Source: Bacteriovoracaceae bacterium
GTDB taxonomy: Bacteria > Bdellovibrionota > Bacteriovoracia > Bacteriovoracales > Bacteriovoracaceae
Assembly (NCBI GenBank): GCA_023954635.1
Contig: JAGSHI010000025.1
Location: 1-36,228, forward strand
Length of the DNA stretch: 36,228 nucleotides
Reading direction: 5' to 3'
Shown: piece after piece, positions 1-36,228 of the stretch
Layout of the letters: each line of letters starts with the position of its first letter
How positions within the stretch are numbered: position 1 is the first letter of the stretch
Made by a program: the position numbers and the translations under genes
The notes under the pieces: model-generated
Told to the model about the DNA's origin: nothing
Databases searched by the model: none
What the model saw: only the letters and a program-made list of their open reading frames with translations

Positions 1-11
1 GGAGCTTTTTC

Positions 12-533
12 ATGGCAGTTGATGTCTACATTTCTACTGAAGATTTACAAAAGAGAATCAAAGAACTTGGTGAGCAGATCACTAAAGATTTCAATGGTGA
101 AGAGGTTACTGTCGTTGGTGTCTTAAATGGTGCCTTCATGTTTGTAGCAGATCTTATTCGTGAAATGGACCTTCCGGTTGTGATGGAATTTATCAAGGCC
201 TCATCTTATGGTGATGGTACAGAATCTAAGGGTTCTGTTGATATAACTCTAGATCTTCAAAAGGATATTGCAGGAAAAAATGTTTTGGTTGTTGAAGACA
301 TCGTTGATACTGGCCTTACTTTGACTGGTCTTATGGAAGACTTCAAACAAAGAGATCCAAAAAATTTAAAACTTGCTTCACTTCTTTTTAAGCCTGCAAG
401 ATGTAAGCACAAAGTGCATATTGATTATCTTGGATTTGAAATTGAAGATAAATTTGTTATCGGTTACGGCCTTGATTATGCCGGAAAATACAGAGAGCTA
501 CCTTTTGTAGGTGTCTATAGTGAAGATTTCTAG
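12..533 (+). CDS. hpt: Hypoxanthine phosphoribosyltransferase
   Basis: Purine salvage enzyme that joins PRPP to hypoxanthine or guanine to give IMP or GMP; cytoplasmic. The 173 residues match the usual bacterial HPRT length. The PRPP-binding motif VLVVEDIVDTGLTL is at residues 91-104, the flexible-loop SYG at about 65-67, and the C-terminal GYGLDYAGKYRELPFVGV block typical of HPRT is present. The ATG at 12 is preceded by GGAG at 1-4, so the gene appears complete although the window begins at its ribosome binding site. Its last 23 nt overlap the start of the downstream GHMP kinase, which suggests translational coupling. Confidence 0.95.
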   Translation: MAVDVYISTEDLQKRIKELGEQITKDFNGEEVTVVGVLNGAFMFVADLIREMDLPVVMEFIKASSYGDGTESKGSVDITLDLQKDIAGKNVLVVEDIVDTGLTLTGLMEDFKQRDPKNLKLASLLFKPARCKHKVHIDYLGFEIEDKFVIGYGLDYAGKYRELPFVGVYSEDF

Positions 534-1530
534 TACCGGTTCTGTACGAGTGGACCTTCTCGGGGGAACACTCGATCTTTCTCCCATAAATTTAGTAATA
601 CCAAGAGTTGTGACTCTCAACTTAGCGACCTCTTTGCAGGCCAAAGTTGAAATAGAGTCTCTTGAATCTGATGAAATCATCATTCATTCAAAAGATTATG
701 ATTCGACAAAAACATTTAAGAAAGAAGATCTAACCCCTGAACAGATGTCTTCAGGTTTTTTTGGACCACTTTCATTTGTCGTAGAAATAATAAATCTATT
801 TATTTTTTCCGGTGGCTTAAAAATTTCTCTTGAATCTGATGCTCCAACTGGAAGCGGGCTGGGGGGATCCTCAGCTATGGGCGTGACTCTTTATAAGGCC
901 CTCGCAGAGTATACAAATGTGAGACTTGAAAGAGATGAGGCCATTAAAATTGTAAATGGTCTTGAGGGGAAAATATTAGACTCAGGTCCAGCTGGATACC
1001 AAGATTATTATCCAGCACTTTATGGAGGAATCTTGTCACTCATCCCTGAGCCGGGACAGGTCAAGGTTGATCAATTATATAGTGAAGAGTTTGCTGAGTT
1101 TCTTAAAAAAAGAGTGACATTAGTGTACTCAGGAGAAACGAGGCTTAGCGGAATTAATAATTGGGAAGTTTATAAAAACTTCTTTGATAAAGATAAATCA
1201 ACACGCTCTGGTCTTTTAAATATTGCAAAAGTCTCATTTGAGGCCTATCAGGCCGTAAAAGATGGTGAATTTTCAAAAATTCCAGACTTGATGGCCGAAG
1301 AAGGGAGAATTAGGTCTGAACTTTTTCCCGGAATCGTATCGAAAGGTATGGAAAAGTTGTATACTAAGATTAAGACAGAAGTTCCTGAACTTGGGATGAA
1401 AGTCTGTGGAGCCGGTGGAGGAGGATGTTTTCTTCTTATTCACCAAGAGGGGCAATCTACTAGTGTAGCAACGAGTGTTGAATCAGAAGGAATGACAGTC
1501 CTCCCTTTTGAGATTTTGCCTCCTCTGTAA
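511..1530 (+). CDS. GHMP-family small-molecule kinase (heptose-phosphate or mevalonate kinase-like)
   Basis: ATP-dependent sugar or mevalonate-type kinase of the GHMP superfamily. Three motifs are visible: an N-terminal substrate motif (RVDLLGGTLDL, about 13-23), the ATP-binding loop PTGSGLGGSSA at 112-122, and the C-terminal glycine loop GAGGGG at about 300-305. A QDYYPALYGGI stretch resembles the GxxDQYxxxxGG block of D-glycero-D-manno-heptose 7-phosphate kinases, so a heptose-phosphate or related sugar substrate is possible, but the substrate cannot be settled from motifs. The start is GTG at 511 (alternative GTG at 520), inside the 3' end of hpt. An ATG start would delete the N-terminal motif, so a non-ATG start is favoured. 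Confidence 0.8.
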   Translation: MSIVKISSTGSVRVDLLGGTLDLSPINLVIPRVVTLNLATSLQAKVEIESLESDEIIIHSKDYDSTKTFKKEDLTPEQMSSGFFGPLSFVVEIINLFIFSGGLKISLESDAPTGSGLGGSSAMGVTLYKALAEYTNVRLERDEAIKIVNGLEGKILDSGPAGYQDYYPALYGGILSLIPEPGQVKVDQLYSEEFAEFLKKRVTLVYSGETRLSGINNWEVYKNFFDKDKSTRSGLLNIAKVSFEAYQAVKDGEFSKIPDLMAEEGRIRSELFPGIVSKGMEKLYTKIKTEVPELGMKVCGAGGGGCFLLIHQEGQSTSVATSVESEGMTVLPFEILPPL

Positions 1531-1543
1531 CAAACAGTGGAAT

Positions 1544-2491
1544 ATGGTAGAACTTGAAACCAAAAACATTGCAGGTATGAGCTTAAAAGGCGGAAAAAAG
1601 AATCAGTTTTTTTTCAGCCTTCTAGAGTATTTTGAAGATCAAGAGAGATGGTTTTTAAAATCTCTATTGCAAGTACGGGATGAGAAAGAAATGCATGGAG
1701 ATGATGCAATTCGATCTTGGATTGATAAGTATCAATTAAAGCAATTGGTTGTAGACGTCCCTCTCAGTTATCCTGCCTATCATGAACAATCAAAAGTACA
1801 TCTTCAAAAAGAGCAAGAAAGTGTAGCGAAAGTTCTTCAGATGATGGAAGACTTCATAAAAGAAGATGAGAGAAGAAGAGTTTCAAACCCCAAAAAATAT
1901 GAACAAGAAAGAAATATCGATGATACGTTTAACTTTCATAAAGATGTTATGTCTAAAGAACCTCATGTTCATATCCTTACAAGATCTTTTAAAAGAAAAT
2001 TGAAAAAAGGTTTTGTTCCTTATTGGAATAGAACAGTAGATTTTTATATTTGGATGTATTATTACGATCAGCTTCTTGATCTTTTTAATGTTTCTTACGA
2101 CTCTTTTGGAAATACTTCTTTGTTAAATCAATTTCGATTTGATTACTTAAGGTCTCACTTTCCATCTAGCTTAGAGTTGTTTGAAGGAAATTTTCAAATT
2201 GCTCTTATCGAGCTACTTCGCTCTGGGATTATTCTTAACAAAGACATTCAAGGGCTATCTGATTTAGAAGAAGTTGTAGAAGCAAGGTTTGATATTATTG
2301 AAAAAATTGAAACATCATTAAATATTTTTATCTATGATCATGACTTAGAGATTCTTGTGAAAAACCCTCGGGCCTTCGAGTCTTTTATACTTTCTGTCAT
2401 TGGGCAGAATAGTCAGTTAGAGAAAAATCGTAAACTTCCTGAGTGGGCCCTTCCTGAGAGGACTAAGTTTCTGGTTCCATCTTTTTCTTAA
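1544..2491 (+). CDS. Uncharacterised protein, possibly RNase H-like fold
   Basis: I do not recognise this 315-residue protein. The N-terminus (KNIAGMSLKGGKKNQFFFSL) followed by a strand ending in VVDVPLSYP faintly recalls DUF429-type predicted nucleases with an RNase H-like fold, but the first acidic residue of that fold is not evident. The remainder is charged and helical, without a signal peptide or membrane segment, so it is probably cytoplasmic. The ATG at 1544 is preferred over an upstream in-frame TTG at 1508 that lies inside the GHMP kinase gene. The start is 14 nt after that gene's stop, so the two are probably co-transcribed with hpt. The last 29 nt overlap the convergent membrane-protein gene. 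Confidence 0.6.
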   Translation: MVELETKNIAGMSLKGGKKNQFFFSLLEYFEDQERWFLKSLLQVRDEKEMHGDDAIRSWIDKYQLKQLVVDVPLSYPAYHEQSKVHLQKEQESVAKVLQMMEDFIKEDERRRVSNPKKYEQERNIDDTFNFHKDVMSKEPHVHILTRSFKRKLKKGFVPYWNRTVDFYIWMYYYDQLLDLFNVSYDSFGNTSLLNQFRFDYLRSHFPSSLELFEGNFQIALIELLRSGIILNKDIQGLSDLEEVVEARFDIIEKIETSLNIFIYDHDLEILVKNPRAFESFILSVIGQNSQLEKNRKLPEWALPERTKFLVPSFS

Positions 2492-2957
2492 CTGGAAAAT
2501 AAATAAATCCAATTCCAACAAAAAGATAAAATAATCCAACAATGATAAGTCCACCTGCAAGCATACCTAGGTCAAAAGATGTTAGGCCAAGAATGAAACA
2601 ACCAACTCCGGCCGTCCATGCCATAAATCGTAAATAATAGAAGGCGACAACTTTATCAAACCATAGGGCCAAGTAATTGAGTAGGTGAAACCCAACAACT
2701 AAAATAAACATGACGACAAGAGACTTCTGCAGAAGTGCAATAATTTCTAAATGATAATTGGGAGGGAGATCGATATCTCTAAAGCTTGGGCTCTTTCTGA
2801 GCATTTTGACTTGAAAGTTAATCATATGCTTTAGGTTTGGACTATGCACAAATTTGACCCAAATCCATCGACAGACCACTAGGTCGCCAAGAAGCATGAA
2901 TATAATTGAGATGAGTTTAAAGGACTCGTAAGAAAGCTTGGAATAAAGTGACTTCAT
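2463..2957 (-). CDS. Small multipass membrane protein of unknown function
   Basis: 164 residues with about four hydrophobic segments (around 14-32, 77-95, 107-125 and 128-152) and short charged loops. An inner-membrane location is inferred. I recognise no family motif. The protein is highly hydrophobic and ends with a basic then acidic tail (KKKMEPET), consistent with a cytoplasmic C-terminus. It is convergent with the preceding gene, overlapping it by 29 nt, and divergent from the antiporter gene at 3014, from which it is separated by 56 nt that must hold both promoters. Confidence 0.6.
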   Translation of the reverse strand: MKSLYSKLSYESFKLISIIFMLLGDLVVCRWIWVKFVHSPNLKHMINFQVKMLRKSPSFRDIDLPPNYHLEIIALLQKSLVVMFILVVGFHLLNYLALWFDKVVAFYYLRFMAWTAGVGCFILGLTSFDLGMLAGGLIIVGLFYLFVGIGFIYFPVKKKMEPET

Positions 2958-3013
2958 AGGTAAATTACTCTTAAGGTTTGTATTTGTTCACTTATTAGTA
3001 TCGGATAGGTTTA

Positions 3014-3958
3014 ATGTTACTGCAAGTTTTGCTCTTAATAGTCTCAATTGTCGCATTGTATTATGGAGCCGAGTTTGCTTTAGAATCCGCAGAAAAGATA
3101 GGCCGCTACTTTGGTCTTTCTCCACTTGTTATTGGTCTTTTAATTGTTGGCTTTGGAACTTCTCTTCCTGAATTCTTTGTTTCTCAACTCTCTAGCTATC
3201 GGGGTCAAAGCCCAATGGCCATTGGAAATATTGTTGGCTCAAATATAGCCAATCTTTTTCTTATTTTAGGAGTATCCGGTCTGATGGTTCCTCTCCATAT
3301 CATCCGGGGTGAGATACGAAAGCAATTACTCCTACATATCGTTTTAACTGCTGTGTTTTGCATTACTCTTTTGCAGGGGGCATTTGTATGGTGGTCAGCG
3401 ATCATGCTGTTTCTCTTCTTTAGCTTTTACCTCTGGAATACTCTTCATGAAATGCGTAAAGAAAGAAAACTTCGTTCTGAAATGGATGAAGAGGAAGAAA
3501 AAGAAAATATTAATATTATGACCTTCTCTCTTTTGATTCTGGGTTTTGGTTTTCTATATGGTGGGGGAGAGCTTCTCGTTTATTCTGGCTCAAACCTAGG
3601 TAAATTGATGGGGGTTTCAAATTATGTGATCTCTGCAGTTTTTGTGGCCTTTGGGACTTCTTTTCCTGAGCTTGTGACAGCGATCTTGGCCTGTGTGAAA
3701 AAGAAAAATACTGACCTCATTACTGGAAACATAATAGGTTCTAATGTCTTCAATGTTTCATTTGTCCTTATGTCTTTGTATCCATATGGAATTCAATATA
3801 CTTCAACTTATTTTGTAGAAATGGGACTTCTTATTTTTGCAGCACTTTTTCTAGTCGCTTTATCTTTACTTAAAAAGAACTTTACTAAAATTCCAGGAGT
3901 ATTATTTCTCAGCTGTTATTTTGGAACGGTTTATTACTGGATTGCAAAAGCTCCATGA
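3014..3958 (+). CDS. CaCA-family Na+/Ca2+ antiporter (YrbG-like)
   Basis: Inner-membrane cation/Ca2+ exchanger. The two alpha-repeats that form the ion pathway are clear and inverted-topology style. Repeat 1 has GTSLPE at 48-53 and GNIVGSN at 71-77; repeat 2 has GTSFPEL at 214-220 and GNIIGSN at 238-244. An acidic cytoplasmic loop (about 149-166, rich in E and R) separates the halves, as in prokaryotic YrbG/NCX-type exchangers of about 310-330 residues. The ATG is preceded by GGATAGG. The stop overlaps the next ATG by 4 nt (ATGA), so the acetyltransferase is translationally coupled. Confidence 0.88.
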   Translation: MLLQVLLLIVSIVALYYGAEFALESAEKIGRYFGLSPLVIGLLIVGFGTSLPEFFVSQLSSYRGQSPMAIGNIVGSNIANLFLILGVSGLMVPLHIIRGEIRKQLLLHIVLTAVFCITLLQGAFVWWSAIMLFLFFSFYLWNTLHEMRKERKLRSEMDEEEEKENINIMTFSLLILGFGFLYGGGELLVYSGSNLGKLMGVSNYVISAVFVAFGTSFPELVTAILACVKKKNTDLITGNIIGSNVFNVSFVLMSLYPYGIQYTSTYFVEMGLLIFAALFLVALSLLKKNFTKIPGVLFLSCYFGTVYYWIAKAP

Positions 3959-4509
3959 GTGTCATTCTTAAAAAAGAATTAATTATCAATGAAAATGTTT
4001 CTTCTCGCTTGCTCACGTTAGAGGATGCTCCTGAACTATTTAAATTAGTAGATTCGAATCGAGATTATCTTAGAGAGTGGCTTCCTTGGCTAGATCTCAA
4101 TACAGAGGTAAAAGACTCTGAGGAATTCATTGAAAGATGTATTAAACCATTTGAGGAAGGGAAAAGTTTTATCCATGGGATTTTCTTTAATGATGTTATG
4201 GTTGGGAATGGTGGATTCCACTCTCTCGATCATGCTAATAAAAAAGCATCCATCGGTTACTGGCTTGCTGAAAACTATACTGGAAATGGAATCATCACTT
4301 CTTTTTGTTCTAAGTTAATTGATTACGCTATGAATGAATTGGAGATGAATAGAATTGAAATTATGGCCTGTCCTGAAAACCGACCTTCTTGTGCTATTGC
4401 AGAGAGATTAGGGTTGAAGTTTGAAGGCTGTAAACGAAACAACGAACTTCTCTATGGAAAATTTGTAGATCACAATATTTATTCTATTTTAAAATCTGAA
4501 ATGAACTAA
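3955..4509 (+). CDS. RimJ/RimL-type GNAT N-acetyltransferase
   Basis: GNAT-fold acetyl-CoA-dependent N-acetyltransferase of the ribosomal-protein-serine type (YdaF-like). Evidence: the N-terminal SRLLTLEDAPELFKLVDSNR block, the LREWLPWLD motif around residues 40-49, the central GYWL strand, the acetyl-CoA-proximal NGI segment, and the ENRPSCAIAERLGLKFEG motif that precedes the last beta strands in this family. The length (184) is typical. The true acceptor (protein N-terminus, or small molecule) cannot be told. It overlaps the antiporter gene by 4 nt. Its TAA shares four bases (CTAA, 4506-4509) with the stop codon of convergent smpB. Confidence 0.85.
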   Translation: MSVILKKELIINENVSSRLLTLEDAPELFKLVDSNRDYLREWLPWLDLNTEVKDSEEFIERCIKPFEEGKSFIHGIFFNDVMVGNGGFHSLDHANKKASIGYWLAENYTGNGIITSFCSKLIDYAMNELEMNRIEIMACPENRPSCAIAERLGLKFEGCKRNNELLYGKFVDHNIYSILKSEMN

Positions 4510-4958
4510 TCGTCGTACTTGCCTTGGCGTAATTTTCTTTCGATGTCTTTTTTAGCTGCATCTTGGCGTTTATCGTGTTGTTTCTTCCCTTTACCAAGAG
4601 CGATCTCAAGTTTGACCTTGCTACCTTTGAAGTAAATCATTGTGGGGACAATTGTAAGCCTTTGAGCTGAAACGAGGTGGTCGATCTCTTCTATTTCCTT
4701 TTTGTTGAGAAGTAGTTTTCTTTTTCGACCTTCATCGTGATTGTGGATATTTCCGTGGCTGTATTGAGGGATATTAATATTATAAACCCAGGCTTCACCC
4801 TTGTTATCAATATTGATGTAGGCTTCCGCAATTGTCACTTTGCCGAGTCGTAAGCTTTTAACTTCGGTTCCTTGAAGCATCAAGCCGGCTTCAAATTTCT
4901 CTTCAAGGAAATAGTCATAACTTGCACGTTTGTTTTTGGCGATTATTTTAATACCCAA
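4506..4958 (-). CDS. smpB: SsrA-binding protein SmpB
   Basis: SmpB binds the tRNA-like domain of tmRNA and brings it to stalled ribosomes for trans-translation. The 150 residues show the family pattern: KIIAKNKRASYDYFLEE at the N-terminus, GLMLQGTEVKSLR, the NINIPQYSHGN region, and the basic C-terminal tail beginning KKQHDKRQ that enters the mRNA channel. The start is TTG (4956-4958), directly after the TAA of the upstream outer-membrane protein gene and in the same frame, with GGAG six nt upstream. Its RNA partner ssrA is encoded at 31038-31404 in this window. Confidence 0.95.
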   Translation of the reverse strand: MGIKIIAKNKRASYDYFLEEKFEAGLMLQGTEVKSLRLGKVTIAEAYINIDNKGEAWVYNINIPQYSHGNIHNHDEGRKRKLLLNKKEIEEIDHLVSAQRLTIVPTMIYFKGSKVKLEIALGKGKKQHDKRQDAAKKDIERKLRQGKYDD

Positions 4959-6266
4959 TTAAAACTCCAACTTAATACCTGAGGCCAGCATAATTACTGA
5001 TCCTCCGGCCTCGTAACCGGGGGAGCCTATTTTTGACCCTGCAGTCCCATCTTCTTGATTTGTCGACTTTGTAATCGTTTCATCTAGTAGTTTATGATAC
5101 TGCATTCCAAGATCAAGTTGAATAGGCATGCTCATAAAATTAAATTTGTAATCTAGCCCACCTGATACAATAACTGTATTCAGATCGAGAGAGTTACCTG
5201 AACCACTATAACCATGACTAAAGATAGAAGGTCTATATACCGTACCAATGTTGAGACCTAGTTTATCGGTCGGATTGTATCTAACCCCAAACTTTGAAAC
5301 AAGAATATTTGAAGTTTCTACCGATTCATAATCATCACTGGCCGCTAAACTTCCGCCGTTTGCTTTGATTCGAACTATAGGGGTTTGGTAGCCATCCCAT
5401 ATTTGATATTCAAGAGAAGTGAAGAATTGAAAGAATCTTGTTTTTGTTGCCGCTCCAAATCTGAATATATGGGGATCATAATAAATCATCGTTTTAATAG
5501 TGACATCAAATGGAACAGGAGGGTTTGCAGTAAAACCAACGGCATCACTTTCTAAATTATTTTTCATCTCTTGCTGAAAAGTGAAATAGAAATGTGTATT
5601 TTCTTTATAGCGATGAATATAGGAAGCGATTGCTGCAATTGACGGATCAACTTGAGTTTTAGCAGTGGCCGATGATCCATAACCTGTTCCGTTTAGAGCA
5701 GCTCTCGTGTCAACATTAGCACCTGCTTGGAAACCCATATGAGCACCTAGACTAAAGGCCATCGTATCATTTAGCTTGTGAGCATAATTAAAATAAGCTT
5801 GAGTTCTCTTGTATCTTGATCTGTGAAGAACATACTCAGGGAGATGTGCATTTCCTGAATTTGTTTCCATAATTGTTGTAATTGGAGTGAAAACAGAAAT
5901 ACCGAAGTTTCCAAAAGTTTTTATAGGAATAGAGGCATTTATCCCAGCATGTTCATGGCTTCCATAGTCAGTATCAACATTGCCACTTTGTTGAAGTGGT
6001 GCATCTGAATTGTTTGTAGAGTTTTTTGTCACAATATTATTAATATCGTGAAAGGTTGATTTGACTATTGTCGTTGACGCAGAAACGTTTACGTTTTTGT
6101 TCCACGCAAGTGATGCTGGAACGTAAAAGTTGTGAGCAGGGTTTGTATAATCAAAGGACATTTGGTTTCCAAGGGATCCGTTTTGAACACCAGCACCAAA
6201 GAACTCTGGAAAACTACCGTAGGCCGAAAAAGAGATAAGGAAAAATATAATGAATTTACTGAACAC
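4959..6266 (-). CDS. FadL/OmpP1-like outer-membrane beta-barrel protein
   Basis: 435 residues with an N-terminal signal peptide (about 1-17, ending SAYG) followed by a FadL-like plug start (FFGAGVQNGSLGNQMSFDYT, then NPAHNFYVPASLAW). The rest has alternating hydrophobic strands and ends with GIKLEF, an aromatic C-terminal residue as expected for Bam-dependent barrels. FadL-family proteins move hydrophobic compounds across the outer membrane; the substrate here is unknown. The GTG start (6264-6266) lies inside the end of rsmA (11-nt overlap) with GGGAG upstream. The stop abuts smpB. Its placement in an operon of translation and RNA-modification genes is unusual. Confidence 0.75.
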   Translation of the reverse strand: MFSKFIIFFLISFSAYGSFPEFFGAGVQNGSLGNQMSFDYTNPAHNFYVPASLAWNKNVNVSASTTIVKSTFHDINNIVTKNSTNNSDAPLQQSGNVDTDYGSHEHAGINASIPIKTFGNFGISVFTPITTIMETNSGNAHLPEYVLHRSRYKRTQAYFNYAHKLNDTMAFSLGAHMGFQAGANVDTRAALNGTGYGSSATAKTQVDPSIAAIASYIHRYKENTHFYFTFQQEMKNNLESDAVGFTANPPVPFDVTIKTMIYYDPHIFRFGAATKTRFFQFFTSLEYQIWDGYQTPIVRIKANGGSLAASDDYESVETSNILVSKFGVRYNPTDKLGLNIGTVYRPSIFSHGYSGSGNSLDLNTVIVSGGLDYKFNFMSMPIQLDLGMQYHKLLDETITKSTNQEDGTAGSKIGSPGYEAGGSVIMLASGIKLEF

Positions 6267-7056
6267 TGTTTAACTCCCTATAGAGAAACTGTACATCTTC
6301 CAATGTGAATCTTTCGGCTCGAATAGTTCTATCGAGTTTTAATTTAGCTAAAGACTCTTCGATTTTATCTTTGTCAAAGTGTGACTTCCATACTGAACCA
6401 ATCTGTTTTCTTTTATTCGCAAATGTCTTTCTTAAAAATGATTCATATTTATTAAATTCTTCAAGTCCAATCGCCGGGAATGGATTGCGAACTAATGAAA
6501 GGACTACTGAGTCTACCTTTGGTGGCGGAGTAAAGGCCCCTGGAGGAACTGGACATTTGAGATTTACATGGAAATAGTTTTGAGTGAGGGCCATGAGACT
6601 TCCCATCCCATTCTCTTTTCCTGTCCAATTGAGAACTTTTTCTCCAACTTCTTTTTGAAACATCAAAGTCATCTTACTTATGGAAGGTGATTGGATAAAC
6701 TTTGTGAGTAAAGGGACACTTACGTTATAAGGGAGATTAGAAACAAGCCAAATGTTTCCTTTCCATCCCAAATTATTGAAGTAACTTTCGAGGTCAACTT
6801 CAAGTGCATCAGTGATCATAATTTTATCACCAGAGATATGCTCTTTGAGGTATTCAACCATTCGACCATCTTTTTCAATGACCTGAAATGGCTTGTTATG
6901 TTTACATAAGAATTCTGAGAGAATTCCAGGTCCTGGTCCAATTTCTAAAATATAATCGGATTGTTCTACATGGTCAGAGACGATAGACATAATTACGCTT
7001 TGATCGTTCAAGAAGTGTTGGCCGAGTTTTTTATCGGCCCATGGGAGTTTGCTCAC
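6256..7056 (-). CDS. rsmA: 16S rRNA (adenine1518/1519-N6) dimethyltransferase RsmA/KsgA
   Basis: Dimethylates the two adjacent adenines in the helix 45 loop of 16S rRNA late in small-subunit assembly. The 266 residues carry the N-terminal KKLGQHFLND block (9-18), SAM-binding motif I LEIGPGPG at 37-44, the acidic E61 after motif II, and the catalytic NLPY at 107-110. A PPGAFTPPPKVDS segment is diagnostic of KsgA/Dim1. The start is GTG, overlapping the tsaD stop by 4 nt (GTGA). It is part of the tsaD-rsmA-OMP-smpB operon. Confidence 0.95.
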   Translation of the reverse strand: MSKLPWADKKLGQHFLNDQSVIMSIVSDHVEQSDYILEIGPGPGILSEFLCKHNKPFQVIEKDGRMVEYLKEHISGDKIMITDALEVDLESYFNNLGWKGNIWLVSNLPYNVSVPLLTKFIQSPSISKMTLMFQKEVGEKVLNWTGKENGMGSLMALTQNYFHVNLKCPVPPGAFTPPPKVDSVVLSLVRNPFPAIGLEEFNKYESFLRKTFANKRKQIGSVWKSHFDKDKIEESLAKLKLDRTIRAERFTLEDVQFLYRELNSVQ

Positions 7057-8135
7057 TTCTTAGCTCCCTTCCATTTATATTTATTCATAAGTTCTGTCTT
7101 ATTAATAAATCTTCCCTTGGCATCTAAGTAAAGAGACTCTGGGAAAGGAATAGCTGCATTTTTTGTTCGAAGTGCATAATTAGCAATCATGGCTCCATTG
7201 TCTGTGCAAAATTTGGGTTCGACAAATAATACTTCCTTATAACTTTCTTTAAGCATTTCTCGAATTCTAGAATTGCATGCGACTCCACCACCAACAACAA
7301 TAGGAAGATTTTTTCCCATTTTTTCTTTGCAAAGTTTTTGGGCATACTTTGTTTTTAATTTTAAGGCACCGACGATTGCTTCTTGGTAAGAAGCACAGAC
7401 ATCATATTTGTTTTGTTCACTTTCTTTTAAAAGCTCTGGGTGTTTTGTTAAAAAAGTTCTTAATGAGGTTTTAAGGCCACTAAATGAAAAGTTTGCATCT
7501 CCTGAACTTTTAAGACCAATAGGGAAGTCATATTTTTTTGCATCACCTTTTTTGGCAAAGTCATCAATAATTCTTCCTGCTGGATATCCAAGACCCATTA
7601 ACTTTCCACCTTTGTCGAAAGCTTCTCCAGCAGCATCATCAATTGTACTACCTAGGACTTCGAAATCCTCAGGTCCAGTAACTAATAGAAACATTGTGTG
7701 CCCACCAGAAATGAGTAGCCCTAAATACGGATACGGCTGAGGAGCAGTTAAATGAATCGCTTCTAAGTGAGCGTAAAGGTGATTAATTGGAGTGAGTGGA
7801 AGCTTATGAATCATGGAAAGACTTTTAGCAGTGTTTAGTCCCGTTAAAAGTGGACCTAAAAGACCTGGGTGAGTAGTCACACCAAGCAGATCGATGTCTG
7901 TCATCTTTAGGTCTGCCTTTGTTAGGCACTCTTCTAAAAGTGGAACAAGTTTAAAGAGGTGATTTCTAGCAGCTAGTTCGGGAACTACTCCGCCCCATTT
8001 GCTTAAGATTTCTCCTTGGGAAAAACTTAAATGAGCGAGAACTTCTGGAGAAGTCGAATAGTTTCCCTCATCACCTTTTAAAATGGCAATGGAAGTATCA
8101 TCACAGCTTGTTTCAATACCCATGACTGTGGTCAT
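7053..8135 (-). CDS. tsaD: tRNA N6-threonylcarbamoyladenosine transferase TsaD
   Basis: Transfers the threonylcarbamoyl group to A37 of ANN-decoding tRNAs (t6A), acting with TsaB and TsaE. ASKHA fold: N-terminal GIETSCDDTSIAIL, the metal-binding HLYAH motif (H119 and H123), ISGGHTMFLLV, DDAAGEAFDKGGKLMGLGYP, and the C-terminal VGGGVACNSRIR. The ATG at 8135 gives 360 residues and has AAGGA about 9 nt upstream; an in-frame GTG at 8165 would add ten residues that the family lacks. First gene of a four-gene minus-strand operon. The 138 nt to the divergent hydrolase gene should carry both promoters. Confidence 0.95.
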   Translation of the reverse strand: MTTVMGIETSCDDTSIAILKGDEGNYSTSPEVLAHLSFSQGEILSKWGGVVPELAARNHLFKLVPLLEECLTKADLKMTDIDLLGVTTHPGLLGPLLTGLNTAKSLSMIHKLPLTPINHLYAHLEAIHLTAPQPYPYLGLLISGGHTMFLLVTGPEDFEVLGSTIDDAAGEAFDKGGKLMGLGYPAGRIIDDFAKKGDAKKYDFPIGLKSSGDANFSFSGLKTSLRTFLTKHPELLKESEQNKYDVCASYQEAIVGALKLKTKYAQKLCKEKMGKNLPIVVGGGVACNSRIREMLKESYKEVLFVEPKFCTDNGAMIANYALRTKNAAIPFPESLYLDAKGRFINKTELMNKYKWKGAKK

Positions 8136-8273
8136 TGGCACCCATCCTTTCAAAAGGTACGTCACACTTTTTAAGCGCGATGCGGTAAAAGCATAGCGGA
8201 TTATGAAGCCTTACGTACCTTGTCTCTTTAAGGCCGGCATCATAGCATATTGTGAACCTTGTTTCTATCACGG

Positions 8274-9152
8274 ATGACTATGGGAATATCTAAATTATTT
8301 CAAGTACTTATTGTCGTTTTTCAGGTCGGATGTACGTCTTTGTTCTACCAGCCAGACAGATTTATGTATATGCCACCTGAAAAGCTTAATCTTGAGTATG
8401 AGCAAATAAAATTTGAAGCAGAGGGAAAGGTTCCTCTTGTTGGTTGGTATTTTAAGACAAAGCGGAAAAAACCTAAGAGCTTTATTTTATTCTTTCATGG
8501 AAATGCTCAGAATATTACGAGCCATTATTTGAATTTACATTGGATCCCTAAAGAGGGGCATGAGTTTTTTATTTTCGATTATCGTGGTTATGGCCTCTCC
8601 GGAATTGTTCCAGCTCTTTTTGGAAAAGGAGAGCGTCAAATAAAACCTAACCGTAATGGAGTTTATAAAGATTCTATGGCCGCCTTGAATAAAGGTTATG
8701 AACTCTTTAAACAATCAGGGGCAGAGAAATTTATTGTTTATGGTCAAAGTTTAGGTGGGGCGATTGTCCAACGTGCATTAGAGGATTTTGAACATAAAAA
8801 TGATGTAGACCTCGTTATTCTTGATTCAACATTTATCAGTTATCAAAATATAGCCTTTGATAAACTTTGGGGGGCGTGGCTCTTCAAGCCCTTGTCTCCT
8901 TTGGCGTATATTCTTGTTAGTGATGAGTTTTCAAGTACTAAGTTTTTACAAGAAAACAAAACGCCACTTCTTGTTATTCATGGGAAAAAAGACTTTGTTA
9001 TTCCCTTTAAGTTTGGTGAAAAGATCTTCGCAAAAGCGAAAGTTTCTAAAAAAGACTTTTGGATAATTGAAAAAGGCTCTCATATTGATGTCTTCTCTAG
9101 ACATGAGAACCATTACAGAAAATTATTTCTTGAATACTTAGATAAACTCTAA
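8274..9152 (+). CDS. Alpha/beta-hydrolase lipoprotein
   Basis: Probable membrane-anchored serine hydrolase. A hydrophobic leader ends in a lipobox-like FQVGC with C20. The alpha/beta-hydrolase core follows: oxyanion FHGNAQN at 74-80, nucleophile elbow GQSLGG with S159, acid D240 in HGKKD, and H270 in GSH. This resembles the BEM46/ABHD17-like group of peptidase S9-related hydrolases; the substrate (ester, thioester or peptide) is unknown. Start uncertain: ATG 8274 chosen, with ATG 8280 and an upstream TTG 8259 also in frame. Convergent with the multihaem gene, sharing a CTAA stop overlap at 9149-9152. Confidence 0.82.
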   Translation: MTMGISKLFQVLIVVFQVGCTSLFYQPDRFMYMPPEKLNLEYEQIKFEAEGKVPLVGWYFKTKRKKPKSFILFFHGNAQNITSHYLNLHWIPKEGHEFFIFDYRGYGLSGIVPALFGKGERQIKPNRNGVYKDSMAALNKGYELFKQSGAEKFIVYGQSLGGAIVQRALEDFEHKNDVDLVILDSTFISYQNIAFDKLWGAWLFKPLSPLAYILVSDEFSSTKFLQENKTPLLVIHGKKDFVIPFKFGEKIFAKAKVSKKDFWIIEKGSHIDVFSRHENHYRKLFLEYLDKL

Positions 9153-10765
9153 ACGTCTTCTCTTTTTGGACAAGCGATCTCTTTAATCATTTTATTAAGT
9201 TTCTTTTTGTCGACTTTCGTTTTTCGTCCACTCGAATCCTCAAGGTATAGGGAAGGGGATTGATCTGGATCGTGACAAGAGAGACATTTGTTTTGCATAT
9301 TTTCGATTTTTTGAGAGTCTGAAATTTCAATCTTTCCATTCTCAAAAGGGTGATCAACATGCTTATCGTGACAATTCATACATTGGACATTCATATAGTT
9401 GTGACTTACAAATTTCTTTTCATCACTAATTAACCACTTCTTACTAAGCTTAGCTTGTTTTTTTGATGAAAGCTTTCTGATACTTTTAACATTCTTAAAT
9501 GATTTCTTAAGGTCTGCCATATAGTTAGAAATGAGCTTGTCTCTATCTTTTTCTTTTTGATCTTCTGTGAAGTGAAGCATTCCTTTCGTTGCCTGGAATC
9601 CGCCTTTTTCTCCAAGGCCAACGGAGTGGCATCCGACACATTTTAGATTGTTTTCTTCTTTAGCATTAACGAGTGTGGCAAAAGCATTTGAGTGGGCCGT
9701 CTTGTGCCATTTCTCACCTTGTTCTGTGTGACACTCAATACATGAGGCCGCTGTATTTATTCTCGCATTTTCATCGACAACAATAGTCATTCTGTTTTGT
9801 TCTTCAACTTGAATTTTTGAGAGCTGGGCCTTGTGTTGATCAATAAACTCATACCAAGGATTTGGTTTAAGCTTTTTCCCAACTTCTTGTCTCATCTCGT
9901 GCATCTTGTATTTGTCACCAGTTTTATCTTTAGTAGAGTCGATCTTGATTTCTCCAAGATAATGATTTCTTGAGAGGACTTGAACAAGTTTAGTTTTTCC
10001 TGTTTCAAAAGGATGTGTTGTGAATGATTGAGAGTGAGCTCCGATAATCCAATCAATATAAGGATTTCTTTTTGCTGTAACTTTATCAGGGTCAATCCCA
10101 GCATTAGAAACGACTATTAGCCTCGAGAAAGGGTCATTTTCTTTATAACCATCAGCTTCCATCTCTTTCTTAACCAGAGCAAGAGATTTTTCTTCATCTG
10201 CAAAAAGGTATTTAAATTGAGTAGGGATAACACTTCTCTCTACAATTCCTGTAATAAAGATCTTATGAGGACCTTTTTTAACTACGATCCATTTTTTATT
10301 TTGAAAAGAGTCAGGTTTGGCTAAGTTTGCGGCTAGAACATTAATTTTATTTTCTTTTAATAAGTCTCTTAAGAATTCATAACCAGCGGCAAAGTCCTGG
10401 TCTCCAGGAACAAAGTAGCGAAGACCAAGTTTTGAAAGAGCTCCTGCAAGATTTTTTGCAGCAAAAACGAGACTGTCTTTCATGGCGACAGGAAGTGTTG
10501 AAGATGGGAAGAAAGTATCTCCAGCATCGACATAAACCATTTGATTATTTTTTTGAATTTCTGCCATTTGGGCAGCGATGTTTGGTAGACCACCTAAAGG
10601 GAAGTGACGACATCCACAAGGGTGGGTTTCCCCATTTATGTTTCCAGAGTAAACAACCGAAATTCCTTTTTTATCAACACTAATGACATCGTAGCCTTTA
10701 TCCATTGAATTAATAAAGAACGTACACGATGAGAGAAGTAGTAGTGTTAATAATATGAATTTCAT
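9149..10765 (-). CDS. Lipoprotein with 5'-nucleotidase-like domain fused to a tetrahaem cytochrome c domain
   Basis: 538 residues. A lipoprotein leader (lipobox LLSSC, C14) is followed by a UshA/metallophosphatase-like region (about 35-275; ETHPCGCRHFPLGGL, VDAGDTFF, IIGAHSQSF). Four CxxCH haem sites then follow, at C342, C376, C462 and C494, in an arrangement like cytochrome c554 family proteins. Several classic metal ligands of 5'-nucleotidases look replaced: the DxH position reads NIN, the GNHE position reads PGDQDF, and GHSH reads GAHSQ. Catalysis is therefore doubtful. Probably an envelope electron-transfer protein. It is the last gene after pal, DUF4398 and CpoB-like, with only 11 nt to its neighbour. 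Confidence 0.82.
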   Translation of the reverse strand: MKFILLTLLLLSSCTFFINSMDKGYDVISVDKKGISVVYSGNINGETHPCGCRHFPLGGLPNIAAQMAEIQKNNQMVYVDAGDTFFPSSTLPVAMKDSLVFAAKNLAGALSKLGLRYFVPGDQDFAAGYEFLRDLLKENKINVLAANLAKPDSFQNKKWIVVKKGPHKIFITGIVERSVIPTQFKYLFADEEKSLALVKKEMEADGYKENDPFSRLIVVSNAGIDPDKVTAKRNPYIDWIIGAHSQSFTTHPFETGKTKLVQVLSRNHYLGEIKIDSTKDKTGDKYKMHEMRQEVGKKLKPNPWYEFIDQHKAQLSKIQVEEQNRMTIVVDENARINTAASCIECHTEQGEKWHKTAHSNAFATLVNAKEENNLKCVGCHSVGLGEKGGFQATKGMLHFTEDQKEKDRDKLISNYMADLKKSFKNVKSIRKLSSKKQAKLSKKWLISDEKKFVSHNYMNVQCMNCHDKHVDHPFENGKIEISDSQKIENMQNKCLSCHDPDQSPSLYLEDSSGRKTKVDKKKLNKMIKEIACPKREDV

Positions 10766-10776
10766 ATTTTAAATCC

Positions 10777-11553
10777 TTACATCTTTTTAAGTAACTTTTT
10801 TGCTTCTTTAGATTGTTTTGCTTTAGGGAAACGTTTTAACAACTCTTCTAGAGTTTGCTTGGCATCATCTTTTCTACCAAGACGCTTAAATGTTTTACCC
10901 ATATGGAGAAGACCATTTTTGTTATAGCCACTTTTTGAAAACTCAGTGAATAGTTTTGAGAAATATACGAGGGCATCATCATTTTTCTTGTTCATGTATT
11001 CAATCATGCCAAGATTGTGTAAAACTCTCGCTTTTTTATTGCCCTTAACTTTCTTTTTATTAAGTAGACCAAGAAGCTGATTTTTCGCTACTTTATACTT
11101 TCCTGCTTTATAGCTTTCCATGGCTGCCCAGTAGGGGCTCTGGTATTTTACTTTTTTAGTTTTTGGTCTGGAAGACTTTCCTTTTAGCGCTTTCAAAACT
11201 TTTTCAAGGAAAGATTTATTCTCTTCGAGTTGTTTTTGAACAGCAGTCATTTTTTCCGTGACATCTTTTTGGCTCTCTTCAAGAAGAAGGACTCGATCTT
11301 CGATACCTTTGAATTCGTTTTGTCTTTTCTGTTCTTGGTTATAGCCTTTTTGTTCTAGTTCACCTCTAAGTAACGTTATTTGCTCTTCCATTGATTGAAA
11401 CTTGACGGTCATTTCTGCTTGACCCTTTTGACCTTGAATCATTTGCAATGACATATTATCGACAAGTTGTTCTCGTTGAATTTCTTCTTGAGTCTTGCAA
11501 GAGGAGAATACAATGAGAAGGATAATCAAAGGTATTGAGGTTTTGAAATTCAT
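10777..11553 (-). CDS. CpoB/YbgF-like lipoprotein with coiled coil and TPRs
   Basis: 258 residues: lipobox FSSC with C19, a long charged coiled-coil region (about 30-120), then tetratricopeptide-like helices (about 140-255, with YKAGKYKVAKNQL, HNLGMIEYMNKKNDDALVYFSKL and KTFKRLGRKDDAKQTLEELL). This is the architecture of CpoB (YbgF), the Tol-Pal-associated coordinator of outer-membrane constriction and peptidoglycan synthesis. The classical CpoB is periplasmic, not lipidated, so the lipobox is a difference. It follows pal and DUF4398 with a 21-nt gap, which supports a Tol-Pal role. Confidence 0.75.
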   Translation of the reverse strand: MNFKTSIPLIILLIVFSSCKTQEEIQREQLVDNMSLQMIQGQKGQAEMTVKFQSMEEQITLLRGELEQKGYNQEQKRQNEFKGIEDRVLLLEESQKDVTEKMTAVQKQLEENKSFLEKVLKALKGKSSRPKTKKVKYQSPYWAAMESYKAGKYKVAKNQLLGLLNKKKVKGNKKARVLHNLGMIEYMNKKNDDALVYFSKLFTEFSKSGYNKNGLLHMGKTFKRLGRKDDAKQTLEELLKRFPKAKQSKEAKKLLKKM

Positions 11554-11574
11554 TTGGAAATCCTTGTCAATTTA

Positions 11575-11880
11575 CTAGAGGTTTTCGAGAGTTGCTTTTC
11601 GGATCGCAACAAACTCGGCCCTCTCTGCAAAGTTTTTTGACAGAAGTGCGTATTGTTTAGCTTTGTTGAAGTATTTTCTTTTATAAGAAGATTTAGCCTT
11701 AAGGTAATAAAATTCAGCTTTTCTATAGAGACCCGGAGCTAACGTCTGGGCCTTAGCGTCTCTGGCCGCAAGGAATGCTGTTTGGGCCATGGACATTTCT
11801 AATTTGGGGCGAGTAGTTGCTAAACCACACGCCCCAATAATCACTAAAAGTGAAAATATTAGAAAATTCTTTTTGATCAT
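11575..11880 (-). CDS. DUF4398-type small lipoprotein
   Basis: 101 residues with lipobox IIGAC (C18), then a helical region in which alternating Ala, Lys and Tyr residues (AFLAARDAKAQTLAPG and YYLKAKSSYKRKYFNKAKQY) match the DUF4398 pattern. Such proteins are common beside pal and OmpA genes in delta-type proteobacteria and are thought to sit in the periplasm. Exact function unknown. The start codon overlaps the pal stop by one nucleotide (TAATG), so translation is coupled to pal. Confidence 0.75.
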   Translation of the reverse strand: MIKKNFLIFSLLVIIGACGLATTRPKLEMSMAQTAFLAARDAKAQTLAPGLYRKAEFYYLKAKSSYKRKYFNKAKQYALLSKNFAERAEFVAIRKATLENL

Positions 11881-12389
11881 TATTTAGCAGTAACAACGAA
11901 GTTTGCTCTTCTGTTTTGTGACCAAGCTGATTCATCATGTCCAAAAGATACTGGTCTTTCTTTTCCAAATGAAATTGTGCTTACTCTAGAAGATGAAACT
12001 CCCATGGCAACCATGTAATCTTTAACTGCTTTAGCTCTTCTTTCACCAAGGGCTAAGTTATATTGAACTCCACCTCTCTCATCACAGTGACCTTCAACTT
12101 GAACTTCTACAGAACCATTGGCCTTAAGGAAGTTAACATTTTTTTGAAGTTGAGATCTTGTTGATGAATTCAGTGTCGCTGAATCATAAGCAAAAAAGAC
12201 TGTTCTAAGACCACCGGCCTTACCTGAGTCACTGTCAGCATTAAGTTCAACTTCAGAAGCATCGCTCCCTCCATCAGAACCCATATCTACATCACCCCCG
12301 CCAGCAGCTTTCTTTTTGGTTGTTCCACAACCGGCTAAAGCAAGTGAGAGGAGAAGTGTGAGTAGTACTGAACGAATTGAAAAAGTCAT
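11880..12389 (-). CDS. pal: Peptidoglycan-associated lipoprotein Pal
   Basis: Outer-membrane lipoprotein that ties the envelope to peptidoglycan and partners with TolB. The 169 residues have lipobox LALAGC (C21), a Gly/Asp/Ser-rich linker (about 28-60), then an OmpA-type peptidoglycan-binding domain. That domain contains FFAYDSATL, VEGHCDERGGVQYNLALGE, RRAKAVKDYM and the terminal RRANFVV. The diaminopimelate-binding D and R residues of the ERGxxxYNxxLGxxRA motif are present. A strong AAGGAG lies upstream. First gene of a four-gene envelope operon; tolB and the tolQRA genes are not in the window. Confidence 0.93.
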   Translation of the reverse strand: MTFSIRSVLLTLLLSLALAGCGTTKKKAAGGGDVDMGSDGGSDASEVELNADSDSGKAGGLRTVFFAYDSATLNSSTRSQLQKNVNFLKANGSVEVQVEGHCDERGGVQYNLALGERRAKAVKDYMVAMGVSSSRVSTISFGKERPVSFGHDESAWSQNRRANFVVTAK

Positions 12390-12438
12390 TGGAATTTCTC
12401 CTTTTAAATTGTTATTTGAACCTAGATTTTCTAAGCTT

Positions 12439-12466
12439 TATATACCTTTATTTTTAGTCAGTTGAA
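12439..12466 (-). promoter_or_regulatory. Candidate sigma-70 promoter of the pal operon
   Basis: On the minus strand TTCAAC (12461-12466) and TATATA (12439-12444) are 16 nt apart, about 50 nt before the pal start. Spacing and sequence fit a housekeeping promoter moderately well; the -35 box is not consensus. The same 121-nt gap must also hold the promoter for the plus-strand protease gene. On that side GACCA (12468-12472) and TGGTC (12488-12492) form an inverted repeat, and AGGATAAT occurs twice (12478 and 12496). Confidence 0.4.
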
Positions 12467-12510
12467 TGACCATCTATAGGATAATAGTGGTCTAAAGGAT
12501 AATCAAGCTA

Positions 12511-15327
12511 ATGAAATCACGTCGAGTTTTTCCTATTTTATTTTTTCTCATATTTCTTACAACAACCGACATTTTTGCTCAAGTTAAGCGAGATCAAACT
12601 CCAGTGTCTGGAGCATGGATGACGAAGCAACACTCGATGCAGACGGGGCTTGGGAAATTTAAGATAGAAATTCACTTTGAAGAAATTAATGCGATGTTCG
12701 CGAAAAGAGTACTCAATGTACTTACAAATGATGCACCAAAAGTTTTTAAATACTTTCGCTATGTGCCAGATTGGACAGTGCATTTTATTGTCGATGGCGC
12801 GACACATGCTAACGGATCGGCAACTATTTTTCCAACCAACATCATTCATTTAAATAATTTTCCACCTCTTGGGATGGAATTTCTCTCATCAGAAGAGGAT
12901 TGGGTACGAGGATTAGTTATCCATGAGCTCGCTCATATTATTCATATGGATCAAACGAGTGGAATCTTTAAAGGCCTTAAAAATATTTTTGGTTCAGCGG
13001 GGAAGGCACTAGGTAGTCTTCATCCTCATTGGTTTAGTGAGGGACTTGCCACTTGGGTGGAAACAGAATTCACACATGGAGGAAGGTTAAAAAGTAAACT
13101 TTTAGAAGTCTCATTAAAGGAAAGACTAAAAGATCCTACGTTTTGTCAGAGTATCGATTGTCTTGATGACCCGGGATCATTCCCTGGAGGTTCTTATCGT
13201 TATTGGATTGGGGCATGGTTCCTAAAATCTCTAGAGGATAAGAAACCTGGAACGATTAGATGTTTAGTTCAGAAAAACTCAGGCCGAACTCTTTTCTTTT
13301 TAAATAAAACGTTTAGAGAATGTACCGGTTTTTCTGATGTGGATAAGACTTTTCAAAATTTTAAAAAGCACAAAATGGTTTCAATTGCTAAAGAAGAGAA
13401 GCAAGCGTCTCGGGATCTCAAAAGATTTAAAGCTAGAGCTTTCGATCTTCCTTTGTCGAGGGAAGCAATTGATTGGCAAAAGGGCTTTGAGCTTTTTAAT
13501 GATCATTTTTATCACGTCCAAATTAAAGATGAAGAAAAATTCTTAGTACAAAGAGATCGAAATGGATTAGTCCAAAAATCTAGAAAGTTCTCTCTTCCCT
13601 TAAGACAGATTCAAAAACAGACTGCTTATTCTAGAGAAGTTGGCAAAATGGTTATCTCTTTGAATGAACTCTATGGAGCAGATGGGGATGGAACAGATGT
13701 CAAAAATGAATGGATCGTCTATACACCTAAAGCAGATAAAGAGGAGAGACTCAGCTTTAAGCATTCTCCCCATTATGTTTTTCTAATAGGGGAAAACCGA
13801 TATCTTACTCTTGGTTATGAGTACAATCATTGGGTGGGAAGACTTGTTTATGGAAGAAATGAAGAAAAACTTTTTGATCTCGATGAAATTGATTATTTAA
13901 GTAGTCCTCAATTTGAAAATGATACTCTTTCTTTTAAAAACTTTTCTGCGTGGAGAGCTAAACAGTGGTCTTGGCATAGAATTAATATAAATGATGGGGA
14001 CCATCGAATTGTTATGGAGAGTAAAAAACCATTTCAAAAACTACTAAGCTGTAAAGGAAAAGAGTATTTTAAAACTTATGACTCTAATGTTACTTCTAAG
14101 GTCGCAGGATTAAGAACTGAAGGAAGACTCAATTTTCTTCTCCATTCAAAGGACTCTTCAAAAGCTTACCTTTTTGATGCTCACTGTTCGACAGTTCTAA
14201 AGAGACTAAAAGTTAAAAGAAATTCTTTAGTTATCAAAAGGGGGACTCTCTTTGAAAAGAGTGACTCTGAAGAAATTTTCAATGAAAAGGAACTTGATAA
14301 TTATCCAAACTTAGATCAATTCCTTCCTCATTATTGGTACTTTTCTTATATGGGTGGAGAAAACGTTGATATTTTCACTGCAGATACAAGTTTAACTGAT
14401 CCTAAAGGTAGACATCAATTCGGACTGGCCGCTAGACATTATACTGTCGTCAATGAAAACGCCCCATTGCTCTCCTATAATTATAAAATGAATGGTTATC
14501 GTTTTGGAGCTAATTACGGGAAGTATTACTCCCTAAGTGCTGTTCAGAACCAATCTGAATCTAGCGAGTCTTCAAGTACTTATTTTGGATATAGCAAAAG
14601 CTGGGGTTACTGGTCTTATTCTCCACTTATTAATTACTCTGAAATGAATGTTAGTGACTGGATATCTCAAAGAGATGTTACTCAACTGAGCTTGTCGCAG
14701 AAAATTTCATACTGGAGAACATTTAGGAATGACTTCCTTCAAGGTTTCAATCTTGAGTATATCGCCAGTAAATATGAAACTAAATCTAGAAAGGACTATA
14801 ACGGACACGCAGCTCGATTTGATATGGGGTTAAAGTTTTCAAAAATGTTTTTTTCAAGAATAAGAGGAACATTTGAAAAACTTGGAAAAAATGATCTTGC
14901 TAGTGGAGTCATTTATGGTGGTGGACATGAGGGGATTGGATTTCAGAGAATGCATGAGTTTTATGGACTCTCTTATTCTAGTCTCTTTGGAAATGAACTA
15001 ACCACTGGAAGAATTCAGTTTGGAGCTGAATTATTTGAGCCTTACTCGGCTGGCGGAGGTCTTCTACCTTTTTACATAAGAGAGCTCCATGCATTAATTG
15101 GTGTTGATGCTGCAAAGGCCGATTATACATTCATTGACCAATCCCTTGTTAGAGATGAATTAATCAAAAGTTTTCATGCAGGAGCCAGATTTGATGTTAC
15201 TGTCTTCTACAATATGAGAACAAGTGTCGACCTTATTTATGCTCAAGTGCAAAATCCTGTTGGAAACAACGTTAACGATTTCTTAACTGTGGTAACCGGG
15301 AAATTCTCCCCTGAGTTTATGAAATGA
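12511..15327 (+). CDS. Large secreted HExxH metalloprotease-like protein with C-terminal beta-barrel
   Basis: 938 residues. Signal peptide about 1-23 (ending FAQ). The N-terminal gluzincin-type domain has HELAH at 138-142 and a likely third zinc ligand E177 in FSEGLATW, as in the peptidase MA-like families. The middle region (about 290-590) has repeated short beta elements compatible with a propeller. The last 300 residues are rich in alternating aromatic/polar strands (YGYWSYSPLINYSEM, GGGHEGIGFQRMHEFYG) like an outer-membrane barrel. Similar protease/propeller/barrel proteins are annotated as TolB-like in related bacteria. Likely surface-anchored with the protease exposed or periplasmic; substrate unknown. 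It overlaps the next gene by 4 nt (ATGA). Confidence 0.72.
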   Translation: MKSRRVFPILFFLIFLTTTDIFAQVKRDQTPVSGAWMTKQHSMQTGLGKFKIEIHFEEINAMFAKRVLNVLTNDAPKVFKYFRYVPDWTVHFIVDGATHANGSATIFPTNIIHLNNFPPLGMEFLSSEEDWVRGLVIHELAHIIHMDQTSGIFKGLKNIFGSAGKALGSLHPHWFSEGLATWVETEFTHGGRLKSKLLEVSLKERLKDPTFCQSIDCLDDPGSFPGGSYRYWIGAWFLKSLEDKKPGTIRCLVQKNSGRTLFFLNKTFRECTGFSDVDKTFQNFKKHKMVSIAKEEKQASRDLKRFKARAFDLPLSREAIDWQKGFELFNDHFYHVQIKDEEKFLVQRDRNGLVQKSRKFSLPLRQIQKQTAYSREVGKMVISLNELYGADGDGTDVKNEWIVYTPKADKEERLSFKHSPHYVFLIGENRYLTLGYEYNHWVGRLVYGRNEEKLFDLDEIDYLSSPQFENDTLSFKNFSAWRAKQWSWHRININDGDHRIVMESKKPFQKLLSCKGKEYFKTYDSNVTSKVAGLRTEGRLNFLLHSKDSSKAYLFDAHCSTVLKRLKVKRNSLVIKRGTLFEKSDSEEIFNEKELDNYPNLDQFLPHYWYFSYMGGENVDIFTADTSLTDPKGRHQFGLAARHYTVVNENAPLLSYNYKMNGYRFGANYGKYYSLSAVQNQSESSESSSTYFGYSKSWGYWSYSPLINYSEMNVSDWISQRDVTQLSLSQKISYWRTFRNDFLQGFNLEYIASKYETKSRKDYNGHAARFDMGLKFSKMFFSRIRGTFEKLGKNDLASGVIYGGGHEGIGFQRMHEFYGLSYSSLFGNELTTGRIQFGAELFEPYSAGGGLLPFYIRELHALIGVDAAKADYTFIDQSLVRDELIKSFHAGARFDVTVFYNMRTSVDLIYAQVQNPVGNNVNDFLTVVTGKFSPEFMK

Positions 15328-16394
15328 AAGATCACGATGTTCTTTTTCACCTATTAGATTTTGTATTGCCAAAAAATATAAATTTCCCATCCCCAAACCT
15401 TAAAGAATTTAAAGTTTTGGGTTTGGGAAAAGCTGCTCCTGCACATGTCTTTGAATATCTAGAAAATAATCAAGATTTAGATCATTTAGTATTAACAAAA
15501 GAATCTGTTCCAAATCTTGGGTTAAATTGTCTTTACGGCGAACACCCGGTGGCCGGAGACTTAAGTTTTGAGAATGCCGACAAGATGATTGAATGGATCA
15601 ATAGAGACAAAAAAGATCTTCTTGTTTTAATAACGGGTGGCGCTTCTTCTATTGTCGAAAAATTGAGACCAGGAGTCTCAAAAGTTGAATATAAAGAGAA
15701 GGTTCAGTCACTTTTAAGTGATGGTTCAACTATTGAAGAGTTAAATAACTACAGAAAAGAAGTTTCTGTTTTAAAGGATGGTGGACTCCTTGATCTTATT
15801 GGAGACCGAAAGGTTGAGACATGGGTTGTTCAAGATGTTCCTGGAAGTGACTTGAGTCTTGTAGGTTCTGGTCCAAGTTTAAGAGATAGGAGCAGTGAGA
15901 CCCAATTAATCTCTAGTTATTCAAAACTAAAAGATGAAGCTTTAAGGCTTGAGTTAAACCTTATCGAAGAGCCTTTGAATTGCTCTCTTGAAGAAGGGTT
16001 AAAACTGCACCTTTCAAAACGTGGGGTGACTTTGTCTGGGGGGGAGTTACCAGTAAACGTAAAAGGTGAAGGACGTGGAGGCCGTAATTCTCATTTTGTT
16101 TTGAGTATGGCCTACGAGTTATTTGAGAAAAATGTTCTCGGGCTAACAGCTAGCGAACTCTCAAAAGTTTTTATTTCTTCATTGGCCACTGATGGAGATG
16201 ACGGTAACTCTAAAGCCGCTGGAGGTTTTCTCGATTTTGTTTCTTGGAAACAAGCTAAGGCCTTAGGGCTTTCTCTAGAGGATAGCTTAAAGAGCTCTGA
16301 CTCAGCCTCTTACCTTCAAAAACTAGGCTGTCAGTATATTACGGGTCCAACGGGTACAAATATCATGGATATTCGGCTAGTTAGAATACCTTAA
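15324..16394 (+). CDS. Glycerate 2-kinase (MOFRL family)
   Basis: Phosphorylates glycerate to 2-phosphoglycerate using ATP. The N-terminal domain has GLGKAA at 33-38, GEHPVAGDL (the GxHPxP position) at 72-80, ITGGASS at 103-109 and VVQDVPGSDLSLVGSGPS, all typical of the GckA/TtuD family. The C-terminal MOFRL domain shows GRGGRNSHFVLS and LATDGDDGNSKAAGG. At 356 residues it is shorter than the usual 410-450. The start overlaps the protease stop (ATGA), an odd partnership of a cytosolic metabolic enzyme with a secreted protein. Confidence 0.85.
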   Translation: MKDHDVLFHLLDFVLPKNINFPSPNLKEFKVLGLGKAAPAHVFEYLENNQDLDHLVLTKESVPNLGLNCLYGEHPVAGDLSFENADKMIEWINRDKKDLLVLITGGASSIVEKLRPGVSKVEYKEKVQSLLSDGSTIEELNNYRKEVSVLKDGGLLDLIGDRKVETWVVQDVPGSDLSLVGSGPSLRDRSSETQLISSYSKLKDEALRLELNLIEEPLNCSLEEGLKLHLSKRGVTLSGGELPVNVKGEGRGGRNSHFVLSMAYELFEKNVLGLTASELSKVFISSLATDGDDGNSKAAGGFLDFVSWKQAKALGLSLEDSLKSSDSASYLQKLGCQYITGPTGTNIMDIRLVRIP

Positions 16395-16504
16395 AAGGTG
16401 ATCATTTTTACAGTCACGCTACCCTAAATTCAAATCTATGTTACAAACATCGAGTTCGTTTAGGGGGATTTTAAAAAAATCCAAATCGCATTTTTCTTTT
16501 TGAT

Positions 16505-16540
16505 GTCCTCTCTTAGTTGTTTAGTTTTGCTAGAGGGGAC
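16505..16540 (+). promoter_or_regulatory. Stem-loop that could mask the protease ribosome binding site
   Basis: GTCCTCTC (16505-16512) can pair with GAGGGGAC (16533-16540) over eight positions with one G-T pair. TAG/CTA adds three more pairs across a single bulged T. The 3' arm contains AGAGGGG, the only good ribosome binding site before the ATG at 16550. Folding would therefore lower translation of the trypsin-like protease. The rest of the 155-nt gap (16395-16549) shows no gene. Confidence 0.45.
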
Positions 16541-16549
16541 ATTATTTTT

Positions 16550-17332
16550 ATGAAAAAAAATCTACTCATCTTATTTGGAGCATTGGCCTTATCAGGCAAC
16601 TCATATGCACTTATGGGAGATTATCTTTCATCGAAATCAATTCCAAAATCAATTTGCAAACTCGATATTCAAAGTAAAAGTGTCTGCACTGGAACTCTTA
16701 TTGCTCCAGATACAGTTTTAACTGCTGCTCATTGTGTGGACAGTGAGCATATTAAAAATCCTAAAAAGCCACGTGTTTCCGTGCGATGTGGACGAAAAAC
16801 GAGATATGTTAAAAGTTTTTCATATCCAGATTCAGAAAAAGAAAGTGAGAGTCGTTATCTGACTAAGACTCAGGCCCAAGCTCTAGGAGAAACTAGACAC
16901 TGGAGTTTTAATAATAGTGATATGGCCATCTTAAAGTTAAAAAAGCCATTTCCTTATGAAGGAATTGAAGTTGTTGAATCGTTTTCAGACTTACTTGTCA
17001 CTTTAGAGACATCTGCTTTTTGTGGAGTTTTTGGTGCCGGTACTGATAATTATGAAAGAGTTGGGACTTTAAGAGTCATCGATTTTAAACCTTTCAAGCA
17101 AAGTTATATGAGTTGGGAAGATTACTTACGCTGGGGTCAACAGTATTTAACCACTCAAGGAAAGAAAGCGGGGATTAGACCTGGAGACAGTGGAGGGCCC
17201 GTTTCTTGTCGAGATACTGAAGGAAATTGGAGGGTTCTCTCTGTTCATCAAAGTTTAATTAAAGGTGAAGTTTGGCTTGGAAAAAGTCGACCCGTTTATA
17301 AAGATATCAATTGGATCCTAGAGAAAAAATAA
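16550..17332 (+). CDS. Secreted trypsin-like serine protease (S1)
   Basis: 260 residues with a signal peptide (about 1-20, ending SYA). The chymotrypsin-fold catalytic triad is visible: H61 in LTAAHC, D124 in NNSDMAILKL and S214 in GIRPGDSGGPV. Cysteines at the positions flanking His and Ser suggest disulfides. No separate pro-domain or C-terminal extension is seen. The ATG at 16550 is chosen because the signal peptide starts there; an in-frame TTG at 16517 would prepend a non-signal stretch. Secreted proteases of this kind fit a predatory or saprophytic lifestyle. Confidence 0.9.
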   Translation: MKKNLLILFGALALSGNSYALMGDYLSSKSIPKSICKLDIQSKSVCTGTLIAPDTVLTAAHCVDSEHIKNPKKPRVSVRCGRKTRYVKSFSYPDSEKESESRYLTKTQAQALGETRHWSFNNSDMAILKLKKPFPYEGIEVVESFSDLLVTLETSAFCGVFGAGTDNYERVGTLRVIDFKPFKQSYMSWEDYLRWGQQYLTTQGKKAGIRPGDSGGPVSCRDTEGNWRVLSVHQSLIKGEVWLGKSRPVYKDINWILEKK

Positions 17333-17350
17333 GCGCCATATACTTGTTAT

Positions 17351-18385
17351 CTAATTCTTTTTTTCGAGCTGTTCTTTCAATCGCTTATGAAGCCTGTCTC
17401 TTAAACCCTTTAAATTTTCCAAAACTTTAATGGTTTCAGACCTTTCGTCACCTTTGAGGGCCTCTATCTTTTTATCTAATTCATTGATTTGATCTTTCAA
17501 ATTTTCAATTGTTTCTGCCTGATCGGCCTTATCAAAAATAAGTTCTTCAATTTCGACATCATTATTTTCAGATGAGTTAGACCTATACTTAATTTTTGGA
17601 GTGAAGGTTGTTGTTTCAGGGAAAACCCTCTGATTCATAATTGTAGGGGATGCAATCTCAATTCCGTTATTGTGAAGACAATCCAGCATCATTTTTCTAA
17701 GTCTCGCCTTCGTAGTGATTAACTTCCTCGTCTCTTTTAGAAAACCAGCTATTCTCCATGTTACTGAATAATCTCCAAGTGACATTATATGGACAAAAGA
17801 TTCTTCTAGACCGGTTTTCTCCGAGGCCTTAATGAGTGCTGCTTCAATATCATTTGGATTAACATCGTAACCAAGGCTTACGTTTTCTGTAACAAGAGTT
17901 CCATTAGAATGAATTACTTTTAAAGGGCGAGTAACCAAATGTAAGTTTGGAATAATCGCAAGGTCTTTGTCTTCAAGCTGTATTTCAGTATGAAGAAGTC
18001 CTAGTTCAGTGACTCTACCAAAATATGTATCTACTCTAAGAAAGTCACCCGGATCAAACTTACGAAGAGTTCTAATCATGAAACCTGCCATAATGTTTCC
18101 AAGAAAAGTTGTTGAAGAAAGGGCGATGGCAGCAGTGAGTAAAATTCCAATTAAACTTAGAAGTTGGCCTTTTGTATTTTCACTAAGAGGAGTTGCGAGA
18201 ATAAGAACAATGATAAACGAAACCGTAAGAATCAAAAGACTGAGCTGGGCCCCAACTTGGGATCTCTCAACTCGTTTTTTCGCTTTGTAATCTAGTATCT
18301 TTTTAATACTAAACAGGAGGATGACTCCAAAAACCATTGATGAACCAAAAGGGGTCCATGCCATTACTAAGTCGTGTAGATCCAT
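17351..18385 (-). CDS. MscS-type mechanosensitive channel
   Basis: 344 residues from the ATG at 18385, which has AGGA upstream; a longer in-frame start at 18550 would overlap the divergent gene. Three transmembrane segments fall about 14-30, 45-63 and 72-105. The MscS pore/beta-domain signature is seen as TTFLGNIMAGFMIRTLRKFDPGDFLRV, with IPNLHLVTRPL following. The C-terminal 60 residues (ADQAETIENLKDQINELDKK onward) form a predicted coiled coil not present in the minimal MscS. Acts as an emergency release valve under hypo-osmotic shock. Convergent with the protease gene. Confidence 0.88.
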   Translation of the reverse strand: MDLHDLVMAWTPFGSSMVFGVILLFSIKKILDYKAKKRVERSQVGAQLSLLILTVSFIIVLILATPLSENTKGQLLSLIGILLTAAIALSSTTFLGNIMAGFMIRTLRKFDPGDFLRVDTYFGRVTELGLLHTEIQLEDKDLAIIPNLHLVTRPLKVIHSNGTLVTENVSLGYDVNPNDIEAALIKASEKTGLEESFVHIMSLGDYSVTWRIAGFLKETRKLITTKARLRKMMLDCLHNNGIEIASPTIMNQRVFPETTTFTPKIKYRSNSSENNDVEIEELIFDKADQAETIENLKDQINELDKKIEALKGDERSETIKVLENLKGLRDRLHKRLKEQLEKKN

Positions 18386-18536
18386 AAAATTCCTGTTTTC
18401 AATAAGTTGTGAAAAATTCTCTCTTATCTTAAATAAAATGACTAGAGGACAACTGGTTGAAATCACATAAGTTTCACTAAAAAAAAAAGAAATAAAGCCG
18501 ATAGGTACAGGGTGAGAATAAACGAGTGAGTAAAAA

Positions 18537-19517
18537 ATGAATTCAATCAAGTACTGTTTTGTCCTTTTAGCGATCGCTTTATTGCCTGTAACGACATTGG
18601 CGGATTTGCAGAGTCGAATGCTTGCAGTTGAACTTACTCGTCAAAAGGGAGTTAATAAACGACTCCTTGATTTTAAAAAAGACCTAGAAAAGGCAAAGAG
18701 CCTAAAAGAATTTATTCCCTCTATCAAAAAATATGCATCCAAAAAAGAAGACCAAAAGTGGTTATCAGATCTTTTTCATAAAAATGGAGATATTGAAACT
18801 CCAACAGTTGAATATATGGATAAGGTTGTCGTCTTTAACTGGAAGAAAACTGGAAAAAAAATTACATTTGAAGTAGATACCAAAAAGGGAACTGTTTCAT
18901 TTAAGAATAAAACAGTACTTTTTAAAGGTGAGTCAGTCGAAAGCTTAGCTCTTAAGCTAAACAATATGAGAATTTTTTCTTCTCATACAAATAATATATT
19001 TATAAATGAGGCCCATGCTGTTTTTGGTGCGGCTCTCCTTTTTACAGGTTTAATTTCTTTAGTTGTGGATGTCGCTGTTTCACGTCTCACTAAATCAGGG
19101 TGTGCTGATAGGTTTAAGACTACTCAAAGATCTTTTCAGGCCATCTATGCTTCTTGTATTACTGATACAATAAGCGTTTTTGAAAACCCTGCAGCAAAAG
19201 AACATACTTATACTCACAATTTCCTGCAAGATGTTCAAAGTCGCCTCGATGCAATGGGAGACCACCATTGGAAATGTGAAAACTCTATTCAAGAAGAATT
19301 CTATTACTGGAACTTCTTTTCAACTTCTAGTTGTGTAAGTTCAACTGATTCTGAACAAATTTGTAAAACTATGGATTCTATCGATAAATGTCTTTCTTAC
19401 TTTGGGAAACTTAAACCTTCTAGAGTAAACCAGCAAAGAGGTATTAAGCCTTACGAAGTTCTTGATTATATCGAACAATTTGGTGGTAACCATAATGGTA
19501 GTGGGACCGCTAGGTAA
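18537..19517 (+). CDS. Secreted protein of unknown function
   Basis: 326 residues with a signal peptide ending TTLA (about 1-22). I recognise no domain. A hydrophobic stretch (HAVFGAALLFTGLISLVVDVAV, about 160-181) splits a Lys-rich N-terminal half from a C-terminal half with seven cysteines (including CADRF, YASC, WKC, SSCVSS, QIC and DKC). This suggests a membrane-tethered or disulfide-bonded periplasmic protein. The 151 nt between the MscS start and this ATG contain no other gene. Confidence 0.65.
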   Translation: MNSIKYCFVLLAIALLPVTTLADLQSRMLAVELTRQKGVNKRLLDFKKDLEKAKSLKEFIPSIKKYASKKEDQKWLSDLFHKNGDIETPTVEYMDKVVVFNWKKTGKKITFEVDTKKGTVSFKNKTVLFKGESVESLALKLNNMRIFSSHTNNIFINEAHAVFGAALLFTGLISLVVDVAVSRLTKSGCADRFKTTQRSFQAIYASCITDTISVFENPAAKEHTYTHNFLQDVQSRLDAMGDHHWKCENSIQEEFYYWNFFSTSSCVSSTDSEQICKTMDSIDKCLSYFGKLKPSRVNQQRGIKPYEVLDYIEQFGGNHNGSGTAR

Positions 19518-19518
19518 T

Positions 19519-19710
19519 TTAGTCGTCCAATCTTAAGGCATTAAAAGATGTGACTTTTCCGTCATCGATTGAGTAGTTAATTGTGATGGGTCGACAACAT
19601 ACTTCACAATCTTCAATATATTCTTGTTTTCCGTAAAAGGTTTCAAAAATCATAGAGACACTGCTAAAGCAGTAAGGACATTGAAAGAAGTACTCTTCTT
19701 CTCCTTCCAT
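19519..19710 (-). CDS. CPXCG-type Cys-rich zinc-ribbon protein
   Basis: 63 residues with two Cys pairs, C11/C14 (QCPYCF) and C35/C38 (DCEVCCRP), and an acidic N-terminus. This matches the small CPXCG family of predicted zinc ribbons, function unknown. Its ATG overlaps the TAA of the upstream peptide-binding-protein gene by one nt (TAATG), so both are likely translated from one message. Confidence 0.8.
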   Translation of the reverse strand: MEGEEEYFFQCPYCFSSVSMIFETFYGKQEYIEDCEVCCRPITINYSIDDGKVTSFNALRLDD

Positions 19711-21449
19711 TAGAATTTTTCCAAAAACTTTTTCTTAAGATGAAGATCAATATCATAATACTGTTCTAGGCCACCTGTTGCTTCTGCTGGTACATAGTTT
19801 TTGAGCCAGCCTTGTCTAAGAAAGAAGTCCTTTGCATGAACAAGAGGGAGAAGAGGAACGTTTTCTAATGCAATTCTGTTCATGGCCATAAAGCTCATTT
19901 CTTGGATGGAGAGGTCAGTACTTTCAAGGGCCTTTCTATAAAGTTCATCAAACTTTTTATTAGTATGTCCCATTCGATTATAAGAACCTGGCCAGTTTGG
20001 TCCGTAGAGCAAGTCAAAAAATTGGAATCCAGTTGGAAGACCTACAAACCAGGCGAGGTAAAATATTTGGTAAGTTCCTTTTTGGGCCTTTTCTAATAGC
20101 TTGCCCCAAGCGACCATTTCAACTCTTGCATTAATCCCAACTTTTTTCATTTCTTTGACAAAGAATTCTCCAATTTGTCTTGCGAGGGTTGAGCTTCTAA
20201 CAGTTAAAACAATCTCTGGAAGTCCTTTTCCATTTGGATAACCTGCAAGCTTTAGTTCTTGTTTGGCCTTATCAATCTTTGGACCAATGAACTTACTTTT
20301 CATTGGAGGATTATTCCCAAGTATTCCCGGAGGGAGGATGGTGTTTGCTATATCAGCTGTTCCATTAAAAAAGAGTCTATTGTATTCATATTGATCAAAG
20401 GCGTAAGCGATGGCCCTTCTTAGATGTTTATTCTTTAAAAACTTATCTTTGTTATTAAATCCAAAATAATAAACATTAGAGTTACTCGGAGTAATCCCAA
20501 GACTAATATTTTTACTTAACATTTCTGGGGAAAGGGACTTAGAGGGGGTTATCGCTTGTGAAAAATTATCCTTGGGTACTTCAAGATAATCGAGTTTTCC
20601 TTTCATGAAGTTAAGCCACTGAGTTTGTGACTCATTAATAACATGAACGACAATCTTTTCAAGAAAAGGAACTTCCTTTCCGGCATATTCTTTTACGTAT
20701 TCTTCAAATCTTTTGTTGGAAGTATTAGGAAAGAGTTTTTTCCTATAGCTTTTATTTCTTGAATATTGAATTCTACTTTTTCTTACATAGCTATCGAGAA
20801 CAAAGGGTCCTGTTCCAACGACATTATTTGAAAGGTCGTTTTTGTAATATTCAAGGGCCTCTCTTGGGATTGGGGCAGTACTGGGAGTTGTGAGGTCATT
20901 AACAAAATATAGATTTGCTGATTTAAGAGTTATTTGAAGAGTGTATTCATCTATGACTTTCACTCCTTCTAGAGGGAGATCATAATTAGTCTTATCGAGC
21001 TTTCTATTTTGCTCGTACCATTCTTCAAGACCTTTAATTTGTTTTTTCCAATAACCAAAATGAGGAGAACTTAAATGAGGATCGGCAATCCTTTTAAATG
21101 TCGTAACGAAATCCATTGCTCTAACAAATCTTTCACCTTTAATACATTTGCAGGGGTGGTACTTAACTCCTTTTCTTATTTTAAATGTATAAATGGTTTT
21201 TCCATTTGAGAGACTTGGAAGTTCTTCTGCGAGTGAAGGCAGTACTTCATAGGGACCATTAAAAGGATGAGTCTCAAGGAGTGACTCGTAAACTTTTCCA
21301 AGTTGTATGAGTGAGGCCAGCCCAGTAGTCATTTGGGGATCAAAATGGGTGAGAGGAGATGAAACCTGATTGAGAACTTTGGTATTTAAACCACTATTGT
21401 TCTTGCTACAGGATGTCAAAACCAACAAAATTAGAAGGATATACTTCAC
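19710..21449 (-). CDS. ABC transporter peptide-binding lipoprotein (SBP family 5)
   Basis: 579-residue OppA/DppA-type solute-binding protein anchored by a lipobox (LTSC, C14). Family features: the N-terminal FDPQMTTGLASLIQLGKVYE block, YTFKIRKGVKYHP, the VVGTGPFVLDSY segment, RRAIAYAFDQYEYN, and a late WFVGLPTGFQFFDLLYGPN. It presumably binds oligopeptides for import. No permease or ATPase genes adjoin it in this window, so it is an orphan binding protein here. Confidence 0.88.
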   Translation of the reverse strand: MKYILLILLVLTSCSKNNSGLNTKVLNQVSSPLTHFDPQMTTGLASLIQLGKVYESLLETHPFNGPYEVLPSLAEELPSLSNGKTIYTFKIRKGVKYHPCKCIKGERFVRAMDFVTTFKRIADPHLSSPHFGYWKKQIKGLEEWYEQNRKLDKTNYDLPLEGVKVIDEYTLQITLKSANLYFVNDLTTPSTAPIPREALEYYKNDLSNNVVGTGPFVLDSYVRKSRIQYSRNKSYRKKLFPNTSNKRFEEYVKEYAGKEVPFLEKIVVHVINESQTQWLNFMKGKLDYLEVPKDNFSQAITPSKSLSPEMLSKNISLGITPSNSNVYYFGFNNKDKFLKNKHLRRAIAYAFDQYEYNRLFFNGTADIANTILPPGILGNNPPMKSKFIGPKIDKAKQELKLAGYPNGKGLPEIVLTVRSSTLARQIGEFFVKEMKKVGINARVEMVAWGKLLEKAQKGTYQIFYLAWFVGLPTGFQFFDLLYGPNWPGSYNRMGHTNKKFDELYRKALESTDLSIQEMSFMAMNRIALENVPLLPLVHAKDFFLRQGWLKNYVPAEATGGLEQYYDIDLHLKKKFLEKF

Positions 21450-21544
21450 TATTAACCTCTGGGATTTTGATTATTGTACCTAAAAAACATTGGGTCTAAA
21501 AATGATTCTTTTAAAAGGTAGTTGAGAAACCAGTAAAACTTGGC

Positions 21545-21589
21545 CTGTTCCAACTTTTGGATCAGTTTTGGATCAGTCTGTTCCAAAAT
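21545..21589. promoter_or_regulatory. Nested direct and inverted repeats, possible operator
   Basis: CTGTTCCAA occurs at 21545-21553 and 21578-21586, exactly 33 nt apart. Between them TTTTGGATCAG is repeated in perfect tandem (21555-21565 and 21566-21576). TTTTGGA (21566-21572) and TCCAAAA (21582-21588) also form an inverted repeat. GGGG/CCCC follows at 21590-21600. The 11- and 33-nt spacings place copies on one face of DNA. The array lies 50-95 nt before the lipoprotein start at 21639, within a 189-nt gap that has no gene. Confidence 0.45.
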
Positions 21590-21638
21590 GGGGAGTCCCC
21601 CTTTAATCTGCCTTTAGGAATTCAACAAAGGATATATA

Positions 21639-22298
21639 ATGAAAAAAATAATTCCATTACTACTTCTCTTAATACTTACAAGTTGCGCCAGTTATCAGGC
21701 AGGAGAGTTTGCAGTTCATGAAACAGGAAATCATCCAAATAATGTTCCCATTAAAGCGAAGGTTGATTCAGTTTATACGAACTCGCCATTTGTTTTTGTG
21801 AACTTTACTTTTGGTAATAAAAACGTTGATTGGGTTCGAGTTAAAAGTATCAAAATCTCCCAAACTCCAGAGCTTTCTAAGGCGAATATCGTGATGGGGG
21901 ATGACCTATCCTCGTGGGCAGAAAGTATGAAACATAAAATTGCAATTGATAATCATAATAGACAAGTCTTTATTGGTTCTGTGACAACAGCTTTAGCCGC
22001 TGCTGCAGTCGTTGGAGCCTCTAAAGGAAATGTTAACCTCGCTTATGGATCTTTGGGGGCCATGACGGCAGTCACGGGTATAGATGAGGTAAGTAAAGTT
22101 ATAGCAAAGGCAAATGATGCTGAAAGGAGTCGAATGATTCCCGATGATCATTTGCTGGCGCCATTTTCAATTCCGCCTGGGCTAGTCACTAAAAGATGGA
22201 TTTTGCTTCAGAGTAAAACTGGCAAATTCCCTTCCAAGATTGGATTTGAAGTCGAGTACATCGACGGAAAATCTGCCAATTATAGTGTTATTATCTAG
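21639..22298 (+). CDS. Lipoprotein of unknown function
   Basis: 219 residues with lipobox LTSC (C16). The central part holds an Ala/Gly-rich hydrophobic helix (FIGSVTTALAAAAVVGAS, about 111-128). The flanks look beta-rich (VFVNFTFGNKNVDWVRVKSIKI at the front, GFEVEYIDGKSANYSVII at the end). I recognise no family. Its stop shares the palindromic CTAG (22295-22298) with the convergent outer-membrane-protein gene. It may be controlled by the repeat array at 21545-21589. Confidence 0.65.
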   Translation: MKKIIPLLLLLILTSCASYQAGEFAVHETGNHPNNVPIKAKVDSVYTNSPFVFVNFTFGNKNVDWVRVKSIKISQTPELSKANIVMGDDLSSWAESMKHKIAIDNHNRQVFIGSVTTALAAAAVVGASKGNVNLAYGSLGAMTAVTGIDEVSKVIAKANDAERSRMIPDDHLLAPFSIPPGLVTKRWILLQSKTGKFPSKIGFEVEYIDGKSANYSVII

Positions 22299-23317
22299 AA
22301 CGTAAAATCGATGCCGGCGGAGTAGCCTAACTGAGTCAGGTCCTTATACTTTTCAGTGTAGGTAACATTAGTATTGTGATCGAGGTCATGCTCGCTGATA
22401 CTTTTAAACTCCGCCCCAAGGTTAACAGAGAGATTCTCACTGAAGTTCCAATATGCAGTAAGACCAAAGGCGATATCTGATTGAGCTTCAAGAGTGTAAT
22501 TATAGAAGTTAGATGTTGTATCGTTTATAGTTTGCTCACCAACTTTATTAAGACTGATTTGGCCAAGAATATGAACTTGATCAATCATTTCAAAGAGTAA
22601 TTTTGCTTGGAAAGAGAAGTCCATATAAGAATCAATTTTGAAAACTCTGTGAGTTCTATTTAAAGCATCATAATCTTTATATTCTCTTTCCATATTCATT
22701 TGAGTAAGGAAATTGAAACTCCACTGAAATTGATCGATATCTTGATTGATACCAGCTCCAAGTCTTAACCTGTGTCCACCCCAGTAAGCATTACCTTCAA
22801 AATTATTTGTTTGAATAGGATTTGTACTAATACTACTATCACCAACTTCTCGATCACCGATGCTAAAAGAAAATGCGCCAAATATATCGAGATTAAATCC
22901 GCCTTCTCCTGGGAGAGGTATCCTATACCTTGATTTGATAAAAGGATCTTGAATCCCTAAGTTTTTAATAGGGGCATCATAATAATTATTCGTTGTATCA
23001 CCTGAGTTTATAGTTGCGCCATTAATGGTCATTGATGAAATAGAAGTTTCATCTTTTATTGTTATGTCCATTTCCATACCAACTTCAAAATTTTTGAAAA
23101 TTGCAAAAGTTAATGAGTTGCTTTGAACAATAGTAGACCTTTCAAACTCTTCAATTTTTATACTTGGAGTTATCATTGTTCTGGTTAATTTTTTATTTCC
23201 AAATTCTAGGTTTGATTTGAGGTGAAGATTGCCTGCTTCTGGCATAAAATCCACATCAGTGACACCTGCTATTACAGTAGTTGTAAACATGACTAAAACT
23301 AGACTTAGTGCTTTCAT
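22295..23317 (-). CDS. Predicted outer-membrane beta-barrel protein
   Basis: 340 residues with a signal peptide ending VIAG (about 1-18). After it come many amphipathic strands with aromatic girdles and Asn/Asp-rich turns, and a C-terminal YSAGIDFTF whose terminal Phe is a Bam signal. This suggests a transporter-type or structural barrel; no specific family is recognised. Convergent with the lipoprotein at 21639, and separated from the plus-strand DUF3592 gene by 82 nt. Confidence 0.68.
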   Translation of the reverse strand: MKALSLVLVMFTTTVIAGVTDVDFMPEAGNLHLKSNLEFGNKKLTRTMITPSIKIEEFERSTIVQSNSLTFAIFKNFEVGMEMDITIKDETSISSMTINGATINSGDTTNNYYDAPIKNLGIQDPFIKSRYRIPLPGEGGFNLDIFGAFSFSIGDREVGDSSISTNPIQTNNFEGNAYWGGHRLRLGAGINQDIDQFQWSFNFLTQMNMEREYKDYDALNRTHRVFKIDSYMDFSFQAKLLFEMIDQVHILGQISLNKVGEQTINDTTSNFYNYTLEAQSDIAFGLTAYWNFSENLSVNLGAEFKSISEHDLDHNTNVTYTEKYKDLTQLGYSAGIDFTF

Positions 23318-23399
23318 CGGTCTTTCATCCTTGAGAAATAGTTCGTACGGTTATTATAACCTAAATGATTGTAATCTAGAGACATGGTACAATTTTTCC

Positions 23400-23888
23400 A
23401 TGGCCAACTTAGAAGATAAACCTGAGCAAGAGCTTTCGAAAATAAAACTTGGGACGATGATTCATTACTCATTACTATGGACTCATTTTGTCGGGATTTG
23501 TATCGTGCTTGGGATGGGGGCCTACGGCCTTAAACAATATAAACTTCTAAATCCACCAAGAATCTCAGCTAAGGTTTTAAGCTACGAAGTAAATAATGAA
23601 AAGGAAGATCCTTACTTCCCTGTATTTGAATATGAGTATGCCGGAAAAAAATATAAAAAAATTTCTGATGAAGGCTACTGGAGTGAAGTGTTTGAAGTTG
23701 GATCGATTGTCGAACTTGAGTATATAGAAGGATTGCCTGAAACAGCTACTAACAGAAAACTAAACCCACAGGCGAGTGAGAAGTTAGATGATGCAATAGT
23801 GGTTTTTTGTATTGGTTTAGTACTTTTTATTTTTCCATTTTTTATGCGAATATTTCTTAAGTGGAATGCGAAAGTTAGATCCTTCTAA
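23400..23888 (+). CDS. DUF3592-type two-helix membrane protein
   Basis: 162 residues. A first transmembrane helix (about 23-43, HFVGICIVLGMGAYGL) is followed by a beta-rich domain containing YFPVFEYEYAGKKYKKISDEG and FEVGSIVELEY, the DUF3592 pattern. A second helix lies at the end (AIVVFCIGLVLFIFPFFMRIFL). Function unknown. The ATG at 23400 is chosen because upstream in-frame sequence is antisense to the neighbouring barrel gene's start. No strong ribosome binding site is seen. Its last 72 nt are antisense to a small lipoprotein gene. Confidence 0.65.
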   Translation: MANLEDKPEQELSKIKLGTMIHYSLLWTHFVGICIVLGMGAYGLKQYKLLNPPRISAKVLSYEVNNEKEDPYFPVFEYEYAGKKYKKISDEGYWSEVFEVGSIVELEYIEGLPETATNRKLNPQASEKLDDAIVVFCIGLVLFIFPFFMRIFLKWNAKVRSF

Positions 23889-23975
23889 CTCTGAAGTAAT
23901 TTCTTCTTGGTTACAACCTGTAAACATAAAAGCGATAACAAATAGAAAAGTAAGTGTGATTAGTTTTCTGATCAT
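23817..23975 (-). CDS. Small lipoprotein (52 residues), antisense to the DUF3592 3' end
   Basis: A short reading frame of 53 codons including the stop. It begins MIRKLITLTFLFVIAF, has a clear lipobox FTGC with C21, and then a 31-residue polar tail ending in a Lys/Trp/Tyr-rich stretch. GGGGGA lies six nt upstream of the ATG (23973-23975), a good ribosome binding site. The leader, lipobox and ribosome binding site together make this a likely real gene although it is short. It overlaps the convergent DUF3592 gene by 72 nt. It may be an entericidin-like small envelope lipoprotein; function unknown. Confidence 0.6.
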   Translation of the reverse strand: MIRKLITLTFLFVIAFMFTGCNQEEITSELEGSNFRIPLKKYSHKKWKNKKY

Positions 23976-24005
23976 TTTTTCCCCCAGTCCTTGGCCATCG
24001 TTAGT

Positions 24006-24023
24006 GAATCCCTTTGTGGATTC
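24006..24023. repeat. Inverted repeat, possible activator site upstream of the sigma-54-like promoter
   Basis: GAATCC (24006-24011) and GGATTC (24018-24023) are a perfect six-base inverted repeat around CTTTGT. It lies about 137 nt upstream of the sigma-54-like -24 element at 24158, the usual distance for enhancer-binding protein sites. It could equally be a weak stem-loop at the end of the preceding transcripts. Confidence 0.35.
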
Positions 24024-24157
24024 GATAGTTCTACTTTTATATAAAGCAAGGAATGGGCCAGAAATAAGCCATCAAAATCAGCAAGTTAGGTCGAAATTAG
24101 TGTCTAAAAAACTGACAGTGTATAAAGTTTTCATGACACTCTTGAAACGCAAAAATG

Positions 24158-24174
24158 TTGGCATGTCCTTTGCT
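24158..24174 (+). promoter_or_regulatory. Sigma-54-like promoter
   Basis: TTGGCATGTCCTTTGCT matches the sigma-54 pattern (YTGGCAYR, four bases, TTGCW). GG (24160-24161) and GC (24172-24173) have the required 12-nt offset. Transcription would begin near 24185, about 37 nt before the ATG at 24222. No sigma-54 activator gene is in the window. Confidence 0.55.
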
Positions 24175-24221
24175 CTATATAATTAGAAAGAGAGTTAAAT
24201 GTTCATAAAGAGGAGAGACCT

Positions 24222-24464
24222 ATGTCTAAACTATTGTCAGCTGTTGTAATTCTAACGTTTTCAATTTCATTAAGTGCTAATGCTGCTAAACCAAATGCCT
24301 GCTCAAGAGCAATTGAGAAATGTAATACTCAAATCCAAGCTCTTCATAATGCTCTTTCAACAGTTGAAGAAAGAGAGAATCCAAATGCGGCTGATCAGCT
24401 TAGTGACATGCTCCAAGATAAAAAGATTCAATGTGGAGATGATATTAGTGATGCTTGTTCATAA
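24222..24464 (+). CDS. Small secreted four-cysteine protein
   Basis: 80 residues with a classic signal peptide (1-21, ending ANA). The mature 59-residue part has cysteines at about 27, 34, 72 and 79, likely forming two disulfides around a charged helix (RAIEKCNTQIQALHNAL). I recognise no family. The strong AGGAG at 24211-24215 and the sigma-54-like promoter upstream suggest regulated, high-level expression. It is 23 nt from the next lipoprotein gene and probably co-transcribed with it. Confidence 0.7.
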   Translation: MSKLLSAVVILTFSISLSANAAKPNACSRAIEKCNTQIQALHNALSTVEERENPNAADQLSDMLQDKKIQCGDDISDACS

Positions 24465-24487
24465 AAATTAAAAAAGGCTATATAAAG

Positions 24488-26086
24488 ATGAAGACTTTTA
24501 AAATACTTTTTATAATCTCACTAGTTACCTTAGCCTCATGTGGAGGAGGAGATGCTGGTGGTGGAGCTGGTGTTGGAGTTAGTACTACAAGTGATGGTAT
24601 TGCTCAAAGTTCTTCTAAAGCTCAAATACAGTATTTCGATTCATCTTTTGATAAAAGTAATGCTTCTTCTCGTAGTGTTCTTGCAAATGACGGTCTTTAT
24701 AGAATGGATATTGGATCGGGGTCGGGCTATGACCATACTCAATGGGACCTTGTGAAGTATAATTTTAATGGTCAAGAAGTTTTTAGAAAACCGTTTCCTA
24801 CAGATGTTGCCTCTGATGAATTTGAACAATCAAGGTTTACTTACTTTGGCGGAGATATCAATGGTAATACTTTGGCCATTGTTCAGTATTACACACCTGT
24901 AACTAATGGGTGTTGCTCTTTTAATGATTTTTGGATGGTTCTTTTTGATTCAAATGGAGATGAAATTAACCGACTAAGGTTTGATGATCCTCTTAGACAT
25001 AACGATACTTATATCATCTTTTCAATTACTGGTAAAAATAACAAATTTTATATTTTAACAACCCAAGAAGTTCTTGTTGTCGACCTCGATTTAAATTTAC
25101 TTGGAAGAACAAATTTTTCGGACGAAGATACCGTTGGTCGAGGGATGTATTCCCTAGGATCATGGGCGGCAGACCCTCAAACTCTTTACGTTAGAGATGA
25201 TGGCTCATTTATTGTAGAAGTGAAAACTCATAATCATTATGGCGATTATGGAGCCTATTATAGACATTATGAAATTGATGGAACATTTAACTTTGAAAAA
25301 TGGACTCACTATGTTTGTGGTGGAAGCTGCGATCGAGACTCTTGGGTCCCATATCACTCAGGTCACTTTCGTTCATATGGATTATTTACTGACAAAGATG
25401 ACAATGACTATTGGGCCTATTGGGATATAACAAATACTAGAAATAACTTTGTACTTAAAAAATTTGCAGACGGATCTAGTAATAGCTCGTTAATCGAAAA
25501 CTTTGTACCGACTACAAGTTTTAGTATTGTTGGTATGCATGTTCTTCCAGATGGCGATTTCCTTATAGTAGGAAATGCGAGTGGTCATCTTGGAATAATA
25601 AGATATGACAAGTCTACTTCTGAGAGAAAGTGGGCAAAAGTTTTCGATGGTGGAACAAGAATTTATGCTCGGAAAATGAGAATGACGAGTAGTGGAAACC
25701 TTAGAATTTTAGTTGAAGTTACAGATGTCACTGACACTGACTTTGGATCAAATGGTAGTAGTGAAGTTGGACTCATCACTATTAGTAAGGCTTTTCTTGA
25801 TGCTCATAAAGATGTTGGAAATGTAGATGCTGCAAAAATAGATTCATCAGTTATAGCAACACCTCCTCTTGCTGACTTTGGAACTGGTAGCTCGTCTGAA
25901 GATTATGATTTTTCATGTACTTCTGGTGAAGAGTATAGGCAGACTATTCACTATACGGCTCAAGTCTGTCTTGAGGCCAAAAAGTTCTATACGAAGACAA
26001 TGAATTGTCTTGATTCTTCAAACTTTTCTGCGGCCTTTACGCTTTGTGAGTCGGCCTGTGGATCAGTCATTTGTGAGGAAGAATAA
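24488..26086 (+). CDS. Glycine-rich-leader lipoprotein, beta-propeller-like
   Basis: 532 residues with lipobox LASC (C18), followed immediately by a Gly-rich tether (GGGDAGGGAG). The body contains repeated beta motifs with asparagine/aspartate turns (LVKYNFNGQEV, MVLFDSNGDEINRL, VVDLDLNLLGRT, FLIVGNASGHLGIIRYDKST), suggesting a propeller or similar repeat fold. The last 65 residues contain six cysteines. Function unknown; outer-membrane-anchored. The ATG at 24488 is chosen because the leader begins there; an in-frame ATG at 24455 overlaps the preceding gene. Confidence 0.7.
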   Translation: MKTFKILFIISLVTLASCGGGDAGGGAGVGVSTTSDGIAQSSSKAQIQYFDSSFDKSNASSRSVLANDGLYRMDIGSGSGYDHTQWDLVKYNFNGQEVFRKPFPTDVASDEFEQSRFTYFGGDINGNTLAIVQYYTPVTNGCCSFNDFWMVLFDSNGDEINRLRFDDPLRHNDTYIIFSITGKNNKFYILTTQEVLVVDLDLNLLGRTNFSDEDTVGRGMYSLGSWAADPQTLYVRDDGSFIVEVKTHNHYGDYGAYYRHYEIDGTFNFEKWTHYVCGGSCDRDSWVPYHSGHFRSYGLFTDKDDNDYWAYWDITNTRNNFVLKKFADGSSNSSLIENFVPTTSFSIVGMHVLPDGDFLIVGNASGHLGIIRYDKSTSERKWAKVFDGGTRIYARKMRMTSSGNLRILVEVTDVTDTDFGSNGSSEVGLITISKAFLDAHKDVGNVDAAKIDSSVIATPPLADFGTGSSSEDYDFSCTSGEEYRQTIHYTAQVCLEAKKFYTKTMNCLDSSNFSAAFTLCESACGSVICEEE

Positions 26087-26109
26087 CCACATTTGTTGGC
26101 AATGAATTC

Positions 26110-26133
26110 AAGGGGTTAACTCTGCAACCCCTT
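26110..26133 (+). terminator. Stem-loop after the lipoprotein gene
   Basis: AAGGGGTT (26110-26117) and AACCCCTT (26126-26133) form a perfect eight-base stem with an eight-nt loop, 24 nt after the stop at 26086. There is no long T tract, so as an intrinsic terminator it would be weak. It may protect the 3' end of the message. Confidence 0.45.
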
Positions 26134-26158
26134 AATATCTCTAAAACTCAATAAAAAT

Positions 26159-26187
26159 TTATCAGGCATCCTTTATATACCGATAAT
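26159..26187 (+). promoter_or_regulatory. Candidate sigma-70 promoter for the papain-like gene
   Basis: TTATCA (26159-26164) and GATAAT (26182-26187) are separated by 17 nt, and the ATG at 26223 follows 36 nt later. GAGG about nine nt before the ATG serves as ribosome binding site. Boxes read by eye only. Confidence 0.4.
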
Positions 26188-26222
26188 ATAGGTAGAGAGA
26201 GTTATACCTGAGGTTATCGTTC

Positions 26223-29200
26223 ATGAACTTGAAGTTGAGTTTTGTACTTATCATTTCAAATCTGTTTGCACTTTCTGCATTTTCAAATGGCTGGGATCAG
26301 GCTACCTGTGAAGGTTTTAAAAATGTTAAAGAGAATGTCATTCCTGATGCTCCTTCAATGGATCAAGGGCATGCAGGTCTTTGTGCTTCCTTTGCAATGA
26401 GTTTAGCGATTTCAAAAGCCAAAGGTCTTTCTGGTAGTGATTCAATTTCACCTTTGTCCTTGGCAAAGTCTGTTGAGAATTGGAAGAAAAATTCAGAGAT
26501 TCCATCCAATAAGAATGTCAGCTTCTTTCCAGATACAGAAAATGAAATGAGAAAAAGAAGAATGAACTCTAGTTTGGAAGCGAAATTTCAAGAGAACAAA
26601 TATGGAGTTTCAAAAGGTGGTGCTGGTGCCGTCAATGATGGTGGTGGATCGAACCCTAGTTTTGGTGTGAACAAATATCGTAACTCTAGAATGGAAGGTG
26701 TAACTTTAGATGCTTTGGCCCAGGCTGCATTAGAAGAGAAATCGTTATGTAATCAAGGTGACTCTACATTTGCAGGGGAGAGTCTAGAGAACTGGACTCA
26801 AAACGGAAGAACAAACTATTCAATTTTTACTGACCAAAATTCTCATGAGAATAATTCTGGAAATGTTTCTCAGTTAATGGGAAGTATTTCAAACCTATAT
26901 AAAAATACAAAATCGAGAAGGTATAAAGCAGATGAACTAAAAGAAGTTTTTGAGAGATCTAAAATCATTTGTGATCGAGATATCAAAAAACCTATCATTG
27001 AAAGAATCGAAAAAATCTGTGACAAGTTTAATAAGAAAAGACAAACGACGGCATATTTTAATGGACTGATTAAACCATGTAATAAAAATAATGTTAAAAA
27101 CTATGTTGAAAAAAACATGAACGCTATTTCAAATAATGGTGGTACGACAGACCTTTTAGGAGCTGCGGAGAACCTTTCAAGTAAGTACATAAATGATGAA
27201 TTACTTAATGGTGGTTATGTAAGTGCAATTAAGGAAAGGGGACCTCTTAATGTTGATTTCGCCCCCGAGAAATTATCTCTTGATATTGAAAAACAGAAAC
27301 AAGCAATTGCGACTGCTGAGAAAAATGTAGTTGATACTGAAGCAGCTTATCAGGCAGGTCTAGCAGCTTGCCAAGCAGCAACTAAGAAACGTGAAAAAGA
27401 AGAACTTTGTGGCAAAGTGAAAAGAGGAAGTCCGTATAACGGTGAACTACTTACGGCCAGAGATCGCGCTAAGAGAAAATACCTACCTGATGCAAAGTCT
27501 AGACTCGCTAAGATGCAGAAAGACAAAGATAACATCGATCAATTTGTAGGTCCTTATCTTACGGGGAATGGGAAAGTCGACATCATGGCTGTTCTCAATA
27601 AAGAACTTGAAAAAGAAGGGATTGCTCCTGTTGGTGGAGATGAAGTTAAAACAGGTCTCTCTGAAATAAATCAAGAAAGAATTGATGTCATGAAAAGATT
27701 TGATTCTGAGTTCTCTATGAATGAAGGTCCTTATCAAGAAAAATATCAAGAAATTGTAAATAGAGTTGGGCGTGTAAGAGCTGTACAGATTGTAAGTCAG
27801 GTTCATGATGGGAAACCTATCAGAACTGATGATACTGTTGTTCTTGCTAAGGCCCGAGAGATTGCTCCTTTAGTAGAGAAGAGAAAAGAAAGGATATTAC
27901 ATCACGGAAAAACTCTTCCTAAAGAATTAGTAACGACAGAAGGTAATCCAATCCTTAGTCCCTATAGAATTAATAGTTACCTTAAAAGAAAAGTCGCTGA
28001 AGGTTCAACAAATGGTCTCATTGTAAGTAAAGCAAGAGAGGCGAGAGAAGGTGTCGTTGCACTCCAAGCGCGTGGAGATCTTTTTTACTTAAAGAATTGT
28101 TGGGGAAGAACGACTAAGCCCTGTAATTCAGACACAGTTGAAAAAAGAAGAAAAAGTTTATTACGTACTTTGAAAAAAAACAAAGTATCTCCGCAGGAAG
28201 CTCAGGCATTTGGCTCAGGAACTCAGCCATATAAAGACAATCTAACTAACACTCCTGATAAGTATCTTAATCTTTTAGAGTCTGGTGATTTAAATTCTGA
28301 AGAGGCCGGAACCATGTTCTTTTATATGAAAGAAGACTTTGCAGGAACGATTGAGGGAAGCGGTACAATTGGACGTAGGTCTAGCCTTGCTGAATTGCAA
28401 AGACAAGACTACCAAGGAATTTTAGATGGATTATTTGATACTGATAAGGCCAGAAAAAGAAAAGATAAAGGAATGAAGGCCAGTGATGGAAATCTCTTAA
28501 AGTTCATTGCAGGTGAGACAGGAGAATCGAGTGATATAACTCTAGCTATGATGGAGCAAGTGCGTGACCTTCGAAAATTTAAGTATGAAGAGCGTGAGCA
28601 GGTCAGAAAACACTCTGATGATATTTCACAACACAATAATGAGGCTATGATTGCTGATGCCGCTAAAAAATATGACAATTACAACCAATGTCTAGCTGAA
28701 GAGATTGAAGATAAACTCCTTCAAAAATATTCTAGAAATGGTGTTGTTCAGTGCTCAACAGACAATGATGTCATCTATGCGATGACGGCCCTTTCAAACC
28801 TCACTGATAGTCTTGGTGATATCCTTGATGATATTAGTAAAAAGCCAAATCCATTTTGGAATACAGTGATTGACTGTAAAAATCCTGAGAATAAAACCAA
28901 CGTAAGTGACTTGAAGATGACAGCTTATAAAATGAAAGATGAGCAACTGAAAGAGTATCCTCTTGCTCAACGAGAAGCCAAAATGGCAGATGCACTTAAA
29001 GAATCGTTAGTGAAAGATACACCTATGGTTGTAGGACTATGTCTGGGAATGTTTAAAAATGGCTGTAAAGAAGGTGATGGTCATGCGATGGCCGTTGTCG
29101 GGATGAAGGCCTCTTGGGATGGGTCCAAATGTAATGTAAGCTACAAACTCAAAAACTCTTGGGGTGACGATTGTTCGCGAACAACGAATGCTTCAAAAGG

Positions 29201-29285
29201 AATAAAATGCTCCAATGGTATTATTGATGTTCCTCACGGTGAGTTTATGAAAGGTACGTCTGAAGTTCTGTCAGTAGCGAAATAG
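26223..29285 (+). CDS. Giant secreted papain-like (C1) protein with split catalytic residues
   Basis: 1020 residues, signal peptide about 1-21. The N-terminus carries the papain-type oxyanion/nucleophile motif (DQGHAGLCASFA, Q48 and C54). The matching catalytic His and Asn appear only at the other end: H954 in GDGHAMAVVG and N978 in KLKNSWG. The 900 residues between are mostly charged and helical (for example EKQKQAIATAEKNVVDTEA), with an interspersed Cys-containing region, and resemble no domain I know. In normal papains the Cys-His distance is about 130. The Cys and His/Asn halves could still fold together, with the insert acting as a regulatory or substrate-handling domain. Not obviously truncated. 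Confidence 0.72.
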   Translation: MNLKLSFVLIISNLFALSAFSNGWDQATCEGFKNVKENVIPDAPSMDQGHAGLCASFAMSLAISKAKGLSGSDSISPLSLAKSVENWKKNSEIPSNKNVSFFPDTENEMRKRRMNSSLEAKFQENKYGVSKGGAGAVNDGGGSNPSFGVNKYRNSRMEGVTLDALAQAALEEKSLCNQGDSTFAGESLENWTQNGRTNYSIFTDQNSHENNSGNVSQLMGSISNLYKNTKSRRYKADELKEVFERSKIICDRDIKKPIIERIEKICDKFNKKRQTTAYFNGLIKPCNKNNVKNYVEKNMNAISNNGGTTDLLGAAENLSSKYINDELLNGGYVSAIKERGPLNVDFAPEKLSLDIEKQKQAIATAEKNVVDTEAAYQAGLAACQAATKKREKEELCGKVKRGSPYNGELLTARDRAKRKYLPDAKSRLAKMQKDKDNIDQFVGPYLTGNGKVDIMAVLNKELEKEGIAPVGGDEVKTGLSEINQERIDVMKRFDSEFSMNEGPYQEKYQEIVNRVGRVRAVQIVSQVHDGKPIRTDDTVVLAKAREIAPLVEKRKERILHHGKTLPKELVTTEGNPILSPYRINSYLKRKVAEGSTNGLIVSKAREAREGVVALQARGDLFYLKNCWGRTTKPCNSDTVEKRRKSLLRTLKKNKVSPQEAQAFGSGTQPYKDNLTNTPDKYLNLLESGDLNSEEAGTMFFYMKEDFAGTIEGSGTIGRRSSLAELQRQDYQGILDGLFDTDKARKRKDKGMKASDGNLLKFIAGETGESSDITLAMMEQVRDLRKFKYEEREQVRKHSDDISQHNNEAMIADAAKKYDNYNQCLAEEIEDKLLQKYSRNGVVQCSTDNDVIYAMTALSNLTDSLGDILDDISKKPNPFWNTVIDCKNPENKTNVSDLKMTAYKMKDEQLKEYPLAQREAKMADALKESLVKDTPMVVGLCLGMFKNGCKEGDGHAMAVVGMKASWDGSKCNVSYKLKNSWGDDCSRTTNASKGIKCSNGIIDVPHGEFMKGTSEVLSVAK

Positions 29286-29344
29286 TCAACTAACTCCTAT
29301 CCTTACTCTCTTGTAAATAAAAATTGTCTCTGTAAACTTAATTC

Positions 29345-30913
29345 ATGAAAAAAATATTATTTTGCATTCTATGTTCAGTTGTTCTTGTTGGTTGTGGCCA
29401 CACCATTACTGGTTGGGGATCAAAAACTTATTATAAGAAAACTGTTCGTAAGGCAGAAAAAAGCGATGCTACTGGCAAAGACAAATACGATGCTGCTGAA
29501 ATTTTACATAACGGTTGGTATGTTGATCATAAAAAAGAAAACATTGGTATAGACGATAAGAGGGCATCTGATTTTTTTGCTGAAGCAGTAAAGTTAAATT
29601 ATATTGAAGCGCTAAAAAAAATGTATTATTGCTCTCAAAAATCTTTTGATACCGCTAAAAGTAAACTCTATTATAAAAGCTTGTGTAAACCTAGCAAGGT
29701 GAATGCAAGAAAATATAAAGAACTGCTAAGAAAATATGGGAATCATCTTGAGCGTTCTTCCTATGCCAATCAATACTTAGAATCTTTTCGTAAAATGTGT
29801 CAGAAAAACTCTTGGGCAGCCTATCAGGCAACAAATCCTACTGCTAAATATCCTCCGCATGGATTATGGAAGCCTAGAGTAAATGCAAGATACTATAATC
29901 TATTTGATGAAGTTACGATTAATGATTGGCAGAAGGCGCACGATAATTTTATTGGGGCATCTTATAAAAAACCTGGGAAAGTCTATAGTGGTCATTTCTA
30001 TACTCTTGCCAGTACTTTTTTAACTTGCGCTAGGCATATCACTCTCTATGTTCCTGGAGATAGAGGTCTCGAACTTCAGGAAAAGTTTATTCGTCTTTCT
30101 GCTCAGTACACTGACAAAAGATCTAGTGTTAAAGAGCATCTTCAAATACTGGCTTCAATTGAAAAAAAGAGAAATAATTTTGAAAAAGCTCAAAAGTATA
30201 TTCAAAAATCAAAAAATGATGAGGCTCACCTTAAAAGAATGAGGCCTACTTGGAGGGCCCAAGACAAAAAGGCCGCAGAAAAGAGAAAGAGAAAAGAAGC
30301 TGAGAAAAAAGAAAGAGATCGAATAGCTCGAATCAAATATCAAAAGCAAAGAGAGCAGTGGAAGCGAGAAGATGCAAGGCAAGCCAGAAGAAATAAAAAG
30401 AATTTTCTTTCAGGGACATTAAAGAAACTCAATGATCCCAATGATGTTCTTAATCGTAATCCCATGAAAGAGATTCAAGAAAGGCAAAAAATGTTTCGAA
30501 CGAGTGGGGGTTCTGAGTATGCTCCTAAAAACTCTGGATCATCTTCTGGTTCTGGATACAAAAAGAAGTTTGGAAATTCTTCTGGTTCTGGTTCTGGTTC
30601 TAGTAAGTCAAAAAGTCGTTACGGAAATTCAAATCGATCGAAAAAGAAATATGGAAGTTCATCTTCTTCAGGTTCTCCTCTTACTTTAACGGCTACAAAG
30701 AGAGAGAAAAAAGTGACGCCTACGCCGACCCCTAGGCCTACTAAAAAAGTCTCAAAACCTAAGAAGAAAAGAGAGACCTGTGCTCATATCAGTGACAACA
30801 CCCAAGGGGGATGTTCTGCTAAGAGTTCCTGTATGAAGCGTCTTCATCAAGGTCGTTGTGGCTGTGGATGGCTGACTAATCGAGATCGGTGTACTTGCAC
30901 CTGTGATAAGTGA
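29345..30913 (+). CDS. Lipoprotein with charged helix, Ser/Gly linker and Cys-rich tail
   Basis: 522 residues. Lipobox LVGC (C17), then a tetratricopeptide/Sel1-like helical region (about 45-300). A highly charged Lys/Arg/Glu helix (about 300-360) and a Ser/Gly/Lys/Tyr-rich linker (about 390-450, with repeated SGSG and YGSS/YGNS units) come next. A 45-residue tail has eight cysteines (QGGCSAKSSC, GRCGCGW, CTCTCD). I recognise no enzyme domain. It could be an extended surface protein with a disulfide-locked binding tip. It is the last gene before ssrA; the 124-nt gap in between contains TTACAA/TTGTAA (30955-30973), a possible stem-loop. Confidence 0.65.
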   Translation: MKKILFCILCSVVLVGCGHTITGWGSKTYYKKTVRKAEKSDATGKDKYDAAEILHNGWYVDHKKENIGIDDKRASDFFAEAVKLNYIEALKKMYYCSQKSFDTAKSKLYYKSLCKPSKVNARKYKELLRKYGNHLERSSYANQYLESFRKMCQKNSWAAYQATNPTAKYPPHGLWKPRVNARYYNLFDEVTINDWQKAHDNFIGASYKKPGKVYSGHFYTLASTFLTCARHITLYVPGDRGLELQEKFIRLSAQYTDKRSSVKEHLQILASIEKKRNNFEKAQKYIQKSKNDEAHLKRMRPTWRAQDKKAAEKRKRKEAEKKERDRIARIKYQKQREQWKREDARQARRNKKNFLSGTLKKLNDPNDVLNRNPMKEIQERQKMFRTSGGSEYAPKNSGSSSGSGYKKKFGNSSGSGSGSSKSKSRYGNSNRSKKKYGSSSSSGSPLTLTATKREKKVTPTPTPRPTKKVSKPKKKRETCAHISDNTQGGCSAKSSCMKRLHQGRCGCGWLTNRDRCTCTCDK

Positions 30914-31131
30914 CCGAAATTAAAGCTACTTATTGCCTCCTTTCCCTATCCGTGTTACAAACAAGCCTTGTAATAAGACTGTTTGCTATTATCTTTATGT
31001 AAGCACTTGTTGCGAAAGACATTTATTTTCCTTATCTGGGGGTGCCCTGGCTTCGACGAGGCATACAGATTTTTGAGGAGCGTGTTCGGGTTGGTCTCCA
31101 GGCCCGGTAAAAAGGAGACCACATAATAATT

Positions 31132-31167
31132 GCTGATTCTTATGAACCAGCTGCAATGGCCGCTTAA
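31132..31167 (+). other. Proteolysis-tag reading frame of tmRNA
   Basis: From the likely resume codon GCT (31132-31134; upstream TAATT aligns with the TAGTC before the E. coli resume codon) the frame encodes ADSYEPAAMAA and ends at TAA (31165-31167). Most bacterial tags end LAA or VAA; this one ends MAA. The resume codon is inferred from the conserved upstream context. Confidence 0.75.
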
Positions 31168-31388
31168 TTAGCGATCCCATTCATGAGGCGCCTGTGCCAA
31201 GAAACAGAATCAGGCAAAATTGTTAAGATTGCAGTTTAACTAATCTTCGAGGCTGCCAGGTCTCCTCGCTAAAAACTCACTGGGGTTTGTCGATGGCACG
31301 TAAATCGGACAGCCTTGTTCACTGGCGATAAATGTGAACTACACACGTAGCGCTTCATTTTGACGTTGTTTCGGACGTGGGTTCGATT

Positions 31389-31404
31389 CCCACCACCTCC
31401 ACCA
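31389..31404 (+). other. Recombination core (attL-like) at the end of tmRNA
   Basis: CCCACCACCTCCACCA, the last 16 bp of ssrA. The 15-bp form recurs at 31944-31958 and 36011-36025; at 33930-33943 the first C is replaced by T, leaving 14 identical bases. Sequence upstream of it here is tmRNA and is unlike the upstream part of the three downstream copies. This is the pattern expected when an integrase restores the 3' end of its target RNA gene. Confidence 0.8.
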
Positions 31405-31419
31405 CGACTTGCTGAGTCA
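31404..31419. repeat. Left-end dyad of cassette 1
   Basis: ACGACTTGCTGAGTCA directly follows the tmRNA core. GACT and AGTC form an inverted repeat. The same motif with three changes (ACGACTCGACGAGTCA) lies three nt after the last core at 36028-36043. Possibly the right half of the recombinase site or an accessory protein site. Confidence 0.5.
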
Positions 31420-31443
31420 CGCTTAACTTGTTATATAGGTGAT

Positions 31444-31878
31444 ATGAAAAAGAAAATTGAAAACTTTCTAAGCACTCTGCCCGAAAAAAGACGATCAGAG
31501 TTCAGTGAAATACTAAGTGTATTTAGGAAAAATATTTCTAGTGAGTTTGAAGAAGTATTAGATGGCGATATGATTCGCTTTGAATTACCTCTTAAACTTT
31601 ATCCCAACACTTACAATAAAAAGCCTCTTATGTTTGCTAGTCTTTCAAATAGAAAAGCTAATATGACGATGACATTGACGGCAGTTTATAATGACCCAAA
31701 AATAAAAAATTCTTTTATTGAAAATTGTTCCAATAAGAAAAATAAGTTGGAAACAAAAAGAGCTTGTATAAAATTTAAATCGATCGATGAAATTCCGCTG
31801 AAGTTAATCGGGACAAGTCTAAAAAAGATAAAACAAGATAAATTTGTAAAGAACTATGAATCTTTGATGAAAAAGTAA
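31444..31878 (+). CDS. DUF1801 (YdhG-like) protein
   Basis: 144 residues, cytoplasmic (no signal peptide). Matches the DUF1801 fold: N-terminal LSTLPEKRRSEFSEIL, DMIRFELPLKLYP, PLMFASLSNRKANMTMTL, and the C-terminal TKRACIKFKSIDEIPLKLIG, which aligns with the GKSCIRFKKLDDLPLDVIG block of the family. The family is sometimes called iron chaperone-like, but its function is unsettled. The ATG at 31444 is preceded by AGGTGA. The gene begins only 39 nt after the end of tmRNA with no clear promoter of its own, so read-through from the ssrA promoter is likely. Confidence 0.82.
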   Translation: MKKKIENFLSTLPEKRRSEFSEILSVFRKNISSEFEEVLDGDMIRFELPLKLYPNTYNKKPLMFASLSNRKANMTMTLTAVYNDPKIKNSFIENCSNKKNKLETKRACIKFKSIDEIPLKLIGTSLKKIKQDKFVKNYESLMKK

Positions 31879-31884
31879 CAAATC

Positions 31885-31958
31885 GTAGTACTTTGTAATA
31901 ATTTCGACTTTCGCGCCAGCAATAACATTTACTTATAAGGCTGCCACCACCTCCACCA
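31885..31958 (+). repeat. 74-nt cassette recombination module, copy 1
   Basis: Begins GTAGTACTTTGTA (31885-31897), then TTTCG and TTTCGC seven nt apart, AGCAATAACAT, a 15-nt variable part, and ends with the core CCACCACCTCCACCA (31944-31958). By eye it aligns without gaps to copies 2 and 3 (51 and 53 of 74 positions identical). Fixed length and end sequences, and absence of any homology to tmRNA outside the core, mark it as a functional site and not a tmRNA duplication. Confidence 0.8.
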
Positions 31959-32031
31959 CTATGAACGCTTCGCATCGTATTCTTTGTCTATTTTCTAGAT
32001 TAAAATTTTTGAAATTAGTTTATGAGGTTTT

Positions 32032-33828
32032 ATGAAAAGTTTATTAGTCAGTTTGTTGATGATATTTTCTTCTCAATCTATCGCGAATTCAAATCCATGT
32101 GTTGAACAAACAGATGAAATGGGACAAAAATGGGCTGCCAAAGAAGGCAGGTCTCAGGCCGGCGGCTGGATCTTCTTTACGGGCAGGGGCTACGGAGAAA
32201 GTCGTGAAGAATCCTACTTTCTATCTGAAGGGCAGGCCCTTAAAAGGTTGATTCAAGAGTGTAGATTTGTTCACAAATTCGCCAAATTCAATGAGCGCTG
32301 TGATGAAGAACTCAGTGGGAAGGTTTCATCTTTTGTACGAGTAAGTGTTCGTGATGATAATTGCAAAGAAACGTCTGGAAGTGATGAGAAGAAATATCAA
32401 AATCCAGAATTAAATATACAATTTGTTAATTATAAGAAAAAAATAGCTGCAAAACTAAGTAGTAAATATTCAAGCACTAAAGAAAAGGAAATTGATTCAA
32501 AAATTCAAAAAATTAATAATCAATTGAATCAACTTGTCATGCAAAAGAGGCAAGGAAATATTAACCAAACAATTAAACAAAAAAATCAAGAGATCATTGA
32601 TTTAAAAAGACAACTCTTTCAAAGTGCAAAGTCATGTAAGTCCAAAACAACTTGTTATGACTTAGCAGAAAAGAAAATTTCACAAGGAGAATATTATCCG
32701 GCAGCAGTTTATGCCCTTGATGCTTGTGAAAGATACGGCAGTGGTAAGGCGTGTAATCTTTACGGTGTTATATATAGAGACAATTTTCATAAAGTCCTAA
32801 AGTCCAAAGATGGATTTAAAAAAGGTTGTAATCTAAAATATGCAGAAAGTTGTTATAACCTAGGTCTCTTATTCTTTCCGGGAAAAACAAAAGAACAGGG
32901 GCTCAATTATTTGAAACTTGGCTGTGATCTTGGATATGGTCTTAGTTGTACTAAGTATGTTTCTCGTCGGTATAGAGACGGAAAGCAAATTTGGAAGAAC
33001 AAGAAAATTGTGAAAAGTCTTTATTCATTAATGGATAAGGCTTGCTTAAATCACAAAGATCCCAAGGTTTGCATAAGTGCTTCTGAAAAAGCTTCTAATT
33101 TAGTTAGCATGAAGAATGAGAATAAAGCATTGGAGTACGCAAAGTATGCATGCTTAAACTTAAAAAGTCTTGCTGGTTGTAATCGTTTATCAAAAGTTTA
33201 TTACTGGCCCAAGTTTAAGAATTTAAAACTTATGGAAAAGTATGGATTAATGTCTTGCTCGCCAGAATATCTAGAAGGCTGCTATGACTTAGCGAGTTTT
33301 TATGAATACACACTTAAAGATAAGATCAAACAGATTAAATATCTACAAATGGCTTGTGACCAAAACTACGGCCGAGCTTGCGCCGGGGTAGGTCTTTTTT
33401 ATGATCGGAAGCTAGATATTAACAACGCTCGTATTTACTACCATAAAGCTTGTATTATGAAAGAAAGTCGAGGTTGTGGTTTCCTTGCTCATCTTGAAAA
33501 ATATCATTTTAAAAACCTTGTGGCGTCTAGAAATGCCTATCAGATGGGTTGTGACCTTGGTGGTCACCAGGCCTTAGAGAACTGTGCAGGAATTGCCATG
33601 CTAAATATTGAAAAACATGGATTCAATAATCGCGATTGGAATTTAATTGATCAAGCATGTCACAGAGATAAAAGAGGTATGTCTAGAACAGTATCCGGAT
33701 GTTTTAATCGAGCTATTATTGAAGAGAAATATAAAAAGAATAAGAAAGCGGCAAAAATTTTTTACAAAGACGCTTGTGAATTAAAATGGGCACGTGTCAT
33801 TAATGAGATTGCTTGTAAAAAAATGTAA
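32032..33828 (+). CDS. Secreted Cys-rich Sel1/Hcp-like repeat protein
   Basis: 598 residues with signal peptide (about 1-18, ending SIA). The N-terminal domain (about 20-115, with GWIFFTGRGYGESREESYF) is followed by a short coiled coil (about 140-200). A long series of Sel1-type helical repeats, each with a Cys pair, follows: for example GFKKGCNLKYAESCYNLG, YLKLGCDLGYGLSC, QMACDQNYGRACAGVG, YYHKACIMKESRGCG. This is the pattern of the Helicobacter cysteine-rich (Hcp) proteins, which form disulfide-locked solenoids that bind other molecules. GAGG lies five nt before the ATG. Composition is very AT-rich in the middle. Confidence 0.82.
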   Translation: MKSLLVSLLMIFSSQSIANSNPCVEQTDEMGQKWAAKEGRSQAGGWIFFTGRGYGESREESYFLSEGQALKRLIQECRFVHKFAKFNERCDEELSGKVSSFVRVSVRDDNCKETSGSDEKKYQNPELNIQFVNYKKKIAAKLSSKYSSTKEKEIDSKIQKINNQLNQLVMQKRQGNINQTIKQKNQEIIDLKRQLFQSAKSCKSKTTCYDLAEKKISQGEYYPAAVYALDACERYGSGKACNLYGVIYRDNFHKVLKSKDGFKKGCNLKYAESCYNLGLLFFPGKTKEQGLNYLKLGCDLGYGLSCTKYVSRRYRDGKQIWKNKKIVKSLYSLMDKACLNHKDPKVCISASEKASNLVSMKNENKALEYAKYACLNLKSLAGCNRLSKVYYWPKFKNLKLMEKYGLMSCSPEYLEGCYDLASFYEYTLKDKIKQIKYLQMACDQNYGRACAGVGLFYDRKLDINNARIYYHKACIMKESRGCGFLAHLEKYHFKNLVASRNAYQMGCDLGGHQALENCAGIAMLNIEKHGFNNRDWNLIDQACHRDKRGMSRTVSGCFNRAIIEEKYKKNKKAAKIFYKDACELKWARVINEIACKKM

Positions 33829-33869
33829 TCTATTGAAAAAGTCTCTCTGCAAGTATTTAATCTCTGATT

Positions 33870-33943
33870 GTAGTACTTTGTAGTTATTTTCATTTTTCAA
33901 TTAACAATTTAAATTAGTAACGAGGCAATCACCACCTCCACCA
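33870..33943 (+). repeat. 74-nt cassette recombination module, copy 2
   Basis: GTAGTACTTTGTA at 33870-33882; preceded by T, it gives TGTAGT at 33869 and again at 33879. It ends TCACCACCTCCACCA (33929-33943), one base different from the 15-bp core. This is the most diverged middle (TTTTC and TTTTCA in place of TTTCG and TTTCGC, AACAA in place of AGCAA), yet the total length is again 74. Confidence 0.78.
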
Positions 33944-33954
33944 CGGTCTGCGAA

Positions 33955-33968
33955 TTTGATATATCAAA
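33955..33968. repeat. Perfect 14-bp palindrome in cassette 3 leader
   Basis: TTTGATATATCAAA, 11 nt after the core of module 2. It could be an operator or part of the left-end recombination site. It is not shared with the other cassettes. Confidence 0.4.
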
Positions 33969-34070
33969 AACTGTAGAGAGGAGGTATAGTTCTAACTTGT
34001 AGCAAAGTATTTAATATATAATAAACTTGAGATTGGAACATGTCATAGTACCTTTTCTGGATGGATCTTT

Positions 34071-35570
34071 ATGAAAGCGATTTACTTAGTAGCACTTTTT
34101 CTATTCGTTAGCTGCGCCGGTTACAAAACTCAATTTGATTCTCAATCTAAAAGTATTGAAGGACAGTTTTGGGATGATTTTGAGCACTTATGTTTAAATC
34201 AAAATATGTCGGCTTATAAGAAGAGCACTTATAATAATAAAGACTACCACGATAATGTGACTCCAGCAGTTCCAGAGGAGTTCAGTGGCCATCTCCATGC
34301 GGAAGTTAAAAAGATTGAGGAAATTAAGCACAAGTATAACCTTGTGGGTCCAATCGTTCCCCCGCCTAGTGCTCTAAGGTCAGACAACCGTCTTTCTAAA
34401 GAGATTAAAAAAACCGGCTCCTTTCGGGCGGCTCAAGGTAGGCTCATTCAGCTGGATAAGCGTTGTTATCGAAGCGCTGAAAATCGGCAAAGTTGTCTAG
34501 AACATCTCTACTCCCGGAGGATGACTTATCCCTATAGAGTATCCTGCAAATTAAAATATAAAACGATGGAAAAAAGTAATGAAAAAGGGCGGAAGGCTTT
34601 AATCGAAGAATTTGGCAAGAGATACGGCCCCCAAGCTTTAGAAGTGGGACGAGTAGTTTCTTCTAGAAGTTGGACCCATGTCCGTTGGGATGATGCCTTG
34701 ATTTTTCTAATGCGCGATAATCTTTCGATTTTTCTAATTGGCTTTAGTGAAGATTTCAAAACAGAGATTCAGCTCTTAACTTTTTCAGACTCATTTCCCA
34801 TCACAAAAGAAAAAATTATGGGAAAAACAGAAGTCTTAGATTTGTCACCCATGGGGCTAGAGCACGTGAAAGGAAATATGAAAGTTACTTTGGATTATTT
34901 TAATCGTATTTCCAACCGTGCCGCCAGATATGCCGCAAAAAACTGGGCGAATATGCCGACTGCATCGTCCCCGGACTATGGAAGTGGATTTAAGGATGCG
35001 CTTTCTTACGGTCGCTCAACTCATAAGAGTATTCTCAAAAACTCCTACTCCAATAAATATGGCAGCGGCAGCAAGCCCAGAATTTCAGGCAAGGCTAGTA
35101 AGTACAGCTCTTCTGTTAGCTCCGCCCCTGTCAAAGCCTCACCTATAGTGCGAGTTAAGAATTTAAACACCAACGCTTATTACGGCGTGACAAAAGGTTC
35201 CTCCGGCTCAGCCGCGGACCCTGCCTCCTCTGCTTCCAGCGCGGGGGGCGCTGCCAATGCTAATGCTAATAAAAAAAGCAATGCTAAGCACCCAATGATT
35301 ACTTGTTATAAATCCGGCGCAGAATCAACAAAGCAGCTTCCCCTTGGCAAGAAGTATGGCCTTACTGCTAATACCAAGCTGATCAAAAATGTCCCGGCCA
35401 TTTGCAAGTTCAACTCAGGCCCGAAAAGGTTCTTCGTACCTATCTACAGTATAAAGATAGACGTGTTTCCAAGCTGCAGCGATGTGGTTCTCAATCATAG
35501 CTCCATATCCGCCGCAAAAGAGGAATGGCTTTCCGCTAACAAACATTGTTCATTTGGAAATATCTTATAA
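34071..35570 (+). CDS. Lipoprotein of unknown function with low-complexity linker
   Basis: 499 residues with lipobox FVSC (C15). The N-terminal part (about 20-290) is mixed alpha/beta with no family I recognise. It is followed by a Ser/Gly/Tyr/Ala-rich linker (about 300-410, with NKYGSGSKPRISGKASKYSS and SSASSAGGAANANANKKS) and a small C-terminal Cys-containing domain (about 410-499). Base composition is unusual: the 120 nt at 35161-35280 are about 54 percent G+C by hand count, far above the neighbouring genes, and GCC, TCC and GGC codons are frequent. This points to an origin outside the host lineage. Confidence 0.68.
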   Translation: MKAIYLVALFLFVSCAGYKTQFDSQSKSIEGQFWDDFEHLCLNQNMSAYKKSTYNNKDYHDNVTPAVPEEFSGHLHAEVKKIEEIKHKYNLVGPIVPPPSALRSDNRLSKEIKKTGSFRAAQGRLIQLDKRCYRSAENRQSCLEHLYSRRMTYPYRVSCKLKYKTMEKSNEKGRKALIEEFGKRYGPQALEVGRVVSSRSWTHVRWDDALIFLMRDNLSIFLIGFSEDFKTEIQLLTFSDSFPITKEKIMGKTEVLDLSPMGLEHVKGNMKVTLDYFNRISNRAARYAAKNWANMPTASSPDYGSGFKDALSYGRSTHKSILKNSYSNKYGSGSKPRISGKASKYSSSVSSAPVKASPIVRVKNLNTNAYYGVTKGSSGSAADPASSASSAGGAANANANKKSNAKHPMITCYKSGAESTKQLPLGKKYGLTANTKLIKNVPAICKFNSGPKRFFVPIYSIKIDVFPSCSDVVLNHSSISAAKEEWLSANKHCSFGNIL

Positions 35571-35586
35571 AAATTAGCAGAGAAAT

Positions 35587-35937
35587 ATGAATAGTAAATC
35601 TCCAAAAAAAAATGATTTTTTAAATTATTCTTTTAGGGGAAAGCTTTGGAAAGATAAAGGAAAGGGGGCCTGGCACTTTATTACTATCTCCAAAAAACTT
35701 TCTAATGAAATTAGAAAAGCACACAAAGACTCTGAAGAAGGGTGGGGACGATTAAGGACTACTGCTTCCATATGTGAGACCACTTGGAATACTTCGATGT
35801 GGTTCGATACTAAAGCTGGGGCCTACCTTCTACCGATTAATTCAACTGTTCGAAAAAAGGAAAAATTATCTGACGGGGAATCTATTGAAGTTCATTTAGA
35901 GTTCAACTTAGATAAATGGATGTTGAATAAGCAGTAA
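35587..35937 (+). CDS. DUF1905 protein
   Basis: 116 residues, cytoplasmic. Matches the DUF1905 beta-barrel pattern: FRGKLWKDKGKGAWHFITI, then GWGRLRTTASICETTWNTSM, then AYLLPINSTVRKKEKLSDGE and a final strand VHLEFNLD. Function of the family is unknown; it often occurs next to or fused with YdeI-type proteins. It starts 16 nt after the lipoprotein stop and so shares its message. Its composition is AT-rich, unlike the upstream gene, so the two may have been joined secondarily. The stop is 14 nt before the third 74-nt module. Confidence 0.8.
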   Translation: MNSKSPKKNDFLNYSFRGKLWKDKGKGAWHFITISKKLSNEIRKAHKDSEEGWGRLRTTASICETTWNTSMWFDTKAGAYLLPINSTVRKKEKLSDGESIEVHLEFNLDKWMLNKQ

Positions 35938-35951
35938 GAATGTGGGGCATT

Positions 35952-36025
35952 GTAGTATTTTGTAGTCCTTTCGGATTTCGCATTAGCAAAAACATAGTAT
36001 TACGGACGTCCCACCACCTCCACCA
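35952..36025 (+). repeat. 74-nt cassette recombination module, copy 3
   Basis: GTAGTATTTTGTA (35952-35964), preceded by T so that TGTAGT occurs at 35951 and 35961. Then TTTCG, TTTCGC, AGCAAAAACAT, a variable part including GGACGT, and the core CCACCACCTCCACCA (36011-36025). The GGACGT just before the core is also found before the T-arm in tmRNA, a possible trace of past exchange or chance. Confidence 0.8.
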
Positions 36026-36027
36026 GT

Positions 36028-36050
36028 ACGACTCGACGAGTCAGTTTTTT
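36028..36050 (+). terminator. Left-end dyad of cassette 4, terminator-like
   Basis: ACGACTCGACGAGTCA (GACTC/GAGTC stem, three-nt loop) followed by GTTTTTT. It could stop transcription coming from cassette 3 and matches the cassette 1 dyad at 13 of 16 positions. The stem is short, so termination strength is uncertain. Confidence 0.45.
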
Positions 36051-36067
36051 ATTGGTAAGTTACCAAT
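36051..36067. repeat. Palindrome overlapping the start of the cassette 4 gene
   Basis: ATTGGTAA (36051-36058) and TTACCAAT (36060-36067) are a perfect inverted repeat around one base, ending immediately before the GTG start at 36068. It could be a repressor operator. Confidence 0.45.
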
Positions 36068-36228
36068 GTGAATGCCATTAAATTTCTTTTTATATTTTTT
36101 CTTAGTTCTTGTTTAAGTTCTTCAGTTAAATTGGAACCTTTTTCTTCCAAGTTGCTTAAAAACAAAAACTATCAAGATGAGTCCTTTTCATTTTCTTCAG
36201 AGTTTAAAATTGTTCAATGGTATAAAAA
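36068..36228 (+). CDS. Lipoprotein, N-terminal part (cut by the window end)
   Basis: An open frame from GTG at 36068 to the window end, at least 53 codons. It begins MNAIKFLFIFFLSSC, a typical lipoprotein leader with lipobox and C15, followed by a Ser/Lys-rich segment. The GTG is used because the ATG two bases upstream is followed directly by a stop in its own frame. The ribosome binding site is weak. Family cannot be told from the part present. Confidence 0.6.
   Translation, partial: MNAIKFLFIFFLSSCLSSSVKLEPFSSKLLKNKNYQDESFSFSSEFKIVQWYK

Follow-up and report, generated by a model that had tools for sequence, protein, structure and literature searches.

The 36,228-nt window analysed here, contig C140 of a 3.70-Mb Bacteriovoracaceae genome (G000; assembly 98% complete), probably contains a bidirectional sigma-54 control region, in which an EBP acts on a block of dyads shared by two divergent promoters and which belongs to a family-wide regulon of exported proteins (Table 1). 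This reading draws on computed promoter elements, a recurrent motif at a set position, its partial conservation in a congener, and an export bias in the genes served; the sigma-54 and EBP system itself is of a known kind. Three points are inferred: EBP binding to the motif, an activating effect, and action on both sides. The EBP would bind the tandem TGTC/GACA dyads and, by ATP-driven remodelling, open RpoN-polymerase at the plus-strand element, leading to transcription of a gene for an 80-aa protein and probably also of the lipoprotein gene that follows. The same EBP would open the opposing promoter, driving a lipoprotein gene that is now a 52-codon remnant. The locus would then be one member of a family regulon that has the operator TGTMTAAASTTTAKACA and consists mostly of exported proteins.

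Table 1. Positions of the features discussed, in window coordinates.
Feature	Position	Strand	Remarks
Sigma-54 -24/-12 element TGGCATGTCCTTTGCT	24159..24174	+	Exact match to TGGCAYRNNNNTTGCW
Second, divergent sigma-54 element TGGCCCATTCCTTGCT	24045..24060	-	One mismatch to consensus
Proposed activator-binding block, common to both promoters	24099..24140		TGTC/GACA dyads: TGTCTAAAAAACTGACA, TGTATAAAGTTTTCATGACA
80-aa exported protein, four Cys	24222..24464	+	ORF; signal peptide by heuristic
Gly-rich lipoprotein gene, 532 aa	24488..26086	+	ORF; no family above cut-off
Divergent lipoprotein gene, 52 codons	23817..23975	-	Signal peptide and lipobox kept, body lost
GAATCC-N6-GGATTC inverted repeat	24006..24023		Exact; judged incidental

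An earlier sequence-only reading had placed a near-consensus sigma-54 element with the GG-GC offset before the 80-residue ORF. The element is in fact exact, with GG at 24160-24161 and GC at 24172-24173, and a consensus scan returned no other exact match to TGGCAYRNNNNTTGCW within the window. Transcription is predicted to start near 24185, and 47 nt separate the element from the ATG at 24222. The genome encodes rpoN (PF04552 match on C116, E 5e-66; profile search) and the aligned congener G002 keeps the element as TGGCATGGGGCTTGCT, which, together with the exact site, argues for the sigma-54 control of the 80-aa gene proposed by the same reading. Exact sites numbered 12 across the window's genome against 1 for the reversed pattern, and sites with at most one mismatch 131 against 26 (154 against 41 in G002). 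At up to three mismatches, the window held 117 matches compared with 114.9 in shuffles; since such matches were no commoner than in shuffles, weight was given to close matches only. On sequence grounds, we regard the plus-strand site as real. Given a TATAAT at 24178-24183, the sequence would also allow a sigma-70-type start. That the 80-aa gene is transcribed chiefly from such a promoter, with the sigma-54 match unused, is nevertheless quite improbable: the closest -35-like hexamer, TTGGCA, lies just 14 nt from TATAAT, the consensus scan found no sigma-70 site at the plus promoter, and G002 has TATAAA in place of TATAAT yet keeps both sigma-54 hexamers.

The consensus TGGCAYRN4TTGCW, with its GG and GC doublets, is matched exactly by the plus element and with one mismatch by the opposing element, the only one-mismatch sigma-54 site in the window. 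Its predicted start lies near 24034, and its G002 counterpart is TGGCAAGGACCTTGCT. The earlier reading missed both this site and the dyad block, seeing half of a divergent pair. In G002, the ortholog of the 80-aa gene likewise lies opposite a lipoprotein gene (286 codons), and residues 1-34 of the 52-codon gene are 62% identical to the 286-aa protein encoded there; no further match to this protein in the window was better than E 2.9. The minus-strand gene is a remnant that keeps its promoter, signal peptide, and lipobox, not the protein body. When the intergenic region was aligned with that of G002, conservation was seen in both sigma-54 elements, in the RBS of the 80-aa gene, and in a block of some 35 nt that ends near 24140.

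Within the block, the first dyad (24101-24117) matched the family palindrome at 12 of 17 positions and the second (24119-24138) at 13 of 17. Upstream distances from the predicted plus start to the dyad centres are about 57 and 76 nt, and those from the predicted minus start about 75 and 95 nt. The motif, which is recurrent, positioned, and partly conserved, is a candidate activator site at enhancer distance from the plus promoter. The G002 alignment showed good conservation of the second dyad; in the first dyad, the inner part was well conserved and the outer TGTC was not. The perfect half-site TGTCTAAA occurs in the first dyad in the window and in the second in G002. In G002 the first dyad is weaker, and the counterpart of the second is TGTCTAAAGTTTTTATGACA; the strong half-site thus appears to have moved while the block was kept.

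The sequence-only reading had instead put an activator site at the GAATCC/GGATTC repeat. The repeat exists, and its two perfect 6-bp arms, at about -162 to -179 relative to the plus promoter, are in enhancer range. The window, however, has 144 perfect inverted repeats with 6-nt arms and loops of 3-10 nt, and in 21 of these each arm contains at least three G/C. A scan of 1.31 Mb of loci, a set that includes overlapping loci and unrelated regulator loci, returned matches only in the two copies of this window locus. The repeat was incomplete in the aligned stretch of G002, which does not keep the two arms together, and it lies downstream of the predicted minus-strand start (~24034) and before the minus ATG (23975), which places it in the leader predicted for the minus-strand gene. 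Because it is non-recurrent in the loci scanned, is not fully kept in the congener, and lies downstream of the predicted minus start, it was dropped as a candidate operator. It is very probably not the activator site, the chance that it is being very slight; the evidence points to the block at 24099-24140.

To characterize the motif beyond this locus, we sampled 73 sigma-54 sites, comprising 50 of the 131 in G000, 20 of the 154 in G002, and three added by hand (both G002 sites of the window locus and the window minus site, all motif-positive). Fifty of the 73 were intergenic, i.e., outside ORFs of at least 150 aa, and 142 nt upstream were examined. The most enriched 8-mer upstream of these 50 sites was TGTCTAAA, found in 14 sequences compared with 0.47 in approximate dinucleotide shuffles. 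On either strand, TGTMTAAA occurred at 15 of the 50 (12 of 47 when the hand-added sites were left out), compared with a mean of 1.2 and a maximum of 5 over 100 shuffle sets, and at none of the 23 sigma-54 sites inside ORFs. The half-site was absent from the other 35 intergenic sites.

The palindrome TGTMTAAASTTTAKACA had been read by eye from G000 sequences, and we next looked for it in 59 genomes irrespective of sigma-54. Counts exceeded those of the reversed control in, for example, G009 (24 vs 2), G012 (18 vs 2), G023 (18 vs 3), G016 (34 vs 12), and G000 (25 vs 11), and in G002 by only 11 vs 6. They were not above control in several family genomes, among them G014 (4 vs 7), G019 (6 vs 10), G036 (3 vs 9), G021 (2 vs 7), and G027 (11 vs 14). 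In three other genera, the palindrome lay approximately 40-90 nt upstream of sigma-54 sites. In G012, G023, and G016 taken together, 10 of 61 palindromes had a sigma-54 site with at most one mismatch within 220 bp pointing away, vs 3 sites pointing towards. Among the 32 sigma-54 sites with at most two mismatches near these 61 palindromes, 8 start 0-50 nt downstream, 17 at 50-100 nt, and 7 elsewhere. A joint search for the half-site and a correctly spaced sigma-54 site gave 87 matches in 37 family genomes, some of them resembling chance hits within genes, compared with 8 for the reversed pattern and 16 when the sigma-54 spacer was one base too long. At least one match was found in 29 of the 37 genomes, and G000 contributed 3 of the 87. 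The same search of 22 outgroup genomes of the phylum gave 14 matches vs 2 reversed; the motif may therefore extend beyond the family. Both motif and sigma-54 site were also kept in a second ortholog pair (G000 L031 and G002 L097, 64.5% identical).

Binding at the TGTCTAAA block and the sign of regulation are both predictions, and the block could alternatively bind a repressor or other non-EBP regulator that overlaps the sigma-54 promoters, with activation coming from elsewhere. A less regular second element, similar to CTAAS-N-TGA, does lie nearer some promoters (5 of 50 vs 0.53 in shuffles). We consider such a regulator improbable, since in the pairs listed 37-88 nt separate the palindrome from the -24 box downstream of it, as for an enhancer site, and TGTCTAAA is the top enriched element at promoters where an EBP is obligatory.

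The genes behind these promoters are strongly biased toward export. For 40 of the 50 intergenic sigma-54 sites, from two genomes of the genus, an ORF of 50 aa or more begins 5-160 nt downstream, and a signal heuristic predicted an export signal in 35 of these 40 compared with 31 of 130 background ORFs (Fisher P 4e-13), the latter being drawn from regulator loci that are orthologous across genomes and hence not independent. The heuristic gives some false positives, as L060 resembles a cytoplasmic synthase and L047 and L052 are doubtful. It also scored 18 of the window's own 29 ORFs as exported, so the neighbourhood is itself rich in exported proteins. Seven of ten motif-linked proteins had no Pfam family at E 0.001; the other three were a peptidase C92, a subtilase (fragment), and an NQR2/RnfD protein with FG-GAP. 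The earlier suggestion of condition-specific envelope factors is partly borne out, in that sigma-54 control and the export bias would fit an induced envelope or exported factor. In genomes where many exported proteins are without a known family, the motif could help to draw up lists of candidate exported effectors of the lifestyle. In G000 (C40), a motif-bearing sigma-54 promoter was also seen before a gene that by eye looks like an AraC-type regulator (L246, 1611-2132, +), and the regulon may thus act on a second tier. Separately, an exported protein of 1020 aa encoded at 26223-29285 (+) of the window shows papain-like motifs on inspection by eye and has no Pfam or NCBIfam match above cut-off.

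The description of the 80-residue product as a secreted protein with four Cys held up on the ORF, the heuristic signal peptide, and the Cys of its ortholog. Of the 58 relatives searched, one gave this ortholog, namely the congener G002, with 44% identity and all four Cys conserved; the other congener, G001, did not. AlphaFold2, run on a two-sequence alignment, predicted a helical hairpin with helices at residues 26-51 and 54-79 and a mean pLDDT of 78; block means were 90-95 from residue 31 on and below 50 in the signal peptide. In the model, Cys27 and Cys34 lie on helix 1 and Cys71 and Cys79 on helix 2, and as the Cys are spread over both helices, two disulphides likely staple the hairpin. A fold search with the model gave no match at E 0.001 or better, and DUF1090 scored below the Pfam gathering cut-off (14.8 vs 24.4 bits, E 0.028). 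Most likely, RpoN controls the synthesis of this small protein, which either stays in the periplasm or is released. The Gly-rich lipoprotein gene downstream is probably the second gene of the same operon, judged by spacing: the gap is short, which makes cotranscription plausible. A genome-collection scan found no relative of this lipoprotein.

PF00158 was matched 11 times in the window's genome, with GAFTGA present in E1 (L105), E2 (L106), and L108, and GAFSGA in L107. E1, on contig C67, has a receiver domain (PF00072), an AAA+ Sigma54_activat domain, and a Fis-type HTH. It adjoins metK; two flagellar rod genes and fliE lie approximately 4 kb away on the same strand, with a TPR-like gene and a degenerate AAA+ gene between E1 and the rod genes. 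Among named relatives of E1, the best is 61% identical and comes from a Bacteriovoracaceae MAG. The AAA+/HTH half of E1 is also related to a Pseudomonas and a Photobacterium protein with the FleQ domain PF06490, whose recognition helix, RRTTLVEKMRKYG[ML], resembles NRTTLIEKMKKKGM of E1, and E1 thus combines Sigma54_activat and a Fis-type HTH with a FleQ-like recognition helix. The helix NRTTLIEK[MLI] was present in 28 of the 30 best E1 matches opened, as well as in G028 and G005; the strict pattern gave 25, with G017, G023, and G034 having I at the last place. The best E1 matches of G021 and G027 had other HTH helices, and G027 nonetheless gave three joint half-site and sigma-54 matches. GSFTGA replaces GAFTGA in many E1 relatives. 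An E1-type regulator of 352 codons in G028 (L383, C170) lacks the receiver and keeps the HTH and the metK neighbour.

Co-occurrence of E1 with motif-bearing promoters gave a Fisher P of 0.008 among genomes at least 90% complete and 0.012 among all 37, with E1 scored by sequence identity and G003, G008, G010, G030, and G032 not opened. It was set aside as evidence because G028 and G005 were scored as lacking E1 yet have an E1-type HTH; G028 has a sigma-54 promoter with the TGTCTAAA half-site (L094). The contrast then comes down to G021 and G027, which combine other HTHs with palindrome counts not above control. G008 (93% complete) has motif-bearing promoters (L101, L248) and no close E1 ortholog among the matches listed, its EBPs being unopened, and on this comparison it speaks against E1 as the activator. 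E1 is also present in G014, G019, and G036 despite palindrome counts that are not above control. The palindrome, at up to three mismatches, was not found near E1 or E2 genes in 17 loci for each, the E1 set including L190 and L191, which are not E1 orthologs; two sigma-54 sites with at most one mismatch were found in these loci (L188 and L191). The E2 stretch in the window's genome ends 48 nt upstream of the kinase gene, making this a weak test of autoregulation. E1 is the best candidate activator, not proven, and the least certain part of the explanation; its chance of being the activator among those possible may be close to even, if slightly below it.

Alternatively, the promoters could be sigma-54 dependent with the block bound by E2, a ~525-aa EBP, or another EBP rather than E1, a reading that we regard as possible, if doubtful. 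E2 (contig C167) lies in an operon of a histidine kinase, the GAFTGA response regulator, and signal peptidase II, and was found in all 16 relatives searched, 70-93% identical and with a nearly invariant HTH. An operon with this lipoprotein signal peptidase would fit a lipoprotein regulon, but E2 is equally present without motif enrichment, as in G021 and G027. The ~525-aa EBP, encoded next to a carboxyltransferase gene, was present in all six genomes opened for it, but is not among the 11 PF00158 matches of the window's genome, which has the motif. The recognition helices of both are unlike that of FleQ. L108, too, carries GAFTGA.

The preference for E1 among these candidates is consistent with its likeness to FleQ/FlrA. 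The FleQ motif given in the relevant part of PMC8125075, GTCaNTAAAtTGAC (GTC..TAAA..GAC), resembles the present core GTCTAAASTTTAGAC. The AAA+/HTH portion of E1 is 48-50% identical to Photobacterium and Pseudomonas fulva proteins, whose recognition helix, RTTL[VI]EKM[RK]K, is close to its own, and E1 is encoded near flagellar genes. Unlike FleQ, E1 has the receiver PF00072 and no N-terminal PF06490 domain, and the family dyad, to which E1 binding is a prediction, is one base longer than that of FleQ. Its mode of action may be that of FleQ, but we do not class E1 as FleQ. It is a tentative idea, and rather unlikely as a whole, that in Bacteriovoracaceae a FleQ-like EBP encoded near flagellar genes has been taken over to serve, via TGTCTAAASTTTAGACA, as the master activator of exported-protein and lipoprotein genes in a sigma-54 regulon. 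The QseF/GlrR site acts at the sigma-54 glmY promoter. That TGTC/GACA dyad is likewise tied to an EBP, but is given as TGTC-N10-GACA in the pertinent part of PMC8745638, compared with N9 in the family palindrome. Both E1 and E2 fell below the cut-off of the GlrR model.

In the view of Francke et al. 2011 (PMC3162934), as put in parts of that paper, sigma-54 controls the bacterial exterior. The locus resembles the sigma-54/EBP regulons described there in its -24/-12 promoters, AAA+ activators, upstream dyads, and exterior targets including lipoproteins, and differs in that the present targets are mostly exported proteins themselves; the main text of that paper does not name Bdellovibrio. In Bdellovibrio bacteriovorus, the FliA attack-phase regulon covers surface proteins and proteases, according to sections of PMC3627812, and might be a parallel case of a flagellar regulator taken over for such products in a predator, although it uses sigma-28 promoters and belongs to another bacterium. 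The third of attack-phase promoters left over is ascribed in the same sections to other regulators, and the main text makes no mention of RpoN; an RpoN-like gene, bd0843, is listed for this species in part of PMC3464611. Among the matches listed from openly licensed PMC papers, none was on the operator by title for the string TTTAGACA, and no title concerned the regulon for sigma-54 or RpoN in Bdellovibrio, Bacteriovorax, or Halobacteriovorax; these searches turned up no description of the operator motif or of an exported-protein regulon based on it. The timing of exported-protein release in predatory bacteria and their relatives is poorly known, and the operator motif, the promoter class, and a short list of possible activators together would make a testable regulon.

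A second operator class, approximately TGTTYC-N5-GRAACA by eye, was seen at other sigma-54 promoters (L268, L269, L283, and L286 in G002; L007 in G000), mostly before genes for exported proteins. A related dyad pattern occurred at 4 of the 50 intergenic sites, compared with 0.13 in shuffles, and at 1 of the 23 sites inside ORFs.

Follow-up and report, generated by a model that had tools for sequence, protein, structure and literature searches.

A cassette array behind ssrA in a Bacteriovoracaceae bacterium and predicted read-through into its first gene

Our analysis of a 36,228-nucleotide stretch of DNA (the window) from a relative of the predatory Bacteriovorax bacteria suggests that the first gene of a cassette array (cassette 1) is transcribed by read-through from the promoter of ssrA, the tmRNA gene directly upstream. 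We consider this the best explanation, with a probability of about 60%, because no terminator and no credible promoter were found between the two genes, cassette 1 possesses a ribosome binding site (RBS), and most cassettes are co-oriented with ssrA. Transcription from the ssrA promoter had been put forward in a first-pass annotation; the anatomy of the locus fits that proposal best, but it is no proof of a transcript. If the proposal is true, captured genes can be expressed from a stable-RNA promoter in a system that has no relation to integrons. Any gene landing at this position would be switched on at once, and these predators would mature their essential tmRNA from a precursor that extends into a foreign mRNA.

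The ssrA locus and cassette 1

The window holds the sole full-length ssrA copy of the assembly, which encodes the tag ADSYEPAAMAA (Table 1). The tmRNA gene ends at 31404 and the ATG of cassette 1 lies at 31444, so the 39-nt spacing given in the first-pass annotation is exact. The RBS that had been noted before cassette 1 is also well founded, as a 7-nt anti-SD match like that of AGGTGAT was reached by only 0.4% of letter shuffles (P=0.004). The start codon is supported by the one homologue of the cassette 1 protein, from a same-genus genome (44% over 80 aa), because the homologue's ORF begins at a comparable place. The name DUF1801 given earlier to the gene is weakly founded: a match to the family exists (E=0.0019), but its 19 bits fall below the Pfam cut-off of 27.2. 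The stop codon lies about 3 nt upstream of array site 1. In a local RNA fold of 31398-31446, the cassette 1 RBS base-pairs through its GGUG with CACC at the end of tmRNA; this pairing is no better than in shuffles (z -0.8), and an unprocessed precursor might hide the RBS.

Table 1. Features of the ssrA locus and the array within the window
Feature	Position	Strand	Details
Predicted ssrA promoter, extended -10 GTTTGCTATTAT	30981..30992	+	8.8 bits in ssrA motif model
tmRNA (ssrA)	31038..31404	+	ARAGORN; Rfam RF00023, 121.7 bits
attB-like core CACCACCTCCACCA	31391..31404	+	tmRNA 3′ end (acceptor strand and CCA), common to array sites
39-nt gap, 5′ end of cassette 1	31405..31443	+	no intrinsic terminator found
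Hairpin GACTTGCTGAGTC	31406..31418	+	-3.6 kcal/mol, no better than shuffles, no T run
Weak extended -10 candidate ACTTGTTATATA	31426..31437	+	5.1 bits; only candidate within the gap
Shine-Dalgarno AGGTGAT	31437..31443	+	7-nt anti-SD match
Cassette 1 gene	31444..31878	+	144 aa, weak DUF1801 (PF08818); co-oriented with ssrA
Array recombination site 1	31882..31958	+	model R1, 59.4 bits
Cassette 2 gene	32032..33828	+	598 aa, no Pfam family
Array recombination site 2	33867..33943	+	model R1, 74.8 bits
Cassette 3 gene a	34071..35570	+	499 aa, no Pfam family
Cassette 3 gene b	35587..35937	+	DUF1905, Pfam 72.6 bits
Array recombination site 3	35949..36025	+	model R1, 56.2 bits
Hairpin GACTCGACGAGTC, then shortly TTTTTT	36030..36042	+	start of cassette 4; weak terminator-like element inside the array

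Promoters were scored with a motif learned from 58 ssrA upstream regions of the source genome (G000) and its relatives, which yielded a sharp extended -10 motif, TTnTGnTATAmT. Scores of at least 8 bits occur in the background of this model at 0.18 per kb per strand. The predicted ssrA promoter would start transcription near 30999. A consensus promoter scan of the gap found none, and in the ssrA motif model, which rests on ssrA promoters alone and would overlook those of other sigma factors, the tmRNA gene and the gap contain no promoter above 5.1 bits. The earlier statement that the gap has no clear promoter is thus upheld, its single weak candidate scoring 5.1 bits versus 8.8 for ssrA; a score of 5.1 bits is expected by chance about 1.5 times per kb per strand. 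Taken alone, the absence of promoter hits in 39 nt is weak evidence, because fewer than one hit would be expected there by chance. A promoter inside the tmRNA gene was considered and rejected, the best score within the gene being 4.1 bits.

Neither a consensus scan nor a further scan detected an intrinsic terminator in the gap. Its hairpin GACTTGCTGAGTC is weak and lacks a T run, in agreement with the first-pass observation that no T-rich terminator follows tmRNA. This absence is informative because, among 57 ssrA flanks from the source genome and its relatives, 14 have a clear terminator with a T tract directly behind tmRNA. A different island type (inverted TGGTGG core) occupies 18 of the same flanks, and 25 belong to neither class, although two of these (G007 and G089) appear terminated on visual inspection, having long hairpins not picked up by the scan. 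As a control, ordinary transcription-unit ends in the window were inspected, and only 1 of 17 carried an intrinsic terminator. Since unit ends without hairpins are common, the absence of a hairpin is no proof of read-through, and Rho may therefore be widely used here. Termination in this region may rest on Rho or on elements that the terminator scan misses. Both the promoter and the terminator scans are simple, and the related genomes are not independent of one another.

The array and its likeness to known systems

Three array sites lie within the window, and more were found on other contigs of the same assembly. The fixed 78-nt site consists of an arm, TTGTAGTAnTnTGTAGTT, followed by an AT-rich middle and the core CACCACCTCCACCA at its end. 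A sequence-only model of 14 sites (R1) matched 49 of the 129 genomes of the family Bacteriovoracaceae, in 29 of its 48 genera, with 20 matches in the source genome and 31 in a same-genus genome. Among named members, array sites occur in Bacteriovoracaceae and Halobacteriovorax MAGs. On contigs that also carry ssrA, the listed sites all lie 3′ of this gene and share its strand.

Among 38 bounded cassettes shorter than 5 kb, 35 have their longest ORF in the orientation of ssrA. The 38 main cassette genes fall into 37 similarity clusters, 34 of which are co-oriented (binomial P=6e-8), and the median distance from stop codon to site in co-oriented cassettes is 8 nt. Their cargo includes a GNAT acetyltransferase, glyoxalase-like proteins, a BCCT transporter, S9 peptidase-like proteins and DUFs, with many genes belonging to no family. 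Strong promoters are not in excess in 36 cassette leaders (1 score of at least 8 bits versus 1.5 expected), but weak scores are mildly so (20 of at least 4 bits versus 11.9 expected). Among ordinary genes, a score of at least 8 bits was reached in 3 of 15, versus 0.6 expected.

No 3′ terminator was found in the 35 co-oriented cassettes. The notion that this lack is striking in itself was weakened by the ordinary genes of the window, which mostly lack terminators as well. Of 66 post-site flanks, a single one had an intrinsic terminator at the 5′ end of the cassette (shuffle mean 0.1); this flank resembles the ssrA terminator region of relatives, as if displaced. Several hairpins of the GACTTGnTGAGTC family behind the sites had prompted the idea that cassettes bring 5′ terminators that insulate ssrA. 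It was rejected, as the terminator count over 66 sites is not clearly above that in shuffles and the first 30 nt after sites show no more structure than shuffled sequence. The GACTCGACGAGTC hairpin at the start of cassette 4 was a match in the consensus scan and scored low in the stricter one.

Short sequence elements recur at the cassette borders. A short hairpin, GACTTGnTGAGTC or a variant of it, directly follows the core in numerous cassettes whose genes are unrelated (read on the strand of the site: window 31406-31418 and 36030-36042; L064 2913, L059 3043, L063 5311, L171 736, L176 474 and L179 3311). It may form the right arm of the recombination site. A leader composed of a hairpin, TTCTTTGTC and TATTTTCTAGATTAAAATTTT is common to cassettes with different genes in different genera (window 31959-32025; L143 of G147, directly behind ssrA; L176 474; L063 9740). 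This leader resembles part of the site's left arm and could act as a promoter or as an arm site for the integrase. At the window end, the cassette starting at 36026 matches at its 5′ side, almost letter for letter, a cassette on contig C19 of G000 (L058, 545-1490), which encodes a prolyl-oligopeptidase-like protein; either the genome repeats this cassette or the two are strain variants.

The array shares several properties with integrons. Its cassettes are tandem, mostly single-gene, promoter-poor and in one orientation, their stop codons lie close to the site, and their cargo is varied (GNAT, glyoxalase-like, BCCT transporter, unknowns). A strong predicted promoter, that of ssrA, stands upstream of the first cassette with no terminator detected in the intervening sequence, and is a candidate counterpart of Pc. 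However, the platform is ssrA and not attI, and an integron as such was rejected, there being no IntI and no attC-like fold. The integron integrase model TIGR02249 gave a best score of 44.2 bits over the source genome versus a cut-off of 265, and the integrase on contig C26 reached 39.6 bits. RNAalifold predicted 0 pairs for the 14 sites, in an alignment that extended 3′ as far as the core. In contrast to attC, the array sites have no consensus fold and carry arm-like direct repeats (TTGTAGTAnTnTGTAGTT) together with the tmRNA 3′ core.

A further parallel is found in islands that target tRNA or tmRNA genes and in the tandem accretion of elements that lack an integrase, where the 3′ end of the target is likewise restored and tandem elements share a core. 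Here, CACCACCTCCACCA is present at ssrA and at the array sites, and acceptor strand and CCA are restored. The ssrA gene is also a hot spot in Bacteriovoracaceae, with another island type in at least 18 relatives. Unlike such islands, the array units mostly hold 1-2 genes in about 0.5-2 kb, are many per genome, and each possess a fixed 78-nt site, usually with no integrase of their own. The array thus fits tmRNA-targeting integrative elements in tandem that would have been reduced to single genes. They would have been inserted by a site-specific recombinase. Six tyrosine recombinase matches were detected in the source genome, one of them adjoining array sites on C26; its family occurs in 83 of 129 genomes, beyond those with array sites. 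Same-genus genomes gave no empty site, as G001 has another island at ssrA and G002 has no full-length tmRNA match. At the far end in G060, a terminator-like flank is similar to the ssrA flanks of other relatives, but no shared protein gene was found that would establish synteny.

A protein gene that immediately follows a stable RNA gene on the same strand is also known from dicistronic tRNA-mRNA units and from integrase genes co-oriented with their target tRNA (the STI shape), where transcriptional coupling has already been proposed as a possible benefit (PMC2951348). The candidate coupled gene here differs in being cargo rather than an integrase, and the RNA is tmRNA. Our search of the literature on ssrA-anchored cassette arrays and on expression from tRNA or tmRNA promoters found no precedent for arrays.

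The assembly has an estimated contamination of about 4%. Contig C209 of G000 (L064, 1-313) carries a second tmRNA 3′ end, then a strong terminator and a 171-bp insert, in a flank identical to that of G090, which belongs to another genus. This contig is probably a contaminant. Because its flank is that of G090, some array contigs of the assembly may be foreign, and counts from other contigs carry this risk; the window itself is independent of them.

Transcription of cassette 1

We propose that a site-specific recombinase has inserted an integron-like, non-integron array at the 3′ end of ssrA, its cassettes mostly holding one gene each, and that each cassette restores the acceptor strand and CCA of tmRNA. 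Nothing resembling the terminator found behind the ssrA of many relatives separates tmRNA from cassette 1. Polymerase that initiates near 30999 would pass through tmRNA and enter cassette 1, and normal maturation of the tmRNA 3′ end would then cleave the primary transcript there. In E. coli, processing of this end proceeds by endonuclease cleavage and exonuclease trimming. What is left downstream, carrying a brief leader and the RBS of cassette 1, would be translated. The layout of the locus, the recurrence of the sites, the lack of a terminator and of a strong promoter, and the co-orientation are observations; insertion by a recombinase, read-through, this processing step and the level of cassette 1 expression are what we infer. 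In Bdellovibrio bacteriovorus, another predatory bacterium, tmRNA is reported to be highly abundant (PMC3627812).

Two other explanations were considered, and both appear unlikely. Cassette 1 could have its own weak extended -10 promoter, the candidate ACTTGTTATATA in the gap. Transcripts would then begin around 31444, at the first base of the start codon, and be leaderless or nearly so. The candidate's score of 5.1 bits falls among the lower ones of the ssrA promoters in relatives, a cassette on a contig of the same assembly (L064) begins with a similar CCTTGTTATATT, and the mild excess of weak scores in cassette leaders points the same way. However, its last -10 base is A, where 85% of ssrA promoters have T, and the background contains such hits at the rate given above. 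An RNA that starts on the ATG would also leave out the strong RBS of cassette 1. Since the RBS lies upstream of this start point, read-through is favored over a gap promoter.

It is likewise doubtful that Rho or a non-canonical terminator stops transcription at or just after tmRNA, which would leave cassette 1 nearly silent, as a stored gene. The rarity of intrinsic terminators at unit ends in the window implies that another route of termination must be common, and in several relatives a strong terminator shields the array from ssrA. Against this, merely 39 untranslated nucleotides separate the structured tmRNA from a well-initiated ORF, which leaves little room for Rho loading, and the cassette 1 ORF is intact and has a strong RBS. 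Read-through from the ssrA promoter remains the best explanation for cassette 1, given that no terminator was found, that no credible alternative start would keep the RBS, and that the cassettes as a class are built like the promoterless ones of integrons.

ssrA as a proposed anchor of the array

The first-pass annotation had further suggested expression of newly acquired genes as a functional reason for using ssrA as the anchor. Building on read-through, the choice of ssrA as attachment site would reflect selection for its promoter, which would transcribe the most recent cassette in the way that Pc does in integrons. For each new gene to benefit, cassettes would have to enter next to ssrA. 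Consistent with this are the co-orientation of 34 of the 37 gene clusters, the combination of promoter-poor cassettes with a strong upstream promoter, and four genomes from two genera (G000, G010, G146 and G147) in which the array directly adjoins ssrA and no terminator was found behind tmRNA. In the first cassette of G010, no ORF of at least 50 aa was found. The comparison with relatives makes this claim quite improbable. In G009, G090, G104, G023 and G060, array sites lie downstream of ssrA on the same contig, but a strong terminator stands directly behind tmRNA, between it and the array. The array sites of G089 are 46-180 kb downstream of ssrA, and distal cassettes lie from kilobases to more than 100 kb away; in G080, array and ssrA are on separate contigs, with ssrA at a contig end, so that the two may still be linked. 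Insertion at the 3′ ends of stable RNA genes is common, and ssrA and tRNA 3′ ends are frequent integrase targets with no expression benefit shown; in at least 18 relatives, ssrA is itself the target of ordinary islands with a different core. Transcriptional coupling to tRNA was suggested earlier as a possible benefit, not as a rule (PMC2951348).

Given the terminators in relatives, the distant sites and the finding of the adjacent, terminator-less layout in two genera, expression from ssrA is unlikely to be the general reason for the choice of site, and this part of the first-pass annotation is not supported. The scarcity of intrinsic terminators behind ordinary genes of the window also speaks against it. 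In this lineage, expression of cassette 1 appears to be incidental to integration at the ssrA 3′ end. We can speculate that ssrA of Bacteriovoracaceae is a capture-and-express platform and an independent counterpart of Pc, at which a non-integron recombinase adds promoterless single-gene cassettes next to ssrA and a tmRNA-mRNA precursor made from the tmRNA promoter expresses the newest one, but we hold this broader idea to be unlikely.

A second type of island lies directly behind ssrA in G014, G017, G077, G078, G079, G083 and G100. Its core has an inverted TGGTGG, and a co-oriented tyrosine recombinase gene is located within about 1 kb. Here, too, a gene of a mobile element could be transcribed from the ssrA promoter. 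On contig C1 of G004, the tmRNA gene occupies 762856-763240 and an array site is found at 802384; this ssrA-downstream region may correspond to the published hot-spot 'region B' of H. marinus (PMC5760749).
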